A DNA stretch of 64,000 nucleotides from Burkholderiales bacterium (GTDB taxonomy: Bacteria; Pseudomonadota; Gammaproteobacteria; Burkholderiales; Burkholderiaceae_B): NCBI GenBank assembly GCA_027484315.1, contig JAIXTE010000152.1, positions 1 to 64,000 on the forward strand, read 5' to 3'. How positions within the stretch are numbered: the stretch's first letter is position 1; each line of letters begins with the position of its first letter. A program made the translations under genes and the position numbers. Positions 1 to 64,000 of the stretch are shown piece after piece. Below the pieces are notes generated by a model that searched no databases, was not told the DNA's origin, and saw only the letters and a list, made by a program, of their open reading frames with translations.

Positions 1-656
1 ACGAACTTTTCAGCCAGCTCATTCACACGTGCAAGGCTGGAGTCCCGTAGAAAAAGATCGACAGCCATGCTTGCAAAAAAGCTGTCGCCTCGATTGGCGC
101 CCGCAAACATTACGACACTCCCCTTGTCGAGCACATGCGCCAATGCAGCGGAAAGCTTGAAACGGTTGGCATGCGATTGATTTCGTTCATTCAGGGATCG
201 GACCAAGGCTTTGGCCAGGTCCAAGCGATGCTTCGGGTCATACCCGCCTTGACAAGAGAATTTTAGCAATGACTGCGTGCTGTAGTTCTTTGATGGAATA
301 TAAACCCCGTCTGCTCCGACTCGACGAAACAGGGAATTCGAACTTCTCGGTGCTGGAGGAAGCGGTACCGGAGAAAGCGGTGCTTGAGAACGCGGTGTTC
401 CATAAAGCCATTCCATATCAAGCGGTGCGGGAGGATTCCGTTCCATAAATAGCTGTTTAATGGTCTTGACACCTTTACGATCGTGCCTTGTAGGAAATCC
501 CTTGTTTTCTGGGTCATTTCCAAAGTGTAGTAGGCCAAGTGAGACTACACAGCGATACATTTCCTCTTGTCCGAGGCGAGCCTCTTCCAAACCTTCTTGA
601 GGAGGCTCTTGAAGTTTGGCATAGGCATTCTTGACTCGCTGGATTAGTCCCATCAT
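1..656 (-). CDS. Hypothetical protein, C-terminus beyond left edge (effector-like)
   Basis: An open frame runs without a stop from an ATG pair (656 and 653) to the left edge, giving about 218 residues of an incomplete protein. The N-terminus begins MMGLIQRVKNAYAKLQE. Around residues 75-105 there is a proline/serine-rich linker (PPAPLDMEW, PLSPVPLPPAP), followed by a more regular segment containing GGYDPKHRLDLAKALV and VVMFAGANRGDSFF. No known domain is recognised and there is no signal peptide. The Pro/Ser linker and the nearby cysteine-protease-like gene on the same strand suggest, as inference only, a secreted-effector or accessory protein. Codon use is less GC-biased by eye than in the neighbouring metabolic genes. 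Function unknown. Confidence 0.6.
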   Translation of the reverse strand, partial: MMGLIQRVKNAYAKLQEPPQEGLEEARLGQEEMYRCVVSLGLLHFGNDPENKGFPTRHDRKGVKTIKQLFMERNPPAPLDMEWLYGTPRSQAPLSPVPLPPAPRSSNSLFRRVGADGVYIPSKNYSTQSLLKFSCQGGYDPKHRLDLAKALVRSLNERNQSHANRFKLSAALAHVLDKGSVVMFAGANRGDSFFASMAVDLFLRDSSLARVNELAEKF

Positions 657-738
657 ATCGCTCGGTGATCTAAAGGAAACTTGGGTGGTCCTCAAGCCCC
701 CCAGGTTCCGTCATGTTTTACCGAGACCCTGCCTCTGC

Positions 739-760
739 AGAAACCAGTCAAATGGTTTCT
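739..760. repeat. Inverted repeat spanning the ivd stop codon
   Basis: AGAAACCA (739-746) and TGGTTTCT (753-760) are perfect 8-base arms with a 6-base loop that contains the ivd stop codon. There is no T-run after it on the minus strand, so it is a hairpin of unproven role rather than a clear terminator. Confidence 0.5.
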
Positions 761-1929
761 GAAAACAGCTCGCGCCCAATCAGCATGCGGCGGATTTCGC
801 TGGTGCCTGCGCCAATTTCGTAGAGTTTGGCGTCGCGCCACAGGCGGCCACAGGGGTATTCGTTGATGTAACCGTTGCCACCAAGAATTTGAATGGATTC
901 ACCTGCCATCCAGGTGGCTTTTTCAGCGGCATACAGAATTGCACCGGCGCAGTCCTTGCGCAAACTGCGAAGCGTGTCGGGGGTCGCTTTGTCGCACGCC
1001 TTGCCCACCTGGTACACGTAAGCGCGGGTGGCCATCATGGTGGAATACATGTCGGCCAACTTGCCCTGAATCAACTGGAATTCGCCAATGCTTTGGCCAA
1101 ACTGCTTGCGGTCATGCACATAGGGCACCACCACATCCATGGCCGCCGCCATGATGCCCAAGGGGCCGCCGGACAATACGGCGCGTTCAAAGTCGAGTCC
1201 GCTCATCAGCACATTCACACCTCGGCCCACATTCCCTAACACGTGGGTTTCAGGTACTTCGCAATCTTCAAACACCAGCTCGCCAGTGTGGCTGCCCCGC
1301 ATGCCCAGCTTGTCCAGTTTCTGGGCAATTGAAAAACCTTTGAACCCTTTTTCGATCAGGAAAGCAGTAATGCCTCGCGGACCAGCCGCCAAGTCGGTTT
1401 TGGCATAGACCACCAGCACATCGGCATCCGGGCCGTTGGTGATCCACATCTTGTTGCCGTTCAGCACATACTTGTCGCCCTTTTTATCCGCCCGCAATTG
1501 CATGCTGACCACGTCTGAACCGGCATTGGGCTCACTCATTGCCAAGGCACCAATGTGCTCGCCTGAAATCAGCTTCGGCAAGAATTTCTTGCGCTGCCAG
1601 TCGTTGCCGTTGTTGCGGATCTGGTTCACACACAGGTTGGAATGCGCGCCATAGCTCAAGGCCACGGATGCGCTGGCGCGGGAAATTTCCTCCATGGCCA
1701 CAATATGGGCCAGGTAACCCATGCCGCTGCCACCCAATTCCTCTTCCACGGTCAGGCCCAACAGGCCCATGTCACCCATTTTTCGCCACAAATGCATGGG
1801 AAACTGGTCTGTTTTGTCCATTTCCGCCGCCAAAGGGGCAATTTCCGCTTGGGCAAACGTTTGTACTGCATCGCGCAAGGCGTCGATGTCTTCTCCAAGA
1901 TCGAACTGAAGTCCGGGCAAATTCAACAT
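748..1929 (-). CDS. ivd: Isovaleryl-CoA dehydrogenase
   Basis: FAD-dependent acyl-CoA dehydrogenase of leucine breakdown, oxidising isovaleryl-CoA to 3-methylcrotonyl-CoA and passing electrons to ETF. The 393-residue length is normal for the family. Visible signatures are [11 protein letters not shown] and KMWITNG of the flavin/substrate middle domain, [13 protein letters not shown], whose Glu248 sits where isovaleryl-CoA dehydrogenases keep the catalytic base, and QILGGNGY plus [10 protein letters not shown] in the C-terminal helical domain. The catalytic-Glu placement separates it from short-chain acyl-CoA dehydrogenases. No other leucine-degradation gene (methylcrotonyl-CoA carboxylase, HMG-CoA lyase) is in the window. 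It lies between two effector-like genes on the same strand. Confidence 0.93.
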
Positions 1930-1975
1930 GTGGGTCTCCGAAAATTTTGCTTTTCAGAATAATGCCTCACATTGA

Positions 1976-4252
1976 TCAAGCTCGGCGACGCTCTGCCTCA
2001 GAAACGAGCTGCTTCAGAGACTCCGAAGGTTCGCAAATCACGTGGATCACATTCTCTTCGCGCAAAGCCTGTTCAAGCTTCCCTTTGTCGGCAAACACGG
2101 GCGATTCTTGAACCCCCGTGACGTCCGTTCCGCCGCTGTCCAGCTTCACCCAGTTGCCGCTTTGAGTTCTGGCCACCGCAAAATAATGGCCACTTGTCAT
2201 GCAGATCATCGGGAACAGGGTGTTGCCGGCTTGATCGCCATTGCGGTTTTCAATTTCGCCATTGATACAACTCTCAAGTTCAGCCCGCACGGCATCCTTA
2301 TCCATCGGGAATTTGTCTACCTTTTCAGGGTAATCAGACCAGGCTGGGTTTTCGGCTTTGCTTTCCAAAAACTGATTGACCATGCCTGTCAAACAATCCA
2401 CGTGCACACCAGTCGCCGCAGACAGCCAAAGGTCGGGCGTAATTTCCACACGATCGGGCTTGGCCTCGCCTGGAAATTTGTAATTGCACACAGCATCCCA
2501 TTGCTCTTCCGGATTAGCCGAATAGATATTGCTGTAGTCACGATAATCGGCGAACCCTTCCTCACCGATGAATTGATCACGAGCCATCACGATACTGTGA
2601 CCCTGTGTCATGGCATCAATCAAGGCCGGGTGATACAGGCCCGGAAGCTCCAAATTGCTTAATTGTTCCTCACCATATGCACGTGCATACCCGGCCTGGA
2701 TGTGGTCGATCGCCTTTGCGGTATTGATCACCTCGGCCTGGAAGAAGCCGTTTACCGATGCAATGCCACAATGGTTGGCGTACACGGCGGCCTGCCGGAA
2801 TGCACGAGATTCACTGGCCCGGTGCGGCGGCGCCTTGTCCGCCAAGGTCAGCACTGCGTGAGAAATCGGTCCTGACGAAACCGCACTTGCCGAAACCGCA
2901 CCTGCCGACTCGGGCTCTGGCTCAGACTCCTGCGGTGATTCCAGCGCGGACACCCAATCCATTTCCAATACCGGCCCGGCCTCTGACCCCGATACCGACT
3001 CTGAATCTGACTCTGACATGGATTCCAATGTCACCACGGACCCAGCCTCTGATTCCGAATCCGCAATAGTGGGAAAATACCGCTTTGCGCCCAACAGGCC
3101 TGGCTCATTCGGGCGTTGCAGCGAATTCCACACCCCCAGTTGATTCTGCAAAACCGGCAGCAGCGTGCGGGTGGCTTTGCTGTGGTTGCCTTGTACAAAT
3201 TCCGGGGTCAGGTCATGAAGGGTTCGGGTCAGTTCCTGCTGACTGAGGATCAGGCCCGCCTGAAGGCGCGACAACACCTCGGTTTGCACGGCATGCATGT
3301 CTGCCAGTTCATTGCACCCACTGCTTAAAATGAAGGGATTCTCGACACTGTCCTGATAAGGCTGATCAACAGCGGACAAATGACACTGCATGGCCGTTTC
3401 GGAATGGCGCAACCAGTCCGCTTCCACGACACGGTCCTCGGGCACCCGCATTTCCGTCATGGGAACCAGAAATGTATCCTCTTCATCTACCTGGTCCCGT
3501 GCCGGGGCACTTACCAACATGTCGTAGTGAACAACACCATCTTGCATGCGCGGGTCACTGACGTCATACACAAGAAACCCTGGTCCCAAAGATATTGCGT
3601 CACGGGTCTGCAAAGCCTGCTCCAACTTGTTCCGCAAGCCTTCGGAATCCTGCCGAACCCACTCGAAAACGCCTTGTCGACTATCTATCGCGTTGCGCAG
3701 GGCGAATCTCAAGGCCTGGTCTGTTTCAACGGATGGCCCAAGGCGACCCGCTGCAGGCACATTACCCAGCTTGTAGTTCACTCCGAATGGAAATGTATTA
3801 GACCAAGCGTCCTCGGGGTTTGCTGACATGTTCACTTGCCGCAAATCCACCGGGCCGCCCAAGGGAAACGATTGACAGGTCCTGCCATTTTCATTGGGTT
3901 CAATCGCAGCACTCGGGCTAGCCGGGCACATCAGACTTGCCGCGCGCGGTGCACTTACTTCTGCGCCCTGAACTTTCATGGCACGACAGGCCTGCTTAAA
4001 TGCACTGGCAATGCGATGCGCCACTTGCTTCAAGGCATCCAAAGGCTTGGCTATTCCAGGTAAAGATCCACTGGCGGATGCGTTCGATGGCACATTGCGG
4101 TTAAATATTGACAGGCCGAGTTTCACAGGAAAACCCCGGTGGTTGAAGGGACCCCTGAGTAGAAAGCGGCAAGAATATGGTTCATTGTTGCCTCGCTTGT
4201 GCAGAAGCAAGCCCTGCACAAACAGGAAGCCCATCAAACAAGCAAAAGCCAC
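1976..4252 (-). CDS. Large multidomain protein with C-terminal papain/Josephin-like cysteine protease domain
   Basis: Up to 758 residues. The GTG at 4252 gives a hydrophobic N-terminus (LMGFLFVQGLLL). A GTG at 4126 would begin VKLGLSIFNRN and give 716 residues, so the start is uncertain. Residues 140-390 are an unrecognised globular region. Residues 398-455 are an acidic Ser/Glu/Asp linker (SMSESDSESVSGSE). The last 280 residues carry ANHCGIASVNGFFQ (Cys495), TSGHYFAVAR (His689) and NWVKLDSGG (Asp705), the order and local spacing expected of a Cys-His-Asp/Asn papain-fold protease. The pattern recalls Josephin deubiquitinases, but the Josephin catalytic cysteine four residues upstream is Tyr here. 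Secretion as an effector is inference. Confidence 0.6.
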   Translation of the reverse strand: MAFACLMGFLFVQGLLLHKRGNNEPYSCRFLLRGPFNHRGFPVKLGLSIFNRNVPSNASASGSLPGIAKPLDALKQVAHRIASAFKQACRAMKVQGAEVSAPRAASLMCPASPSAAIEPNENGRTCQSFPLGGPVDLRQVNMSANPEDAWSNTFPFGVNYKLGNVPAAGRLGPSVETDQALRFALRNAIDSRQGVFEWVRQDSEGLRNKLEQALQTRDAISLGPGFLVYDVSDPRMQDGVVHYDMLVSAPARDQVDEEDTFLVPMTEMRVPEDRVVEADWLRHSETAMQCHLSAVDQPYQDSVENPFILSSGCNELADMHAVQTEVLSRLQAGLILSQQELTRTLHDLTPEFVQGNHSKATRTLLPVLQNQLGVWNSLQRPNEPGLLGAKRYFPTIADSESEAGSVVTLESMSESDSESVSGSEAGPVLEMDWVSALESPQESEPEPESAGAVSASAVSSGPISHAVLTLADKAPPHRASESRAFRQAAVYANHCGIASVNGFFQAEVINTAKAIDHIQAGYARAYGEEQLSNLELPGLYHPALIDAMTQGHSIVMARDQFIGEEGFADYRDYSNIYSANPEEQWDAVCNYKFPGEAKPDRVEITPDLWLSAATGVHVDCLTGMVNQFLESKAENPAWSDYPEKVDKFPMDKDAVRAELESCINGEIENRNGDQAGNTLFPMICMTSGHYFAVARTQSGNWVKLDSGGTDVTGVQESPVFADKGKLEQALREENVIHVICEPSESLKQLVSEAERRRA

Positions 4253-4342
4253 AATTCACCAACATTTCAGTCGCGACGCGTTCTTACCCCGCTGCGAAAC
4301 ACTTACCATGACAACCTGTCCACCAGCACATGATTCATCGCC

Positions 4343-5365
4343 ATGGGAATTGAACGCCTGTTTGAACCGCCCCTTCTGGGCCAGCCCACCCCGGTCGCAC
4401 CCGGCGTACTTTGGTTGCGGCTGCCCCTGCCCTTCGCGCTCGACCACATCAATGTGTGGCTGATCGAGGAAGAGAACCAGTACACACTGGTCGACTGCGG
4501 TGCAGGCCTGCCCGACGTGGCAGCCATGTGGGAAGAAATCGAACAAACCCTGTTTGTGCGCAAGCCCCTGGGACGAATCATCTGCACCCACGCCCACCCG
4601 GACCATATCGGCATGGCCGGCCCGCTGGCCCGTCGCCATGGCGTGCATGTGCACATGTCAACGGGCGAATACTTCATGGCGCGCGGCTTATGCGCCAACC
4701 TGCCCGGCTTTGACGGCAAGACCCTGGCCAACTTCATGGCGAGCCACGGCTTGGTCAATGAGAAAAAAGCAGACGAAACCCTGGAAGCCCGTGGCGGCAT
4801 GTTCTCCCGCCTCGTGCCCGAGCCACCGCTGAACTACCAACGCATTCAGCACGGGGATGAGATTGAAATAGGCGGCCACACCTGGCGCTGCCATGCCGGT
4901 TTCGGCCACAGCCCGGAACACATCAGCCTGGTGTGTGAAAGCCTGGACCTCATGATCAGCGGCGACATGCTGCTGCCCACGATTTCCACCAACGTCAGCG
5001 TGTACGGCATTGAGCCCGAAGGCGACCCACTGCTGCTGTTCCTGAAATCGGTGCAACAGATGGCACAACTGCCCAACACCCTGACGGTATTGCCCTCACA
5101 CGGCGTGCCTTTCAAAGGCGTTCACGACCGCTGTGCGCAACTGCTGCGCCACCACGAACACCGCCTGAGCGAATTGCTGGAAGTACTAAAAGAGAAGCCA
5201 TTGACCGCGCGGCAGGCCATCAGCGTGCTGTTCCGGCGTGAAATGGATGGCCACCAAATGAGCTTTGCCATGGGCGAAGCCATCGCCCACCTGCATTACC
5301 TGTGGTACAAAGGCGTGGTGAAACGCAGCAATGTGGAAGGTCTCTGGACTTTTCAAGCGGTTTAA
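4343..5365 (+). CDS. MBL-fold metallohydrolase
   Basis: 340-residue metallo-beta-lactamase-fold protein. The metal motif is THAHPDHIG (His83, His85, Asp87, His88). Further ligands are likely in FGHSPEHISL and SGDMLLP, with a terminal LPSHGVPF histidine. The last 80 or so residues (HEHRLSELLEVL to the end) resemble the small C-terminal winged-helix domain of LACTB2/glyoxalase-II-like members. The substrate cannot be read from sequence; thioester or phosphodiester hydrolysis are the usual activities. It is divergent from the large protease-like gene, with 90 bases between them. Cytoplasmic, no signal peptide. Confidence 0.85.
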   Translation: MGIERLFEPPLLGQPTPVAPGVLWLRLPLPFALDHINVWLIEEENQYTLVDCGAGLPDVAAMWEEIEQTLFVRKPLGRIICTHAHPDHIGMAGPLARRHGVHVHMSTGEYFMARGLCANLPGFDGKTLANFMASHGLVNEKKADETLEARGGMFSRLVPEPPLNYQRIQHGDEIEIGGHTWRCHAGFGHSPEHISLVCESLDLMISGDMLLPTISTNVSVYGIEPEGDPLLLFLKSVQQMAQLPNTLTVLPSHGVPFKGVHDRCAQLLRHHEHRLSELLEVLKEKPLTARQAISVLFRREMDGHQMSFAMGEAIAHLHYLWYKGVVKRSNVEGLWTFQAV

Positions 5366-5443
5366 TTTGCCCAAAGCCCCTTTAAATCTGCTCTGGCAAC
5401 CCCATATCCTGAATCGACCCAATTTTTGCAGCAAACAACGCCC

Positions 5444-6433
5444 ATGAACAAGCCCGCCCACACACTGATCCCAGTCACCATACTCACCGGCTTTCTGGGC
5501 AGCGGAAAAACCACTCTGCTGAACCGGATCCTGAAGGAAAACCACGGCATGAAAATCGCCGTGATTGAAAACGAGTTTGGTGAAGAGGGCGTCGACAACG
5601 ACCTGCTGATGCAAAACGAACAGGAAAACATTGTTGAAATGAACAATGGCTGCCTGTGCTGCACAGTGCGGGGCGACCTGGTTCGAATTCTGGGCGAAAT
5701 GGCCGCCAAACGGCTGGCCGGTGAAATCAAGTTTGACCGCGTGGTCATCGAAACCACCGGCATGGCTGACCCCGGCCCCGTGGCACAGACCTTTTTCGTG
5801 GACGATCTGGTCGCCGAAAGCTTCATCCTTGACGCAGTCATCACCGTGGTCGATGCCAAACACGGCATGCAGCAACTGGACGAGCACCGTGAAATTCAGC
5901 AGCAGGTCGGTTTTGCAGACCGCATTCTGCTGTCAAAAACCGACTTGTGCACCGAGGACGATGTCACCGCGTTGAAACGTCGACTGGTTAAGATGAATGC
6001 CCGCGCTGAAATGATGATTTCCGAGTTTGGCGTGGCCCCCATCGACAAGTTGCTGGACGTGCGCGGCTTCAACCTGAATTCAATTCTGGACATCGCACCC
6101 GATTTTCTGGACGAAGACAAGCACACCCACAACGACGAAATTCAAAGTTTTGTGTTCAAAAGCACCAAGGCTTTTGACGGGCAGAAGTTTGAGGAATTCA
6201 TGGGCTCCGTAACCCAGGTTTACGGGCCTGACATGCTGCGTTACAAGGGCATTTTGAACATCAAGGCGAGCGACCGTCGAGCGCTTTTCCAAGGTGTGCA
6301 CATGCTGATGGGCCTTGACTGGGGCAGAAAATGGGAGCCCAGCGAGAAAAAAGAAAGTAAAATTGTGTTTATTGGGCGTAAACTCCCCAAGGAATTTATC
6401 ACCCAAGGGTTAGAGCTGTGTTTAGCCCGATAG
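5444..6433 (+). CDS. COG0523 (CobW/YjiA-type) GTP-binding metallochaperone
   Basis: G3E-family P-loop GTPase, 329 residues from ATG 5444; a TTG at 5426 would add six residues. Motifs in order are the Walker A GFLGSGKTT (16-24), ENEFGEEGVDND, the metal-binding CLCC in NNGCLCCTVRG (Cys70, 72, 73), ETTGMADPGP as switch II/Walker B region, and SKTDL for guanine recognition. The C-terminal CobW domain follows. Members insert or deliver metals, often zinc, to client proteins. The client is not evident here. It lies 52 bases upstream of dksA on the same strand, an arrangement I recall from other Burkholderiales. Confidence 0.9.
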   Translation: MNKPAHTLIPVTILTGFLGSGKTTLLNRILKENHGMKIAVIENEFGEEGVDNDLLMQNEQENIVEMNNGCLCCTVRGDLVRILGEMAAKRLAGEIKFDRVVIETTGMADPGPVAQTFFVDDLVAESFILDAVITVVDAKHGMQQLDEHREIQQQVGFADRILLSKTDLCTEDDVTALKRRLVKMNARAEMMISEFGVAPIDKLLDVRGFNLNSILDIAPDFLDEDKHTHNDEIQSFVFKSTKAFDGQKFEEFMGSVTQVYGPDMLRYKGILNIKASDRRALFQGVHMLMGLDWGRKWEPSEKKESKIVFIGRKLPKEFITQGLELCLAR

Positions 6434-6435
6434 CG

Positions 6436-6451
6436 GATATACTGGTATATA
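6436..6451. promoter_or_regulatory. Dyad in the dksA leader
   Basis: ATATACTGGTATAT (6437-6450) is an A/T-rich dyad 35 bases before the dksA start. It could be an operator or part of a promoter. It does not match a regulator box that I can name with confidence. Confidence 0.3.
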
Positions 6452-6485
6452 GTCAATAAAAACCAAAGAACTCGAGGCTGTGCTT

Positions 6486-6911
6486 ATGACCACTGAAAAG
6501 ACGCCCCTTATCACCGAGAAGCAATTGCTCGCGATGAAAGAAGACGATTACATGAACGAGGTGCAGCTTGCCTTTTTCCGCCAGCGTTTGCAGGACATGG
6601 AAAAGGAACTGCTGGCCAACGCAGGCGAAACCACTGAACACCTGCGTGAAACCGTGGTCGTGCCCGACCCAGCCGACCGCGCCACCATCGAAGAAGAGCA
6701 TGCGCTTGAACTTCGTACCCGCGACCGTGAACGCAAGCTGTTGAAGAAAGTTCAGCAGTCCCTGCAGAAAATTGATGCGGGTGAATACGGCTGGTGCGAA
6801 GAAACTGGCGACCCCATTGGCGTGGCCCGCCTGCTGGCACGCCCAACCGCCACGCTGTCACTGGAAGCGCAACAGCGCCGTGAATTGAAGCAGCGCATGT
6901 ACGGGGATTAA
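6486..6911 (+). CDS. dksA: RNA polymerase-binding transcription factor DksA
   Basis: 141 residues from ATG 6486, which has a GAGG eight bases upstream. DksA enters the RNA polymerase secondary channel and works with ppGpp in the stringent response. The coiled-coil tip acids are kept in VPDPADRATIEEE, followed by LELRTRDRERKLLKK. The C-terminal finger is altered. Only Cys104 of the four zinc cysteines of E. coli DksA remains (YGWCEETGDPIG and ARPTATLSLEAQ), a form I recall as common in betaproteobacteria that probably does not need zinc. It lies downstream of the COG0523 gene and is followed by a strong terminator. Confidence 0.93.
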   Translation: MTTEKTPLITEKQLLAMKEDDYMNEVQLAFFRQRLQDMEKELLANAGETTEHLRETVVVPDPADRATIEEEHALELRTRDRERKLLKKVQQSLQKIDAGEYGWCEETGDPIGVARLLARPTATLSLEAQQRRELKQRMYGD

Positions 6912-6939
6912 ATCTCCACGATTTGTAGCAATTGAATGA

Positions 6940-6971
6940 AGCACGTTGATGAATGTCAGCGTGCTTTTTTT
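6940..6971 (+). terminator. Rho-independent terminator after dksA
   Basis: AGCACGTTGA (6940-6949) pairs with TCAGCGTGCT (6956-6965) with one G-T wobble around a six-base loop. A run of T follows. Confidence 0.85.
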
Positions 6972-7047
6972 ACGCCAACTCAGCGCGAGTCGTGTGCAAC
7001 TCGTCGGCTTGTTAAAGCCCACTCAGCGCGAATTCCAGTCCCTCGCC

Positions 7048-7171
7048 AGAAAACCTTATAGTCCCTCTTTGAAATTCACATTGACTCAACCCACTCGACA
7101 AAACAGATGGTCGAGTGGGTTGTCGGCTTACAGCCGAACGTTGCATGTGAATTCAAACGGGCAGGTTTTCT
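7048..7171 (+). repeat. Structured repeat family 1, copy A-left
   Basis: The basal stem is AGAAAACCT (7048-7056) with AGGTTTTCT (7163-7171). Hairpin 1 is CAACCCACTCGAC (7087-7099) with GTCGAGTGGGTTG (7110-7122), a perfect 13-base stem with the 10-base loop AAAACAGATG. Hairpin 2 is TCGGCT/AGCCGA (7123-7137). An intermediate stem forms between TTTGAAATTCACAT and ATGTGAATTCAAA. Left subtype: hairpin 2 has a three-base loop. Confidence 0.85.
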
Positions 7172-7420
7172 TGAATGGCGGGCGACTGGAACATCGCTGC
7201 CGATTGGGCTGAAAACTGTCGGTGATGAATCGCGCGCTGTGGGCACTGATGCTGGCCCAGTTGGGGCGACCTTGGCACTCCGCGCTGAGTGGGCTGCTCA
7301 GTGTTGAAAAGCCTGCGCTGGTTGCTTGCCACCAGAGTGGCTCAAAAACGAGTTCCGCGCGCACGAACCGGCTTCTTCAAGGCCTTCCCGGCAGTGCGCT
7401 TGCCTGTGCCGCACATTCAG

Positions 7421-7556
7421 GAAAACCGCCCCGTTTGAACAAGGTTTGCATGCTCGCCGAGCGGTGAAACCGATGGCGACACATCAACCCGACCGTCTTT
7501 TTTGTCGGGTTGGTGTGAATGCAAAGCCTTGCTTCAAAAAGGGATCAGCGGTTTTC
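7421..7556 (-). repeat. Structured repeat family 1, copy A-right
   Basis: Same element in inverted orientation. The basal stem is GAAAACCGC (7421-7429) with GCGGTTTTC (7548-7556). Hairpin 1 is CAACCCGAC (7485-7493) with GTCGGGTTG (7504-7512) and a 10-base loop. Hairpin 2 is the longer right subtype, TCGCC (7454-7458) with GGCGA (7475-7479), enclosing CGGT-GAA-ACCG. The stem bases differ from A-left but still pair. Confidence 0.85.
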
Positions 7557-7636
7557 TGTGCGGAATCGGGCAAGGCACGCCGGGTAGGCCTGAACAGGAA
7601 GCAGGTTCAAGTCGCGCAGCGGGCACAGCCGCCGCG

Positions 7637-8530
7637 TCAGCCTTTCAACGCCAGCGCCCTGTCGTACACCGTGTTCTTGGCGAGGCCCGTCGCCTTCACC
7701 ACCACCGCCACTGCGGTTTTCAACGGCAGCTCGGCCAACAGCAACACCAGCCAGGTGTCCAGGTCCGCACTGGCCTGTGCGGAATCAGCATCCGCTGCAG
7801 ACAATGAAGAACCCGCGATCACCCAGGCCCACTCGCCCCGCTCGGCGTTGGGATCATTGCGAATCTGTTCAAACACGTTGTTTCCCAAGCCCCGGTAAAA
7901 CGTTTCAAACTGCTTGGTCAACTCTCGCCCCGCGCACATGGCGCGGTCACCTGCGCCTGCTGCCTCGAGGTCATCAAGCAGTTGCATCACCCGGTGCGGC
8001 GCTTCAAAAACAACCTGGGGTTCGGCACAGGCGAGCCAGCTTTTCAGGGCATCAAGCCGCCCCTTGCCCTTGGCGGGCAAAAACCCCCTGAAGGTAAATG
8101 GGCCTTCCACCAAACCACTGGCTGCCACCACCGCCAGCACACTGCTGGCACCCGGCACGGGCACCACCTTGAAACCAGCCTGCGCCACACGGCGAACCAC
8201 CACTGCGCCAGGATCGGAAACGGCAGGTGTTCCCGCATCGCTGACCAAGGCCACCGATTCGCCCCGTTGCAGGCAGGCCAGAATGCCCTCGGCACTGTCC
8301 TGCTCGTTGTGGGCATGGTGGGCCATCAAGGGCTTTTTAATGCCCAAGGCGTCCAGCATGCGGGCTGTGTTTCGGGTGTCTTCTGCAGCAATTCGGTCCA
8401 CCTGCTCCAGCACAGCGCGGGCGCGCAGGCTTAGGTCACCCATATTGCCGATGGGCGTTGCCACCACATAGAGTGAAGGTTCGCGCCGGGTTTCATCCCT
8501 TGCGTCAGAATTCAAGACAACCTTCACCAT
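7637..8530 (-). CDS. rsmI: 16S rRNA (cytidine-1402 2'-O)-methyltransferase RsmI
   Basis: SAM-dependent tetrapyrrole-methylase-fold enzyme that methylates the ribose of C1402 in 16S rRNA. Signatures are LYVVATPIGNMGDLSLRA near the N-terminus, EDTRNTARML, SDAGTPAVSDPG, VPVPGASSVLAVVAASGL and FRGFLPAKGKGR. ATG 8530 gives 297 residues, close to family length. Upstream in-frame starts (8554, 8596, 8707) would add non-conserved residues and overlap yraN, so I prefer 8530. The gene is divergent from yraN, and together with diaA and dolP it forms a locus conserved in many proteobacteria. Confidence 0.92.
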   Translation of the reverse strand: MVKVVLNSDARDETRREPSLYVVATPIGNMGDLSLRARAVLEQVDRIAAEDTRNTARMLDALGIKKPLMAHHAHNEQDSAEGILACLQRGESVALVSDAGTPAVSDPGAVVVRRVAQAGFKVVPVPGASSVLAVVAASGLVEGPFTFRGFLPAKGKGRLDALKSWLACAEPQVVFEAPHRVMQLLDDLEAAGAGDRAMCAGRELTKQFETFYRGLGNNVFEQIRNDPNAERGEWAWVIAGSSLSAADADSAQASADLDTWLVLLLAELPLKTAVAVVVKATGLAKNTVYDRALALKG

Positions 8531-8552
8531 TTCCACTTCACCGGCTTTCTGC

Positions 8553-9056
8553 ATGGCATTCACACCCAAATCCAAAGTTCCTGAATTGTCCGGCATTCCT
8601 TGGACCCCCAGCAAATCCCGAACACGAAAACCCAAAATTCCTTGGGCAGCGCCCAAAGAAACCCAGCTCACCCCGCCATCAAGCCCGAATGAATACAAAC
8701 TCGCCATACAGGCCCAAGGCAGGGAAGCAGAAACACGGGCACTTCGCCTGTTGGAATCAAAGGGGCTTGTGCTGATTGCACAAAATCACCGGTGCCGCTG
8801 CGGCGAACTCGATCTGATCATGGCACACGGCGATACCGCCGTGGTGGTGGAAGTTCGACAGCGCAGCAAAAGCCTTCACGGCAGTGCGCTTGAAAGTGTT
8901 TCAACCCACAAACAAAGCCGTGTAACACGCTGTGCAAAGCTGTGGTGGGTACAGCAGGGTCAACGCAAATTCACTCATCTGCGTTTTGATGTGGTTGCAT
9001 TGGAAAGCGACAGCGCACCGCAGTGGATACAAAATGCGTGGCAAATCAGCAACTAA
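8553..9056 (+). CDS. yraN: YraN / UPF0102 family nuclease-fold protein
   Basis: 167 residues. The UPF0102 core starts at about residue 54 with AQGREAETRALRLLESKGL. It continues with RCRCGELDLIM and VVVEVRQRS, the D...ExK-like pattern of the PD-(D/E)XK endonuclease fold found in YraN proteins. The 50-residue N-terminal extension, rich in Pro, Lys and Ser, is longer than usual (typical length about 120), and no better in-frame ATG exists, so a later non-ATG start is possible. Its biochemical role is unproven in the family. It is divergent from rsmI and upstream of diaA. Confidence 0.85.
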   Translation: MAFTPKSKVPELSGIPWTPSKSRTRKPKIPWAAPKETQLTPPSSPNEYKLAIQAQGREAETRALRLLESKGLVLIAQNHRCRCGELDLIMAHGDTAVVVEVRQRSKSLHGSALESVSTHKQSRVTRCAKLWWVQQGQRKFTHLRFDVVALESDSAPQWIQNAWQISN

Positions 9057-10437
<1,381 letters not shown>

Positions 10438-10456
10438 TATCACACATTAATTGGCT

Positions 10457-10945
10457 ATGAAAAAATTTCTTTCCCTGTTTTCAACTCTCGCATTGGCCAG
10501 CCTGCTGTTGGCCTGCGGGGGCGACAAAGCGCCGCAAGTGGATTACACCACGATCAAGGGTCAAACCATCACGCCCGCCGATTACCAGGGCCAGGTGATG
10601 TTGGTGAACTTCTGGGCAACCAGTTGCACCACTTGCGTGAAAGAAATGCCGGCAATTGTCGACACCCACAACAAGTTCAAGGAACAGGGGTTCCGAACGA
10701 TTGCCGTGGCCATGAGCTACGATCGACCCGACTACGTGGTGAATTTCGCTGACACCCGGCAATTGCCTTTTGACGTGGCTCTTGATATTTCTGGCAGCAT
10801 CGCCAAGGCCTTTGACGATGTCAAAATTACGCCCACCACCTATGTGATTGACCGCAAGGGCAAGATCATCAAAACCTATGTGGGCGAACCCGACTTTGCC
10901 GCCTTGCATGCGCTGATTGAAAAGTCATTGGCTGAAAAGGTGTAG
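10457..10945 (+). CDS. TlpA-like thioredoxin-fold lipoprotein
   Basis: 162 residues from ATG 10457; the TTG six bases earlier is less likely. The N-terminal lipobox is SLLLAC. The thioredoxin core has VNFWATSCTTCVKEMP with the CxxC active site CTTC, the cis-Pro region ITPTTYVIDRKGKII, and the redoxin-type middle segment seen in TlpA/ResA proteins. It is expected to act as a membrane-anchored periplasmic thiol-disulfide reductase, for example in cytochrome or CuA maturation; the partner is unknown. Twenty bases separate it from dolP, so co-transcription is likely, and a terminator follows. Confidence 0.88.
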   Translation: MKKFLSLFSTLALASLLLACGGDKAPQVDYTTIKGQTITPADYQGQVMLVNFWATSCTTCVKEMPAIVDTHNKFKEQGFRTIAVAMSYDRPDYVVNFADTRQLPFDVALDISGSIAKAFDDVKITPTTYVIDRKGKIIKTYVGEPDFAALHALIEKSLAEKV

Positions 10946-10971
10946 ATCAAAAAACAAGCGCAAGCTTTCAG

Positions 10972-11005
10972 AGCCGGTCCTGAACCAAAAGGGCCGGCTT
11001 TTTTG
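10972..11005. terminator. Terminator between the tlpA-like gene and the S4 gene
   Basis: AGCCGGTCC (10972-10980) pairs with GGGCCGGCT (10991-10999), one wobble, followed by six T. It sits between two convergent genes, but only the rightward direction has a clear T-run. Confidence 0.85.
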
Positions 11006-11016
11006 TTTACTGGTAC

Positions 11017-11487
11017 TTACTCATCGCCCCACTTGTAATCGTCCATCACGCGGCGATCCCGCTTGGTAGGTCGCGCCTTGATTTCCAGGGCAGGGTCTTT
11101 CATCAACTTGCGGTTGGCCGCGCGCTCGGCCCGCTTTTTGGCACTTTCCATGGTTTCTTCGTACAGGCCTTGGGCAATGGTCGCGCTGCCGCGCTTGTCA
11201 CCCAGCCCTTTGACCACCAGCACCATGTCATCCCAACCCACCGGCACGGTCAACACATCGCCCACCTGCACACCATAAGCGGGCTTCACACGCTCATCAT
11301 TGCATTTCACCTTGCCACCATCCACCACTTCGGTGGCCAACGAACGGGTCTTGAAAAATCGCGCTGCCCACAGCCACTTGTCGATGCGAACCTTGGCACC
11401 GTGCGCTGAAAAGTCGGTTTTGCCGTTGGGCGTCTTGGCGGGCTCGGGGTTCCTGTTTTTACTGCGGCTCAAATTAACTCCGTGCAT
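11017..11487 (-). CDS. S4-domain RNA-binding protein, HslR-like
   Basis: 156 residues from ATG 11487; a start at 11562 would add 25 residues overlapping the divergent gene. The S4 domain begins at VRIDKWLWAARFFKTRSLATEVVDGGKV and includes GVQVGDVLTVP. A basic tail follows (KKRAERAANRK, RPTKRDRRVMDDYKWG), which matches the HslR (Hsp15) family that binds 50S subunits carrying stalled nascent chains. The first 40 residues are low-complexity and family-atypical. It lies convergent with the tlpA-like gene and divergent from the dehydrogenase. Confidence 0.85.
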   Translation of the reverse strand: MHGVNLSRSKNRNPEPAKTPNGKTDFSAHGAKVRIDKWLWAARFFKTRSLATEVVDGGKVKCNDERVKPAYGVQVGDVLTVPVGWDDMVLVVKGLGDKRGSATIAQGLYEETMESAKKRAERAANRKLMKDPALEIKARPTKRDRRVMDDYKWGDE

Positions 11488-11585
11488 GCTGTGGCTCGTG
11501 CCCTCTCGGGGATTCCCACACTGGTTGACATCCCTTGGCTCAGGTAGCCTTTCGGACTTCAACTGAACTCGAACAAGGGCAAGCT

Positions 11586-12701
11586 GTGAAACATTCCATC
11601 GCGATCATTCCCGGCGACGGCATCGGTCAGGAAATTATGCCAGAAGCGCTGAAGGTCCTGGCATGGGCTGAAAAAACCCACGGCATTCAGTTGGACCTGC
11701 ATCACAAAGACTGGGCGCATTGCAACTATTACCTGGAACACGGCACCATGATGCCCGAGGACTGGAAGCCCCAGCTTGAGGCTTGCGAAGCGATTTTGTT
11801 CGGTGCCGTGGGCATGCCCGACCTGGTACCCGATCACATTTCACTGTGGGGCTCCCTGCTGCGTTACCGCCGTGAATTTGATCAGTATGTGAACCTGCGT
11901 CCCGTGAAACTGCTGCCAGGGGCACCCTGCCCATTGGCCAACAAAAAGCCGGGCGATATCGACTTCGTCGTGGTTCGTGAAAACACCGAAGGCGAATATT
12001 CCGCCGTGGGTGGCCGCATGTTTGAAGGCACCGACCGTGAAATCGTGCTGCAGGAAAGTGTCTTCACCCGCCACGGTGTGGACCGGGTATTGAAATTTGC
12101 CTTTGAAATGGCCAACAACCGCCCCCGCAAAAAGCTGACCGCCGCCACCAAAAGCAACGGCATTGCCATCAGCATGCCCTACTGGGACGAGCGGGTGGAC
12201 AACATGGCCCAAGGCTATCCGGAAGTGAGTTACGACAAACAGCACGTGGACATTCTGGCTGCGCGCTTTGTCATGCAGCCCGAACGGTTTGACGTGGTGG
12301 TAGCCAGCAACCTGTTTGGGGACATTCTCAGCGACTTGGGGCCTGCCTGCACAGGCACCATTGGTTTGGCGCCCTCGGCCAACCTCAACCCCGACCGTAC
12401 ATTTCCTTCACTGTTTGAACCAGTCCATGGTTCCGCCCCCGACATCGCCGGCAAGGGCATTGCAAACCCGATTGCGATGATCTGGTCGGCGGCACTGATG
12501 ATCGAATTTTTGGGTAACAGCCCCACCGTGATTGCAGAAGGTCGCCAGGCCAGTTACCAGCAGGCACACGACAGCATTCTGGCCGCGATTGAAAAAGTAC
12601 TGGAAAGCGGTGACCCCGATGTGCTGACAGGCGACCTGAAAGGCAAAGGCACGACCAAAACGCTCGGTGAAGCCATTCTCAAGACATTGCGTGGCCAGTA
12701 A
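11586..12701 (+). CDS. dmlA: Tartrate / D-malate dehydrogenase (isocitrate/isopropylmalate dehydrogenase family)
   Basis: 371 residues from GTG 11586, which has AAGGG about seven bases upstream; a TTG at 11535 is possible. The family signature is nearly continuous with E. coli DmlA as I recall it: PGDGIGQEIMPE, GAVGMPDLVPDHISLWGSLL, the substrate arginines in RREFDQYVNLRPVKL, VVRENTEGEYS, TKSNGIAISMPYWDERV, SNLFGDILSDLGP and EPVHGSAPDIAGK. It uses NAD+ with Mn2+/Mg2+ to oxidise and decarboxylate D-malate, or to act on tartrate, in carbon-source use. It is not LeuB, because the DHISLWG and YVNLRPVKL regions follow the tartrate/D-malate branch. Confidence 0.9.
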   Translation: MKHSIAIIPGDGIGQEIMPEALKVLAWAEKTHGIQLDLHHKDWAHCNYYLEHGTMMPEDWKPQLEACEAILFGAVGMPDLVPDHISLWGSLLRYRREFDQYVNLRPVKLLPGAPCPLANKKPGDIDFVVVRENTEGEYSAVGGRMFEGTDREIVLQESVFTRHGVDRVLKFAFEMANNRPRKKLTAATKSNGIAISMPYWDERVDNMAQGYPEVSYDKQHVDILAARFVMQPERFDVVVASNLFGDILSDLGPACTGTIGLAPSANLNPDRTFPSLFEPVHGSAPDIAGKGIANPIAMIWSAALMIEFLGNSPTVIAEGRQASYQQAHDSILAAIEKVLESGDPDVLTGDLKGKGTTKTLGEAILKTLRGQ

Positions 12702-12735
12702 AACACTTATCGCAAGAATAGCGCTACAACCTGCC

Positions 12736-13413
12736 TCACTGCTGAATGCCGTTCTTGGCGAGGTACCAGCCTGTGTTGGTGGGGCGTAGCGCCATTTCAA
12801 TCACGAATGAGGGTTGAAGGGTACCGGCCACAGCAGTGCCGGTACTCAAGGTGAACACGCTGGGGTCGAATGACTCCACCTTCAGGTTCCTGAAATGGTG
12901 CAGCATGTGGGCGTCTTTCAAATTCGCCTCAAATCGGGCGGACACCGCGTCACTCAAACCAAACGGCTTGTTTTCGACAAAGTCCACAGTGCGCTCAACC
13001 CACAAGCGCCCGAAACACAGGGCTTCATTCTCACCCTGGGGCCCTTGCCGGAAATGAACGCCATCCAGCTTCTTCAAGCCGCTTGAAGGCATGATCACCC
13101 AGCGACCATCCCTGGTTTGCAGAATGTCCAGCAAACCAGACATGTCCCACGCTTTCACATCGCGGGCCACTGCACTGTTGGCGGGAATCAAGTCGCGGGA
13201 ATACTGGTCAATGGCCTCAACCGTGGGCAAGCGTGCGCAGAAAGCGCCATGGCTCAGAATAAAGGTTTCGGCCCGCGCGCCTTTCAGCAGGTTGTCGTCA
13301 TCCAGCTGTGTGCGCGGATTGCAGGCCGTCAACAGGCCTAAGGCCAGTACACAGACCAACACACGTACCAACAAAGGGGGTATCGCGGGGGATACAGGGC
13401 GAATCATTCTCAT
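12736..13413 (-). CDS. Hypothetical lipoprotein at the 3' end of the T6SS operon
   Basis: 225 residues with a signal peptide ending in a lipobox, LGLLTAC. The mature part has no domain I recognise. Cysteines occur in GAFCARLPTVEAIDQY and EALCFGRLWVER, and the end is rich in beta-type sequence (GWYLAKNGIQQ). It does not look like TssJ in length or motifs. It is the last leftward gene after the type VI cluster, 110 bases from the caspase-like gene, so a link to the secretion system is contextual only. Confidence 0.75.
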   Translation of the reverse strand: MRMIRPVSPAIPPLLVRVLVCVLALGLLTACNPRTQLDDDNLLKGARAETFILSHGAFCARLPTVEAIDQYSRDLIPANSAVARDVKAWDMSGLLDILQTRDGRWVIMPSSGLKKLDGVHFRQGPQGENEALCFGRLWVERTVDFVENKPFGLSDAVSARFEANLKDAHMLHHFRNLKVESFDPSVFTLSTGTAVAGTLQPSFVIEMALRPTNTGWYLAKNGIQQ

Positions 13414-13523
13414 GTTCCTTTTTCACTGACTACCAGTGTGCCGCTTTCTCGCCCCCAGCAAAGCCTCAAGAAAAGAGGAAAACCCCTGCCATTTGGAAAG
13501 TTTGAATAACTGTCAACTGGACT

Positions 13524-15107
13524 TCACTTGCGCTCATGACCCAAGGCGCGGGGCGGCGAATACCCCAACTGCCGCGCGCGCGCCTCGGCCTGGGCAGCCA
13601 GCAAGGGCTGGTCCGCTTCCCGGTAGTACAAGGCCAGCTCATAGCTGGCAATGCCATTGCCCAAGCCGCTGGAATACTGCAACCAGCCAACGTAGCGCAA
13701 CAGGCCTTGCTCTGTTTCAAGCGCGCGGTGCAGGCGGGCAATGCGGACGGCCGCATCCTTGTCACCACGTGCAGCGCGCATCAACTCGGCCGACCCCTTG
13801 TTTACCTGCTGCTCAGGGCTTGCTTGGGAATCGGGCGCTGGAATTACAAAACTGGTCTTGAACAGCTTGACCTCTTTGCTGCGCAAAATCCGCAAGGCTT
13901 CTGTGGCCCCGGCCTGCACCAACCCCACTGTTTGAGCTTGCGAACTATCTGGGTAAGTGGCCAAAAACGCATTGCAAAGCCGCAGCAGATCCACTGGCCA
14001 ATCGGTATTTTGAATGGCCTCCCAGGCAGCAAGTTCCGCGGGCGGCAGGGTTTTGGCGGGCAGGGCATGTTCGCTTGCTTCACCCCAGGACAAAGGCACT
14101 TGAACTCGCGTATTGTCTGCAATAAAAGGGTTTTGAGCCAGTTGGCGAATGGCCGCAAGCGGGTGGTTCAACATGGTGTGCTGAACTTCCGCCTTGACCA
14201 GTTGAAACAGGTCATTGAAAGTGACATGGCCTGCTGCGTCGCGCAGCAAACGGACCAAGGCTGCAGTGTAAAACGTGTTTTGGTCCGCACTGGCTGGCGA
14301 CACAGCGGGGCGCCCCGCCCCGGTTGAAAAACACACCAGGCTACCCAAAGGCGCCTCGACCTGGTTCAGGCCCTCGCCATCGCCCAAAGCATTGCGCAAA
14401 TCGGTTCGGCAAGCGTCAATGACCGTGATGTTCAAGGCCTGAGGCCTTGGAGGCAAAGCGGCCAGCAGTTTTTGCTGCAACACAAGGGAACGGGCAATCA
14501 GGTCTTTCCGGGGTGCTGTGGGGTTGGAACCGGAACCCAGCAACAAGTTGTTCGAGTCCACCTGCAAACCATGGCCGGCATAGTAAAACAGGGTGACCGT
14601 ATCGCCGGGTGCGGCCGCCACCCTTTTTACGAACTCAGTCACGGTGGCGTGCAAGCTGCTTTCATCCAGATTCATGGCCTGGGTTACATCAAACCCCCGA
14701 AAAGCCAAGGCTTCACCCAAGTCCATCACATTTTTGGCAATGGGCGGCAAATCATGGGGCACCGGGTAGTCGCCATTGCCAATCAACAGCGCCAGGCGGC
14801 TTGCGTTTGTTGCTGCTGCATTGGATACAGTTAAGTTGGGTGCAGTTGCATTGGACTCAGTTGCGTTGGATTCAGTCGCATGGCCAGCATGGCCCACGCC
14901 GGCAGACACGGGTTTGCTCAAGGGAATGGTGAGTGCGCCCGCAGCACCCAGCCACAGCGACAAGGCATGGCGCAGCACAGTGCGCCTGCCCGGTGACTGC
15001 AAGTTGCACTCAAGCGTGTTTAACGGTGAGCACAAGGGTGCGTGTTCCTGCGTGTGCTCTTCCGTATTACGCGTAACCATAGGTGAATTCATGGCCATCG
15101 GTGTCAA
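13524..15107 (-). CDS. Caspase-fold (peptidase C14/metacaspase-like) protein with Sel1-like tail
   Basis: 527 residues. The N-terminus includes RRTVLRHALSLWLGAAGAL, a possible Tat-type or hydrophobic export signal. The caspase p20 domain starts at LALLIGNGDYP (about 105). It holds the catalytic pair: His179 in LFYYAGHGLQ and Cys233 in VIDACRTDLR. A Thr/Asn/Ser-rich repeat (ATESNATESNATAPN) precedes the domain. The C-terminal 100 residues look like Sel1/TPR helices (GSAELMRAARGDKDAAVRIARLH, YELALYYREADQ). The first codons overlap the tssH end by 41 bases; starts at 15092 or 15080 are alternatives. Its position next to tssH suggests a T6SS-linked protease or effector, as inference. Confidence 0.85.
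   Translation of the reverse strand: MTPMAMNSPMVTRNTEEHTQEHAPLCSPLNTLECNLQSPGRRTVLRHALSLWLGAAGALTIPLSKPVSAGVGHAGHATESNATESNATAPNLTVSNAAATNASRLALLIGNGDYPVPHDLPPIAKNVMDLGEALAFRGFDVTQAMNLDESSLHATVTEFVKRVAAAPGDTVTLFYYAGHGLQVDSNNLLLGSGSNPTAPRKDLIARSLVLQQKLLAALPPRPQALNITVIDACRTDLRNALGDGEGLNQVEAPLGSLVCFSTGAGRPAVSPASADQNTFYTAALVRLLRDAAGHVTFNDLFQLVKAEVQHTMLNHPLAAIRQLAQNPFIADNTRVQVPLSWGEASEHALPAKTLPPAELAAWEAIQNTDWPVDLLRLCNAFLATYPDSSQAQTVGLVQAGATEALRILRSKEVKLFKTSFVIPAPDSQASPEQQVNKGSAELMRAARGDKDAAVRIARLHRALETEQGLLRYVGWLQYSSGLGNGIASYELALYYREADQPLLAAQAEARARQLGYSPPRALGHERK
14828..14880. repeat. Short tandem repeat encoding ATESN units
   Basis: Imperfect 15-base units of the TTGGACTCAGTTGCG type recur here and encode the Thr/Ser/Asn-rich stretch in the caspase-like protein. 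The copy number is likely variable between strains (inference). Confidence 0.6.
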
Positions 15108-17787
15108 TGCTCAATTGGGTCACCGGTTTGCCTTCCAGCGTGGCCTGCAGAATGTGGCGGCTGATGGTGGGCAACACGGTATTGCTAAGAATGGCCCCCA
15201 CCATTCGACCGCCAGAATCGGCCTCGTTGCAACGCGCCACGATGCGTTCAATCACAGACGTTGCAATGGTCACCCTGATTTTGTGGGCGCTGGAAATGCG
15301 CTGCTCGATTCGAGCCAGTTGCAAGCGCACAATGCTGGCGAGCATGTCGCTTGACAGCGGGTAGTACGGCACCACTTCCAGACGACCCAGCAAAGCAGGC
15401 GGGAACACTTGAAGCATGGGTGCACGCAAGGCCTGAACAAGTTCCTCGGGGGCGGGATATTGCCCCGTCTGCAAGCCGGTTTTGCACAACGACATCAAGG
15501 CTGAAGTGCCCACATTGGTGGTGAGTAAAATCAGGGTGTTGCGAAAGTCGATTCGACGCCCTTCGCCGTCTTCCATCCAGCCTTTGTCAAACACCTGGAA
15601 AAACAGTTCGTGTACATCGGGGTGGGCTTTTTCAACTTCGTCCAGCAGCACCACACTGTAGGGTTTGCGGCGCACAGCCTCGGTCAACACTCCGCCTTCA
15701 CCGTAGCCTACATATCCCGGCGGTGCGCCTTTCAAGGAGGACACAGTGTGCGCCTCCTGATATTCGCTCATGTTGATGGTGATCACATTGTGTTCACCGC
15801 CATACAAGTTTTCGGCCAGGGCCAGCGCGGTCTCGGTTTTACCTACACCCGACGTGCCCGCCAGCAAAAACACACCCACGGGCTTGTTGGGGTCATCAAG
15901 CCCAGCGCGGTTGGTCTGAATGCGGCGGGCAATCGTATCCAGTGCATGGGGCTGACCGATGATCCGGCTACCAAGGGCATCAGCCAGATTCAACACATTT
16001 TCAATTTCATTGCGCACCATGCGCCCTACCGGAATGCCGGTCCAGTCTGCCACCACGGCAGCCACGCACTGGGCATCCACTTGTGGGTGAATCATGGGTG
16101 TTTCACCTTGCAAGGTTTTAAACTCGAATTCCAGGGCCTTGAGTTGTTCGAGCGCGGGCTGTTGGTCGGCCCAAGTGGCCTGCGTATTCGATTCCAAATT
16201 GAAATCCGGGTTGGATTCGGGACTGGATTCGAGCTGAGCCTGGGTTGCAACCCGAACCTGTTGCCGCAGTGTCAGCAGCGAATCAAGCAGGCGTTTTTCC
16301 TGCGCCCACTGGGTTTGAAGCTGTTCAAGCTGGCCACCCAACTGTTGAGTCATTTGCGCAATCTCATCTCGCCTTTGCGAATGTTCACGGCCAAAGGCAG
16401 CTTCTTTCTCGATGGCCTCACGTTCAAGGCCCAAGGCATTCAGCTGTTTCTGGATGCGTTCAATCGCCGGTGGCGTGGCGTGCTGAGAAACAGCCACGCG
16501 CGCACAGGCCGTGTCCAGCAGGCTGATGGCCTTGTCGGGCAACTGGCGTGCGGGAATATAGCGGTGTGACAGGCGCACTGCCGCCTGCACGGCTTCATCC
16601 AGCAACCACACACGGTGGTGAGCCTGCATGGCACCGGCCAGGCCACGCAACATGTCGATGCCCTGTGTTTCTGAAGGCTCGTCCACCTGCACCACCTGGA
16701 AGCGGCGGGTCAGTGCAGGGTCTTTTTCAATGTACTTTTTGTACTCAGCCCAAGTGGTGGCGCCAATCGTGCGCAGGCTGCCCCGAGCCAGTGCGGGCTT
16801 CAGCAGGTTGGCTGCGTCGCCTGTACCCTGGTTGCCCCCGGCACCCACCAGGGTGTGTACCTCATCAATGAATAAAATCGTGCTTTGTTCGCTGGATTGT
16901 ATTTCGTCAATCACTTGACGCAAACGCTGTTCGAACTCCCCTTTCATGGAGGCACCGGCCTGCAACAAGCCGAGGTCCAGGGTCAAAATGCGCACGTTCT
17001 TCAATGCGGGTGGCACATCGCCTGCTACCACCTGCAAGGCGAAACCTTCCACCACCGCGGTTTTGCCCACGCCGGCTTCACCAGTGATCAGCGGATTGTT
17101 TTGCCGGCGTCGCAACAGGATATCCACGATCTGGCGCACTTCCAGGCCTCGGCCGGTCACCGGATCAATTTCGCCTTTCCTCGCCTTCTCGGTCAAATCC
17201 ACGGTGTAGCGCTTCAAGGCTTCCTCACCACCTAGCTGTGCAGCCGGCATGGCACCACTGGCTTCACCGGGTACAGTGCCCAGCGGAATACTGCTGCTTT
17301 GTAATGCCTGCTCCGGTGAATTCGCGACAATTTGGGCAAAGACCGCGCCCAGCGATGCTTCCGGGATTTGCTTGAAACGCGGGGAAATTCGGGCCAACTC
17401 CTGCAACAGGAAATCGGTTTTCAGTAACGCCAGCAACACATGCCCGGTGCGCACCTTCTGCGCACCGAACATCAACGAGGCATACACCCAAGCCCGCTCC
17501 ACGGCATTGGTAATCGACTCGGACAGGTCTGAAATACCCTGCGCACCACCGGGCTGCCGTTCCAGCGCGCGTTGAACATCAGCCAGTACAGCGCCTGCAT
17601 CCAGTTCAAAATGGCGAAGAATGTGATGCCAATCGCTGTCGTCCTGTTGAAGAATTTGGGCAACCCAGTGCACCAGTTCCACAACCGCATTCCCGCGGAG
17701 TTTGCACAGCACGGTGGCCCCCTCAACCGATTTGAATGCGATTGGGTTTAGTGTTGCGAACAGGGAAACACGGCTGATGTTGCTCAT
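15067..17787 (-). CDS. tssH: Type VI secretion ATPase TssH (ClpV)
   Basis: 906 residues from ATG 17787, which has a GGAG eight bases upstream; longer in-frame starts run into tssG and lack conservation. The N-terminal Clp-N repeat is followed by the first AAA+ domain (GEAGVGKTAVVEG, IDEVHTLVGAGG), a coiled-coil middle region (residues 400-500) and the second AAA+ domain (GTSGVGKTETALALAENLYGG, NMSEYQEAHTVSSLKGAPPGYVGYGEGG). Residues such as EVDPVTGR-like GEIDPVTGRGLEVRQIVDIL are typical of ClpV. It disassembles contracted TssB/TssC sheaths for reuse. It overlaps tssG by four bases. Confidence 0.96.
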   Translation of the reverse strand: MSNISRVSLFATLNPIAFKSVEGATVLCKLRGNAVVELVHWVAQILQQDDSDWHHILRHFELDAGAVLADVQRALERQPGGAQGISDLSESITNAVERAWVYASLMFGAQKVRTGHVLLALLKTDFLLQELARISPRFKQIPEASLGAVFAQIVANSPEQALQSSSIPLGTVPGEASGAMPAAQLGGEEALKRYTVDLTEKARKGEIDPVTGRGLEVRQIVDILLRRRQNNPLITGEAGVGKTAVVEGFALQVVAGDVPPALKNVRILTLDLGLLQAGASMKGEFEQRLRQVIDEIQSSEQSTILFIDEVHTLVGAGGNQGTGDAANLLKPALARGSLRTIGATTWAEYKKYIEKDPALTRRFQVVQVDEPSETQGIDMLRGLAGAMQAHHRVWLLDEAVQAAVRLSHRYIPARQLPDKAISLLDTACARVAVSQHATPPAIERIQKQLNALGLEREAIEKEAAFGREHSQRRDEIAQMTQQLGGQLEQLQTQWAQEKRLLDSLLTLRQQVRVATQAQLESSPESNPDFNLESNTQATWADQQPALEQLKALEFEFKTLQGETPMIHPQVDAQCVAAVVADWTGIPVGRMVRNEIENVLNLADALGSRIIGQPHALDTIARRIQTNRAGLDDPNKPVGVFLLAGTSGVGKTETALALAENLYGGEHNVITINMSEYQEAHTVSSLKGAPPGYVGYGEGGVLTEAVRRKPYSVVLLDEVEKAHPDVHELFFQVFDKGWMEDGEGRRIDFRNTLILLTTNVGTSALMSLCKTGLQTGQYPAPEELVQALRAPMLQVFPPALLGRLEVVPYYPLSSDMLASIVRLQLARIEQRISSAHKIRVTIATSVIERIVARCNEADSGGRMVGAILSNTVLPTISRHILQATLEGKPVTQLSIDTDGHEFTYGYA

Positions 17788-18803
17788 GTGGAACTCCGGG
17801 ACAGGGAAGAAGTGTTGGGAATGGCGGGGCATTTGACACGCACCTCGGGAGGTATGCTGTGTCGGCGATGGGCTTGCAAAGTGCCCAACCAGGTGGTTCG
17901 GCCCAATTGCAGTGAGCCATTCAGGCAGGCAGAAGGAATGTGATCCGGATTGACCAGCAGCCTGAACTCGCAATCAAATTCAAGCCCCAGGTAAGCATGG
18001 GTGGCCTGCACCAGTTGCGCCCGGCCGATGGCACCCGGCAGCAAGCGCAGGTAAGCCGCATATGGCATGGGCCCAATGTGAACCATGACCTTGCTTTGTG
18101 CGCACCACACCCGGCTGCCGAGCATGGCACCTTGCCCCAACATACCCAAGCCGGGTTGTGGGGAAAGCTGTAACCACTGGGCAACAAAAGGTTGCACCTC
18201 AACGGCTTGCCCTGTACACACCGATATGGCACAAACCAGACCTTCGAGGGTTCTGGTTCGCCGCGTGAAATGCCCAGCCAACCCGGCCCGGTAGTGGGTG
18301 GGCAAGTCCTCGCGCGCCCAACTTGTTTGCGCACCGTGCCCGACCAGGCTATTAAGCCCTTGGGCAAACGGGTTGTGATGGGGCCTGTGATAAGCAATGT
18401 GGGGTTGCGCCTGCGCCCATGCTCTGTAAAACAGCAGGTAAGCGCGGTGGTGAAATACATCGAGGAATTCTGAAAAGGTGCGGTCATTCCACTGTTGAAT
18501 GCGAGTGTAGGCGTGTTCGGTGTAATGCAAGGGCAAAGCACCATTGGGACCCAGCAGCCCGAAGTTCTGAACATAGAATTTGGGTACCGTTCCCATACGC
18601 GGCGAGTGAATGATGTCTTCCCGCTGAAAATCCTGAGTGGCGAAATCCAGATGAGGGTGCTGGCCCAGCCGAAGTGGTTCGTCCCGCAGACGAAGCGAAG
18701 TGCCCAGCATCGGCTTGCCAGGGTGTGTATCTTCGATGTGACGCAGCAATGCAAAAAAATTCGGTGCTGGCGGTAGCGATTTGTTCATGGGCTTGGCCAC
18801 CAT
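17784..18803 (-). CDS. tssG: Type VI secretion baseplate subunit TssG
   Basis: 339 residues. TssG family features are LRHIEDTHPGKPMLGTSLRLRDEPLRLGQ near the N-terminus, NFGLLGPNGALPLHYTEHAY and FHHRAYLLFYRAWAQAQP. With TssE, TssF and TssK it builds the baseplate wedge. The start ATG (18803) directly follows the tssF stop. An internal ATG five codons later (18788) is possible. The C-terminus (RHSIPPEVRVKCPAIP) is slightly extended. The four-base overlap with tssH marks tight translational coupling. Confidence 0.95.
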   Translation of the reverse strand: MVAKPMNKSLPPAPNFFALLRHIEDTHPGKPMLGTSLRLRDEPLRLGQHPHLDFATQDFQREDIIHSPRMGTVPKFYVQNFGLLGPNGALPLHYTEHAYTRIQQWNDRTFSEFLDVFHHRAYLLFYRAWAQAQPHIAYHRPHHNPFAQGLNSLVGHGAQTSWAREDLPTHYRAGLAGHFTRRTRTLEGLVCAISVCTGQAVEVQPFVAQWLQLSPQPGLGMLGQGAMLGSRVWCAQSKVMVHIGPMPYAAYLRLLPGAIGRAQLVQATHAYLGLEFDCEFRLLVNPDHIPSACLNGSLQLGRTTWLGTLQAHRRHSIPPEVRVKCPAIPNTSSLSRSST

Positions 18804-20783
18804 TTACAGCAATGGCCGGTTACCGGACCGGGCCGGAAAATCCAGAACTGCGCCAGAGTGCACACTGTGAATGCGCGTTTGCACGAATGAATTGACGGAC
18901 ACATGCGCCGCCAGATAGCGAGCCAACACACTGCCCAATACCGCCACGCCAAGCCCTTGCAGGGCCAGTTCATCCAGGGTCAAAGTGACCTGCAAACCAC
19001 GCACCACGGTTGGCCTGCCCTGACGCACAATGCGGGACACTGCCACCTGAGAGTGAACGCTTTGCACTGCGCGCACAATGTGCTGCTGGGCAGATTGGGC
19101 CGGGTCTGCATACAAACCCAGCAATTGTGTCAAAGCTGCGGCACAGCCGTTGTGATGTGGGTTTTGATGTGAGTCGCCTCGATCAATCAAGCCCAGGTAA
19201 TTCAACGACAAGTGTTCGATCAACTGCCAGCAGGTTTGCCCGGTTTTCACAGGCGCCTTGGGTCGGCTTGGGCCGCGCAGGAATCGAATGGACTGCAAAG
19301 GCAGATTGCCAGGCCACACCAAATCGGTAGGACCTTTGCCGACGGGCATCAGCAGAGGCAAGTCCCGATTGGTACACAGGGCGCGCACAGCCAGTTGCTG
19401 CAAGCCATGCCCGGCAATCAATTCGCCGGTGGATTGCGTCATGCCAAGATAGACATCAGTACCAGTGTAAGACGAGCGCCCACCTTCTCGTGCCTGCTTT
19501 TCTGAAACCAGCGTGGGCGTACGCCTGAGCACGTAATGCGGCCCGTTGGTGCCAAGCGCATCGCTGTTGTTGGTGCTGTTGTTGGTGCTGTTGTGGGTGC
19601 CGTTGTGGGTGCTGTTGTTTGCGCCACGGCTACGGTAGGCCTCGGTCTCGTTTTCCAGGCCAGCACCGCTGGAATACAGGGCTGGCACCGCCAAAACCCG
19701 ATGTTGGCCATGCCCTTCAACGCTGAGTACGCTGTGCACTTCAAAATCCTGGGGGCGGCTTCGGTTGGGCTGAACGTGCATTTCATGCAGGCGTTCGTCC
19801 AGCAACACGCGGTCGCAAGCGTATTCAAACAGGTTTACGACCGGTGTGCAATTCAAGGCCAATGAATCCTGATCCACCACCCGATCCATTTCAAGGTTGC
19901 TGTCCGTGAAACACAGCGCCAACTCAAAAGACTGCTGCTGAAAACTGGCCAAGTGTGACTTCAAGCCACGCACCTGGAAGAACAGAAATCGCTGCGGAAA
20001 AGAAAAAAACTCCTGAAGCAAGCGGGTGCCACTGAATTGCCGTGCATCAGCAGGCAGCAGGGCCTCTTCGTCACTCAGGCCCATCGCCTGCACTGAACCT
20101 GCGGGCAAGAAATGCCAGCTGGATTTCCCCGTGGGCCGAATGGCCACCGCCGCTGCAGCATGACAGGCCCGATCGAACAGCGGGAAGGCATATTCGTCGC
20201 CAGCACTGACATGAAAGTCGAGCGTGTCAACCGGCAACTGCGACAAGGCCGACTGCGTGGTGGTTTGAATGTGAATGTGCAGGGCGGAGCGAACCACACC
20301 TTTACCAGGTACTTTCGGCGGAGTACCCCGGAACGGACCATGTTCCACAGCCTGAATTTCAAGTGGCCAGAGTGTCAGGGCATGGCCTGTGCGGAATTTG
20401 CACGGCGTTTGAATGCCCTTGGCCACCTGGCTTTGCAACACAGTGCCAGCAGGGACAGGAATCCCTTTTTTAAGCGCCACATCGCCCAGATTGAGTTTGA
20501 GCTGAACAATGCCCATGGCAGGTACAGGCGCAAGGAAATTCACGCTGATTCGGTTCAGCAATTGCTCGGTGAAGCGGGGAAACTCTTCGTGCAGGCGAAG
20601 CTGCACACGCGCAGTCAGGAATGCAAAACCCTCCAGCAAACGTTCTACATAAGGGTCTTGAACCTCGGTGGCATCCATGGCCAAACGCGAGGCGATTTTT
20701 GGAAAACGCGCGGCGAATTCCGCACCCATGTCGCGCACATGCGCAAGTTCCTGGGTGTAAAACTGGAGAAGACGCGGATCCAT
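18804..20783 (-). CDS. tssF: Type VI secretion baseplate subunit TssF
   Basis: 659 residues. The N-terminus LQFYTQELAHVRDMGAEFAARFPKIA is typical TssF, as are DPYVERLLEGFAFLTARVQLRLHEEFPRF and FLAPVPAMGIVQ. A Thr/Asn/Ser repeat (ANNSTHNGTHNSTNNS) at about residues 388-405 is an unusual insertion encoded by imperfect 12-base repeats. TssF forms the core of the baseplate wedge with TssG and TssE. It lies 34 bases after tssE. Confidence 0.95.
   Translation of the reverse strand: MDPRLLQFYTQELAHVRDMGAEFAARFPKIASRLAMDATEVQDPYVERLLEGFAFLTARVQLRLHEEFPRFTEQLLNRISVNFLAPVPAMGIVQLKLNLGDVALKKGIPVPAGTVLQSQVAKGIQTPCKFRTGHALTLWPLEIQAVEHGPFRGTPPKVPGKGVVRSALHIHIQTTTQSALSQLPVDTLDFHVSAGDEYAFPLFDRACHAAAAVAIRPTGKSSWHFLPAGSVQAMGLSDEEALLPADARQFSGTRLLQEFFSFPQRFLFFQVRGLKSHLASFQQQSFELALCFTDSNLEMDRVVDQDSLALNCTPVVNLFEYACDRVLLDERLHEMHVQPNRSRPQDFEVHSVLSVEGHGQHRVLAVPALYSSGAGLENETEAYRSRGANNSTHNGTHNSTNNSTNNSDALGTNGPHYVLRRTPTLVSEKQAREGGRSSYTGTDVYLGMTQSTGELIAGHGLQQLAVRALCTNRDLPLLMPVGKGPTDLVWPGNLPLQSIRFLRGPSRPKAPVKTGQTCWQLIEHLSLNYLGLIDRGDSHQNPHHNGCAAALTQLLGLYADPAQSAQQHIVRAVQSVHSQVAVSRIVRQGRPTVVRGLQVTLTLDELALQGLGVAVLGSVLARYLAAHVSVNSFVQTRIHSVHSGAVLDFPARSGNRPLL
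19558..19625. repeat. 12-base minisatellite inside tssF
   Basis: Imperfect units of the TTGTTGGTGCTG type repeat about five times and encode an Asn/Ser/Thr-rich loop. They stay in frame, so expansion or contraction would change loop length only. Confidence 0.7.
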
Positions 20784-20817
20784 GATGTTGGGGGTTGCGT
20801 GTAGGGTAAGTGCGGCG

Positions 20818-21330
20818 TCAGAAACCGGAAAGCGGCATCAAGGCCACCTTGCCGGTTTCTAGATCCACTTCCGTGCGCAACATCAGTTCGATGGGGTAAG
20901 GCTGCGCCCACAACAAACCGGAAATACGCAAAGCAATCACATTGTGCAAGTGCATCAGCCCGTGCTGGGTTTCTGCCTGCACCCTCAAAGAATTGCCATC
21001 AATTCGAGGCTCGAAACTGCGAATAAGCGATTCCACGGTTCGCTCGAAATCCTTGACGTCGATCATGGAGGCAATTTTTCCCGCCACGGGTGGCATGCCA
21101 TACGCCAGCACCGACCCACGCAATTCGTGATGGTGCTCCAGGTGTTTGCTCTCCAGAATACGGGTGGCATTTAAAAGCTGTTCGAGATCACGCAACACCA
21201 TGTGGCGCAGTGCTTCCTTGGTGATGAACCGGCTATTGGCCGACTCCGTAGCGCGGGTGGGTTCATCGTCCTGCAGACGATCCATCAAGGCGGGCTGCAA
21301 GGCATCGCGGGGTTTACTCATAGACATCAA
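20818..21330 (-). CDS. tssE: Type VI secretion baseplate subunit TssE (gp25-like)
   Basis: 170 residues. The gp25-like/lysozyme-related fold is visible in LQPALMDRLQDDEP, LRHMVLRDLEQLLNATR, SVLAYGMPPVAGK and IRSFEPRIDGNSLRV, which also carries the EPR-type motif of TssE. It forms the wedge of the T6SS baseplate with TssF and TssG. Its start overlaps the preceding hcp-like gene by 17 bases. Confidence 0.94.
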   Translation of the reverse strand: MMSMSKPRDALQPALMDRLQDDEPTRATESANSRFITKEALRHMVLRDLEQLLNATRILESKHLEHHHELRGSVLAYGMPPVAGKIASMIDVKDFERTVESLIRSFEPRIDGNSLRVQAETQHGLMHLHNVIALRISGLLWAQPYPIELMLRTEVDLETGKVALMPLSGF

Positions 21331-21796
21331 TGTAGGTGCAGGCGCCCGATTTCAAATTCGCTGCCGACTTGGGGGTGTACACCACTTCAATTTCCTTGAA
21401 CGCAATTGAAAAGGACTCGGCAACCTGACGGCCTTCACTGTCACCACCGGAAATCTCGTAGTCGCAAATGCGCGCCTTGCGCAAGGTAATTCGCAGGTAA
21501 TCGATGGTCGCGATACCACCAGGGTCGCGGCAGGTCAGCACCACCTTGCCCAGCAACTCGGCCGATTTCAATGCGCTCATGATGGCGGTGCTTGAACTGT
21601 CGATGGCCTTCTGAACATTGAGCGTTCGCACGGAAGCCTTGGAGGCCAGTTGGGACGCTGAGTGAACTTGCTGGGACATGCCCCAAGACCAAGACAGCAC
21701 TTCAATTTCACCGGCATGTCCAGCAACCTGGCTTTCCCCTTGGATGGCCCCCTGTCGGGAGCCCTCCAGGGCCAGGAACATATCAACTTTCGACAT
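21314..21796 (-). CDS. Second Hcp-family protein (Hcp2)
   Basis: 160 residues, same fold family as the adjacent Hcp: VDMFLALEG at the N-terminus, EIEVLSWSWGMSQ, VQKAIDSSSTAIMSALKSAELLGKVVLTCRDPGG, IDYLRITLRKARICDYEISGGDS, and FKEIEVVYTPKSA at the C-terminal strand. It is clearly diverged from the 21817-22299 copy. Hcp forms the hexameric inner tube and can also chaperone or carry effectors. Two tandem but different Hcp genes suggest specialised tubes or cargo, as inference. It overlaps tssE. Confidence 0.9.
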   Translation of the reverse strand: MSKVDMFLALEGSRQGAIQGESQVAGHAGEIEVLSWSWGMSQQVHSASQLASKASVRTLNVQKAIDSSSTAIMSALKSAELLGKVVLTCRDPGGIATIDYLRITLRKARICDYEISGGDSEGRQVAESFSIAFKEIEVVYTPKSAANLKSGACTYIDVYE

Positions 21797-21816
21797 TGTT
21801 TTTCCTGGCTGTCCGA

Positions 21817-22299
21817 TTACTTCTCGGAGTTGGTTGCAATGTTGAAAGTCGCTTCAACCTTGCCGTCTGGTCCACCGTCTTTCTTCTGTGGAACATACAC
21901 GTAGCTGAATTCAGCGAAGTTCAAGGTCACGTTTTCAGTCAAGCGGTCTTCACCGCCTGAACCACCTTGGCTTACGTTGGAAATAATGACGTCTTTCATG
22001 GTCAGTACGACGTATTCCAGGGGTTTCTCGCCAGCCTTGCGAACGGTCAAAACAGCTTCATCGAAGTGTTTGCCATTGCAACAGGCCTTGATCAGGTTGG
22101 GCGTAGACTTGTCGATGTACTTGGTGAAACTGATGTCTTGCACATTGACCTTGCCCGCACCGCCACCGCGACCCACGTGCGTGGTGCCTGACTGGGACAT
22201 GCCCCAGCTCCATGCTGCGATATCGATTTCCTTGGCATGTACGCTGTCTGCAGATTCACCATCCACACCCTTGATTTTCAAAAACATGTCTACGGACAT
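21817..22299 (-). CDS. hcp: Type VI secretion tube protein Hcp (TssD)
   Basis: 160 residues. Conserved Hcp segments are SVDMFLKIKGVDGES, EIDIAAWSWGMSQSG, HVGRGGGAGKVNVQDISFTKYIDKSTP, ACCNGKHFDEAVLTVRKAG, YVVLTMKDVIISNVSQGG and TENVTLNFAEFSYVYVPQK. It assembles the hexameric rings of the expelled tube. It lies 40 bases after tssC and 20 bases before the second Hcp gene, in the usual B-C-Hcp-E order with an extra Hcp. Confidence 0.96.
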   Translation of the reverse strand: MSVDMFLKIKGVDGESADSVHAKEIDIAAWSWGMSQSGTTHVGRGGGAGKVNVQDISFTKYIDKSTPNLIKACCNGKHFDEAVLTVRKAGEKPLEYVVLTMKDVIISNVSQGGSGGEDRLTENVTLNFAEFSYVYVPQKKDGGPDGKVEATFNIATNSEK

Positions 22300-22339
22300 T
22301 TGATTCCCTCTGTAATTGATTGGTTAAAAAATTGAAGTT

Positions 22340-23830
22340 TTAAGACGCTTTGGCGGATGGCAACTTGCTGACCAAACGCAAAGACACGGTTAGCCCCTCT
22401 AGCTGGTAGTGAGGGCGCAAATAGAAACGGGATGCATACATGCCGGGGTTGCCCTCAATTTCCTCGACAACCACTTCGGCGGCCGCCAGTGGTCGAGAGG
22501 CCTTGACAGCCTCGGATGAATTGGCGGGATCTCCGTCGACGTACTGCATGATCCAGTCTTGCAACCAGCGCTGCATGTCAGCTCGTTCCTTGAAAGAACC
22601 GACCTTGTCGCGCACGATGCACTTGAGGTAATGCGCAAATCGGCAGGTTGCAAACAGATAGGGCAATCTGGCGGCCAGCTTGGCATTGGCTGAGGCATCG
22701 GGATCTTCGTATTCCGCGGGCTTGTGCAGGGACTGCGCACCAATGAAAGCGGCAAGATCGCTGTTCTTTTTGTGAATCAGGGGCAGGAAACCGCTTTTGC
22801 TGAGTTCCGCTTCACGGCGATCAGAGATTGCAATTTCGGTGGGGCACTTCATGTCCACGCCGCCGTCATCGGTGGGGAAGGTGTGCGTGGGCAGATTGGG
22901 CACCGCGCCACCCGATTCAATGCCGCGAATTCTTGAACACCAGCCAAACTCCTTGAAAGAGCGATTGATGTTGACAGCCATGGCATAGGCCGAATTGGCC
23001 CAGGTGTAACGGCTGTGATCAGCAAGACCTGTGTCTTCTTCAAATGCAAATTCTTCGACCGGGTTGGTTTTTGCGCCATAGGGTTGACGTGCCAAGAAAC
23101 GGGGCATGGTCAGGCCCAGGTATTTGGAGTCGTCTGTGTCACGCAGGCTGCGCCAAGCGGCGTAGTCGGGGGTGGAGAAAATTTTGGTCAGGTCGCGCGG
23201 GTTAGCCAGTTCCTGCCAGGAATCCATTTGAAGGGTGGCTGGAGACACCGCCGACAGGAATGGCGCGTGGGCCGAGGCACTGACCTTGGCGAGCTCGCCG
23301 AGCATTTCTACATCGGGCGGGGAATGGTCGAAGTAGTAGTCGCCGATCAGGCAACCATAGGGCTCGCCACCAAACTGGCCATACTCGTGTTCGTAGATTT
23401 TCTTGAACACCGGGCTTTGGTCCCAGGCCACCCCCTTGTAACGTTTCAGCGTTTTTGCCAACTCGGCCTTGGACACGTTCATGAAACGGATTTTCAGGAA
23501 CTCGTCAGTTTCGGTGTTGTTGACCAGGTAATTCAAACCACGCCAAGCGCTTTCGATTTGCTGGAAATCGTCGTGGTGAATAATCTCGTTGATTTGTACC
23601 GAAAGCTTTTGGTCAATCGCTGCGATCATTCGTTCGATGGAATCCACCACATCGTCGCCAATCAGTTCAACACCATCCAGGGCTTGCCGCGCCAGTGTCA
23701 GGACTGCGGACTCGACCTCGGACCTGGCCTCATCGGTTTTGGGCTTGAATTCTTTTTGCAGCAGGGAAGACAGTTCACTGCCTTCCAGTTCAAGAACATC
23801 GAGCGCACGGTTTTGCAATTGTTCAGACAT
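22340..23830 (-). CDS. tssC: Type VI secretion sheath large subunit TssC
   Basis: 496 residues. Typical TssC sequence includes IDQKLSVQINEIIHHDDFQQIESAWRGLNYLV, VFKKIYEHEYGQFGGEPYGCLIGDYYFDHSP, FLARQPYGAKTNPV and the C-terminal FYLRPHYQLEGLTVSLRLVSKLP. With TssB it forms the contractile sheath. It starts two bases after the tssB stop, so the two are co-translated. Confidence 0.96.
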   Translation of the reverse strand: MSEQLQNRALDVLELEGSELSSLLQKEFKPKTDEARSEVESAVLTLARQALDGVELIGDDVVDSIERMIAAIDQKLSVQINEIIHHDDFQQIESAWRGLNYLVNNTETDEFLKIRFMNVSKAELAKTLKRYKGVAWDQSPVFKKIYEHEYGQFGGEPYGCLIGDYYFDHSPPDVEMLGELAKVSASAHAPFLSAVSPATLQMDSWQELANPRDLTKIFSTPDYAAWRSLRDTDDSKYLGLTMPRFLARQPYGAKTNPVEEFAFEEDTGLADHSRYTWANSAYAMAVNINRSFKEFGWCSRIRGIESGGAVPNLPTHTFPTDDGGVDMKCPTEIAISDRREAELSKSGFLPLIHKKNSDLAAFIGAQSLHKPAEYEDPDASANAKLAARLPYLFATCRFAHYLKCIVRDKVGSFKERADMQRWLQDWIMQYVDGDPANSSEAVKASRPLAAAEVVVEEIEGNPGMYASRFYLRPHYQLEGLTVSLRLVSKLPSAKAS

Positions 23831-23832
23831 GA

Positions 23833-24345
23833 TTACTCACCTTGTGACGGGGTTGGTTCAGCAGGCTTTTGGGTGGCTGACAGGCTTTTCAGCAAGGCGG
23901 GATCTGCAAGCAACTTGGCCAGCAATTCTTCAGCACCTGTTTTTCCATCCATGTAGGTCAGCAAATTGGAGAGTTGCTGGCGGGCCTCCAACAGCTTGCG
24001 CAGCGGCTCAACCTTGCGTGCGATGGCTGCAGGGCTGAAGTCGTCCATGCATTCAAACGTGATGTCGACTGCGACATTGCCTTCACCAGTGAGGTGATTC
24101 GGCGCATGAAACGCCACGCGGGGTTTGATGCTTTTCATGCGGGCGTCGAAGTTGTCAATGTCGACTTCCAGAAAATCGCGTTCGGCGACTGGCGCCAAGG
24201 GCACTTCCGATTTGCCGGAGAGATCGGACATCACGCCCATGACGAAGGGAAGCTGCACTTTTTTCTGTGACCCATACACTTCGACGTCGTACTCGATCTG
24301 CACGCGTGGTGCACGGTTGCGCCCTACAAATTTTTGTCCGCTCAT
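23833..24345 (-). CDS. tssB: Type VI secretion sheath small subunit TssB
   Basis: 170 residues from ATG 24345 (MSGQKFVGRNRAPRVQIEYDVE); an alternative start at 24360 adds five residues. Family features are VQLPFVMGVMSDLSGKSE, FLEVDIDNFDARMKSIKPRV and DFSPAAIARKVEPLRKLLEARQQL. It polymerises with TssC into the sheath. It lies 42 bases after tssA. Confidence 0.95.
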   Translation of the reverse strand: MSGQKFVGRNRAPRVQIEYDVEVYGSQKKVQLPFVMGVMSDLSGKSEVPLAPVAERDFLEVDIDNFDARMKSIKPRVAFHAPNHLTGEGNVAVDITFECMDDFSPAAIARKVEPLRKLLEARQQLSNLLTYMDGKTGAEELLAKLLADPALLKSLSATQKPAEPTPSQGE

Positions 24346-24387
24346 TGATTTAACTCGCAAGTAAGAGTGGTTGAACGCAGGGCGACT

Positions 24388-25557
24388 TTAGGCATCTTCC
24401 TGCTCGAGAGAATCGGGATTGACCCCCATGATTTTTGCCACCTCGGCCAATGCTTCTGGCGCAAGGTCCTTCATCAACTGCATGAAGTTTTTGTCGATCA
24501 AACGGCGGGCACGCTTTAGCAAAAGCTGTGCAGGGTTGGTGGGTTCGGCACGTTCAAGGTAAATGCACACCTGATCAATTGCGGCCAGCGCCTGTTCACG
24601 CGACTGGATTCCCGGTACGGCATTGGCGAGTTGCTGCGCATCCACGCCGGGTGACATTGGAGGCATTGAAACCTGATTCGACAAATCGCTAGGTGGTACA
24701 GGTTTTTGACTTGGTTCCAATTGAGGGGATGGCAGACAGGCCAACAGATGCCCAAGGAGGGACTGGACTTCGGACAAGTGGGGAAGGCGATCCGGTTCGA
24801 CACGGGCAGCCAGCGCCAAATGAATCCGCTTCAGACCGGCCAGACCCTGCGTGACAAGCACACGCAAGGTATCAGGCTGGCCTTCGGGAGAGCGCAGAAA
24901 CTGCTCAACCTGATCGCGCACCACGTGCAATTCAACACCGGGTGCATTGCCGGTCAACACCTCAAAGTCTTTCAGGCGGAGTTCGCCGATTCGGGGATTT
25001 TTGACCACCACGCAATTGCGAAGGGATTGAAAGAACGAGCCGCCATACCCCAGCGCTTCCACGGCGTTCAGGCGTGCGTAGGGATCACCATCGTCCAGTG
25101 GTGGATTCAGGGAGGGCCAGGCTTGCTCAAGCAAATTGCCCATGCAATGCAAGCCCAGCGGCAAGCTGGAAAAACCTTTGAGGTGAAGCTGGGATTGCGC
25201 CCAAAGCACGACCAGACGAAGGTCACGGCTTTGCTCAAGGAGCGACAGTGTGGCAGTTTCGACGGCATTCCAGTCGGGCGGGGTGGCGGGCTCAAACTGC
25301 GTTTCAGGCTTGCCAAGCGCGGCTTGTTGCAACTCAAGAAATGCGTTGTCGTATTCCAGATTAGGACCACATTCACCATGCTCGAGAGGATAGGCCCACG
25401 CAGGAAGCGTGGCAGTTTCGGATGTGACGGCGAGCCTGGATGGCGATGATTCAGATGAAAAAGACACGTTGCGCGAGGGCCCTTGGGTAAAACCATGCGG
25501 GACTCTAACAACGGATTTTGAAGTTGGCGAAAGGTCTAACCTGACCTCGATCACCAC
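24388..25557 (-). CDS. tssA: Type VI secretion protein TssA
   Basis: Up to 389 residues from a GTG at 25557. The ImpA-N/TssA N-terminal domain appears as PLEHGECGPNLEYDNAFLELQQAALGKPE followed by DWNAVETATLSLLEQSRDLRLVVLWAQ. The C-terminal segment AIDQVCIYLERAEPTNPAQLLLKRARRLIDKNFMQLMKDLAPEAL is typical. TssA primes and caps tube/sheath polymerisation. The first 60 or so residues precede the usual TssA start and come from inside and just after a palindrome, so the true start may be later. It is the first gene of the operon. Confidence 0.9.
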   Translation of the reverse strand: MVIEVRLDLSPTSKSVVRVPHGFTQGPSRNVSFSSESSPSRLAVTSETATLPAWAYPLEHGECGPNLEYDNAFLELQQAALGKPETQFEPATPPDWNAVETATLSLLEQSRDLRLVVLWAQSQLHLKGFSSLPLGLHCMGNLLEQAWPSLNPPLDDGDPYARLNAVEALGYGGSFFQSLRNCVVVKNPRIGELRLKDFEVLTGNAPGVELHVVRDQVEQFLRSPEGQPDTLRVLVTQGLAGLKRIHLALAARVEPDRLPHLSEVQSLLGHLLACLPSPQLEPSQKPVPPSDLSNQVSMPPMSPGVDAQQLANAVPGIQSREQALAAIDQVCIYLERAEPTNPAQLLLKRARRLIDKNFMQLMKDLAPEALAEVAKIMGVNPDSLEQEDA

Positions 25558-25573
25558 AAGTGGTGATCGAGGT
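25544..25573. promoter_or_regulatory. Perfect palindrome at the 5' end of the T6SS operon
   Basis: ACCTCGATCACCAC (25544-25557) and GTGGTGATCGAGGT (25560-25573) are exact complements around a two-base AA centre, so the 30 bases are symmetric. It overlaps the annotated tssA start and has no T-run. This is more like an operator than a terminator. The regulator is unknown. Confidence 0.6.
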
Positions 25574-25602
25574 AGACCCTATTGCGATTCATGGGGTGAA
25601 CT

Positions 25603-25631
25603 GAAAAGCCCTTGCACCCAATGCAAGAGCT
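25603..25631 (-). terminator. Terminator after glutathione reductase
   Basis: On the minus strand AGCTCTTGCA pairs with TGCAAGGGCT (one wobble) around a five-base loop and is followed by TTTT. It lies 24 bases after the gor stop and separates it from the T6SS operon. Confidence 0.75.
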
Positions 25632-25654
25632 TGGGAGTTATCCGACCTTGAGAA

Positions 25655-27016
25655 TTATCCGACCTTGCGGGTCAATTCGCGCAGTAGCACCCATTCCTCG
25701 GCAGAGCTGGGGTGAACTGCAATTGTTTTATCGAAGTCGGCCTTGGTGGCACCCATGGTGTACAGCACGCCGAGCAGTTGGATCATCTCGGGTGAGTCTT
25801 CTCCCAGCATGTGAATGCCCACCACGCGGTCGGTAGCGTCATCCACCAGCAACTTCATGTAGGTTTTCTGTTCACCACCCGAAAACTTGGTTTTCATGGG
25901 GGTGAATTCGGTTTCATACACGCGGGTAGGTGCACGTTTTGCAGCCTGCTCTTCGGTCAAACCGACACTGCCAATGGGCGGAGAAGTGAAAGTGGCTGTG
26001 GCCACACTGGTGTGGTCAACCGTCAGGTTTTTGCCATTGAATTCGTTTTCGGCCAGGGCGCGACCCTCAGCGATGGCCACGGGTGTCAGGTTCACGCGGT
26101 TGGTCACATCGCCCACCGCATACACACCCTTGATGCCGGTGTGGCTGTATTGGTTGACTTCAATTTCACCGGCAGGGGCAGTGCGCAAGCCAATATTTTC
26201 CAGCCCGAGGCCTTGCGTGTTGGGGCTTCGGCCAGTGGCATTGAGTACAAAATCGAAGTGGTGATTGCCCGCTGCGGTTTGTAACTCGAATGTTTCACCG
26301 ACTTGCGACAGGGCTTTGAAGTCGGTGTTCGGAAACAGTTGAATGCCTTGCAGAGCCAAGGCATTCACCAATCGGCTGCGTACGCCATCATCGAAACCAC
26401 GCAAGGGCAAGTCGCCCCGATAAAAGACAGACACCTCGGAACCGAGACCACGCAAAATGCAGGCAAATTCGAGTGCGATATAACCCGCGCCGATCACGCC
26501 GACTTTCTTGGGCAATGTGGAAAGGTCGAGCAACTCGTTGGAAGTCGCAGCCAGTTCCAGCCCTTCAAACGCGCGGCGGTTGGGCGCTGCACCACTGGCA
26601 ATCAGAATGCGCTGGGTGGACAGCAAACGGTCGCCGACCTGTACTTCGGTCGCGCTCAGGATGGTGCCATGGCCACGAATGGTTTCCACACCGCTGTTTT
26701 CAAGCATGCGGGCGTAGATGCCTTCAAGCCGGTCAATTTCGCGGCCTTTGGCTTCTTGCCATTGCGCCATGGAAAACTCGGCCTGCGCAACTTGCCAGCC
26801 AGGTTGCAAACCTTCGCGCAATGTTTGACCGAACTGCGCGGCATACATCATGAGTTTTTTGGGCACGCATCCGCGGATAACACAGGTACCACCCAGGCGA
26901 CTGGACTCAATCAGCGCGACTTTGGCACCATAACTGGCTGCGCGACGGGCGCTTGCGACGCCGCCTGAACCACCGCCGATGACAACAAGATCGTAAGGGG
27001 TGCTGGATGTGGTCAT
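25655..27016 (-). CDS. gor: Glutathione-disulfide reductase
   Basis: 453 residues. The FAD-binding N-terminus is YDLVVIGGGSGGVASARRAASYGAKV. The redox-active disulfide is in GGTCVIRGCVPKKL (Cys45, Cys50), the form found in glutathione reductases rather than lipoamide dehydrogenases. The NADPH Rossmann motif is GVIGAGYIALEFACILRGLG, and the dimer-interface histidine is in IAVHPSSAEEWV. It regenerates GSH with NADPH in the cytoplasm. It lies upstream of the T6SS operon on the same strand but is separated by a terminator and a palindrome. Confidence 0.95.
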   Translation of the reverse strand: MTTSSTPYDLVVIGGGSGGVASARRAASYGAKVALIESSRLGGTCVIRGCVPKKLMMYAAQFGQTLREGLQPGWQVAQAEFSMAQWQEAKGREIDRLEGIYARMLENSGVETIRGHGTILSATEVQVGDRLLSTQRILIASGAAPNRRAFEGLELAATSNELLDLSTLPKKVGVIGAGYIALEFACILRGLGSEVSVFYRGDLPLRGFDDGVRSRLVNALALQGIQLFPNTDFKALSQVGETFELQTAAGNHHFDFVLNATGRSPNTQGLGLENIGLRTAPAGEIEVNQYSHTGIKGVYAVGDVTNRVNLTPVAIAEGRALAENEFNGKNLTVDHTSVATATFTSPPIGSVGLTEEQAAKRAPTRVYETEFTPMKTKFSGGEQKTYMKLLVDDATDRVVGIHMLGEDSPEMIQLLGVLYTMGATKADFDKTIAVHPSSAEEWVLLRELTRKVG

Positions 27017-27124
27017 TGTGTGCTCCTGGGGTGCTGCGTTGGGGACTTATTGTACCGCGAGTGGAGGATATTGCTGACTCAGCGGGATGAGTTGCTGGCT
27101 TGGCGGGTTTGTTGGTCTTGCACA

Positions 27125-27249
27125 GAAAACCGCAGATCCCTTCTTGAATCAAAGCGCTGCATTCACACTGTTCCGACAAAACAGATGGTCGGAACGGTGT
27201 GTCGCCCACGGGGCGAACATTGGCACTTGATTCAAGCGGGGCGGTTTCC
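27125..27249 (+). repeat. Structured repeat family 1, copy B-left
   Basis: The basal stem is GAAAACCGC (27125-27133) with GCGGTTTCC (27241-27249), one mismatch. The intermediate stem is CTTGAATCAA (27143-27152) with TTGATTCAAG (27227-27236), perfect. Hairpin 1 is CACACTGTTCCGAC (27164-27177) with GTCGGAACGGTGTG (27188-27201), one wobble, with loop AAAACAGATG identical to A-left. Hairpin 2 is TCGCCC/GGGCGA (27202-27216). Confidence 0.87.
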
Positions 27250-27516
27250 TTGAAGTGCAAGACAAACAAATCCACTGCCAGGCCAACTCAACCACATCCG
27301 AGAGATTCACCAAGGCCGGAGCAACGCGCTGCAATGAGGGCTGGCGCACGCACCCTGAGGAGACTTCGATGAACAAGTCAGTCGGAGTCTTCGCTGGAAG
27401 GCTGGCTGATTCAAGAGGGATATGTAGCGCGAATGGGGCGACTGGTGAAGGTGGTACAGCTGGTACAACATTGGATTGGACTACACGGCAAAGGTTTTGC
27501 CTGTTCCGCATTTGAA

Positions 27517-27652
27517 GAAAACAGCCCCGCTTGAACAAGGCGTGAATGGTCGCCAGGCGGTGAAACCGCAAGCGACACCCGAACCCGCCGATGTGTTTTG
27601 GCGGGTTCGGGTGAATGAATCGCTTTGCTTCAAGAAGGGACTTGCTGTTTTC
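27517..27652 (-). repeat. Structured repeat family 1, copy B-right
   Basis: The basal stem is GAAAACAGC (27517-27525) with GCTGTTTTC (27644-27652), a compensated version of the GAAAACCGC/GCGGTTTTC stem. Hairpin 1 is CACCCGAACCCGCC (27576-27589) with GGCGGGTTCGGGTG (27600-27613), 14 perfect pairs and a 10-base loop. Hairpin 2 is the right subtype with GCGGT-GAA-ACCGC at about 27556-27569. Confidence 0.87.
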
Positions 27653-27691
27653 ATGCGGAAGCAGGCAAACCATGCTGCGGGGTCCAATCAA

Positions 27692-29839
27692 TCACCCCAG
27701 CCGCCACGCGTGATATTTGCCCAACCACACGAGCACTTTCTCCGGCGCATGCGCACGCTTCCATTCACCAGCCGCGTACTTGTTCGCCTCGGCTAACGTG
27801 GGGTAGGTGTGGATGGTGCCGAGAATTTTGTTCAAACCCAATCCGTGTTTCATGGCCAACACGAACTCTGCAAGCAAGTCGCCTGCATGCACGCCTGCAA
27901 TGGTCACGCCCAGAATTTTGTCTTTGCCGGGCACGGTAAGCACCTTGACCACGCCATGTGCGTCGCTGTCGGCAATGGCGCGGTCCAGGTCGTCAATGCC
28001 ATAACGGGTGACTTCGTAGGCGATATTCTGTTCCTTGGCATCCTGTTCGTTCAGGCCCACGCGGGCCACTTCGGGGTCTGTGAAGGTGGCCCAAGGGATC
28101 ACTGAATAATCAGCCTTGAATTTTTTGAATTGGCCAAACAAGGCATTCACGGAAGCGTACCAGGCCTGGTGTGCAGCCACGTGCGTGAACTGGTAAGGAC
28201 CGGCCACATCGCCCGCTGCAAAAATATTGGGATACAGCGTTTCAAGGTATTCGTTGGTGACCACAGTGCGGTTGGTTTCCACGCCCAATGCTTCAAGACC
28301 ATAACCGGTGAGGCGCGCTTTGCGGCCGACGGCGCAAATCACATCGTCAAACTCAATCTCAACCGTGTTGCCCAGGTGTTCTGTGACCAGGACTTTTTGT
28401 TCACCGCGACGCTCAAAACGAACCGCTTTGTGTTGGGTCAAAATATTGACACCATCTGCCCGCATGGATGCCATGGCCATCTCGGAAATTTCCGGGTCTT
28501 CCCGCACCATGATGCGTTCGCCAAGTTCAACCTGGGTAACCTGCGAACCCAAGCGCGAGAAAGCCTGTGCCAGTTCACTGCCAATTGGCCCGCCGCCCAG
28601 TACAACAAGCCGCTTGGGCAATTCCTCGCGTTTGGCGAATTCGTCCCACAGGGTGTCGCTGGTCAAATAACCGCTGGTTTCAATGCCGGGCAGATTTGGC
28701 ACAACGGGTGAAGCACCCGCGGCAATCACGATGCTGCGAGCAGTCAGCCGACTGGTTTCGCCGGTGTTGTGTTTGATTTCCACGGTCCATGGATCAACAA
28801 TTGTTGCGTAACCTTGAACCACGTCGACGCCAAGGCCGGTGTAACGTTCAACGCTGTCGTGTGGCTCAATGGCCTTGATGATGTCATGCACCCGCGCCAT
28901 GACCGCTTTGAAACTGAAGCCGGGCGTGGTGGCATGCAAACCATATTTGTCAGCGTGGCGCATTTGATGAGCCAACTTGGCGCTCTTGATCAATGCTTTG
29001 GAAGGCACGCAACCAAAGTTCAGGCAATCGCCGCCAATTTTGTGGGCTTCAACCAAGGTGACTTTGGCTTTGACAGCGGCAGCAATATATGAACTGACCA
29101 ACCCGGCTGCGCCAGCGCCAATCACGATCATGTTGCGGTCAAATTTTGAAGGTTTGGTCCACTGTGCATACACCTTACGGGCTTTGATTTTGTCGGTTAC
29201 TTTTTTTGCGATCAGCGGGAAAACACCCAGCAACACAAAAGACAGAATGAGCCCCGGTGAGAGAATGCCGGACAAGCTGTCGATTTTCGCAAGCTCCGTG
29301 CCCGCATTCACATACACCACGGTGCCTGCCAACATGCCGATCTGACTCACCCAGAAAAAGGTGAATGCTTTCATGCTGGTGAGGCCCATCAACAGGTTGA
29401 TCAGGAAGAATGGAAACACAGGCACCAGGCGCAGGGTGAACAGGTAAAACGCGCCCTCCCTTTCAACACCCTCATTGATGGCTTTCAGGCGGTTTCCGAA
29501 TTTGGCCTGAACCGAATCGCGCAACAAGTAGCGTGCACCCACGAAGGCCAGCGTGGCCCCCAGCGTGGAAGCAAAAGACACCAGCACCAAGCCCTGCAAA
29601 AGCCCGAACAGCGCACCCGCAGCCAGTGTCATGACGGCAGCACCTGGAATGGAAAATGCGGTGACCACGACATAGGCCGCGAAAAACATGCCACCCACCA
29701 GCCAGGGTGATTCAGCCTGAAACCCGCGGAATTGATCCAGGCTGCCCTTGAGGCTTTCCAGCGTGAGCAGGCTGTGCAGATCAAGGGCAAAAACCAGCGC
29801 CACAGCGGCCACAATCAGCAGCATTATTATTTTTTTCAT
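27692..29839 (-). CDS. Fusion of VTT (TVP38/DedA-like) membrane domain and FAD/NAD(P) disulfide oxidoreductase
   Basis: 715 residues. The first 225 form a TVP38/TMEM64 (SNARE-associated, VTT) membrane domain: a signal-anchor, then SIPGAAVMTLAAGALFG, FVGARYLLRDSV and FTLRLVPVFPFFLINLLMGLTSM. The flavoprotein starts at about 233 with MIVIGAGAAGLVSSYIAA. The redox disulfide is in GGDCLNFGCVPSKALIKSA (Cys272, Cys277) and the NAD(P) site is VVLGGGPIGSELAQAFSRLG, close to mercuric-reductase/dihydrolipoyl-dehydrogenase sequences. The C-terminus ends with an interface-type IHTYPTLAEANKYAAGEW. This is a membrane-anchored oxidoreductase of unknown substrate. It faces a repeat element downstream. Confidence 0.9.
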   Translation of the reverse strand: MKKIIMLLIVAAVALVFALDLHSLLTLESLKGSLDQFRGFQAESPWLVGGMFFAAYVVVTAFSIPGAAVMTLAAGALFGLLQGLVLVSFASTLGATLAFVGARYLLRDSVQAKFGNRLKAINEGVEREGAFYLFTLRLVPVFPFFLINLLMGLTSMKAFTFFWVSQIGMLAGTVVYVNAGTELAKIDSLSGILSPGLILSFVLLGVFPLIAKKVTDKIKARKVYAQWTKPSKFDRNMIVIGAGAAGLVSSYIAAAVKAKVTLVEAHKIGGDCLNFGCVPSKALIKSAKLAHQMRHADKYGLHATTPGFSFKAVMARVHDIIKAIEPHDSVERYTGLGVDVVQGYATIVDPWTVEIKHNTGETSRLTARSIVIAAGASPVVPNLPGIETSGYLTSDTLWDEFAKREELPKRLVVLGGGPIGSELAQAFSRLGSQVTQVELGERIMVREDPEISEMAMASMRADGVNILTQHKAVRFERRGEQKVLVTEHLGNTVEIEFDDVICAVGRKARLTGYGLEALGVETNRTVVTNEYLETLYPNIFAAGDVAGPYQFTHVAAHQAWYASVNALFGQFKKFKADYSVIPWATFTDPEVARVGLNEQDAKEQNIAYEVTRYGIDDLDRAIADSDAHGVVKVLTVPGKDKILGVTIAGVHAGDLLAEFVLAMKHGLGLNKILGTIHTYPTLAEANKYAAGEWKRAHAPEKVLVWLGKYHAWRLG

Positions 29840-29997
29840 TTCAATTCCTTGGTATTTCCGGGAAGGTGTCCGATCAATGATGCATGGACTTCATGACATG
29901 TACTGATAGTTTCGACGAGTTGTACAAAAAAGTTACCTCGATTTGAAAAGATAGTCCGGTTAGTCTGTGGACATGCCATTTGACAATCGACGACAAA
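29840..29997. other. Divergent intergenic region between the VTT fusion and the dioxygenase
   Basis: 158 bases that should hold both promoters. It includes AT-rich TTGTACAAAAAAG near 29921. I see no clear operator. Confidence 0.4.
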
Positions 29998-30807
29998 ATG
30001 ACCGCTTTTATTGACTCAATCTTCATCAGCCATGGCGCACCGACTTACGCCATGGATCCCGGGCTGCCGGGAAAAGCCCTTGAGCAGGTGGGTCAACAAC
30101 TGGTGGCGCAAGGTACATCGGCCTTGATTGTACTCAGCCCTCACTGGCGAAGTGCCAGGCTGGCGGTAACAAGCCACAGCGCGCCGGTGGTTGTGCATGA
30201 TTTTCATGGTTTTCCCAAGGCCTTGTATGAATTGAAACCCGAGATATCGGGCGCACCCCAATTGGCTGGAAAGTTGGCCGAAGCGCTGGGTGGGCAGGGG
30301 CAGCCGGTTGAACTCAGGCCACAACAGGGTTTTGATCACGGCGCCTGGGTACCCTACCTTCACCTGTTTCCTGAGGGTGGGCCACCGATGCTCCAATTGA
30401 GCATGCCCGTGGATTGGACTGGCGTAACGGCCATGAAAGCGGGGAACGCGGTGGGTGAGTTTGCCCGCCAACACAATGCCGTGGTGGTGGGCAGCGGCAG
30501 CCTGACCCACAACTTCGAGGACATGGATTTGCGGAGCGCGCCCGACGGAAAGCCCACACCCCCTGCGTATGTGACTGAATTTACGGACTGGATAAAAGAC
30601 CGACTGAGCGTGGGCGATGCACAAGCCATTGCACAAGCGGCGCAGGAAGCACCACACTTTGCACGCGCCCACCCGGACGATGACCATTACCTGCCTTTGC
30701 CATTTGCAATGGGTGCGGCAAGGCACGAAGCAATGGTCGAGGTACTACCTGAGGAGATACGCTACAAAGCCTTGTCGATGCAAAGCTTTGTATTCACACG
30801 CGCTTAA
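29998..30807 (+). CDS. DODA-type extradiol aromatic ring-opening dioxygenase family protein
   Basis: 269 residues from ATG 29998; a TTG at 29980 is possible. LigB/DODA family. Metal and active-site histidines appear in SIFISHGAPTYAMD, VLSPHWRSARLAVTSH, GFDHGAWVPYLHLFPEG and GSGSLTHNFEDM, and the end carries ARAHPDDDHYLPLPFAMGAARH. Members cleave catechols such as DOPA or, in bacteria such as E. coli YgiD, DOPA-like substrates; the true substrate is unknown. It lies divergent from the VTT fusion and converges with the next gene, overlapping its end by four bases. Confidence 0.88.
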   Translation: MTAFIDSIFISHGAPTYAMDPGLPGKALEQVGQQLVAQGTSALIVLSPHWRSARLAVTSHSAPVVVHDFHGFPKALYELKPEISGAPQLAGKLAEALGGQGQPVELRPQQGFDHGAWVPYLHLFPEGGPPMLQLSMPVDWTGVTAMKAGNAVGEFARQHNAVVVGSGSLTHNFEDMDLRSAPDGKPTPPAYVTEFTDWIKDRLSVGDAQAIAQAAQEAPHFARAHPDDDHYLPLPFAMGAARHEAMVEVLPEEIRYKALSMQSFVFTRA

Positions 30808-32300
30808 ACCACAGTGACGCTTCCCTGCGCGGTAATGGGGCACGGCAAGGTGGGGTCAAATGTGAGCGACACCGCACTGGCCACAAAAAAGCCCCCGATG
30901 TGCTGGGCTGCAATTTCCGGTGGCGTGCCCGGCTTGGTCAGATTCACGTCTTGTGCAAAGGTGTAAATGCGCCACAATCCGCGCACTTCATGACGGTGCC
31001 TCAACAATTGCCGCATTGCTTCCTTGATATCCAGTGAGCCTGCATACACGCCATCATTTGCGCCTGGATCAAAACCGAGACCATCGTCAGTCAGCGGGAC
31101 TACAAATGTAAAACCATCGGGCGCGCGGAACAGTGCAAACGCATACAGGTCGGTGCCCTTGAACAATTTGCCTTCGGTGCGATGGAATTTTGCACGCACC
31201 CACAGGGGTTCGCCCAGCGCAACAGTGTTGGGTGTTTCCAGTTCCACGCCATCTGACAAGTGGATGTTGGTTTGGGTCTCCCGCACGGAGTATTCGTAGG
31301 TTTTGCCCGTGGTGAATCGGGTGTAGGTCCATTCCACATCGGCGGTGTAGGGCTTGCCGGCATTGGGCGCATCGGGCAGCTTCCACTTGGCCACCACTTT
31401 TTCACCCACGGTGAGTTCATCCTCAGCGGGCAGGGTATTGGCTTGTCCACGCCAGAAGGGATCAGCTTCATCGGACAAGGCCACGCCGATTGCCACGGTG
31501 GCCACTGCTGAGGCCACGCCGGCCACTGTGAATTCTTTCTTGGGCCCGGCATTGACATCGGGCGTGCAACAATTCACCGATGGCTCAGTTTCGTCGAATG
31601 TGCCACTGACACCAAAAGAAGCCGTACCCGCACCCTTGGCAGCCGCAACAGCAGCCACAATGGCGGCGATAATCGCGATGATGATGGCCAGCACTTTCCA
31701 CCAAGGGTCGGAAAATGGCAACTCGGCATGCATACCGCTGTAGGCCGGATTCGGTGCCCAAACCAGGGTGCAGCCCGTGGGTATCCAGGGGCCGGTGTCG
31801 GGCGGGCATTCGCAATTGCCCTTTTCATCCCGACCCCACTTCGGATTTTGAACAATCGCGCTGATGTTGGACATGGTCAGCACGCCTTCCTCGATGCTGC
31901 AGGTGTAACTGTTGGTGACCGGGTCATATCGGGTTTGCGAAACGAATATCTGCTGAATGGTGCGGCGGGAATCAAAGCCATCGGCCTTGGCCACAAAGCT
32001 GACAAGGCGTTTGCCCGGTATGGCATTTTTGAAATTGGCATCCCACATCACCAGTACTGCGGCGCCCGCCGGGATGGAGGCAAAGTGGAAAGTTTTGGCG
32101 ACTGGAACAATGCCTGGGTCGCCTGTGCTTTCCAGGTAAATGGTGACGTTGGTCAGCGCAGCACCCGACATGTTGGTGTAATGGCAAGCGATGCGCAGGT
32201 CATAAATGGCGTTGTCGAAAATACCGTCGGGCAACATGATGTTGGTGACAGGCTCAATGGCAAATGGACGGGTTAAAACCTGAAGTGGCGTGGCGCTCAT
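30804..32300 (-). CDS. Unknown protein with mid-chain hydrophobic segment and choice-of-anchor-like repeat motif
   Basis: 498 residues, no signal peptide. The first 150 residues look like an immunoglobulin-type beta domain (DLRIACHYTNMSGAALTNVTIYL). Residues 155-180 hold a Cys cluster (GNCECPPDTG, TGCTLVW). A strongly hydrophobic segment follows (residues 201-222, WKVLAIIIAIIAAIVAAVAAAK), then a Cys pair (NCCTPDV). The C-terminal half contains LTDDGLGFDPGANDGVYAG, a DDG...DGVY-type pattern seen in extracellular choice-of-anchor domains. Function is unknown. It overlaps the next gene by four bases and is co-transcribed with it. It may be surface or periplasm-facing, but the topology is unresolved. 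Confidence 0.7.
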   Translation of the reverse strand: MSATPLQVLTRPFAIEPVTNIMLPDGIFDNAIYDLRIACHYTNMSGAALTNVTIYLESTGDPGIVPVAKTFHFASIPAGAAVLVMWDANFKNAIPGKRLVSFVAKADGFDSRRTIQQIFVSQTRYDPVTNSYTCSIEEGVLTMSNISAIVQNPKWGRDEKGNCECPPDTGPWIPTGCTLVWAPNPAYSGMHAELPFSDPWWKVLAIIIAIIAAIVAAVAAAKGAGTASFGVSGTFDETEPSVNCCTPDVNAGPKKEFTVAGVASAVATVAIGVALSDEADPFWRGQANTLPAEDELTVGEKVVAKWKLPDAPNAGKPYTADVEWTYTRFTTGKTYEYSVRETQTNIHLSDGVELETPNTVALGEPLWVRAKFHRTEGKLFKGTDLYAFALFRAPDGFTFVVPLTDDGLGFDPGANDGVYAGSLDIKEAMRQLLRHRHEVRGLWRIYTFAQDVNLTKPGTPPEIAAQHIGGFFVASAVSLTFDPTLPCPITAQGSVTVV

Positions 32301-33148
32301 GATTGCGCCTCCTTGTCGTGTGTTGCATGACCAACCAGCACGAAACCGAGTCCGCCCAGTATTTCGTCGCCAGCGCGCTCAACAATGTGAATGAATTGGT
32401 ATTCGCCAGCGGCCAGGCTTTTTGCGCGAATGGCCACATGCAGACCAGCTGAAGTACATTTGGGTATGCGCATGTCCAGTTTGGTTTCCCCCACGGGGTC
32501 TTTCTCGCACAAGGTGCGTGGGTTTGTGCTCAGGCCCACCTCCACGGCTGCTTTTCGGGCTGGTTTCAAGCCGCGAAGCCCAAGGCTTAGCAGGGTTTTT
32601 TCATCCAGCTTGTCTCCCAGCTCCGCCGTGACGGTGATGGCCTTGTCCATGCGAGGCAAGGCAGACACCGTGAGCGCGAACAGGAACGCACGCATGGTAT
32701 TTGCATTGAGCACGGTGAGATTTTTCTGTGCCACCTGCGGGTACACCGGGGGATTGAATGCATCGGGCAAAGGATTCGGCAAAGGGTGCCCGGGGTGATC
32801 AGCCACAGCAACGAGGCATTCGTGGCCCCCGTTGACGATGACAGGAAGCCAGGGGACAAGACACAGGGCGTCTTGTATGCCACCAGCCGGCACATCAGCA
32901 AAGGCAGAGCCTACAAATGTCGCATTGCTGCGTGTCACTTGAAGGGCCGGGTTGGCCCAGTAAAAGTCGATCCGTATGCCGTTGGCTGGGGTGGTGCCGT
33001 TGTTGGCCAGCTTGGCCCACAGGTAAGCAGGCTGCCCGGCCACGGGGCTTCCGGGCGAGGCGCCCGGGTCGTTGCCAGGAACAACCCAGATGTCGGGGCT
33101 TAAATACCAATGGGGTTCGCCGTCGCGAATGAGCAAATCAACAGCCAT
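32297..33148 (-). CDS. Unknown protein, CARDB-like beta domain
   Basis: 283 residues beginning MAVDLLIRDGEPHWYLSPDIWV, without signal peptide. Residues 30-130 resemble a CARDB/immunoglobulin-like domain (GQPAYLWAKLANNGTTPANGIRIDFYWANP), and the rest has VAIRAKSLAAGEYQFIHIVERAGDEILGG, again beta-rich. Its stop overlaps the start of the 498-residue gene by four bases, so the two form one translational unit. Function unknown. Pairing of a CARDB-like protein with a protein containing an internal hydrophobic segment is the only clue. Confidence 0.7.
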   Translation of the reverse strand: MAVDLLIRDGEPHWYLSPDIWVVPGNDPGASPGSPVAGQPAYLWAKLANNGTTPANGIRIDFYWANPALQVTRSNATFVGSAFADVPAGGIQDALCLVPWLPVIVNGGHECLVAVADHPGHPLPNPLPDAFNPPVYPQVAQKNLTVLNANTMRAFLFALTVSALPRMDKAITVTAELGDKLDEKTLLSLGLRGLKPARKAAVEVGLSTNPRTLCEKDPVGETKLDMRIPKCTSAGLHVAIRAKSLAAGEYQFIHIVERAGDEILGGLGFVLVGHATHDKEAQS

Positions 33149-33270
33149 GAAATTCTCCTTGGAAAAGGAAACCTGGTGGGCTTCTGTTGACTTGTATTCT
33201 TTGGCTTGAGGTGGGTGGCCACCACCCCCTAAAATGCTCCCTGTTCCGTTCTGGATCTGGTTTTCTAAAA

Positions 33271-34194
33271 TCAGGCACCCATCCAGGCCAATGCAATGGC
33301 GGTGAGCACGGTTGAAATGCCTGCGCTGTAAATGGTTTTGATTTTTCCTGTCATTTTGATGCTCTCCGGAATCATTTCATTGCACACCACAAAGGCCATG
33401 GCCCCCGCAGCAAAAGCCATGGAGGCGGGTGTGCCCATTGGCCAAGTCTCTGCGACAAGCACACCGATTGCAGCCCCCACAGGTTCCACCAGGCCGGTGG
33501 CCAAAGCGGCCAAAGCGGCTACTGCTTTGTGAATTCCAATGCTCCACAAGGCTGTGGCCACGATCAAGCCCTCGGGTATGTTTTGCATGCCGATGGACAT
33601 GGCTGTGCCCGATGCACCGTTGATGTTACCCATGCTGGCGCCCACGGCAAAACCTTCAGGGACGTTGTGAAGTGCGATGGCTATGGTCATGAGCAAGGCC
33701 ATTCGTGTGCGCTCGACACCCGCCATTTCAGCGCCTGCTACAGGGTGTTCGTGAGGCAGGGTTTGATCCAGAATGGTCATGACGCCATAGCCTGCTGCCG
33801 CAGACACCAGGGCCAACACCAAGGCACCGTCGGTTTGAATGGCGGGAAGAAACAGGGATACAGCGGCAGCGGCGGCCATCATGCCGCCCGCGATGGCGAT
33901 GAACAGGCCCAAACCTTTGTCGTCAATTTTTTTCATGACCAAGAGGGCCATGCCACCCAAGCCGGTTGCCGCGCCTGCAATTGCAGACAATTTCACGGCC
34001 TGCAACTGGGCAGGAGTGGCCAGAATGTGCTGAATGGCACCCCACACAAGGGGCACACCTTCTGTAGCGAAGACCACCAAGCCCAAGCCCGTGATGAGGA
34101 GTCCCATTGCGGCACGGGCGACGCGTACTGTGTCAAGCGCGGGTTGGCCGGTGAGGTTGAATCCTGCGATTCTGGTCACTGTCTGCAAAGTCAT
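33271..34194 (-). CDS. ZIP-family metal transporter
   Basis: 307 residues with about eight membrane segments. The ZIP signature is complete in two helices: ALHNVPEGFAVGASMG and MQNIPEGLIVATALW (His/Glu metal-binding motifs). A cytoplasmic-type loop (DQTLPHEHPVAGAEMAG) contains a short histidine stretch. It resembles the GufA-type branch. Divalent cation uptake (Zn, Fe or Mn) is the family role; the metal is not decided here. It is a single gene, with a 10-base perfect hairpin between it and the next gene upstream. Confidence 0.9.
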   Translation of the reverse strand: MTLQTVTRIAGFNLTGQPALDTVRVARAAMGLLITGLGLVVFATEGVPLVWGAIQHILATPAQLQAVKLSAIAGAATGLGGMALLVMKKIDDKGLGLFIAIAGGMMAAAAAVSLFLPAIQTDGALVLALVSAAAGYGVMTILDQTLPHEHPVAGAEMAGVERTRMALLMTIAIALHNVPEGFAVGASMGNINGASGTAMSIGMQNIPEGLIVATALWSIGIHKAVAALAALATGLVEPVGAAIGVLVAETWPMGTPASMAFAAGAMAFVVCNEMIPESIKMTGKIKTIYSAGISTVLTAIALAWMGA

Positions 34195-34280
34195 GGTGGG
34201 CTCCTGTTTTTCAAATCACTTGAATACAGGCTGAATTTTCCCTTGTCTATTGATATTTGACCAACGGATTATTTCCATGG

Positions 34281-34305
34281 ATTCAATCGATTTTTTCGAT
34301 TGAAT
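34281..34305. repeat. Perfect inverted repeat between the ZIP and EgtB-like genes
   Basis: ATTCAATCGA (34281-34290) and TCGATTGAAT (34296-34305) are perfect complements around a five-T loop. It lies 23 bases beyond the EgtB-like stop and 87 bases upstream of the ZIP start. It could be a weak terminator hairpin or an operator for the ZIP gene. Confidence 0.5.
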
Positions 34306-34327
34306 GTGGTGGCGCTGCATGGAAGTT

Positions 34328-35509
34328 CTATTTGCAGGTTCGAAAGCCGGACAACACGTCGTGGCGGTTGGGTTGGAAGTAGTTGCGGTACTTGGGATGA
34401 ACCATTTCGGAAGATGTGGCCCAGCTCGCCCCCTTGAGCACCTTGCGGTCGTGAAACCAGGGCTTGGAGTAATCCACATAGGGGTGCGGTTCAAAACCTT
34501 CAAAGGGCAAAAAGGTGTCTGCGGTCCACTCCCACACCTGGCCCCAGTGCAGGTCGGGCTGAGTGTACGCGGCATACTCCCATTCCGCTTCGGTGGGCAA
34601 GCGGCGGCCAGCCCACTGGCAGTAGGCCTGCGCATCAAACCAGCTGATGTTTTCAGCGGCTGCATGCAAATTCAAAGGGCGTGGCTGACCAAAGCCGGTA
34701 TTCATCCACACGCCATTCTCGAATGCAACAAATGGGGGCAGCGCATATTTGGTAGCCTTTGCGAATTCAAGATACTGTGCCCAAGCCACAGGCTGGGAAT
34801 CAATTTCAAAGTCACCGATTTGAATGGTGTGCGCTGGCAATTCGTTGTCAAACGCAAAGCCACTGCCCTGCCAGCCCAACATCCATTCGGAGGCAGGTAC
34901 TCGCAAATGAACAGAGGCCTTGTAGACCTGCGTGCCCGCGCGACGTGCGTGCTGTGGAAGCAAAGGAATACCCAGCAGCTTGGCCATGAATACCGCGGCC
35001 TCATTGTGCATTTGCTCATGCAGCAAGCTAAGGCGGAAAAAATACAGGAATTGGTCGGATTTTTCTGGTTGCTTTCGACAGAACTCATCCGCTTTTTCAA
35101 GCAGGGTCAAGGTGTCATTCAGGGCCGCTTGCAAGTAGCTGCGCGTGCCATGTAAATCGGGCAAACCAATTTCCCAGCGTGTGTCGTGGGCAATGGCGCT
35201 TGAATCCAATCTCGCGTCCGCATTGGGCAAACGCGATTCAGTGCGGGGATGCGCAGGATCGCAGGCCACCCCGGAATTCCACTGTGGGTTGCGAGCCAAC
35301 CACCAGTCTTGAAACCAGGCCACGTGACACAACTCCCACAGCGGCGGATTCAATTCCGCGCGGCAGGGCACGCTGCAATTTTCGCCCAATGCAGCCACAT
35401 AACTGCTCAGCAATCCCGACGTACGTTCGCGCGTGCGCAACAAGGCCTCTCGAAGAAATGCGGCACCGGCAGTGCGGGCGAGTTGGGCAGGGTTGGGTTG
35501 CTGATTCAC
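34328..35509 (-). CDS. senA: SenA/EgtB-type non-heme iron enzyme (selenoneine or ergothioneine-type synthase)
   Basis: 393 residues. An N-terminal DinB-like four-helix domain has PPLWELCHVAWFQDWWLARN (His62) and SLLHEQMHNEA (His164, His168), the three-histidine iron site of EgtB enzymes. The C-terminal FGE-sulfatase domain starts at about residue 205 (VHLRVPASEWMLGWQ) and includes RRLPTEAEWEYAA and VWEWTADTFLPFEGF, ending YFQPNRHDVLSGFRTCK. The whole N-terminal pattern matches what I recall of SenA, which makes the C-Se bond of selenoneine; EgtB of ergothioneine is the alternative. The usual partner genes (senB, or egtD) are not beside it. Confidence 0.8.
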   Translation of the reverse strand: MNQQPNPAQLARTAGAAFLREALLRTRERTSGLLSSYVAALGENCSVPCRAELNPPLWELCHVAWFQDWWLARNPQWNSGVACDPAHPRTESRLPNADARLDSSAIAHDTRWEIGLPDLHGTRSYLQAALNDTLTLLEKADEFCRKQPEKSDQFLYFFRLSLLHEQMHNEAAVFMAKLLGIPLLPQHARRAGTQVYKASVHLRVPASEWMLGWQGSGFAFDNELPAHTIQIGDFEIDSQPVAWAQYLEFAKATKYALPPFVAFENGVWMNTGFGQPRPLNLHAAAENISWFDAQAYCQWAGRRLPTEAEWEYAAYTQPDLHWGQVWEWTADTFLPFEGFEPHPYVDYSKPWFHDRKVLKGASWATSSEMVHPKYRNYFQPNRHDVLSGFRTCK

Positions 35510-35623
35510 TATTATTTGCTGCTATACAGATGGGTTAAGTGTACGACAGGTTTAAATGCTTAAACACCCAGTGTGCAGACCAAGCAGCAGGTCAACACCA
35601 ATACTCCCGTTTGTTGAACCTGG

Positions 35624-36337
35624 CTACAACAACACCAGCTTGTAGATTTCCTGCCCATCGGGATATTCCTTGGTTTCCATCACTCGCCGCTCCAGGCGCA
35701 ACAATTTTGTGAATTTGCTGCTGTTTTGTTGAATGATGTGCCCGGGGAATACGTTGCAATACAGGTCATCGGGTTCGCTGCACAAATGCTCCATGCGCAC
35801 TGCGCCCACCACAGGGCTGCCTAACACCGAGATGTCTTTGGCGAAAGTTTCAATGTAGCCGGGGCCCACATCGATACCAATTCCAACACCCACGCCACGG
35901 GGCATGTTCTTGGTATTGCGGCGCAATTCCTCCACCACTGCGGCATTGAAGCGGTCGACCAGGTTTTTGGACAGCTTCAACACAATGTGCATGGTGTCGG
36001 CCAGGCTGTCGGGGGAGACCAACCAGAATGACAAAAACCCGTCACCAGTAAACTTGTCGAACCAGCCTCCCTGGCTGCGCACCAGGCCTTCGGCGTACTC
36101 AATGTAGCCACCTACAGTTTTTGCATACAGATCGAACCGAATGGCTTCTTTCATGAGCATGGTGGATTTTCGAATGTCCAGCGCCATGACCAACATGTCC
36201 AGCGATTGCTTGCTTGCGTTGGCCTGGCATACCTGTTCGTACAGATCAGGACCCATGCCGTGTGGCGCGTGGGTTTTCAGCAAATCTCCGAAACTTTTGA
36301 TTTCGGACGGATCAGCAAGCGCATGTGTGGGGTTCAT
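35624..36337 (-). CDS. Class III nucleotidyl cyclase-like protein
   Basis: 237 residues. The cyclase homology domain is nearly the whole protein: VMALDIRKSTMLM with Asp54 (metal), GWFDKFTGDGFLSFW with Asp99 (second metal Asp), VGVGIGIDVGPGYIETF and DISVLGSPVVGAVRMEHL. The adenine-specifying Lys/Asp pair cannot be assigned with certainty, so the product (cAMP, cGMP or none) is open. No sensor or membrane domain is attached. It stands divergent from oxyR. Confidence 0.78.
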   Translation of the reverse strand: MNPTHALADPSEIKSFGDLLKTHAPHGMGPDLYEQVCQANASKQSLDMLVMALDIRKSTMLMKEAIRFDLYAKTVGGYIEYAEGLVRSQGGWFDKFTGDGFLSFWLVSPDSLADTMHIVLKLSKNLVDRFNAAVVEELRRNTKNMPRGVGVGIGIDVGPGYIETFAKDISVLGSPVVGAVRMEHLCSEPDDLYCNVFPGHIIQQNSSKFTKLLRLERRVMETKEYPDGQEIYKLVLL

Positions 36338-36517
36338 CAGCCTTGGCCAGAAAATTCAGATTGGGCTATTGGACCGCATCACAGCAGGGTTTGCCACGCA
36401 CCCCCAAGCGAAAAGCCTGTTGACCTCCGTTCTGTGCTTTCAAATTCTCAGTACAGAATACTGTTCAATAATTTTTCCTGTTTTAATTGGTGAATACGAT
36501 CAAGACACAGGCCTGAA

Positions 36518-37453
36518 ATGAGCTCCCGTTACACTCACGCACCCGCAATTTCATTCAAGCAGCTCAGCTACCTTCTGGCCATTGCGGACACTTTGAACTT
36601 CACGCGCGCGGCTGAATTGTGCTTTGTCACTCAGTCGACCTTGTCGGGCGGCATAGCCGAACTGGAACGCACACTGGGTGTACAACTGGTTGAACGTGAC
36701 CGGCAGTATGTTGCATTGACCCCTGTTGGCGAGGAGACCGCACGGCGCGCGCAAAGTATTTTGTCTGCCGGTAATGATCTCGTAGCCAGGGCCGAACTGG
36801 CCGCTGACCCGACGAGTGGGTATTTCAAGTTGGGCGTGATACCCACGATTGCGCCCTTTCTGCTGGGAAAAATCCTGATGCTGACTCGCCACACTTTCCC
36901 GGCTTTGCGGCTGAGTGTTCGTGAAAGCCAAACCCGTGTTTTACTGGATGAAGTGGAAAATGGGGAGCTTGATGCCGCCCTGATCGCATTGCCCTTCGAA
37001 CTGGGAAAACTGCATGCTTTGACTCTATTTGACGAACAACTGCATTGGGTGGCCCACAAATCAGACCCGATCTTCAAGGGGAAAAAGCGCCCTTTGCCTG
37101 AAATTGATGGAAGCAAACTGCTGATGCTCGAGAGGGGGAATTGCCTGCGCGACCATGCCTTGGCAGCTTGCAACACACAAGCAGGGAGAGACATTGAACC
37201 AGGGGCGGATTTGGTGGAAGTGAGCAGCTTGAGCACGATGGTGCAATTGGTGAATTCGAGGCTGGGCACCGCGCTGTTGCCCGCAATGGCCATTCAGGGC
37301 GGTATTTTGAACGGTACCGAGGTGAAAGAAGTGGCGCTTGATACGCCCAACCCGGGGCGCACCATTGCCTTGGTGAGCAGGGGCAGCCACCCAAACCTGG
37401 AATTTATCAAAATTCAGATTTGCCCGATTCTAAGGAACAGCAAGCCGGTTTGA
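36518..37453 (+). CDS. oxyR: LysR-family peroxide regulator OxyR
   Basis: 311 residues. The LysR helix-turn-helix is at residues 13-60 (FKQLSYLLAIADTLNFTRAAEL). The effector domain holds the two peroxide-sensing cysteines Cys209 and Cys218 in MLERGNCLRDHALAACN, nine residues apart exactly as Cys199/Cys208 in E. coli OxyR. LVNSRLGTALLPAMA near the C-terminus is also OxyR-like. Oxidation to a disulfide switches on peroxide-defence genes. No catalase or ahpC gene is beside it. Confidence 0.94.
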   Translation: MSSRYTHAPAISFKQLSYLLAIADTLNFTRAAELCFVTQSTLSGGIAELERTLGVQLVERDRQYVALTPVGEETARRAQSILSAGNDLVARAELAADPTSGYFKLGVIPTIAPFLLGKILMLTRHTFPALRLSVRESQTRVLLDEVENGELDAALIALPFELGKLHALTLFDEQLHWVAHKSDPIFKGKKRPLPEIDGSKLLMLERGNCLRDHALAACNTQAGRDIEPGADLVEVSSLSTMVQLVNSRLGTALLPAMAIQGGILNGTEVKEVALDTPNPGRTIALVSRGSHPNLEFIKIQICPILRNSKPV

Positions 37454-37472
37454 CGATCATCAACTCAATCCA

Positions 37473-37487
37473 CTTTGAGGCTCAAAG
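37473..37487. promoter_or_regulatory. Short palindrome between oxyR and the GntR gene
   Basis: CTTTGAG (37473-37479) and CTCAAAG (37481-37487) are perfect arms around a single G. It is 59 bases before the GntR start and has no T-run, so it may be an operator. Confidence 0.4.
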
Positions 37488-37490
37488 TTA

Positions 37491-37515
37491 AACTGGTATG
37501 ATGAGTTGACCAGTG
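37491..37515. promoter_or_regulatory. FadR-type inverted repeat in the GntR promoter
   Basis: ACTGGT (37492-37497) and ACCAGT (37509-37514) face each other across 11 bases, 32 bases before the GntR start. FadR-subfamily GntR regulators commonly bind TGGT..ACCA half-sites, so this is a plausible autoregulatory operator, although the spacing is longer than the classic E. coli FadR site. Confidence 0.4.
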
Positions 37516-37545
37516 TAAAAAATTTCCAGTGAGACCTGCCACATC

Positions 37546-38256
37546 ATGGATTCCATACAAAAAACCTCGATTTCCGAGCAAGTGTATTTGCAGCTTCGAA
37601 AGCAAATACTGAACCGCACATTGCCCACCGGTGCTGAGTTGCCATCGGAACGTGAACTGGCAGAAACCCTGGGAGTGAACCGGGGTGCGGTCCGAGAAGC
37701 AATCAAGCGCCTGCAACAGGCACGGTTGGTACGTGTTCGACATGGGGGTGCCACCCAGGTTGAAAACTTCGAGGAAGAAGGCGGGCTAGAGTTACTGCCC
37801 AGCCTGATGAGCACGACAAAAGGCCAGGTCAATCTGGAAGTGGCACTGGGCATTGTTGCGCTGCGCAAAGCGATTGCACCAGCAGTGGCCGCACATGCCG
37901 CCTTGCATGGTGGTGAGGCCTTGGCACAGCGGCTGCGAGCCATCGTCCACAAAATGCAAGCAACAACGGAACTGGAAACCTTGCAGCAATTGGCTTTTGA
38001 GTTCTGGGGGCACGTGGTTCAAGGCAGCGGGAACGTGGTGTTCAAACTGGCCTTCAATTCCATGAACCAGACTTACCTTGCAGCCTGGCACAGCCTGACC
38101 CAAGTGATGCAGGAAGAATTTCGCGATGTGGGCACCTTGGCCCAATTGGCAGAAGCAATTGGCGCGGGAGAATACCGCCGTTGCGAAGTACTGGCCCGGC
38201 AACACATTGAACTGGGCAGTCGGGCCTTGGCTGCTGTTTTCAATAAATCCAATTAA
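37546..38256 (+). CDS. GntR-family transcriptional regulator, FadR subfamily (FCD domain)
   Basis: 236 residues. The N-terminal winged helix-turn-helix reads QVYLQLRKQILNRTLPTGAELPSERELAETLGVNRGAVREAIKRLQQARLV, split over residues 12-65. The C-terminal all-helical ligand-binding FCD domain includes ALGIVALRKAIAPAVAAHAALHGG, FEFWGHVVQGSGN-like and QHIELGSRALAAVF. It probably regulates a nearby metabolic gene; the downstream fatty-acid-hydroxylase-like gene is a candidate because 32 bases separate them. Confidence 0.9.
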   Translation: MDSIQKTSISEQVYLQLRKQILNRTLPTGAELPSERELAETLGVNRGAVREAIKRLQQARLVRVRHGGATQVENFEEEGGLELLPSLMSTTKGQVNLEVALGIVALRKAIAPAVAAHAALHGGEALAQRLRAIVHKMQATTELETLQQLAFEFWGHVVQGSGNVVFKLAFNSMNQTYLAAWHSLTQVMQEEFRDVGTLAQLAEAIGAGEYRRCEVLARQHIELGSRALAAVFNKSN

Positions 38257-38288
38257 CTGATTGAAACAAACCTGGACGGAGGCATGAG

Positions 38289-38870
38289 ATGCTGGGAATT
38301 CCATTGGGGCTACTGACTGCCAATGCTGTGGAGTGGGCCATGCACCGCTACGTGCTGCACGGCTTGGGCAAAAAACGGGGCACATTCTGGGCGTTTCATT
38401 TCCATGAACACCACCGAGAGGTACGCCAGCACGGGTATTACGACCCAAACTACGAACGGTTTCCCTTGGGACTTCATGCCCAAGGCAAGGAAGCCTGGGC
38501 ATTGATTGCCAGCGCAGTGGCGGTTGCCCCACTGTTTCCAATAGCCCCATTTTTTGTGGGTACCCTGTGGTACAGCAGTTTGAATTATTATCGGGTTCAC
38601 AAAAAAAGCCACATGAACCCCGCGTGGGGGGAACAACGCGTGCCTTGGCATTACGACCACCACATGGGCAACACCCCTGGCGCCAACTGGTGTGTAACCC
38701 GCCCGTGGTTTGACTACATCATGGGGACCCGCGTTTTTACGGAAGGTGGTGCGCGAGAAACCAATGTATTGGGATTAAACAGGATACCGGCATGGCTTGC
38801 CCGCGCGCTGCCCAAACCGGAAACGCTGGGTACACTGGCACCCAAAACTGCACAAGGACGCGCAGCCTGA
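38289..38870 (+). CDS. Fatty-acid hydroxylase/sterol-desaturase-family membrane protein
   Basis: 193 residues from ATG 38289, with GGAGG at 38278-38282. Family histidine clusters are EWAMHRYVLHG (His19, His24), FHFHEHHREVRQHGY (His37, 39, 41, 42), RVHKKSHM and WHYDHHMG, expected to hold a di-iron site at the membrane surface. Length and spacing fit the bacterial branch that includes carotenoid or lipid hydroxylases. The substrate is unknown. Preceded by the GntR regulator on the same strand. Confidence 0.82.
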   Translation: MLGIPLGLLTANAVEWAMHRYVLHGLGKKRGTFWAFHFHEHHREVRQHGYYDPNYERFPLGLHAQGKEAWALIASAVAVAPLFPIAPFFVGTLWYSSLNYYRVHKKSHMNPAWGEQRVPWHYDHHMGNTPGANWCVTRPWFDYIMGTRVFTEGGARETNVLGLNRIPAWLARALPKPETLGTLAPKTAQGRAA

Positions 38871-38909
38871 GCCTGTGCCATAATCGCCGCACACAACAAG
38901 GAGAATTGA

Positions 38910-39497
38910 ATGGGCTTGCTGATATTGGTTGCTGGGTTGGCGCTGTTTTTGGGCATACACGCGGTGCGTATTCCGAATGATCAACGCCGCGCAGGCATGA
39001 TTGCCCGGCTGGGCAAAAACAAATACAGGGGAATCTACACGGCAGTGTCCATAGTCGGCCTGGTGTTGGTCGTGTATGGCTACGGGCAGGCGCGCCTGGA
39101 CCCGGTTTTCGTGTGGAGCCCGCCGGCGGCCATGCGTCACATTGCAGCCCTGTTGATGCTGTTCTCCATGATCCTGCTAGCGGCCTGCTATGTGCCCATG
39201 AACCACATCAAGGCCAGGCTTCAACACCCCATGACGCTTGCGGTCAAGGTGTGGGCCTTGGCGCACCTGTTGTCAAACGGAACACTGGCCGACATGCTAC
39301 TGTTCGGCTCTTTCCTGGTGTGGGCCATTCTGCTGTTTAAAAGTGCTCGTAAAAGGGCGATTCCAATGGGGTTCTCGGGCGACGGTCCCACCAAGGTCGG
39401 CACAATGATGACTGTGGTGGTGGGCGTTCTGGCCTGGCTTGTTTTTGCAGCCTGGCTGCACGTACACCTGATTGGAATCACCCCTTTCAGTCGCTAA
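38910..39497 (+). CDS. NnrU-family membrane protein
   Basis: 195 residues with about six membrane segments. NnrU signatures are LILVAGLALFLGIHAVRI, MIARLGKNKYRGIYTAVSIVGLVLVVYGYG and MNHIKARLQHPMTLAVKVWALAHLLSNG. NnrU is linked to nitrite and nitric oxide reduction in some bacteria and has no proven catalysis; no denitrification gene lies beside it here. It follows the fatty-acid-hydroxylase-like gene by 40 bases and ends four bases before the convergent antiporter. Confidence 0.88.
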   Translation: MGLLILVAGLALFLGIHAVRIPNDQRRAGMIARLGKNKYRGIYTAVSIVGLVLVVYGYGQARLDPVFVWSPPAAMRHIAALLMLFSMILLAACYVPMNHIKARLQHPMTLAVKVWALAHLLSNGTLADMLLFGSFLVWAILLFKSARKRAIPMGFSGDGPTKVGTMMTVVVGVLAWLVFAAWLHVHLIGITPFSR

Positions 39498-39501
39498 AAA
39501 C

Positions 39502-40776
39502 TTACAGATACCAGAAGCACAACGCAGCGACCGCCGTGGGCCCCAAAGCCCCGGCAAGCAGCCCCCCGGCGGACACTGCTTCCCCGGGAAACTGGCCCTT
39601 CAACAGCGCCAAGCCTGCCGGATTTGGCGCGTTGGCGATTACAGTCAGGCCGCCACCAGCTACCGCACCCGCCACCAGGGCATAGCGGAAGCTTTCAGAG
39701 GTGCCTTCAATCAGTGAACCAAGGTAGGTCAGTGCCGCATTGTCAGTAATTGCAGTCAAAGCCATTGCGACGACGAACAACACACCGTCGTTCAGATCGC
39801 TGACCGCAGGTTGCAGCCACCATTGCTGCATGCCGCCCAATACCACAAGGCCCGCCAGGAAGAAGGCAACCAGCAAGCCTTCTTTCAACAAGAGGCGTGA
39901 CTGGAACGAATTGTAGGCAGCCGTGAAACCCAGGAAGAACAGGAAGATCCCCATGAACACGGCTGGGTGGTGCGCGAACAGAACCACGGCACCCAAAAAT
40001 GCCAGGTGAATCGCCATGGCCCACCAAGGCACTGGTGCCAGGGGTTGTCCGTCTTCACCCAGGGCTTCAGGCGTTTTAACTTCGGCACCCAGGTGCTTGG
40101 CGGCAAAGAAAATGAATACAGTGGCGTTGAGGAACACGCCAATTGCCGCTTTCCAGCCAAAATTGGCGAGCATGAACGGCGTATCCCAGCCCCAGGTACC
40201 AGCCACCATCAACACGGGTGGTGCCGCAAACGAAGTCAGCACACCACCAATTGAAATGTTGACGAACAACACGCCCAAGCCCCAATAACGAATGAAATTG
40301 GGCACTGCCTTGTTGAACAACACATCACGCAACAACAACGCTGCTAGCGTCATGGCGGCAGGTTCGGTAATCAGGCTACCCAGCAAGGGCACCATGAACA
40401 GGCCGAGCCAGGTAAAGGCCACACCTTTGTTCACCGGCATCAACCTGGCCAACCCCTCCACCAACAAGCGAGAAGCATCCAGCACTGGGCGGCTGGCGGC
40501 CACCACCATGATCACGAACACAAACAGTGGCTCGACATATTTGCGGGTGTCCACGTATTCAACTGCGGAATCCAGGTTCACGCTGAACGCCATGGCAATC
40601 ACCAGGAACAGCGCCCAGATACCGAAGACCGCTTCGACTTCGCCCAGCAAATGAAACAGCCCGCTGTGATTTTTGCTGGTGTGAGCCAGGCGCTCGAAAT
40701 AACTGGCCGAGAAGGTGTGAACAAGTGCGCCGGCAAAGAGAAAGGCGGCAATCCATTGAATGGTTGTTGCAGTCAT
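39502..40776 (-). CDS. Putative Na+/H+ antiporter (Na_H_antiport_2 family)
   Basis: 424 residues with about 11-12 membrane segments. It matches what I recall of the bacterial DUF1504/Na_H_antiport_2 family: HSGLFHLLGEVEAVFGIWALFL, GSLITEPAAMTLAALLLRD, ISIGGVLTSFAAPPVLMVAGTWGWD, ALTAITDNAALTYLGSLIEG and GLTVIANAPNPAG. The paired GGxLTxxAAPP and NAPNPAG elements resemble the two halves of CitM-like transporters. The ion is not proven. Convergent with the NnrU-like gene. Confidence 0.8.
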   Translation of the reverse strand: MTATTIQWIAAFLFAGALVHTFSASYFERLAHTSKNHSGLFHLLGEVEAVFGIWALFLVIAMAFSVNLDSAVEYVDTRKYVEPLFVFVIMVVAASRPVLDASRLLVEGLARLMPVNKGVAFTWLGLFMVPLLGSLITEPAAMTLAALLLRDVLFNKAVPNFIRYWGLGVLFVNISIGGVLTSFAAPPVLMVAGTWGWDTPFMLANFGWKAAIGVFLNATVFIFFAAKHLGAEVKTPEALGEDGQPLAPVPWWAMAIHLAFLGAVVLFAHHPAVFMGIFLFFLGFTAAYNSFQSRLLLKEGLLVAFFLAGLVVLGGMQQWWLQPAVSDLNDGVLFVVAMALTAITDNAALTYLGSLIEGTSESFRYALVAGAVAGGGLTVIANAPNPAGLALLKGQFPGEAVSAGGLLAGALGPTAVAALCFWYL

Positions 40777-41046
40777 GTCGGGTTCTTTTTTGTATGTTTG
40801 AAAGGACGCTGGCTGGGGCTTGCATGCCCAGAATTCAGCAGGGTTAATAGAAAGAGCCTATCACACCATTAAAGTTCCCTTATTTCACTATGTAAATGGA
40901 ATTTCGTCGGAACAGCCCTTGACGCACGATGCGTCAGGTCACATTCATTTAAACACCGTCACATTTCGGGAAAATTTCCCTATGTGCGCATCGGTATCCA
41001 TTCCTACACTCGCATGACTACTTATAAAGTTCGCGAGAGGAACGAC
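40777..41046. promoter_or_regulatory. 270-base upstream region of the first TonB-dependent receptor
   Basis: The region contains a small palindrome, TGACGCA (40920-40926) and TGCGTCA (40930-40936), about 110 bases before the receptor start. I do not recognise the site. No Fur box was evident by eye. The receptor RBS is GAGGAA, about 6 bases before its ATG. Confidence 0.4.
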
Positions 41047-43233
41047 ATGCAAGCATTTCGATTTACAGCCGTGGCCGGTGCAGTGCTGGTGGCCATGGGA
41101 TACACCACGATCAGCCACGCACAGGAGGCAGCATTGCCTGGCGTTGAGGTGTCGGGCAGCAGCATTCTGCCATCCAATATAGAGAATCTGCCCGGATCAT
41201 CCAGCGTGCTGACACGGGCAGACCTTGACAAGCGCGAACCCTTTTCAATACTGGAAGTGGTGCGTGAAGTGCCAGGCCTGCACGTGGTGTCTGAAGATGC
41301 TGCAGGTACCCACTTGAACATTGGCCTGCGTGGCTTGAACCCCCGCCGCAGCTCGCGCACCTTGTTGCTGGAAGACGGCGCACCCACTGTATTTTTTGCA
41401 CCGTATGGTGACCCCTCTGCCCACTATTCCACACCCCTGGAACGGATTGAACGTGTTGAAGTGTTGAAGGGCTCGGGCCAGATTCTGTATGGTCCGCAAA
41501 CCCTGGGCGGGATGGTCAACTTCGTGACCAAGCCAGTACCCAAAGACGGCTTTGAAGGTTCGGCTAAACTGTCTGTTGGCAACCAAGGTTACCGTGGCGC
41601 TCACCTGAACATGGGCACAGGTTCAGAGCAAGGCGGCGTGATGATCGACCTGTTGAAGCGCCAGGGCGACGGCATTCGCGCGCAACACGAATTTGACGTG
41701 CAGGATGTCACCATCAAAGGGCAGTTGAACATCAACAGCCAGCACACATTGACGGCAAAGTACACACGCTTTGAAGAAGACTCACTGTTCAGTGAAACCG
41801 GCCAGACCGCAGCCGAGTACCTGGCCAATCCCTATTCCGTACCGGGCAGTGAAGGTGAACGGTACGTCATGGAACGTGACACTGTTCAACTGATTCATGG
41901 TTGGAAACTGGGTGAAACAGCAAAACTGACCACACAGGTCTATCACTCGAAGACAGACCGAACTTCTCGCCGGTCAAGAGAATTTGAATCTGCTTTCGAC
42001 CCGGCAATCCCGGCAACATTTGGGCTAGGTGAACTGGAAACCGATGCCTTTGCAATTCGGCCGCGTGAGTATTCAGTGTTTGGGATCGAACCGAAACTGG
42101 AATTCACACACACTGCGTTCGGTTTACCCAGTGAAGCAATCATTGGAATGCGTTACCACACTGAAGACATCGACAGGAAGAAGTTTTTGCTGGACTCGGT
42201 CAATGGAAACGTGACGAACTTTGACGAACGCCTGCTGGCCGATGTTGAGGCGACTGCCTTTTTTGCACAGAACACATTCATCGCGGGCAACTGGACAGTG
42301 ACACCTGGCCTGCGTCTTGAACGCATAGAACTGAACAAGACGCTGTTTATCGAAGATGCAGGCAACCCACTCAGGTTTGCCCAAGCCGACAGATTGCAAA
42401 GCAGTGAAACTGAAACATTGCCCGGCATCGGCTTCACTTGGAACGGACTGGACAACACCACTGTGTTTGGTGGAATTCACAAAGGGTTTGCGCCACCGCG
42501 ACCCGATCGGGACGTGGACAACAATATTCTCCAACGTGTCACGCCAGAACTGGCGACAGTCACGGAATTGGGTCTGCGCAGGAATGTCAAGGCAGGTGCA
42601 GTTGAAGCAACCTTGTTCAACATGGACATCAAGGACATCGTGGTCCAGTCGGGCGGTGTGTTCCGCAACGAAGGCGAGGCACAGCATACAGGCCTCGAAT
42701 TGGGCGGCAAGCTGAATCTGGGCCAATTGTTCGGCGAAAAGGCCAATCCCTTCTTTGTCAGCATGGCCTACACCAACCTGTTCACTGCCAAATTCAAGAA
42801 TTCTGGCGTGGTTGGGGGCGAGGGCGAAGATGGTTACGGCGCATACCAGGCAGGCAACCGCTTGCCTTACGCGCCCAAACAAACCTTGGCACTGAACCTT
42901 TCTTATGAAACGCAACAGTGGAACGCACGGCTGGGCGCCACCCATGTGAGCAAGCAGTTTGCCAACACCGACAACTTCAGTGGCACAAACCCTCAAGGCT
43001 TTTGCCCGAACGGAGATGATCCAGCCAATGACCTGTTCTGCGGCCTGGCTGGTGAAGTTGAAGCAGTCACCTTGTTGAACGCATCAGTCAGTTTTCAGCC
43101 AGCTGGTAGCAAGGTGGGCTACTTCCTGAATGCGGAGAACCTGACGGACAAGCAGTATATTTCCGCACGAACCAATGGCATTCAGCCTGGCCGGCAACGG
43201 CAGGTTGTGGCGGGAATCAATGTGAGGTTCTGA
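41047..43233 (+). CDS. TonB-dependent outer-membrane receptor
   Basis: 728 residues from ATG 41047, with GAGAGGAAC before it; an ATG at 40984 would add 21 residues without conservation. A signal peptide ends AQEAALPG. The plug domain has SSSVLTRADLDKREPFSILEVVREVPGLHVV and IGLRGLNPRRSSRTLLLEDGAPTVF, and the barrel ends with the TonB-receptor C-terminal strands (LTDKQYISARTNGIQPGRQRQVVAGINVRF, split in two). It should import a siderophore or a similar complex, resembling FecA-type receptors. The ligand is unknown. Repeat elements follow the gene. Confidence 0.9.
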   Translation: MQAFRFTAVAGAVLVAMGYTTISHAQEAALPGVEVSGSSILPSNIENLPGSSSVLTRADLDKREPFSILEVVREVPGLHVVSEDAAGTHLNIGLRGLNPRRSSRTLLLEDGAPTVFFAPYGDPSAHYSTPLERIERVEVLKGSGQILYGPQTLGGMVNFVTKPVPKDGFEGSAKLSVGNQGYRGAHLNMGTGSEQGGVMIDLLKRQGDGIRAQHEFDVQDVTIKGQLNINSQHTLTAKYTRFEEDSLFSETGQTAAEYLANPYSVPGSEGERYVMERDTVQLIHGWKLGETAKLTTQVYHSKTDRTSRRSREFESAFDPAIPATFGLGELETDAFAIRPREYSVFGIEPKLEFTHTAFGLPSEAIIGMRYHTEDIDRKKFLLDSVNGNVTNFDERLLADVEATAFFAQNTFIAGNWTVTPGLRLERIELNKTLFIEDAGNPLRFAQADRLQSSETETLPGIGFTWNGLDNTTVFGGIHKGFAPPRPDRDVDNNILQRVTPELATVTELGLRRNVKAGAVEATLFNMDIKDIVVQSGGVFRNEGEAQHTGLELGGKLNLGQLFGEKANPFFVSMAYTNLFTAKFKNSGVVGGEGEDGYGAYQAGNRLPYAPKQTLALNLSYETQQWNARLGATHVSKQFANTDNFSGTNPQGFCPNGDDPANDLFCGLAGEVEAVTLLNASVSFQPAGSKVGYFLNAENLTDKQYISARTNGIQPGRQRQVVAGINVRF

Positions 43234-43335
43234 CTGAAGCGCATGCGCTTTGCTGGTTTGCGAGGCGCGTGCCCTTCTGTAGTTTGATCAGGCGCACGCC
43301 CTTCTTAGTTTGCAAGGCGCATGCCCCCTTCCGCC

Positions 43336-43461
43336 AGAAAGCCTGACATCCCCCTTGTTGCTGAATTCCACGACCTAAGCGCCTCCGCTAAAAAGCGGGC
43401 GGGCTGCGCTTTCGGCTTCCAGCCGAACGGACGAGGAACTCAACACAAGGGCAGGCTTTCT
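43336..43461 (+). repeat. Structured repeat family 1, copy E (left subtype)
   Basis: The basal stem is AGAAAGCCTG (43336-43345) with CAGGCTTTCT (43452-43461), perfect and different from the other copies. Hairpin 2 is TTCGGCT (43411-43417) with AGCCGAA (43421-43427), three-base loop. An intermediate stem pairs CCCTTGT with ACAAGGG. Hairpin 1 is diverged (AGCG-rich, AAAA loop). No right-type partner was found within 700 bases. Confidence 0.75.
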
Positions 43462-43582
43462 TGAATGGCGGTGCGAGGGCAATGCTGCCTTTGCAAACTT
43501 GAAGGGGCCACGCCTGTGGCTTGCGACTTGCGGCGTTCATTAAATCGCCTGCTTTTCTACGGAGCAAGTTCGCAGCCTGTGC

Positions 43583-43763
43583 GGTGTTCGTTTGCTGCAT
43601 CATCTTGCCGATTCGGAGCAAGGCTTCCCGGCTGATTCGCGGCGCGGGGCGATTGCGCAAGCAATCGATGCGAAGACGCCATTGCGTTTCGCATTCCCCA
43701 AGCAAGAATCAACAAGACGGGAAATAAGCCTTGTCCAAGGCAAGATGAGCGGTAACGAACACC
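43583..43763 (+). mobile_element. MITE-like repeat family 2, copy 1 (181 bases)
   Basis: The ends are inverted: GGTGTTCGTTTGCTGC at the left and the complement of GGTGTTCGTTACCGCTC at the right, with CATCTTGCC shared further in. The interior also folds on itself (CGATTGCGCAAGCAATCG, ATGCGAA...TTCGCAT). It is about 95 percent identical to copy 2 by eye. It has no coding capacity. Confidence 0.8.
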
Positions 43764-43864
43764 GAAGAAGGCAAGCGCAACGAAACGCCGGAATGACAGG
43801 CGGGATGGGGAGCAACGAACACCGAACAAGGCTAGCGCGGCGAAACACCGCAGCCAAGGCAAAG

Positions 43865-44407
43865 CTAGCGGCCAACAGGCCTCTTGGCGAGTTTGCGCTG
43901 CAAGGTGCGGCGGTGCATATTCAACGCCCTGGCTGTGGCAGATACATTGCCATCGTTTTCGTTGAGGACACGCTGAATGTGTTCCCACTCCAACCGTGAC
44001 ACCGACATAGGCTGAAATTCCGCAGAATCCTGTTCAACAAATCCAGAATCGGCCACATCCTCATCCAGCGCACGCAAAATCGCTGTGCTGTCCGCAGGTT
44101 TGGCCAGGTAATTGTCTGCTCCCAATTTGATGGCTTGTACTGTTGTGGCAATGCTTGCATAGCCAGTCAATACGAGCAAACTGGCTTGAGGCTGCAGAGC
44201 GCGCAATTGGGTGATCAGTTGCAAGCCAGACTGTTCGCCAAGATTCAGATCCAGCGTAATGTCCGTGAATGCGCGCTGGCTGGCAGCGAGCAAGGCCTGC
44301 TCACGGTTCAAGGCCACACAGGTCTGAAGCTGTTTTCGTTCCATGGAGTTTGCCAGAGTGCTGGCAAAGGCTTCGTCGTCATCGACGATCAGGATTGATC
44401 TGTTCAT
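43865..44407 (-). CDS. regA: Redox response regulator RegA/ActR/PrrA family
   Basis: 180 residues from ATG 44407. The receiver domain has ILIVDDDEAFASTL with phosphoacceptor Asp53 in ITLDLNLGEQSGL, and LLVLTGYASIATTVQAIKLGADNYLAKP. The C-terminal Fis-type helix-turn-helix is NVSATARALNMHRRTLQRKLAKRP, the hallmark of RegA/RoxR/ActR. It acts with the adjacent RegB kinase on redox-controlled genes. Its start overlaps the kinase stop by four bases. Confidence 0.92.
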   Translation of the reverse strand: MNRSILIVDDDEAFASTLANSMERKQLQTCVALNREQALLAASQRAFTDITLDLNLGEQSGLQLITQLRALQPQASLLVLTGYASIATTVQAIKLGADNYLAKPADSTAILRALDEDVADSGFVEQDSAEFQPMSVSRLEWEHIQRVLNENDGNVSATARALNMHRRTLQRKLAKRPVGR

Positions 44408-45750
44408 GCGGGCAGGACCGGCAAACTCAAACTTGCGCAAACACCGGGGTTCAGGTTTCGCAGGCTCAACTTGCCGCCTTCACGTTCAAGCAGATTCGAC
44501 AACAGAAATAAACCCATGCCTTGCCCATTGGCTTGAAACAGTTGCTGCCCAATTTTTGGCAACAATTCAGGATCAATACCGCCACCCGAATCGTTCACGA
44601 AAAGTGTCATGCAATTGTTGTCACACTGCATGCCCACCTGCAACGGTGCCTGGACACCCGCTCTTTGCTGACTTTGTGCGGCATTGTCCAGCAGGGTGGC
44701 CAAGCCCAATTCCAGCAGTTCTTTTCTAACCTTGAACTCACCCGCAATTGAAGCCAGGCTAGGCATCAAACGGACTTCGTGCTGGGGATTGCGTGTGCGC
44801 CAAGTGGACAAGGTGCGCTCAAACCACTCACTGGGCTTGATCAGTTGGGCGTCGGCAATGTGGCGGGGGTCGACTTCGATTTGGGCACGCAACTGGCTCA
44901 ATGTGTCGGTGATGGATTTCACCTGGGCGCTGAGAATAGCCATTTCCTTTGAATGAGCCTGCATGGCGGGCTCCTGCTGCCAATCTGACACGATGGTTGA
45001 AATGGTCGAAACTGGCGTGCCCAATTGGTGCGCAATGGAGGCAGCCTGATTGCCCAGGGCAGCGAGCCTGGCCTCGCTGGTCAATCGGTTTTGGGCAAGC
45101 CCCAAGGCCTGATCACGGTTGCGGATTGACGAACTCAAGCGCGCCACAAAGCCAACAAGAATCAACACACTGACCATGAAGTTCACCCACATGCCCACAA
45201 GGTGAAAATGCACACCATCGTCCGGATTGGACAAAACCAGTGGCAGGTAATTGGTCATCAACACGGTGTAAGCCAGCACACTGAATATGGCCAGAAGCGC
45301 GACCTGCGCCCAGGGCAACAAGGCTGCAGCCAGGCCCAAAAGGGGCAAATAAAGCGACACGAACGGATTGGTCACCCCGCCAGTGAAATAAAGCACGAAA
45401 CTGAATGTAGCAAGGTCTGCAAACAGTTGTGCGGCCACTTCAAAACTACCGACCGGCTGCCCTTTGCTCAATCGAATAAAAGTCAGCGCATTCAGCAAAG
45501 CCAAAGCACCCAGGATGGTCATCAGGGTCAGCCATGGCAGGGAGACTTTCAGCAGCAAACCCACCACGGCAAGCAGCATGATCTGCGCGCACAAGGCCAG
45601 CGTGCGCATCCAGAGCACGGTCACCATCTGCTGGCGCCGCACGGACGGTGCTGTTTGATCCATCAGGCCATTGGCCCATGCTGAAGCATGCAGGCCCTGT
45701 GAATTGGCTTGGGGCTGTACACCTTGATCAGGAATTGATGTTGATTTCAT
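44404..45750 (-). CDS. regB: Redox sensor histidine kinase RegB/PrrB family
   Basis: 448 residues. Six membrane segments occupy residues 45-205. GGVTNPF (124-130) is the quinone-binding motif of RegB-type kinases. The H-box is ASIAHQLGTPVSTI (His241), typical of RegB rather than generic kinases. The C-terminal ATPase domain has LLDNAAQS, DSGGGIDPELLPKIGQQLF and GQGMGLFLLSNLL. Ubiquinone redox state and oxygen are the usual signals. It is divergent from the second TonB receptor. Confidence 0.9.
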   Translation of the reverse strand: MKSTSIPDQGVQPQANSQGLHASAWANGLMDQTAPSVRRQQMVTVLWMRTLALCAQIMLLAVVGLLLKVSLPWLTLMTILGALALLNALTFIRLSKGQPVGSFEVAAQLFADLATFSFVLYFTGGVTNPFVSLYLPLLGLAAALLPWAQVALLAIFSVLAYTVLMTNYLPLVLSNPDDGVHFHLVGMWVNFMVSVLILVGFVARLSSSIRNRDQALGLAQNRLTSEARLAALGNQAASIAHQLGTPVSTISTIVSDWQQEPAMQAHSKEMAILSAQVKSITDTLSQLRAQIEVDPRHIADAQLIKPSEWFERTLSTWRTRNPQHEVRLMPSLASIAGEFKVRKELLELGLATLLDNAAQSQQRAGVQAPLQVGMQCDNNCMTLFVNDSGGGIDPELLPKIGQQLFQANGQGMGLFLLSNLLEREGGKLSLRNLNPGVCASLSLPVLPA

Positions 45751-45811
45751 GTGTGTATTTTATGTCGCTTCTCATTTGGCTGCCGGGAAACGGTGTGGCC
45801 TGAAGACGGCT

Positions 45812-45826
45812 GCGACAATATGCCGC
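45812..45826. promoter_or_regulatory. Candidate RegA/RegR box between regB and the TonB receptor
   Basis: GCGACAATATGCCGC matches the RegR-type consensus GNGRCRTTNNGNCGC with one mismatch. It lies 68 bases before the TonB receptor start and 62 bases before regB, so it could control both. Confidence 0.5.
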
Positions 45827-45893
45827 ATTCACTGACATGGTACTCAGGGGTATAAGTCCAAGTCGACATTAATTTATACACAAATAATTTCCC

Positions 45894-47969
45894 ATGATGC
45901 CAATCCGCCCACCTCACGCCCTTCGCCTTGTTCCTGCAGCTTTGTTGTTTGCCCTTGCACAAGGTCACGTTCACGCTCAGGCCAATCTGGCCGATGTGGA
46001 AGTCAAGGCTCAACGTGAAGCGCTAAGCGCAGCCAATGTGCGCGTCGCCACTGAAAAACTGGAACAGATTCCCGGTGGTGCCGCGGTGGTGGATGCAAAA
46101 ACATTTGAGGCCGGCAAGGCAGTGACCATCAAAGACATGCTGGATTTCACACCTGGTGTGTTTTCTCAAAGCCGGGTGAATGAGGAATCGCGCTTGAGCA
46201 TTCGCGGATCAGGCCTGTCTCGTACATTTCACATGCGCGGCATTCGCCTGCTGCAGGACGGCATTCCGATCAACCTGGCCGATGGTGGCTCCGACTTCCA
46301 GGACATTGATCCGCTGGCCCTCCAACATGTTGAGGTTTACAAGGGTGCCAACGCGCTGCAATACGGCGCGGCCAGTCTGGGTGGTGCAATCAACTTCGTG
46401 ACCCCCACCGGCTACACCACGCCCAACAGCGTGGTTCGTGTGGATGCGGGCAGCAATGAATTTGCACGGGCACAGTTTAAAACCGGCGATGTGGTGGGCG
46501 ACTGGGATTATTTTGCGTCGATCTCCCAATTGCGCTCCGATGGATTCCGCCAGTTCAGCGGCCAGAAAAATAGCCGCTTGAATGCCAATGTGGGCCTGAA
46601 AATCAGCCCCCAGCTTGAAACCCGTTTTTACTTGATTCATGGCGACATGAATCAGGAACTGCCGGGCAACCTGACCAAGGCACAGATGCAGGCTGATCCG
46701 GCGCAGGCGAATACCACATCCTCCTCAAATAACTCTCAGCGCGACTTTTTGATAACTCGAGTCGCAAACAAAACCACGTGGATATCTGCAAATGGTACCG
46801 AGTACAACTTTGGTCTGTATGCAGTAAACAAAAATCTTTATCACCCCCTCACATTTCCCACAAGCTCTGGTCAGAGAGCGCTCATTGACCAACAAAATCG
46901 AGATATCGGCCTTTTTGGCAATCGGATTGCTCAAGGTGAATTGTTTGGCTACAGACACGATACAACTGTTGGATACAACTACGTCAAAGGTGTAACTGAA
47001 AACAGAACCTTTGATCACACCAGAGGGATCAGAACTCGACTTGATGCATATGATGACCAGAAGGCGAGAAACATTGAACTTTACGGTGAAAGTCGCTTGC
47101 ACACCACCGATACATTTCAGCTAATCTCTGGCTTGCAATGGACCCATTCCAAACGCACTTCTGATGATCAAATTGTAGGTCCAGGTAACGGAGATGCCAG
47201 CTACGAGCGTCGCTATGCTCAATTCAGCCCAAAGGTGGGTGTACTGTGGAAAGCAGCTGAAAACGTTCAAATCTACAGTAACCTGAGTCGCGCGTTTGAA
47301 CCTCCAACATTTTCCGAAACTAGCCCTGTGCGCGCTTTGGAGGCACAAGAGTCCACTACATTTGAAGTCGGTTCGCGCGGCAACCTGAATGACATTCGTT
47401 GGGATATCAGTGTTTACAACAGCCGACTGAATAACGAGTTTGTAACCTATCAGTTGCCGGCCATGCAACCCGCCATTTTGAATGCCGACAACACACGCCA
47501 CCAGGGCGTTGAAATTGGATTGACTGGTCCTTTTGCAAAAAATGCACTGTCGCAAGGTGACAAGCTGGACTGGACACTGGCCTACACATTCGGTCGCTTC
47601 CGCTTCGACAATGACAGCGTGTACGGTAATGCTGCCATTCCCGGCATTCCTGAAGAGTACGTTCGCGCAAAACTCGATTACACGCACCCCAAGGGCTGGA
47701 CCGTTTCCCCAAATCTGGAATACGTGCCACAGGGTTATTTCGTGGATCTGAGAAACACCTTCGCCAGCGACCCATACCTGCTAGTGGGGCTGAGTGCCTC
47801 TTACAAAGCGAGTGAGACACTTCGCTTCTTTGTGGATGGAAGAAACTTGACTGACAAAAATTATGCTGCGACAACTGGTGTGGTCATTAACGCTGGTGGA
47901 GCAGATGTCGCCCAATTTGCTCCGGGGGAAGGCCGTAGCGTGTTTGCAGGCGTGGAAGTGAAGTGGTAA
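45894..47969 (+). CDS. TonB-dependent outer-membrane receptor (FecA-type siderophore receptor)
   Basis: 691 residues. The signal peptide ends HVHAQANLADVEV. The plug domain includes KTFEAGKAVTIKDMLDFTPGVFSQSR and LSIRGSGLSRTFHMRGIRLLQDGIPINLADGGSDF. The barrel ends LRFFVDGRNLTDKNYAATTG. This resembles siderophore receptors of the FecA/FoxA kind; the ligand is unknown. A RegA-type box lies in its upstream region, and a PepSY membrane protein gene faces it from the other side. Confidence 0.92.
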   Translation: MMPIRPPHALRLVPAALLFALAQGHVHAQANLADVEVKAQREALSAANVRVATEKLEQIPGGAAVVDAKTFEAGKAVTIKDMLDFTPGVFSQSRVNEESRLSIRGSGLSRTFHMRGIRLLQDGIPINLADGGSDFQDIDPLALQHVEVYKGANALQYGAASLGGAINFVTPTGYTTPNSVVRVDAGSNEFARAQFKTGDVVGDWDYFASISQLRSDGFRQFSGQKNSRLNANVGLKISPQLETRFYLIHGDMNQELPGNLTKAQMQADPAQANTTSSSNNSQRDFLITRVANKTTWISANGTEYNFGLYAVNKNLYHPLTFPTSSGQRALIDQQNRDIGLFGNRIAQGELFGYRHDTTVGYNYVKGVTENRTFDHTRGIRTRLDAYDDQKARNIELYGESRLHTTDTFQLISGLQWTHSKRTSDDQIVGPGNGDASYERRYAQFSPKVGVLWKAAENVQIYSNLSRAFEPPTFSETSPVRALEAQESTTFEVGSRGNLNDIRWDISVYNSRLNNEFVTYQLPAMQPAILNADNTRHQGVEIGLTGPFAKNALSQGDKLDWTLAYTFGRFRFDNDSVYGNAAIPGIPEEYVRAKLDYTHPKGWTVSPNLEYVPQGYFVDLRNTFASDPYLLVGLSASYKASETLRFFVDGRNLTDKNYAATTGVVINAGGADVAQFAPGEGRSVFAGVEVKW

Positions 47970-48251
47970 AGCCTTGAGCGGTGTTCGGTTGCTGCATTAT
48001 CTTGCCGATTCAGAACAAGGCTTCCCGGCTGATTCGCAGCGCGGGGCGATTGCGCAAGCAGTCGATGCGAAGACGCTATTGCGTTTCGCATGCCCCAAGC
48101 AAGAATCAACAAGACGGGAAATCAGCCTTGTCCAAGGCTAGATGAGCAGCGACGATCACCGAACAAAGTCTGCGCAACGAAAGTCTTGGTCACGACTAGA
48201 TGAGCAGCAACAAACACCAGGCAAGGACCGCGCATCCAACGCGCGGCAAAC
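47970..48251. other. Gene-free stretch filled by repeat family 2
   Basis: 282 bases directly after the TonB receptor. It holds the second 181-base repeat copy and a further end-like copy (GATGAGCAGCAACAAACACC at about 48200-48219). No gene is visible. Confidence 0.6.
47980..48160 (+). mobile_element. MITE-like repeat family 2, copy 2 (181 bases)
   Basis: Identical length to copy 1 with about 95 percent identity by eye. The left end is GGTGTTCGGTTGCTGC and the right end is GATGAGCAGCGACGATCACC. It begins 11 bases after the receptor stop codon. Confidence 0.8.
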
Positions 48252-49748
48252 TCAGCGAAATTTGCTTCGCAAGCCAAACCCCGCCATCAATACGATCGAC
48301 AGTATTACAAAGACCGCCATCGCAATGTTCTGAATTTCCCTGCCCAGCGGGAACATGAAGTTCCACTTGTGCAGCATGCTGAAACTCCATGTTTCAGGTT
48401 TGGCAGAATTTAAGGCCTTGTCGGCCATGACACCTGTGGCGGTATCAATAAAAATACTGGCATTCAACGGCTGTCCGTATTCAAACTTCCACACCGGCAA
48501 ACGCTTGTTTCTGAAATCGTAGTCGGGACCAAAGCGTGTCACAAGCGTCGCATTCTGAATGTCTTCTCGAGGCAGGCCGGTGTGGTGTGTGGCCAATTGA
48601 AAGGCCAGCTCGCGATCGCCTTCTGACCACACCTGTCCGTTGACCGCATTCACATACAACGCAGGTCCGGTGGGTTGCACACCGTCAAATCGCGCATTGC
48701 GAATGGCCTTGTCGCCTTCGGGCAGCTTGCCTTTGGCAACAGGAAGCGCCAAGCGATAAAACGTGTCGCCCGATTGATTGGCCACCAGTGACACACCAAC
48801 CACAGTCAGATTTTCAGTCAATGCAGCCCACTCGGCATTCACGGGAAACTGCAATTTAGACATGTCCATCGGCTTGCCCAGAGTCAGGTGCGAAGTATCA
48901 CTGGGCCAGCCGTGCTGAATCAGGTGATAAAAACCACTGAAAGAAAACATGAAGACGGGCAACACCAGCACATACCCTGCAATACGATGCCACCCTTTGA
49001 CGCCCGCAGCGCGCACCTTGCGGCGAATCAGGATCAACATGGACAGGCCGGTCAAGCTCATCAGTACCAAGGCACCAACCAACACTGCCATTAACAGCAC
49101 GCGTGGGGTTTCGGCAGATTGTGGCATCCAGCCCCAAGTGTGAAACCATTGAAACCCGGTCTGAACCCAATCTTTGGTGAGGTTAGACACGCCCGCCAGT
49201 GAGGCTGTTTCGGTATACACCAATGCATTCAGGCCATCGGTCCGATCAAAAGACACCCGGTATACAGGTAACAGACGGTTCACCGGGTGATAATCAGCTG
49301 AGAACTGGTCAATCCACTCGACAGAAGCGATGTTTTCATAAGGCAGGTTCATGTAGTGCCGGGCCAAAAAGGCGGCATACACCTTGTCATGGTTGGGCAG
49401 CTCAGCCCCTGTTCTCAGGTCGAAATACCGGCGGGGCTTGCCCTGCTCTTGGGTTACCTGAAGCAAGTTATCGGCCTCACCCACCACCACCTTCACAGCT
49501 ACCGCTTTCTCGATCCCTGCTTTGGCCAGAATGTCCGCGAATGGCTGTGCAGCAGACAAATTCAATGCCCGTTGCGGTGGGGCGAACACTGCAGGTTGCA
49601 CACCAAACAACGTCAACCAGGAATGCAGCAAACCCGAACCGCCCCACAACAACAAGGCCGTAAAACCGAGCCAAGCCAAGCGGCGGTGCCACTTCAGCAT
49701 ACGAACCTTGAACTGGGTAGGGGCTGACTTATTGGATGACGACGACAT
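48252..49748 (-). CDS. PepSY-associated TM-helix membrane protein
   Basis: 498 residues from ATG 49748; an ATG at 49814 would add 22 residues, but it lies inside a perfect palindrome/RegA box, which favours the later start. Features are LKWHRRLAWLGFTALLLWGGSG, PepSY-like repeats (VAVKVVVGEADNLLQVTQ, and ADNLTVVGVSLVANQSG-like segments), HTWGWMPQ, KGWHRIAGYVLVLPVFMFSFSGFYHL and the C-terminal MLHKWNFMFPLGREIQNIAMAVF. Such proteins commonly sit beside TonB receptors and reduce ferric-siderophore complexes or have related roles. Convergent with the TonB receptor, which it probably serves. Confidence 0.88.
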   Translation of the reverse strand: MSSSSNKSAPTQFKVRMLKWHRRLAWLGFTALLLWGGSGLLHSWLTLFGVQPAVFAPPQRALNLSAAQPFADILAKAGIEKAVAVKVVVGEADNLLQVTQEQGKPRRYFDLRTGAELPNHDKVYAAFLARHYMNLPYENIASVEWIDQFSADYHPVNRLLPVYRVSFDRTDGLNALVYTETASLAGVSNLTKDWVQTGFQWFHTWGWMPQSAETPRVLLMAVLVGALVLMSLTGLSMLILIRRKVRAAGVKGWHRIAGYVLVLPVFMFSFSGFYHLIQHGWPSDTSHLTLGKPMDMSKLQFPVNAEWAALTENLTVVGVSLVANQSGDTFYRLALPVAKGKLPEGDKAIRNARFDGVQPTGPALYVNAVNGQVWSEGDRELAFQLATHHTGLPREDIQNATLVTRFGPDYDFRNKRLPVWKFEYGQPLNASIFIDTATGVMADKALNSAKPETWSFSMLHKWNFMFPLGREIQNIAMAVFVILSIVLMAGFGLRSKFR

Positions 49749-49807
49749 GATTGAGAAAACCGGAAAAAACAATGTGCGATTGTGGCGCATGTCAACGCGG
49801 ATAGGCT

Positions 49808-49822
49808 GCGACATTTCGTCGC
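49808..49822. promoter_or_regulatory. Perfect RegA/RegR-type box upstream of the PepSY membrane gene
   Basis: GCGACATTTCGTCGC matches GNGRCRTTNNGNCGC at every fixed position and is itself palindromic (CTGCGAC/GTCGCAG). It lies about 60 bases before the 49748 start. Confidence 0.55.
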
Positions 49823-49842
49823 AGGGCTGACTGCGCCTGCGA

Positions 49843-49901
49843 GGTGTTCGTTTGCTGCATTATCTTGCCGATTCAGGGCAAGATGAGAAACAACGAACAC
49901 C
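49843..49901 (+). mobile_element. Repeat family 2, copy 3, internally deleted to a 59-base hairpin
   Basis: Both ends of family 2 are present: GGTGTTCGTTTGCTGCATTATCTTGCC-type left (27 bases) and AAGATGAGAAACAACGAACACC-type right (22 bases), but the central 122 bases are missing, so the remainder is one nearly perfect hairpin. Another end copy follows near 49960. Confidence 0.7.
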
Positions 49902-50077
49902 TCACAGGCTTGCTCAACGACACACCGCAGCAAAAGGCGGGATCAGCGGCAACGAACATCGAACTAGGTCTGCACAACTCAAAGCGGCGTGAAAGGACAT
50001 AGCCCATCCGAAAGATTGAACCATTATCCGCCCTGCGTTACAGTGATCCATCCCCAATTTGAAGCCCATCGAGTCTC

Positions 50078-53000
50078 ATGCTGAATTTCAACGTTCGGGC
50101 AAGCTTCACAAGCCGCCTGATTGCCGGAAGTCTGATCGCCCTGTTCCTGCTGTCCATTCCAGTGGCCATCACCGCACACTGGGTTTTGCGCAACAGCACC
50201 ATTGACAAGGCGGGGGCCAATGCACTGGCTCAGACTGAACAAATCGCCCAATCTGTGAATCGGCATTTGAAGGATCACCTGCGCGACCTGATCTACACGA
50301 GCAAAATTGAACAGTCTTTTGGCAATTTCTCTGCCGAGCAACAAACTGCCCTGCTGCAAATCATGCGGGACAACACCCCTGGTTACCTGTGGATCGGTGT
50401 GGCTGCCCCAGATGGCACGGTGTTGGCCGCGCTGGATGACCTTCTCGTAGGCAAGAGTGTTGCTGCACGCCCTTGGTTCAAACAAGGTCTAATTTCCCCT
50501 GCCATCATGGACGTACACGAGGCCGCCTTGCTCGCTGCTTTGTTGCCAGCCCGGGCCGAAGAGAAGTACCAGTTCATCGATTTCACCACCCCCCTGAAAA
50601 ACCAGCGTGATGAAATCATCGGCGTGATCGGCATTCACCTGGACTGGAAATACTTCATTTCTGAAATCGAGCAAGATGTCTTCAACACCATCAACCCTTC
50701 CGCACCCACCGTCATTCTTGCCAAAGACGGCACCCTGAGAATGGGCAACCGCCTGGAACTGGCGGACCTTCAGGACAGCACCGCATGGACAGCCATGCAG
50801 GGCTTTCAACAGGCAGTGAGCGGCCAAAGCAACTGGTCCATCGAAACCCTGAGCGATGGGGAAAGCTACCTGATCGCCTTTGCACCCAATAAAAGCGCAG
50901 AAACAGACAGCCTGGGTTGGGTGTCCGCCACCCTGACACCCCTGGACGCAGTGTCTTCCCCGATTTCTACCGCCTTGATGGGCGCAATTCTCGCCTTGAT
51001 CATCGGCACCGTGGCCACGCTGGTACTGGTACTGGCCTTGGGCCGCAGTCTGTCAGCCAAGGCCACTGCCTACCTGGAACTGGTGCGCAAAAATGACGAG
51101 AAATCACTGGCCCGTTATCTCAACGAACTGCCAACGGAATTGCAACCCATTGCCCGGGACATTTTGGACCTGACTCGCGGGCTGACCGAGAAAAGCCAGT
51201 CGCTGGAAAAAGCGCTGAGGTCCACCAAGGAAAGCTACTGGATTGTGGAAGCATTGATTGTGCAAGCCCCTGTTCCAATCGCCATGTTCGACACCGAGAT
51301 GAACTACGTGGCGGCCTCGTCACGGTGGGCACAAACCTTCACGCGCACACCTGGCAGCCTGGTGGGGAAAAATCACTACGATGTGGTGGCGAACCTGCAC
51401 GAGCGCTGGCGCCAAGCCCACCAGGCAGGCTTGGCGGGCGAAAGCATTTCAGCAACCTCCGACCCGTGGACCAGCCCCGAAGGAGACACCATCTGGCTGG
51501 ACTGGGCCATTGAGCCCTGGCTCAAGCCCGACGGTCAACGTGGCGGTATTATCGTGATGTGTAAAGATGTCACGGAAGAAAGGCAGGTGCGCGACAGCCT
51601 CGCCGAGAGCGAGGAACGTTTCAAACTGGCGATGGAAGGCTCGCACGACGGTCTTTGGGACTGGGACATTCACACCAACAAAGTGTATTTTTCCCCGAGC
51701 TGGAAGCGCCTTCTGGGCTATGAGGACCACGAACTGGACAACTGTTTCAGTACTTGGGAACGGCTAACCGCACCCGATGACCTGGAAATGACCAAAAACC
51801 GGCTCACCGAGGCGCTCCAGGATTCAGGCAAAAAGTCTTATGAAGCCGAATTCAGAATGCGCCACAAAAGCGGACACTGGGTCAATATCCTGTCCAAAGC
51901 CCTGATTGTTCGTGACCTATTGGGAGAGCCTACCCGCGTGGTCGGTACGCATTTGGACCGCACTGTTCAACTGGCGCTGGAAAGCCAACTCCGCGAAGCA
52001 GACATTGCCGCCAAGGCGGAAAAGGATGCGAATGCAGAAAAAAGCCGCTTCCTGGCCACCATGAGCCATGAAATTCGCACGCCATTGAATGGTATTTTGG
52101 GCTTCTCCCGTTTGCTCGAAGCAGACCTGCCTGGAGGCGAGCTCAAAGAACAAGCAGGGTATCTGGTTCAATCGTCGGAAACCCTGTCCACCATCCTGAA
52201 CGATATTCTGGATTTCTCCAAGCTGGAATCCGGAATGGTCACCCTGACAGAGTCGCCTTTCGTGATGGATCAGTTACTCAAGGGCAGCTCGGAACTGTCG
52301 CGCTTGAGTTGCGAATCCAAAGGGGTGGCCTTTGAAATTGAAAACACTTTGGGTGAGCATCAAATTTATCGTGGCGACATAGGCCGCCTGCGGCAGATCA
52401 TTCAAAATCTGCTTTCCAATGCGATCAAGTTCACTTCGCACGGCAAAGTAACATTAAAAGTAGCTAAAACTCCGACAAGTAATGAACATGACCGATTGAC
52501 GCTTGAAGTGATTGACACAGGCCTGGGCATACCGGCTGACAAACTCAGCCAGTTGTTCAAACCTTTCTCACAGGTTCACATTGACCGCGACAACCGCTTC
52601 GGCGGCACGGGGCTTGGCTTGTCGATTGTCAAAAGCCTGGTCTCAGCCATGGGCGGTGAAATTCACCTGCAGTCCGAGACAGGAAAGGGCACACGAGTGA
52701 CATTTTCAGTCGAACTGAAGCGGGAAACCGCACTCAAGGAACACAGTGAAGAGCGCATCTTGCCCTCACGCGCACTCCACGTGCTGGTCGCGGACGACAC
52801 GCCACTGAACATCAAACTGCTCGAGGTCTTTCTGAAAAAGGACGGTCACACTGTGGAAATTGCCCGAGACGGGCAACAAGCCCTGGAAAAAGCCAAAAAT
52901 GAGGTTTTCGACTTCATTTTGCTCGATATCGACATGCCGAAACTGTCGGGTTATGAGGTCGCTGTGGAAATCCGCAATACCCCTGGCCCCAATCAACAGT

Positions 53001-53146
53001 GTGAAATGGCGGCCTTGACAGGGTATGCTTTCGACAGCGACATTCACAAAGCGGAATCCGTGGGTTTCAACTTCCATTTTGCCAAGCCAATCCAGTTCAA
53101 TCTGTTGTTAAATCGCTTGGCAATAAGCAGTCAGAATACGAAATGA
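50078..53146 (+). CDS. Hybrid sensor histidine kinase with extracytoplasmic sensor, two PAS domains and receiver
   Basis: 1022 residues. The order is TM1 (about 15-35), a dCache-like periplasmic sensor (about 36-295), TM2 (about 300-325), a linker, PAS-like domains (about 400-510 and 515-640 with GSHDGLWDWDIHTN), a HisKA H-box ATMSHEIRTPLNGILGFSRLL (His near 663), an ATPase domain with NLLSNAIKF, DTGLGIPADKLSQLFKPFSQ and GGTGLGLSIVKSL, then a receiver with phospho-Asp near 950 in FILLDIDMPKLSGYE. No separate output regulator is adjacent. The ligand is unknown. Confidence 0.93.
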   Translation: MLNFNVRASFTSRLIAGSLIALFLLSIPVAITAHWVLRNSTIDKAGANALAQTEQIAQSVNRHLKDHLRDLIYTSKIEQSFGNFSAEQQTALLQIMRDNTPGYLWIGVAAPDGTVLAALDDLLVGKSVAARPWFKQGLISPAIMDVHEAALLAALLPARAEEKYQFIDFTTPLKNQRDEIIGVIGIHLDWKYFISEIEQDVFNTINPSAPTVILAKDGTLRMGNRLELADLQDSTAWTAMQGFQQAVSGQSNWSIETLSDGESYLIAFAPNKSAETDSLGWVSATLTPLDAVSSPISTALMGAILALIIGTVATLVLVLALGRSLSAKATAYLELVRKNDEKSLARYLNELPTELQPIARDILDLTRGLTEKSQSLEKALRSTKESYWIVEALIVQAPVPIAMFDTEMNYVAASSRWAQTFTRTPGSLVGKNHYDVVANLHERWRQAHQAGLAGESISATSDPWTSPEGDTIWLDWAIEPWLKPDGQRGGIIVMCKDVTEERQVRDSLAESEERFKLAMEGSHDGLWDWDIHTNKVYFSPSWKRLLGYEDHELDNCFSTWERLTAPDDLEMTKNRLTEALQDSGKKSYEAEFRMRHKSGHWVNILSKALIVRDLLGEPTRVVGTHLDRTVQLALESQLREADIAAKAEKDANAEKSRFLATMSHEIRTPLNGILGFSRLLEADLPGGELKEQAGYLVQSSETLSTILNDILDFSKLESGMVTLTESPFVMDQLLKGSSELSRLSCESKGVAFEIENTLGEHQIYRGDIGRLRQIIQNLLSNAIKFTSHGKVTLKVAKTPTSNEHDRLTLEVIDTGLGIPADKLSQLFKPFSQVHIDRDNRFGGTGLGLSIVKSLVSAMGGEIHLQSETGKGTRVTFSVELKRETALKEHSEERILPSRALHVLVADDTPLNIKLLEVFLKKDGHTVEIARDGQQALEKAKNEVFDFILLDIDMPKLSGYEVAVEIRNTPGPNQQCEMAALTGYAFDSDIHKAESVGFNFHFAKPIQFNLLLNRLAISSQNTK

Positions 53147-53216
53147 CCACCCACAATGCGAAATGTGGTGCAAAATAGCGGCCTGTTGATCTCTTGATTC
53201 AAAAGTGGAGTTTTCT

Positions 53217-53984
53217 ATGGAATTACTGATGGATCCAAACGTCTGGATCGCCTTTGCGATTTTGACGGCCTTGGAAATTGTGCTCGGCATTGACAACATC
53301 GTGTTCATCACGGTGTTGGTATCCAAACTGCCTGCAGACATTCGCGACCGCGTGCGCCAATTTGGCCTGATGTTCGCCATGATTACCCGCGTGGGCCTGC
53401 TGTTCTCGCTGTCCTGGATCATCGGTCTGACCGAACCACTGTTTGAAGTGATGGGGGCCTCAATCACCGGCAGGGACCTTGTGTTGTTCTTCGGTGGTCT
53501 GTTCCTTCTGTACAAAGCTTCCAAGGAAATCTACGAAGAAGTTGAAGCACCTCAGAAACACGAGGAAGAACTGGCCTTGGGCGCTGCCGCGCAGCAGACC
53601 GGCAAGAAACTGTTTATTTATTCCATTATCCAAATCGGTATTCTGGACATCGTGTTCAGCCTTGACTCCGTCATTACAGCTGTAGGTATGGCGGATGACA
53701 TCGAAGTCATGATTGCCGCCGTGATGGTTGCAGTGGGCGTGATGATGGTGTTTGCCAAATCGATCGGCGAATTCGTGGAAGCCCACACCTCCGTCAAGGT
53801 ACTGGCCCTGGCCTTCCTGATGATGGTTGGTATGCTGCTGATTGCAGAAAGCTTCGGCCAGCACGTGCCCAAAGCCTACCTGTACAGCGCCATGGGCTTT
53901 TCACTGCTGGTTGAGTTGCTCAACCTGCGCTCGAAGGCCAAACGCCAGCGTTTGCTGGACGAGGCAGCACAAGCCAAAGCCTGA
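53217..53984 (+). CDS. TerC-family integral membrane protein
   Basis: 255 residues from ATG 53217; a GTG at 53205 is inside the ribosome-binding GTGGAG, so the ATG is better. Seven or so membrane segments. Typical TerC sequences are ALEIVLGIDNIVFITVLVSKLP, SLSWIIGLTEPLFEVMG, ILDIVFSLDSVITAVGMA and VLALAFLMMVGMLLIAESFGQHVPKAYLYSAMGFS. Family members (YgdQ/YoaE) are linked to metal, often manganese, export or tellurite resistance. Function here is inferred. A terminator follows. Confidence 0.92.
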   Translation: MELLMDPNVWIAFAILTALEIVLGIDNIVFITVLVSKLPADIRDRVRQFGLMFAMITRVGLLFSLSWIIGLTEPLFEVMGASITGRDLVLFFGGLFLLYKASKEIYEEVEAPQKHEEELALGAAAQQTGKKLFIYSIIQIGILDIVFSLDSVITAVGMADDIEVMIAAVMVAVGVMMVFAKSIGEFVEAHTSVKVLALAFLMMVGMLLIAESFGQHVPKAYLYSAMGFSLLVELLNLRSKAKRQRLLDEAAQAKA

Positions 53985-54007
53985 TTTTTCAGGTTGTTGT
54001 GAAATGC

Positions 54008-54035
54008 AAAAAAGCCAGTGTAGACTGGCTTTTTT
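54008..54035 (+). terminator. Terminator after the TerC gene
   Basis: AAAAAAGCCAGT (54008-54019) and ACTGGCTTTTTT (54024-54035) form a 12-base stem with a GTAG loop. Confidence 0.85.
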
Positions 54036-54065
54036 GCTTTCTTGCAGTTCATCGAGGTTGTCCCC

Positions 54066-54644
54066 ATGTCGTACCGCGTCTTCCGGCTGTTTCTTCCAGT
54101 TGCCCTGCTGCTACTTTCATTTTCTGGCATACCGAAAGCAGCGCAAGCCGAGAACAACCCCTGGCAAGTCTGGCAGCAAGCTGGTGTACACGCCATCATG
54201 CGGCACGCCACCGCCCCAGGCTTTGGCGACCCTGAAAACTTCAAACTGGGCCAATGCAATACCCAGCGCAATTTGAATGCTCAAGGGCTTGCCGAAGCCA
54301 AAGCATTGGGCAAACAGATTCAGGCCAATGGCATTTCGCCCAGCCGCATTTTTTCCAGCCAGTGGTGCCGTTGCCAAGACACTGCCCGGGCCTTGAACCT
54401 TGGGCTCGTGAATGATCTCCCCGCCCTGAATTCGTTTTTTGAAGAGCGGGGCAAAAGCAGCGAGCAAACCACCGCCCTGAAGGCACACATTGCCCAGTTG
54501 GCACCCGGCGACAAAGTGATCTATGTCACACACCAGGTCAACACCACCGCACTGACCGGGATTTACCCGGCATCGGGCGAAGTCATTTTGTTCAGGATGA
54601 ACGCTGACCAAAACATCGAAGTGGTAGGGCGCATCAAACCCTGA
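54066..54644 (+). CDS. Histidine phosphatase family protein, periplasmic
   Basis: 192 residues from ATG 54066 with GAGG just upstream. The signal peptide ends around AAQAENN. The catalytic core has VHAIMRHATAPG (the RHG-type motif with Ala/Thr changes) and the distal histidine in YVTHQVNTTAL, with WCRCQDTARAL between. It resembles a broad histidine phosphatase superfamily branch; the substrate is unknown. It sits after the TerC terminator and ends two bases before the convergent EamA gene. Confidence 0.82.
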   Translation: MSYRVFRLFLPVALLLLSFSGIPKAAQAENNPWQVWQQAGVHAIMRHATAPGFGDPENFKLGQCNTQRNLNAQGLAEAKALGKQIQANGISPSRIFSSQWCRCQDTARALNLGLVNDLPALNSFFEERGKSSEQTTALKAHIAQLAPGDKVIYVTHQVNTTALTGIYPASGEVILFRMNADQNIEVVGRIKP

Positions 54645-54646
54645 GC

Positions 54647-55543
54647 TTAACCAAGTGGTCTGGCTGACTGCCTGGCCCGGGTTACCAGCACGATGCCCAG
54701 CACCACCGGCACAATGCCCAGAAAGTCAGCCCAGTTCAAAGGCTCATTCAACAGCCATGCGCCGGCCAGCAACCCCAAGGGGGGCGTCAGGAAGAACCAC
54801 ACACTGGCAGCACTGGCACTGCCTTGCTCCAACAAATTGAACCACAGCTGATACCCGGTGATGGACACCACGAGCACCAGCCAGGCAAATGCACCCAAAA
54901 ACGACGGGGTCAAGGCCATGGCTGAGGGGTCTTCCGACCACAAGGCCACCGGCAGCAACAATACCCCACTGATCAGGATTTGAAAGCCAGTGCCAGTCAC
55001 CACATCGGTTCTTACCGGCCACTTCTTGTACAACACGGTACCGAAAGCCAGGGTGAACAAAGCCGCCAACACCAGCAAAAAACCCTCCAGCGTATCAGTG
55101 CTTGAGCCCATTCGATTTCGCACAATGTAGGCCACACCCAGGAAACCCAAAGCCAAACCCAGCAGCTTTTGGCGGGTCAGGGGTTCACGCAGCAAGAAAG
55201 CGGACAACACAGCCACCACAATCGGGTTGGCGCTGATCAAGATGGTGGACAAGCCCGAGGACAAACTGCCCATGCCTGTCCAGCTCAAACCCAGGTACAA
55301 GGCATGATTGAGCAAACCCAAGGTTCCAAGCACTGCCAATTCCTGCAGACGCATGGCACGCAAGCTGCCACGCCAATAGGCCCAAGCCAGCATCAATGCG
55401 CCGGCCACGAGAAAACGCGATGCGAGAAACAACAGGGGCGGGCTGTCCATCAAACCGATTTTTGCAGCCGGGAAGGCACTGGTCCAGATCAACACAAAGG
55501 GAAAAGCGAGGCTGGCATTGCGCAACAGGGGGGATTGATTCAT
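54647..55543 (-). CDS. EamA-type (DMT superfamily) permease
   Basis: 298 residues from ATG 55543; a start at 55570 would add nine. About ten membrane segments arranged as two EamA repeats: NASLAFPFVLIWTSAFPAAKIGLMDSPPLLFLASRFL and the second half SITGYQLWFNLLEQGSASAASVWFFLTPPLGLLAGAWLLNEPLNWADFLGIVPVVLGIVLV (split over the C-terminus). Such proteins export small metabolites or amino acids; the substrate is unknown. It is convergent with the histidine phosphatase. Confidence 0.9.
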   Translation of the reverse strand: MNQSPLLRNASLAFPFVLIWTSAFPAAKIGLMDSPPLLFLASRFLVAGALMLAWAYWRGSLRAMRLQELAVLGTLGLLNHALYLGLSWTGMGSLSSGLSTILISANPIVVAVLSAFLLREPLTRQKLLGLALGFLGVAYIVRNRMGSSTDTLEGFLLVLAALFTLAFGTVLYKKWPVRTDVVTGTGFQILISGVLLLPVALWSEDPSAMALTPSFLGAFAWLVLVVSITGYQLWFNLLEQGSASAASVWFFLTPPLGLLAGAWLLNEPLNWADFLGIVPVVLGIVLVTRARQSARPLG

Positions 55544-55674
55544 GTCAACACAACTTGAATGGCGTGCCACATTGTAATCAAGTCAGTGACATCACAGTGC
55601 GTTGTTTTTTCAGCTTGGTTTCAGGTGGGCTCACTACACTGGGGACCGTTGATACACACACTGGAGCTTAAAAA

Positions 55675-56004
55675 ATGAAAAACACATGGATCAAAACCCT
55701 ATCTGCCTTGGCCATTGCAGCTGCCATTCCCTTTGCTGCCCATGCCGACAGCGACCACCGCAGCAACGGCCAGCGCGATGCAGAAATCGTCAAAGCTTTC
55801 AGCCTGATCTCCGCTGAACAGGCCCGTGAAATCGCCTTGAAAGAATTCCCTGGCGTGGTCACCGAACTGGAACTCGATGACCGCGATTATGGCAAGGGCT
55901 GGAAATGGGAAGTGGAAGTGGTGAATGCCGACGGCAAGGAAGTGGAAGTGGACCTGGATGCAAAAACCGGCAAAGTTCTGAAAGTGGACAAAGACTGGTT
56001 CTAA
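55675..56004 (+). CDS. PepSY-domain periplasmic protein
   Basis: 109 residues with a signal peptide ending HADS. One PepSY domain covers residues 40-105: LISAEQAREIALKEFPGVVTELELDD, GKGWKWEVEVVNADGKEVEVDLDAKTGKVLKV. PepSY proteins often modulate proteases or act as periplasmic sensors or inhibitors. Its 3' end overlaps that of the convergent kinase by four bases, and a second PepSY gene lies on the other side of the kinase/regulator pair. Confidence 0.87.
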   Translation: MKNTWIKTLSALAIAAAIPFAAHADSDHRSNGQRDAEIVKAFSLISAEQAREIALKEFPGVVTELELDDRDYGKGWKWEVEVVNADGKEVEVDLDAKTGKVLKVDKDWF

Positions 56005-57347
56005 AGCAGCACACCGGGCTTGAAGTGCACACTCACTTCAAGCCCGGGACCCTGTTTGTTTACCCTTCCGGCCAAGCGGCCTGGCGATCTGAATTCAAGC
56101 CGAGCCTCGTAGGTGCCTGCAATGTCCTGTGCAATGGCAAGGCCAAGCCCACTTCCCGGCGTGGATTCATCGGCACGAAACCCGCGCTGGGTCAATTCAG
56201 CCACGGCTTCAGCCGTACAACCTGGGCCATCATCCACTACGGCCAGGGTATTGCCTTCCATCACAATCCACACCTCGCTGTGGGCCCATTTGGACGCGTT
56301 GTCCAACAAATTGCCAAACAACTCAAACAGGTCTTCCCGATCGCCAAGCAGCCTGACACCTTCCGGTACCTGCACAACAAATTGAAGTGATTTGTCCCGG
56401 TACAGGGCCCGACAACTGTTCACCAAGGCATCCAGAATTTCACGCAGGTCCACGCGCTGACCTGGCCGCAAATCACCCACCACGCGCACACGGGCTGTTT
56501 CGCGATCAATCAGGCGGGCCACTTCCTGGTTCAGGGTTTGTACTTCGCGGGCAAAGCCGGCTGTACCTGCCTCATCGCCCTCACTCAACTGGGACAAACG
56601 CGCCAGGCGGGTTTTCAAGGCATGCGCCAGGTTGCCCATGCCTTCACGTGAACGTTTCAGGCGCTGGTCGATGGCAGTCAACAGGCGGTTCAACTCGTTC
56701 ACCAAAGGCTTGATTTCATCCGGTCCGCGAAATTCAAGCTGGCCAATCTCGCCTTGCTGCAAACGCACCAATGCCGACTGCACATCGTTCAGCGGCTTGA
56801 GCGTGTTGAGCACAATCCAGCGTTGAATAAGCACCAATGCCAACAGGAACAGGGCTGAAAAGCCGGCATTGGCCAATTTGTAATCGGACAGGTTGTTCAG
56901 CAGTGGCGTGATGTCTCGGGCCATGGCAATGGTGAACTGTTGCCGGTCTTTCTGGTAAGTGCGGGCGTGCACCAGCAAACGCTGGCCGTCCGGGCCGGCC
57001 TGTCGGGTGGCCAAGGCCAACTCGTTGCTAGGGGCGGGCACAGTGAAATCAGCCCCCCACAGGGAACGGGAATAGCGCACCTCGTTCAGGTGCTGCAAGG
57101 CAAAGTAACTACCGGAATAGGGTTGCTGATAAGCAGGTGCAAGGCGGGTATTGTCCAATGCCAATTGGCCAGCAGCGTCAAACTCCACACCAGCCAGCAA
57201 CACCTCGCTGTCCTGTTGAAGCTGGTCCAGAAAATGATTTTCCAGCAAGCGTTCAATGGCCTGGGAAGACAGCCACCACTGGGCCAGCAGCAGCACCAGC
57301 AGACTGAGAATCAAGCCAAAAGACAGCCGGTTGCGCAGCGAATTCAA
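56001..57347 (-). CDS. PhoQ-like sensor histidine kinase
   Basis: 448 residues. TM1 at the N-terminus (LSFGLILSLLVLLLAQWW), a periplasmic sensor to about residue 160, and TM2 around 160-180 (LFLLALVLIQRWIVL). The H-box is GNLAHALKTRLARLSQL (PhoQ-type HisKA with LAHALKT), and the ATPase domain includes GNLLDNASKWAHSEV and VVDDGPGC, ending GSGLGLAIAQDIAGTYEAR. It pairs with the response regulator upstream with a four-base overlap. The signal is unknown. Confidence 0.9.
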   Translation of the reverse strand: MNSLRNRLSFGLILSLLVLLLAQWWLSSQAIERLLENHFLDQLQQDSEVLLAGVEFDAAGQLALDNTRLAPAYQQPYSGSYFALQHLNEVRYSRSLWGADFTVPAPSNELALATRQAGPDGQRLLVHARTYQKDRQQFTIAMARDITPLLNNLSDYKLANAGFSALFLLALVLIQRWIVLNTLKPLNDVQSALVRLQQGEIGQLEFRGPDEIKPLVNELNRLLTAIDQRLKRSREGMGNLAHALKTRLARLSQLSEGDEAGTAGFAREVQTLNQEVARLIDRETARVRVVGDLRPGQRVDLREILDALVNSCRALYRDKSLQFVVQVPEGVRLLGDREDLFELFGNLLDNASKWAHSEVWIVMEGNTLAVVDDGPGCTAEAVAELTQRGFRADESTPGSGLGLAIAQDIAGTYEARLEFRSPGRLAGRVNKQGPGLEVSVHFKPGVLL

Positions 57348-58012
57348 GGCGCGGGCTCAGCAAACACGTAACCTTGCCCCTTGCGGGTTTGTATCCACTG
57401 TGGGCCAATTTTCTTGCGCAGGCGGTTCACGTACACCTCCATCACATTGCTGTCCTTGTCGGCATCGTACTCATACACATGCTCGGTCAAGCGGGTTTTG
57501 CTCAAAGGCTGGCCAGCGTGCAGCATGAAATAGCGCAGCAAGCGGAACTCTGTGGCGGTCAGTTGTTGCGGCGGGTCGCTTTGCACCCGTACAGTTTGCT
57601 GGGTTTCGTCCAGTACCAGGCCCTTGGCATTCAATGTGTCAGGCGCGTTGCCAATGGATCGCTTTAAAACAGCGCTGATGCGGGCCAACAGTTCTTCAGT
57701 CTGAAAAGGCTTGGGCACATAATCGTCCGCCCCGGCATTGAAGCCTTCCACCTTTTCCTGCCAGGTGCCCCGCGCGGTCAGTAAAATCACCGGCAATTTC
57801 AAACCCTCAGCCCGCCATGCTTTCAACACGTCCAGGCCAGGCTTGCCGGGCAAGCCCAAATCAAGCACCACCAGGTCATAAGGTTCTATACTGCCCTGCG
57901 CCTGTGCCTCTCGACCGTCTTGCACCCAGTCGGCGGCATAACCGGCCTTGCCCAACTGTTTGTGCAGTTGTGCGCCAAGTACCGGGTCGTCTTCCACCAA
58001 CAACAATCGCAT
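57344..58012 (-). CDS. OmpR-family response regulator (PhoP/QseB-like)
   Basis: 222 residues. The receiver starts RLLLVEDDPVLGAQLHKQLGKAG with phospho-Asp in YDLVVLDLGLPGKPGLDVL. The winged-helix C-terminus has LTATEFRLLRYFMLHAGQPLSKTRLTEHVYEYDADKDSNVMEVYVNRLRKKIG. It probably controls the PepSY genes beside it and its own operon. It overlaps the kinase by four bases and lies five bases after the PepSY gene upstream. Confidence 0.92.
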   Translation of the reverse strand: MRLLLVEDDPVLGAQLHKQLGKAGYAADWVQDGREAQAQGSIEPYDLVVLDLGLPGKPGLDVLKAWRAEGLKLPVILLTARGTWQEKVEGFNAGADDYVPKPFQTEELLARISAVLKRSIGNAPDTLNAKGLVLDETQQTVRVQSDPPQQLTATEFRLLRYFMLHAGQPLSKTRLTEHVYEYDADKDSNVMEVYVNRLRKKIGPQWIQTRKGQGYVFAEPAP

Positions 58013-58017
58013 GGCCT

Positions 58018-58335
58018 TCAGTCGTCCTGTTCCAGTTCAATCAAGCGGCCTGTTCTGGCATCCAGCTTCATTTCCCAGACCCGGCCTCGAGCGTCCAGCA
58101 ATTCTATTTCATAAATCAGGCGACCGTTGTCATCATCCAGATCGGTATCGAGGATGCGGCCTTGTTTCACCGCGCGCGCGTGGTTGTAGATCTGGTCAAG
58201 CGAAAGAATTTCTCCACTGCGTTGCAATCGGCGAATGCGTTTGTCATCGTCGTCGGCATGGGCCAAGGGCGGCAGTGCAACTGCACAGGCCATTGCAGAA
58301 CCAAACAACAGGAGAAGGAGGGCGCGGGTTTTCAT
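58018..58335 (-). CDS. PepSY-domain periplasmic protein, second
   Basis: 105 residues. The signal peptide ends near VALPPLAHADDDD, followed by DKRIRRLQRSGEILSLDQIYNHARAVKQGRILDTDLDDDNGRLIYEIELLDARGRVWEMKLDARTGRLIELEQDD, a PepSY domain that makes up the mature protein. It is the first gene of an apparent PepSY-regulator-kinase operon; the distance to the regulator is five bases. Confidence 0.88.
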   Translation of the reverse strand: MKTRALLLLLFGSAMACAVALPPLAHADDDDKRIRRLQRSGEILSLDQIYNHARAVKQGRILDTDLDDDNGRLIYEIELLDARGRVWEMKLDARTGRLIELEQDD

Positions 58336-58388
58336 GGTGGAAGCTACTTTAAACCATCCACCTGAACCGAAGCTTAAAAAGACAGGAT

Positions 58389-58904
58389 TTAGGACTTGCT
58401 TGGACTGCTGCTCGATTCAACCAGGCGAGGTTGTTCGTCATCTGGCCATTCAAAGCTGTAAAAACCTTCCTTTCCGTTGATGATGTAATCGAACTGCCCA
58501 CTGACCGACTGACCATTCACTTCAAGATTGAAAGCACAGCGGTTAGGGGCCTCGCAGCCATGGCGCTGCACCAGTTGCGACACCGCAGGGTCAATCAAGG
58601 GGGCGGTGTGCAAGCCATCCGGGGTCATGAAGTACACCCCGGCGTCTTTTCCGCAATGGTTTTCAATCAGGGTCAGACCAACTCCTTCAAAACGGAATTC
58701 ACAATCGTTTTTTGACACATATGCCAGTGTTTGCTGATGGGCGGCCTTGTTCTGGCAAGACGACACACCAAACAGTATTACCGCAGCAATCACCATCAGG
58801 CTGAACACCACGAAAAGAAACTTGCCCAGTTTTCCCATAAACGAACCACGGTTGCGGTGCGAGTCAAACGACAAGGAGCGTGACCTGTTGCGTTGGTTGA
58901 ACAT
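58389..58904 (-). CDS. Hypothetical membrane-anchored protein with C-terminal extracytoplasmic domain
   Basis: 171 residues from ATG 58904, with AGAAGGT just upstream; longer frames from 59027 lack support. A membrane segment is at residues 23-47 (GKLGKFLFVVFSLMVIAAVILFGVSS). The outer part has several Cys residues in short motifs (KNDCEFRF, ENHCGKDAG, HGCEAPNRCAF) that could form disulfides. The family is not recognised. It lies between two regulatory operons, 53 bases before the PepSY gene on the same strand. Confidence 0.7.
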   Translation of the reverse strand: MFNQRNRSRSLSFDSHRNRGSFMGKLGKFLFVVFSLMVIAAVILFGVSSCQNKAAHQQTLAYVSKNDCEFRFEGVGLTLIENHCGKDAGVYFMTPDGLHTAPLIDPAVSQLVQRHGCEAPNRCAFNLEVNGQSVSGQFDYIINGKEGFYSFEWPDDEQPRLVESSSSPSKS

Positions 58905-59118
58905 GGCGAAACCTTCTGATGTGAAGTAAAGAGTTTGACAATGAAGTCCCATCTTTCTCAACGTGACAGGTCGGTCTGCGTTTACAGTCGCTTGGATCAA
59001 GGCGGAGGTTTTTGCAAAACCAGCCATGGGCCTGCCTTTGCGGGATCAGCACAAGCACGCCAATTTGTATCATCAGTTTGGGTGAACACACTCACCCGAT
59101 TAAGGCAGTCAGCCCAGC

Positions 59119-60441
59119 TTATCCCTGAATTGTGAAACCGATCTGAACCCATTCGCCATCGCAATGGGCAAAAGGTTCTCCGCCGTGCAACCGGGCAATG
59201 GCCGCCACAATCGCCAGACCCAGACCGTGGTTGTGCCCACTTTCATTGCGCGATTGATCCACCCGGTAAAATGGTTCGAACAAATGCGGAATGCTGGGTT
59301 CGGGAATGCACACGCCCTTGTTGCTGACCGTGATGCGCACGTGCCCGGCAACTGCAGCTTTGTCAATCCGGATCTGGATCACACTGCCTTCCTGCGCATA
59401 GCGTGCAGCGTTGGAAAGCAGGTTGGACATGGCGCGCTTGATCAATTCGGAATCCACGCGCACCGCGGCATCGCCTTGAACTTCAAAGTTCAGCTGTTTT
59501 TCTTCCAGCATGGCCTCCATGTAATCCACCACCGTCATGACCAGCTCACTGAGCTTGTCGACCTGGCGGAAATTGTTATATTGCCCCTGACTGGCATGCG
59601 AGAGGAACAACATGCTCTGGATGATGCGGTTCATGCGCTGCAATTCTTCAAGGTGGCTGTGAAGTGCCTCCCGAAGCTGCTCGGGATCAAGCGATTTTTC
59701 ACGCAGCAGCAGCTCGTGGCTGACTGTGAGGCTGGACAGGGGCGTATTCAACTCGTGGGCCACATTGGAATTGAATGAACGCAATTGATCGTGAAAATAC
59801 CCCACCTTCCCCATCAGCTTGTTGAACTGGTCAATCACCGGGTAAAGCTCTTCGGGCTCATTGTCGCTTTTAATGCGCGCACGCAAATCCGAGGGATCAA
59901 AGTCGGCAATCCGGCGACCGAATGTATTCAAGGGCTTCAACTCGAACCGGGCCAGCGTGCCGCTCACCGCCATGATCACAAAACCCCACACCACCGTAAC
60001 GCCTGCAAACAGCAAGGCCACAAAGTTCAAAAAGCGCTTGTCTTCAGACACATCCAGCGCGAGTTCCAGGTCGCGCATGGGCATGGTGCCTTCCAAAGCC
60101 ATCAGTGAATGCATGGTGGTGGCCTTGTGCTTGACCTGGCTTAACAGCACTTGGGGGCCGTACAACACCTTGCCATTCTCCCCGTGCACCTTGGCGCGCA
60201 CATTGCCCAGGCTCAACAACAATTCATCCACACGCCCCCACATGTCGGTGGGCTCCAGCTCGCTGTTCCTGGCAAGCACTTGTTCAATGCTTGAAGCAGC
60301 CCGGCTCAGCGTCTCCTGGTGCCGCATGTCCTGCCACATGTGAATGGCCTGAAAGCTGATGATGGCGATCATCGCGACACCCAGCGTACTGAAAATCGAC
60401 ATTTGCAGGGCCGAGCGCCAAGCCATCGAACGTCTTTTCAC
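59119..60441 (-). CDS. Heavy-metal-type sensor histidine kinase (CusS/IrlS-like)
   Basis: 440 residues. TM1 about 15-35, periplasmic region, TM2 about 140-165 (NFVALLFAGVTVVWGFVIMAVSG), then a HAMP-like linker. The H-box is NVAHELNTPLSSLTVSHELLL, and the ATPase domain has MSNLLSNAARYAQEG, EPSIPHLFEPFYRVDQSRNE and HNHGLGLAIVAAIARLHGG. Family similarity to CusS is by sequence style plus the adjoining CusR-like regulator. The metal is not determined. It overlaps the regulator by four bases. Confidence 0.88.
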   Translation of the reverse strand: MKRRSMAWRSALQMSIFSTLGVAMIAIISFQAIHMWQDMRHQETLSRAASSIEQVLARNSELEPTDMWGRVDELLLSLGNVRAKVHGENGKVLYGPQVLLSQVKHKATTMHSLMALEGTMPMRDLELALDVSEDKRFLNFVALLFAGVTVVWGFVIMAVSGTLARFELKPLNTFGRRIADFDPSDLRARIKSDNEPEELYPVIDQFNKLMGKVGYFHDQLRSFNSNVAHELNTPLSSLTVSHELLLREKSLDPEQLREALHSHLEELQRMNRIIQSMLFLSHASQGQYNNFRQVDKLSELVMTVVDYMEAMLEEKQLNFEVQGDAAVRVDSELIKRAMSNLLSNAARYAQEGSVIQIRIDKAAVAGHVRITVSNKGVCIPEPSIPHLFEPFYRVDQSRNESGHNHGLGLAIVAAIARLHGGEPFAHCDGEWVQIGFTIQG

Positions 60442-61139
60442 GCCTCATTCTCCACAGCGCGTTGCTCAAGCACATAACCCATGCCCCGCACGGTGTGCAG
60501 CAAAGGTTGATCGAACGGGTCATCCATTTTGCCGCGCAGGCGCCGAACCGCCACATCCACCACATTGGTTTCACTGTCAAAGTGCATGTCCCACACCAAC
60601 TCGGCCAGTTCAGTTCGTGACAACACTTCACCCTGCCTGCGCAGCAACAGCCACAACAGGCTGAATTCCTTGGCCGTCAGCCGCAAGTCCTGTCCCGCCC
60701 TGCGGGCTTGGCGTTTCATGGCATCCAGTTCAAGGTCGGCCAGGCTCAAGTGGCTGCTGTCCGAACCTGCACTGGGCTTGCCTTGCGCACGCCGCGCCAA
60801 CGCATGAACACGGGCCACCAGTTCGGAAAAGGCAAAGGGCTTGGTGAGGTAATCATCCGCGCCAGCCTGCAGGCCCTTCACCCGGTCTTCCACCATGGCG
60901 CGCGCGGTCAGCATCAAAACGGGAATGTCCATGGTTTGGCGCAAGGCCGCCAGCACACCCAAACCGTCAAGGTCAGGCAACATGCCATCGAGAATGATCA
61001 GTTCATAATGACCCTCGGTGGCCAGGTGCAAACCATCAATACCGCGATGCGCGACATCGACCACAAAGCCTTCGGAGTTCAGACCCTTTTGCAAATAGCT
61101 CGCCAGTTTTTTTTCGTCTTCAATGACCAGGATTTTCAT
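60438..61139 (-). CDS. Heavy-metal response regulator, CusR/CopR/IrlR family
   Basis: 233 residues. The receiver begins MKILVIEDEKKLASYLQKGLNSEGFVVDVAHRGIDGLHLA with Asp in LIILDGMLPDLDGLGVL. The winged helix holds LTAKEFSLLWLLLRRQGEVLSRTELAELVWDMHFDSETNVVDVAVRRLRGKMDDPF, nearly the CusR signature. A 16-base palindrome lies about 70 bases upstream. The usual outputs are copper, zinc or cadmium efflux genes; the RND permease at the right edge is a possible target. Confidence 0.92.
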   Translation of the reverse strand: MKILVIEDEKKLASYLQKGLNSEGFVVDVAHRGIDGLHLATEGHYELIILDGMLPDLDGLGVLAALRQTMDIPVLMLTARAMVEDRVKGLQAGADDYLTKPFAFSELVARVHALARRAQGKPSAGSDSSHLSLADLELDAMKRQARRAGQDLRLTAKEFSLLWLLLRRQGEVLSRTELAELVWDMHFDSETNVVDVAVRRLRGKMDDPFDQPLLHTVRGMGYVLEQRAVENEA

Positions 61140-61206
61140 GACGGGCAGATCGCTTTGCGAAGGATGGACAAGCTTTGAAGTATAGAAGGGTGGCCCTGTT
61201 TTTTAA

Positions 61207-61222
61207 ATTACAAATTTGTAAT
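61207..61222. promoter_or_regulatory. 16-base palindrome in the CusR-like promoter region
   Basis: ATTACAAATTTGTAAT is a perfect palindrome between the regulator and the divergent periplasmic gene. It resembles the TTACA..TGTAA-type boxes of CusR/CopR-like regulators, so it may be the regulator's own site. Confidence 0.55.
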
Positions 61223-61328
61223 GTTCCTGTGGGGGCTTGGTCATTCGTGAATGCGTAAAGTGCAACTCATGCCAACGCAACAACGCTGCGGCAAATAGTT
61301 AAAAAACAATCCATTCAGGAGATTTACC

Positions 61329-61640
61329 ATGAACGCACGTCAATTGATCGCCACTTCCGTACTCGCCATTTCCGCTACCGTACCCGCTGTTGTAATGGCC
61401 AGCCCAGCAACCCATCAAGGCGATGGTACATCGCATGTTTACAGTGTGAGCCAGCAGCGTGACCAGATCACTCGCCAGACTGTGTTGAATGAATACCAGC
61501 AAGCTGTGAAGTCCGGTGAAATCACCTCCTTGAGCGGTGATGCCACCGTGGCCCAGCAAGTTGGCAAATCAAACGCCACCCGTGCTGATGTACTGGGCAA
61601 AATCATGGGCGCCAACTTGAATGAAGGCGATGCCAGCTGA
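61329..61640 (+). CDS. Small secreted protein, DUF4148-like
   Basis: 103 residues. The signal peptide ends near VVMASPATHQGD. The mature 75 residues (TRQTVLNEYQQAVKSGEITSLSGDATVAQQVGK) look like the short helical DUF4148-type proteins common in Burkholderiales, function unknown. A purine-rich AGGAG precedes the start. It is divergent from the CusR-like regulator and shares its promoter region, so metal control is possible. A terminator follows. Confidence 0.75.
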   Translation: MNARQLIATSVLAISATVPAVVMASPATHQGDGTSHVYSVSQQRDQITRQTVLNEYQQAVKSGEITSLSGDATVAQQVGKSNATRADVLGKIMGANLNEGDAS

Positions 61641-61681
61641 TTGCTGAACAAACCAAAAAACCGGTCTGATTGACGGTTTTC

Positions 61682-61720
61682 AAAGGGCGCTTGTGATTCC
61701 CCGCACAAGCGCCTTTTGTT
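61682..61720 (+). terminator. Terminator after the small secreted protein gene
   Basis: GGCGCTTGTG (61686-61695) and CACAAGCGCC (61704-61713) form a perfect 10-base stem followed by TTTTGTTTT. It ends upstream of the AarF gene start. Confidence 0.85.
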
Positions 61721-61756
61721 TTAAGATGAAGTTCAGCCCGCATCAAGCAGTGTCCC

Positions 61757-63082
61757 ATGCCTTCCAAGAAAACGCCCCCTGAACACAACACCAGCCAGGA
61801 AATGGCCGTGCCATCCGGACGGTTTGCCCGCCTGAGCCGATTTGGCGCGCTGGCCACCTCCGTGGCAGGTTCTGTCGTTAAAAACGGCACCAAGCAACTG
61901 GCCCAAGGCAAACGCCCCAAATTAAGCAGCCTGTTGCTGACCCCGAAAAATGCCCTGCGCGTGGCCGATCAACTGGCACAACTGCGCGGTGCAGCAATGA
62001 AACTGGGTCAGCTGGTTTCGATGGATGCTGGCGACATGCTGCCACCCCAACTGGCTGAAATTCTGGCCAAACTTCGGCAAGACGCCAAGCACATGCCCCG
62101 AGCGCAATTGCTGAAAGTGCTTGAAAGCGAATGGGGCCCGCAGTGGCGCGAGCGGGTGCGGGAATTCAACTTGACACCGATTGCTGCAGCTTCGATTGGC
62201 CAGGTGCACGAGGCCATTTCACTGGAAGGTGAAAAACTGGCCATCAAGATTCAATACCCGGGTGTGCGCGACAGCATCGACAGCGACATCGACAACGTGG
62301 CCACCATTTTGCGTTTCACTGGCCTGGTACCCAAAACCTTCGACCTGGCTGCCCTGCTGGAGGAAGCCAAAAAACAGCTGCATGAAGAAGCCGACTACCT
62401 GCGTGAAGCCCAGTGCATCGTGCAATACACCGCAGCCTTGGGCCAGGATGACCGTTTTGAAATTCCCACCGTGAATGAAACGCTGACCACCCGGGGAATT
62501 TTGGCCATGCGCTTTGTGGAGGGTGTGCCGATTGAATCCATGGCACATGCCACTCAGCCGGTTCGCGACAGAATTGCCACCACCCTGTTTGAATTGCTGT
62601 TCAAGGAATTGCTGGGCGTGCGCCTGATGCAAACCGACCCCAACTTCGCCAATTACCGGTACAACCCGAAAACCGGCAGGGTAGTGTTGCTCGACTTTGG
62701 GGCCACACGCAGTTTTGATCAAGCCTTGGTGAACGGCTATGTGGCGGTGATGAAAGCCGCACAGGCCGGCAGCCGCAGCGCAATGGACGCCGCTGCCCGA
62801 CAAATTGGCTACTTTGACAACACCACGCAAGCCCACCACCGGGAACTGGTGCTGGACCTGATGGAAATGGCCTGCGAGCCGCTGTGCACAAAGGGCGCAT
62901 TCGACTTTGGCAACACAGACCTTGCTGCCCGCATTCGTGACAAGGGATTTGAGCTGGGCGAGGACAGAAAATTCTGGCATGCCCCGCCCATTGACTGCCT
63001 GTTCATACACCGCAAACTGGGTGGCCTGTTTTTGCTGGTTACCCGACTGAAAGCGCGCGTTGATGTTGCTCAGTGCGTTTAA
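61757..63082 (+). CDS. ABC1/AarF/UbiB-family atypical kinase
   Basis: 441 residues. The ABC1 KxGQ motif is in AAMKLGQLVSMDAGD (Lys82, Gln85). Family features continue with ASIGQVHEA, the Ala-rich-like QYPGVRDSIDSDIDNV, the catalytic-like HEEADYLREAQCI, and VVLLDFGATRSFDQ, the DFG-type metal site. It resembles the COQ8/ADCK3 family linked to ubiquinone biosynthesis. No other ubi gene is nearby, and ABC1 paralogues outside the ubi cluster are common, so the role is not assigned. Confidence 0.9.
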   Translation: MPSKKTPPEHNTSQEMAVPSGRFARLSRFGALATSVAGSVVKNGTKQLAQGKRPKLSSLLLTPKNALRVADQLAQLRGAAMKLGQLVSMDAGDMLPPQLAEILAKLRQDAKHMPRAQLLKVLESEWGPQWRERVREFNLTPIAAASIGQVHEAISLEGEKLAIKIQYPGVRDSIDSDIDNVATILRFTGLVPKTFDLAALLEEAKKQLHEEADYLREAQCIVQYTAALGQDDRFEIPTVNETLTTRGILAMRFVEGVPIESMAHATQPVRDRIATTLFELLFKELLGVRLMQTDPNFANYRYNPKTGRVVLLDFGATRSFDQALVNGYVAVMKAAQAGSRSAMDAAARQIGYFDNTTQAHHRELVLDLMEMACEPLCTKGAFDFGNTDLAARIRDKGFELGEDRKFWHAPPIDCLFIHRKLGGLFLLVTRLKARVDVAQCV

Positions 63083-63360
63083 TTATTCGATTCCGAATCT
63101 GAGCATGAATGACCCATCAGACCGAGACCTCCACAAGTAGCGCCCCAGCCAAAGGCAAACACGAAGCTACCGGCCAGGCCATTGAGCGAAGGTAGAAGGC
63201 AACCGGTACACATCATCGCGGACCCAGCAGCGCACAAGGTAGCGCCCGCGCAGGCGGCAGCCTTTTTAATGGACGTTTCCGAACCACTGAAGTTATCACG
63301 ACTAATTTCCATCACCGACGGAATGTTGGTAGGTGTGCATGCATTGATCAGATTGGGCAT
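63079..63360 (-). CDS. Small Cys/Gly-rich hydrophobic protein, unknown
   Basis: 93 residues from ATG 63360; longer starts overlap the RND gene. Cys at 8, 37, 43, 51, 54, 76 and 86. The middle is AACAGATLCAAGSAMMCTGC, then hydrophobic Gly-rich SLNGLAGSFVFAFGWGATCGGLGLMG. There is no classic signal peptide at the N-terminus (MPNLINACTPTNIPSVM). It could be a small membrane-inserting peptide or RiPP/bacteriocin-like precursor, but no maturation genes are in the window, so this is speculation. It lies 85 bases after the RND stop on the same strand and overlaps the AarF end by four bases. Confidence 0.5.
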   Translation of the reverse strand: MPNLINACTPTNIPSVMEISRDNFSGSETSIKKAAACAGATLCAAGSAMMCTGCLLPSLNGLAGSFVFAFGWGATCGGLGLMGHSCSDSESNN

Positions 63361-63445
63361 CGTGATGACCTGGGTTGGTTTGAAGGAACATTGTGTATCC
63401 CCCAAACCAGCCCGGTTCCATGAGCTGTTCCTGTCACGACATATT

Positions 63446-64000
63446 TCAACAATCGGCTTGTTCCGTAATTTTTTCAGCTTCCCGCCGCCCAAAAACCCAG
63501 AACATCGCGGGGGTGAGAAATGTGTCCAACAGGGTTGAACTGATCAAGCCTCCGAAGATCACCACCGCCACAGGGTGCAGTATTTCTGTGCCCGGCCTCT
63601 CGGCTTCAAACAGCAGGGGAGCAAGCGCAAATGCCGTCACCAAAGCGGTCATCAGCACGGGGCTTAAGCGTTCGATGGAGCCGCGTACAATCATGGATTG
63701 GCTGAATTGCTCTTGCTCGAAACGCATCAGATGAATGTAGTGGCTCACCTTCAATATTCCATTGCGAACAGAAATTCCCGCCAATGTAATAAAGCCGATC
63801 AGTGCCGCCACCGACAATGGTTGGCCCGACAGCCATAGTGCGAACACCGCCCCCACTAGGGCCAATGGAATATTGGCCATGATGATGAGCGACAGCTTGA
63901 CCGACTGATATCGACTGTAAAGCACGGCAAACATCAGGGCGAGCGACAGTATGGACAGAAAACCCACCAGCCTGGTGGCTGTTTCCTGCGCTTCAAACTG
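63446..64000 (-). CDS. RND efflux permease, CusA/CzcA-like, 5' end beyond right edge
   Basis: The frame is open from 64000 (begins QFEAQETATRLVG) to a stop at 63446, giving the last 185 residues of an RND inner-membrane pump. Sequences are MFAVLYSRYQSVKLSLIIMANIPLALVGAVFALWL, GISVRNGILKVSHYIHLMRFEQEQ and SPVLMTALVTAFALAPLLF, the C-terminal membrane helices of HAE/HME pumps. The FEAQ...ATRL opening is of the metal-exporting CzcA/CusA sort. Its neighbour is the CusRS-like pair 2.4 kb away. The substrate cannot be fixed from this part. Confidence 0.85.
   Translation of the reverse strand, partial: QFEAQETATRLVGFLSILSLALMFAVLYSRYQSVKLSLIIMANIPLALVGAVFALWLSGQPLSVAALIGFITLAGISVRNGILKVSHYIHLMRFEQEQFSQSMIVRGSIERLSPVLMTALVTAFALAPLLFEAERPGTEILHPVAVVIFGGLISSTLLDTFLTPAMFWVFGRREAEKITEQADC

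What the first reader, a model, noticed from the sequence alone, without database searches (positions are those of the whole stretch)
27125..27652. Structured repeat family with compensatory base changes in five copies
Copies at 7048-7171, 7421-7556, 27125-27249, 27517-27652 and 43336-43461 share a fold: a basal stem, an intermediate stem, hairpin 1 with a 10-base loop beginning AAAA in four copies, and hairpin 2. The basal stem is AGAAAACCT/AGGTTTTCT, GAAAACCGC/GCGGTTTTC, GAAAACAGC/GCTGTTTTC or AGAAAGCCTG/CAGGCTTTCT, pairing intact each time. Hairpin 1 stems are entirely different sequences yet perfect or one-wobble complements. Retention of pairing with changed bases suggests selection on structure, RNA or single-stranded DNA, rather than a simple duplicated repeat.
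Basis: seen in the sequence. Interest (0 to 1): 0.8.

Follow-up and report, generated by a model that had tools for sequence, protein, structure and literature searches.

The report
Paired giant DNA palindromes between genes
Limnobacter bacteria carry about 60 pairs of large DNA palindromes, mostly where two genes end facing each other; they seem to have entered these junctions in one ancestor, stayed there, and kept their fold while their letters changed.

Summary
The five copies belong to a dispersed family of long palindromes: 92 covariance-model matches in the window's own genome, matches in 12 of 15 same-genus (Limnobacter) relatives, none in 44 genomes of other genera.

G-U pairs are about as rare as A-C mismatches, so pairing is kept at DNA level, or equally on both strands, unlike a one-strand RNA. 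Units lie mainly tail-to-tail between genes, at the same sites in different species (59 of 60; 23 of 24); in three element-poor relatives the same neighbours mostly abut (15 of 22). Except between close species, copies within a genome resemble each other more than their orthologues, so compensatory changes are not independent.

Best reading: a REPIN/BIME/YPAL-like palindromic element that inserted in a clade ancestor without a recognisable RAYT transposase, is now immobile and retained, and probably acts as a DNA hairpin-pair boundary at gene 3' ends. The function is inferred.

The parts
7041..7178 (+). Unit 1, left half: CTG-type palindrome (core; outer arms continue to about 7016 and 7209)
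   Evidence: R1 match 118.1 bits; fold z -7.97; arms read
7413..7564 (-). Unit 1, right half: CGC-type palindrome, convergent with the left half
   Evidence: R1 match 147.3 bits; fold z -6.66
6912..7636 (.). Whole junction holding unit 1, between two convergent genes (the right one a tetrapyrrole-methylase/RsmI-like gene, 7637-8707 minus)
   Evidence: gene calling, Pfam, orthologues
27117..27257 (+). Unit 2, left half: CGC-type
   Evidence: R1 match 136.8 bits; fold z -6.53
27509..27659 (-). Unit 2, right half: CGC-like (GGGGCTGTTTTC); the homotypic exception, also at the orthologous site L205 in G009
   Evidence: R1 match 120.1 bits
43329..43468 (+). Unit 3, left half: CTG-like palindrome
   Evidence: R1 match 80.4 bits; fold z -5.30
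43593..43751 (-).
   Evidence: R2 match 187.6 bits (this copy is one of the 21 from which R2 was built); fold
47990..48148 (-). D-type palindrome without a detected partner, between convergent ORFs ending at 47969 and 48252
   Evidence: R2 match 181.6 bits (also in the model set); ORFs

Best explanation
A non-coding paired palindromic DNA element. A unit holds two palindromes of about 200 nt pointing at each other, mostly of two unlike types, and fills about 540-780 bp between the stop codons of two convergent genes. (1) Shown: among the genomes searched it is found only in Limnobacter and is abundant only in one clade; sites are shared across that clade; the same junctions are mostly near-empty in element-poor relatives. 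Inferred: a burst of insertion in the ancestor of that clade, by an unknown, possibly single-strand, mechanism. (2) Shown: the sites have since been almost perfectly kept while sequences turn over in concert within each genome. Inferred: gene conversion between copies through the conserved basal arms. (3) Shown: Watson-Crick pairing and asymmetric bulges are kept, without a clear G-U preference. Inferred: the working form is a DNA hairpin or cruciform, maintained by selection, arm-to-arm conversion, or both. (4) Inferred and least certain: each half faces the 3' end of a neighbouring gene and the pair acts as a boundary there, by blocking read-through or convergent transcription, or by anchoring a protein or DNA topology.
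For: Family and distribution. Convergent pairs only, 50 of 50 neighbouring pairs in G009. Tail-to-tail 41 of 59 units in G009 and 31 of 48 in G000, between divergent genes 1 and 1. Shared sites 59 of 60 and 60 of 62 (at least one flank matched); 23 of 24 in L. alexandrii. Near-empty junctions in G004/G014/G015, 15 of 22 at 42 bp or less (estimated). Element-rich genomes form one clade on a one-region tree. Concerted evolution. No clear G-U excess. Covariation with controls.
Against: No protein, transcript or phenotype was seen. Arm-to-arm conversion or block exchange could preserve pairing without selection on the fold. The test for replaced terminators was significant against all length-matched controls (16 of 225 against 26 of 152, p 0.004) but not against convergent controls (3 of 37, p 0.74). 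About a third of units lie between co-directional genes. Three of 22 element-free junctions are 389 bp or longer. At the 7.0 kb site the left gene keeps its own terminator-like hairpin beside the element. G-U equals A-C is also expected if RNA folds on both strands.
Confidence: 0.55

Rival explanations
1. A structured RNA (small RNA or 3'-UTR element) is transcribed from each copy and selection acts on its RNA fold.
For: Strong shared fold and covariation; 3'-end location.
Against: G-U about equal to A-C, where structured RNAs tolerate G-U far more (general knowledge, not tested here); no Rfam match in the window; block exchange explains part of the covariation.
Confidence: 0.12
2. Bidirectional transcription terminators: each convergent gene reads first into a half in plus sense, which ends in GGTTTTCTTG, and folding on both strands explains the lack of a G-U excess.
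For: Tail-to-tail location and pair orientation; plus-sense T-run in the CTG and CGC consensus; fewer ordinary terminators before elements than in all controls.
Against: No difference from convergent controls; the D consensus has no T-run at its plus-sense end; the hairpin is far larger than ordinary intrinsic terminators (general knowledge).
Confidence: 0.2
3. Non-functional relics: old insertions whose symmetry is preserved only by template switching or conversion between arms, without selection.
For: Concerted evolution, block exchange, no G-U or A-C preference.
Against: Near-total retention of sites across species; asymmetric bulges and loop bases stay conserved, which symmetry repair alone would tend to erase.
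Confidence: 0.2
4. A REP/REPIN family moved by a RAYT (Y1) transposase.
For: Inverted doublets forming hairpins with compensatory changes are described for REPINs (PMC3116915, abstract and 12 passages read).
Against: Y1_Tnp absent in 15 of 15 same-genus relatives; the own genome has two matches. Palindromes of about 200 nt against the 20-40 bp given for REPs in the abstract of PMC3733652 (search listing only). Almost no turnover of sites.
Confidence: 0.05

Closest known systems
REPINs (REP doublets; PMC3116915, abstract and 12 passages read)
   Same: Inverted pair of palindromic units as the working entity, extragenic, hairpins with compensatory changes.
   Different: About ten times larger; usually two unlike halves; mostly at gene 3' junctions; sites fixed; no Y1 transposase in the relatives.
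BIMEs of enterobacteria (recalled; named in passages of PMC2267715)
   Same: As recalled: mosaics of different palindromic units in alternating orientation near gene 3' ends, with suggested gene conversion and gyrase or IHF binding.
   Different: Units here are about 200 nt with a branched two-hairpin plan and no detected sequence relation (Rfam and collection searches negative); binding not tested.
YPAL/RU-2 of Yersinia (PMC2229807, section 11 and passages read)
   Same: Intergenic palindromic element of similar size (about 168 bp).
   Different: YPAL is described as recently mobile with filled and empty sites between close strains; here sites are fixed, paired and heterotypic.
CIR repeats of Caulobacter and Brucella (passages of PMC2229807)
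   Same: Intergenic repeats whose drawn structure has two arms, conserved across species.
   Different: CIRs carry the GANTC methylation motif; not searched for here. No convergent-pair rule is mentioned in the passages read.

Membership tests
REP/REPIN | Associated Y1 (RAYT) transposase | tested here: not met
   PF01797: 0 of 15 same-genus relatives; two matches in the own genome, not tested for RAYT type
REP/REPIN | Short palindromes (20-40 bp) in inverted doublets | tested here: not met
   Inverted doublets yes (50 of 50 neighbouring pairs), but palindromes of about 200 nt
BIME | Different palindromic units combined in opposite orientation, near gene 3' ends | tested here: met
   CTG with CGC, D or minor types, convergent; 41 of 59 tail-to-tail in G009
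BIME | Gyrase, IHF or Pol I binding (recalled) | not testable with these tools
   Needs binding data
YPAL-like mobile palindrome | Filled and empty sites between close strains | tested here: not met
   59 of 60 and 60 of 62 sites shared between G000 and G009; near-empty sites seen only in the element-poor outer species
Structured RNA family | Covariation with G-U tolerance on one strand | tested here: not met
   Covariation met; G-U about equal to A-C
Structured RNA family | Match to a described family | tested here: not met
   Rfam gathering search of the window: 0
Intrinsic terminator | Hairpin followed by a T-run | tested here: inconclusive
   T-run in the CTG and CGC plus-sense consensus, none in D; depletion test mixed
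Integron attC-like site | Recombination core sites and an integrase | not tested
   No integrase search was made

The most novel reading that the evidence does not exclude
A new kind of bacterial DNA element: a unit of two unlike giant DNA hairpins that inserted, by an unseen single-strand mechanism, at junctions of abutting convergent genes, was then domesticated as a fixed genome-wide boundary system whose hairpins are continually re-dealt by gene conversion, and whose interior can take in gene cassettes (cell-wall amidase plus companion).
Probability: 0.25. Interest if true: 0.82.

Novelty: new variant of a known kind. Interest (0 to 1): 0.62.

Why it matters
Palindromes of this size are expected to be unstable, yet here about 60 pairs per genome are kept at the same gene junctions across a clade while their sequences are replaced in concert. 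This is a natural system for separating selection on a DNA fold from conversion that merely preserves symmetry, and for testing whether convergent gene junctions profit from a physical boundary. It also warns that compensatory changes in repeat families can be mistaken for evidence of RNA structure.

Tried and rejected
RAYT/REPIN origin: no Y1_Tnp in 15 of 15 same-genus relatives. Plasmid or phage origin: no match to unit 1 in either collection. An autonomous form with a transposase between the halves: in the long-spacer units looked at, Pfam showed amidase-like genes or unknowns, no transposase. SbcCD loss as a special licence for palindromes: TIGR00619 gave no match in 16 of 16 Limnobacter genomes (controls ring in 13 of 14), but only 3 of 60 genomes in the relatives set pass the curated cut-off and 23 of 60 have any match, so the lack is not distinctive.

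Terminator depletion: significant against all length-matched controls, not against convergent ones. Replication orientation: in G009 the CTG type reads towards the origin in 33 of 45 clear cases (p 0.0025) or 34 of 49 with further cases (p 0.009) when the terminus is put at the midpoint (counts tallied by hand); GC skew places it nearer 1.9-2.0 Mb, which gives 31 of 45 (p 0.016) or 32 of 49 (p 0.044). A hint only. Spacing: no departure from uniform (p 0.30).

A first orthologue table was discarded because partner elements contaminated the flanks; redone with masked flanks. One search selected no sites (threshold too high), redone. The type regex left 12 of 237 cores unclassified. Two short hits of the 27 were not examined.

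Literature: Limnobacter with repeat, intergenic and palindromic gave one paper, unrelated by its title; Limnobacter with inverted repeats and repetitive gave none. The library holds open-licence papers only.

Full report
WHAT IS THERE. The five copies exist at the stated places. Each folds with z -5.3 to -8.7 and 0 of 200 shuffles as good. MAFFT plus RNAalifold on 31 copies of the own genome gives 33 pairs, 22 with double-sided changes. A covariance model (R1) finds 92 matches in the own genome, a 4.04 Mb draft in 155 contigs, and 92 in the single-contig relative G009; both lists come from 150 scored candidates. In a search of 60 genomes (own, 15 of the same genus, 44 of other genera), 12 of the 15 and 0 of the 44 have matches (stricter filters). 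Rfam gave nothing in the window.

ANATOMY. The palindrome is longer than reported: outside GAAAAC...GTTTTC the flanks pair further, with arms conserved by type or private to a copy. Two main types share the core, named here by the bases after GAAAAC: CGC and CTG. A third type, D, has another sequence but the same plan of a long stem with asymmetric internal loops and two hairpins (63 pairs on 21 copies). It was found because 'single' CTG copies had about 300-500 bp of unexplained sequence on one side. In the window the 43.3 kb copy pairs with a D at 43593-43751, and another D lies at 47990-48148. D has matches in the own genome (27), G009 (30), 11 of 15 same-genus relatives and 0 of 44 others.

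PAIR RULE. In the loci first analysed, 93 pairs closer than 700 bp were all convergent (the set includes orthologues, and one entry, L182, is an overlapping chimera). Over the elements listed for G009 (92 R1, and 27 of 30 R2), 50 of 50 neighbouring pairs were convergent (30 R1/R1, 20 R1/R2); 19 of 119 were unpaired, six of which form three convergent pairs 1.3-1.7 kb apart. Two same-strand neighbours within 700 bp exist (L254 and L231). Of 31 R1/R1 pairs in G009, 22 are CGC with CTG, one is CGC with CGC, none is CTG with CTG, and eight involve a minor or unclassified type. The homotypic exception is the finding's own 27.1 kb unit and its orthologue L205.

POSITION. With a simple codon-usage gene caller, units lie tail-to-tail in 41 of 59 cases in G009 and 31 of 48 in G000, and between divergent genes in one and one (3 and 12 units at locus edges set aside). 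An earlier redundant set gave 82 of 128 tail-to-tail and 0 divergent. Sites are shared: 59 of 60 units of G000 have an orthologous unit in G009, and 60 of 62 the other way, at least one flank matching. In the more distant L. alexandrii, 23 of 24 sites with sequence (of 37 sites) match a G009 site, 21 on both flanks, flanks 73-89% identical. Type order is mostly kept at orthologous places: 141 concordant CGC or CTG comparisons against 20 discordant, with 29 involving other types set aside (tallied).

GAIN. The three element-poor genomes G004, G014 and G015 were searched with 3' ends of 14 genes that face a pair in G009 (14 of 17 tail-to-tail pairs that passed a gap filter). I examined 25 of 27 hits; in 22 the convergent neighbour was found. 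Its stop is, by extrapolated alignment, at most 42 bp away in 15 of 22, 84-187 bp in 4 and 389-1062 bp in 3, where G009 has 542-776 bp. At the 7.0 kb site G004 has a short junction with a terminator-like hairpin, while G014 and G015 have a reading-frame-like insert and no long palindrome. A tree of one 0.9 kb region puts the ten element-rich genomes it holds in one clade, the split supported at 1.000, with G004, G014, G010 and G015 outside (midpoint rooting; G002 dropped as too short, G013 not included). With none in 44 other genera, gain on the branch to that clade is the simplest account; G004 and G014 have a few matches (2 and 4).

CONCERTED EVOLUTION. With both flanks matched and 80-84% identical, orthologous cores are 72% identical while the best other copy in the same genome is 88%; the orthologue was closer in 9 of 153 rows. 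With flanks 88-93% identical it was closer in 25 of 45 rows, and above 93% in 15 of 24. Rows are not independent, and for most genomes only part of the copies was in hand. At the 7.0 kb site, hairpin 2 of the CGC copy is a different cassette in G009, and a MAG (L140) has wholly different hairpins between the same basal arms. Compensatory cells therefore include inherited or converted blocks.

DNA OR RNA. On the fitted alignments, Watson-Crick / G-U / A-C cells are 3600/98/91 and 4281/58/95 (the sets share some loci) and 2041/48/37 for D, where a pair whose commonest form is U-G gives 26 of the 48. Structured RNAs tolerate G-U far more than A-C (general knowledge, not tested here). Equal rarity fits a DNA hairpin, arm-to-arm conversion, or RNA needed on both strands. 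Controls: A4 95.5% paired against 80.6% shuffled, 30 pairs with double-sided changes against 14-19 when slid; D 96.0% against 89.1%, 38 of 53 pairs against 11-16 when slid.

FUNCTION. Retained sites and kept bulges argue for use; position argues for a 3'-end boundary; in a tail-to-tail unit each gene meets one half in the same sense. The test for replaced terminators is mixed: 16 of 225 against 26 of 152 length-matched controls (p 0.004), but 3 of 37 convergent controls (p 0.74). The CTG and CGC plus-sense ends have a T-run; the D consensus has none. An orientation bias relative to replication is a hint.

KNOWN KINDS. It works most like a REPIN or BIME: inverted doublets of palindromes with compensatory changes. 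By the tests made it is not a REPIN: no Y1 transposase in the relatives, far larger, fixed sites. YPAL (PMC2229807, section 11 read) is similar in size but described as recently mobile. Two paper searches found no description in Limnobacter (open-licence library only).

Noticed in passing
L201:414-1365, L112:2029-3097, L247:2726-3888, L271:1214-1944, L091:2595-2945, L082:1655-2556: A few units have 1.1-1.5 kb between the halves, holding small genes: NlpC/P60 in L201 and L112, Peptidase_C92 in L247, DUF3828 in L271, no Pfam hit in the L082 frame tested. At one shared site (L050 and L146 without, L091, L112 and L201 with) the cargo is present in some species and absent in others. Possible antibacterial effector and immunity cassettes (guess, recalled).
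   Followed up: partly
window 6966-7031; outer edges of G009 units: Degenerate tandem repeats of the outer arm (about 43 bp spacing in the window; up to three copies of about 35 bp in L196) flank the units, as if the outer arms had been duplicated.
   Followed up: no
G000 contig ends, e.g. C82, C137, C50, C114, C35, C73, C9: Many copies lie within about 200 bases of a contig end in the own draft, so the assembly breaks at these elements and the copy number is a lower bound.
   Followed up: no
L160:5748-5876 (L. parvus) and L182:5281-5506: Chimeric single palindromes that begin as one type and end as the other, as expected from recombination between the two halves of a unit.
   Followed up: no
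all 16 Limnobacter genomes: No SbcD (TIGR00619) match in 16 of 16, while controls ring in 13 of 14; but 37 of 60 genomes in the relatives set also lack any match.
   Followed up: partly
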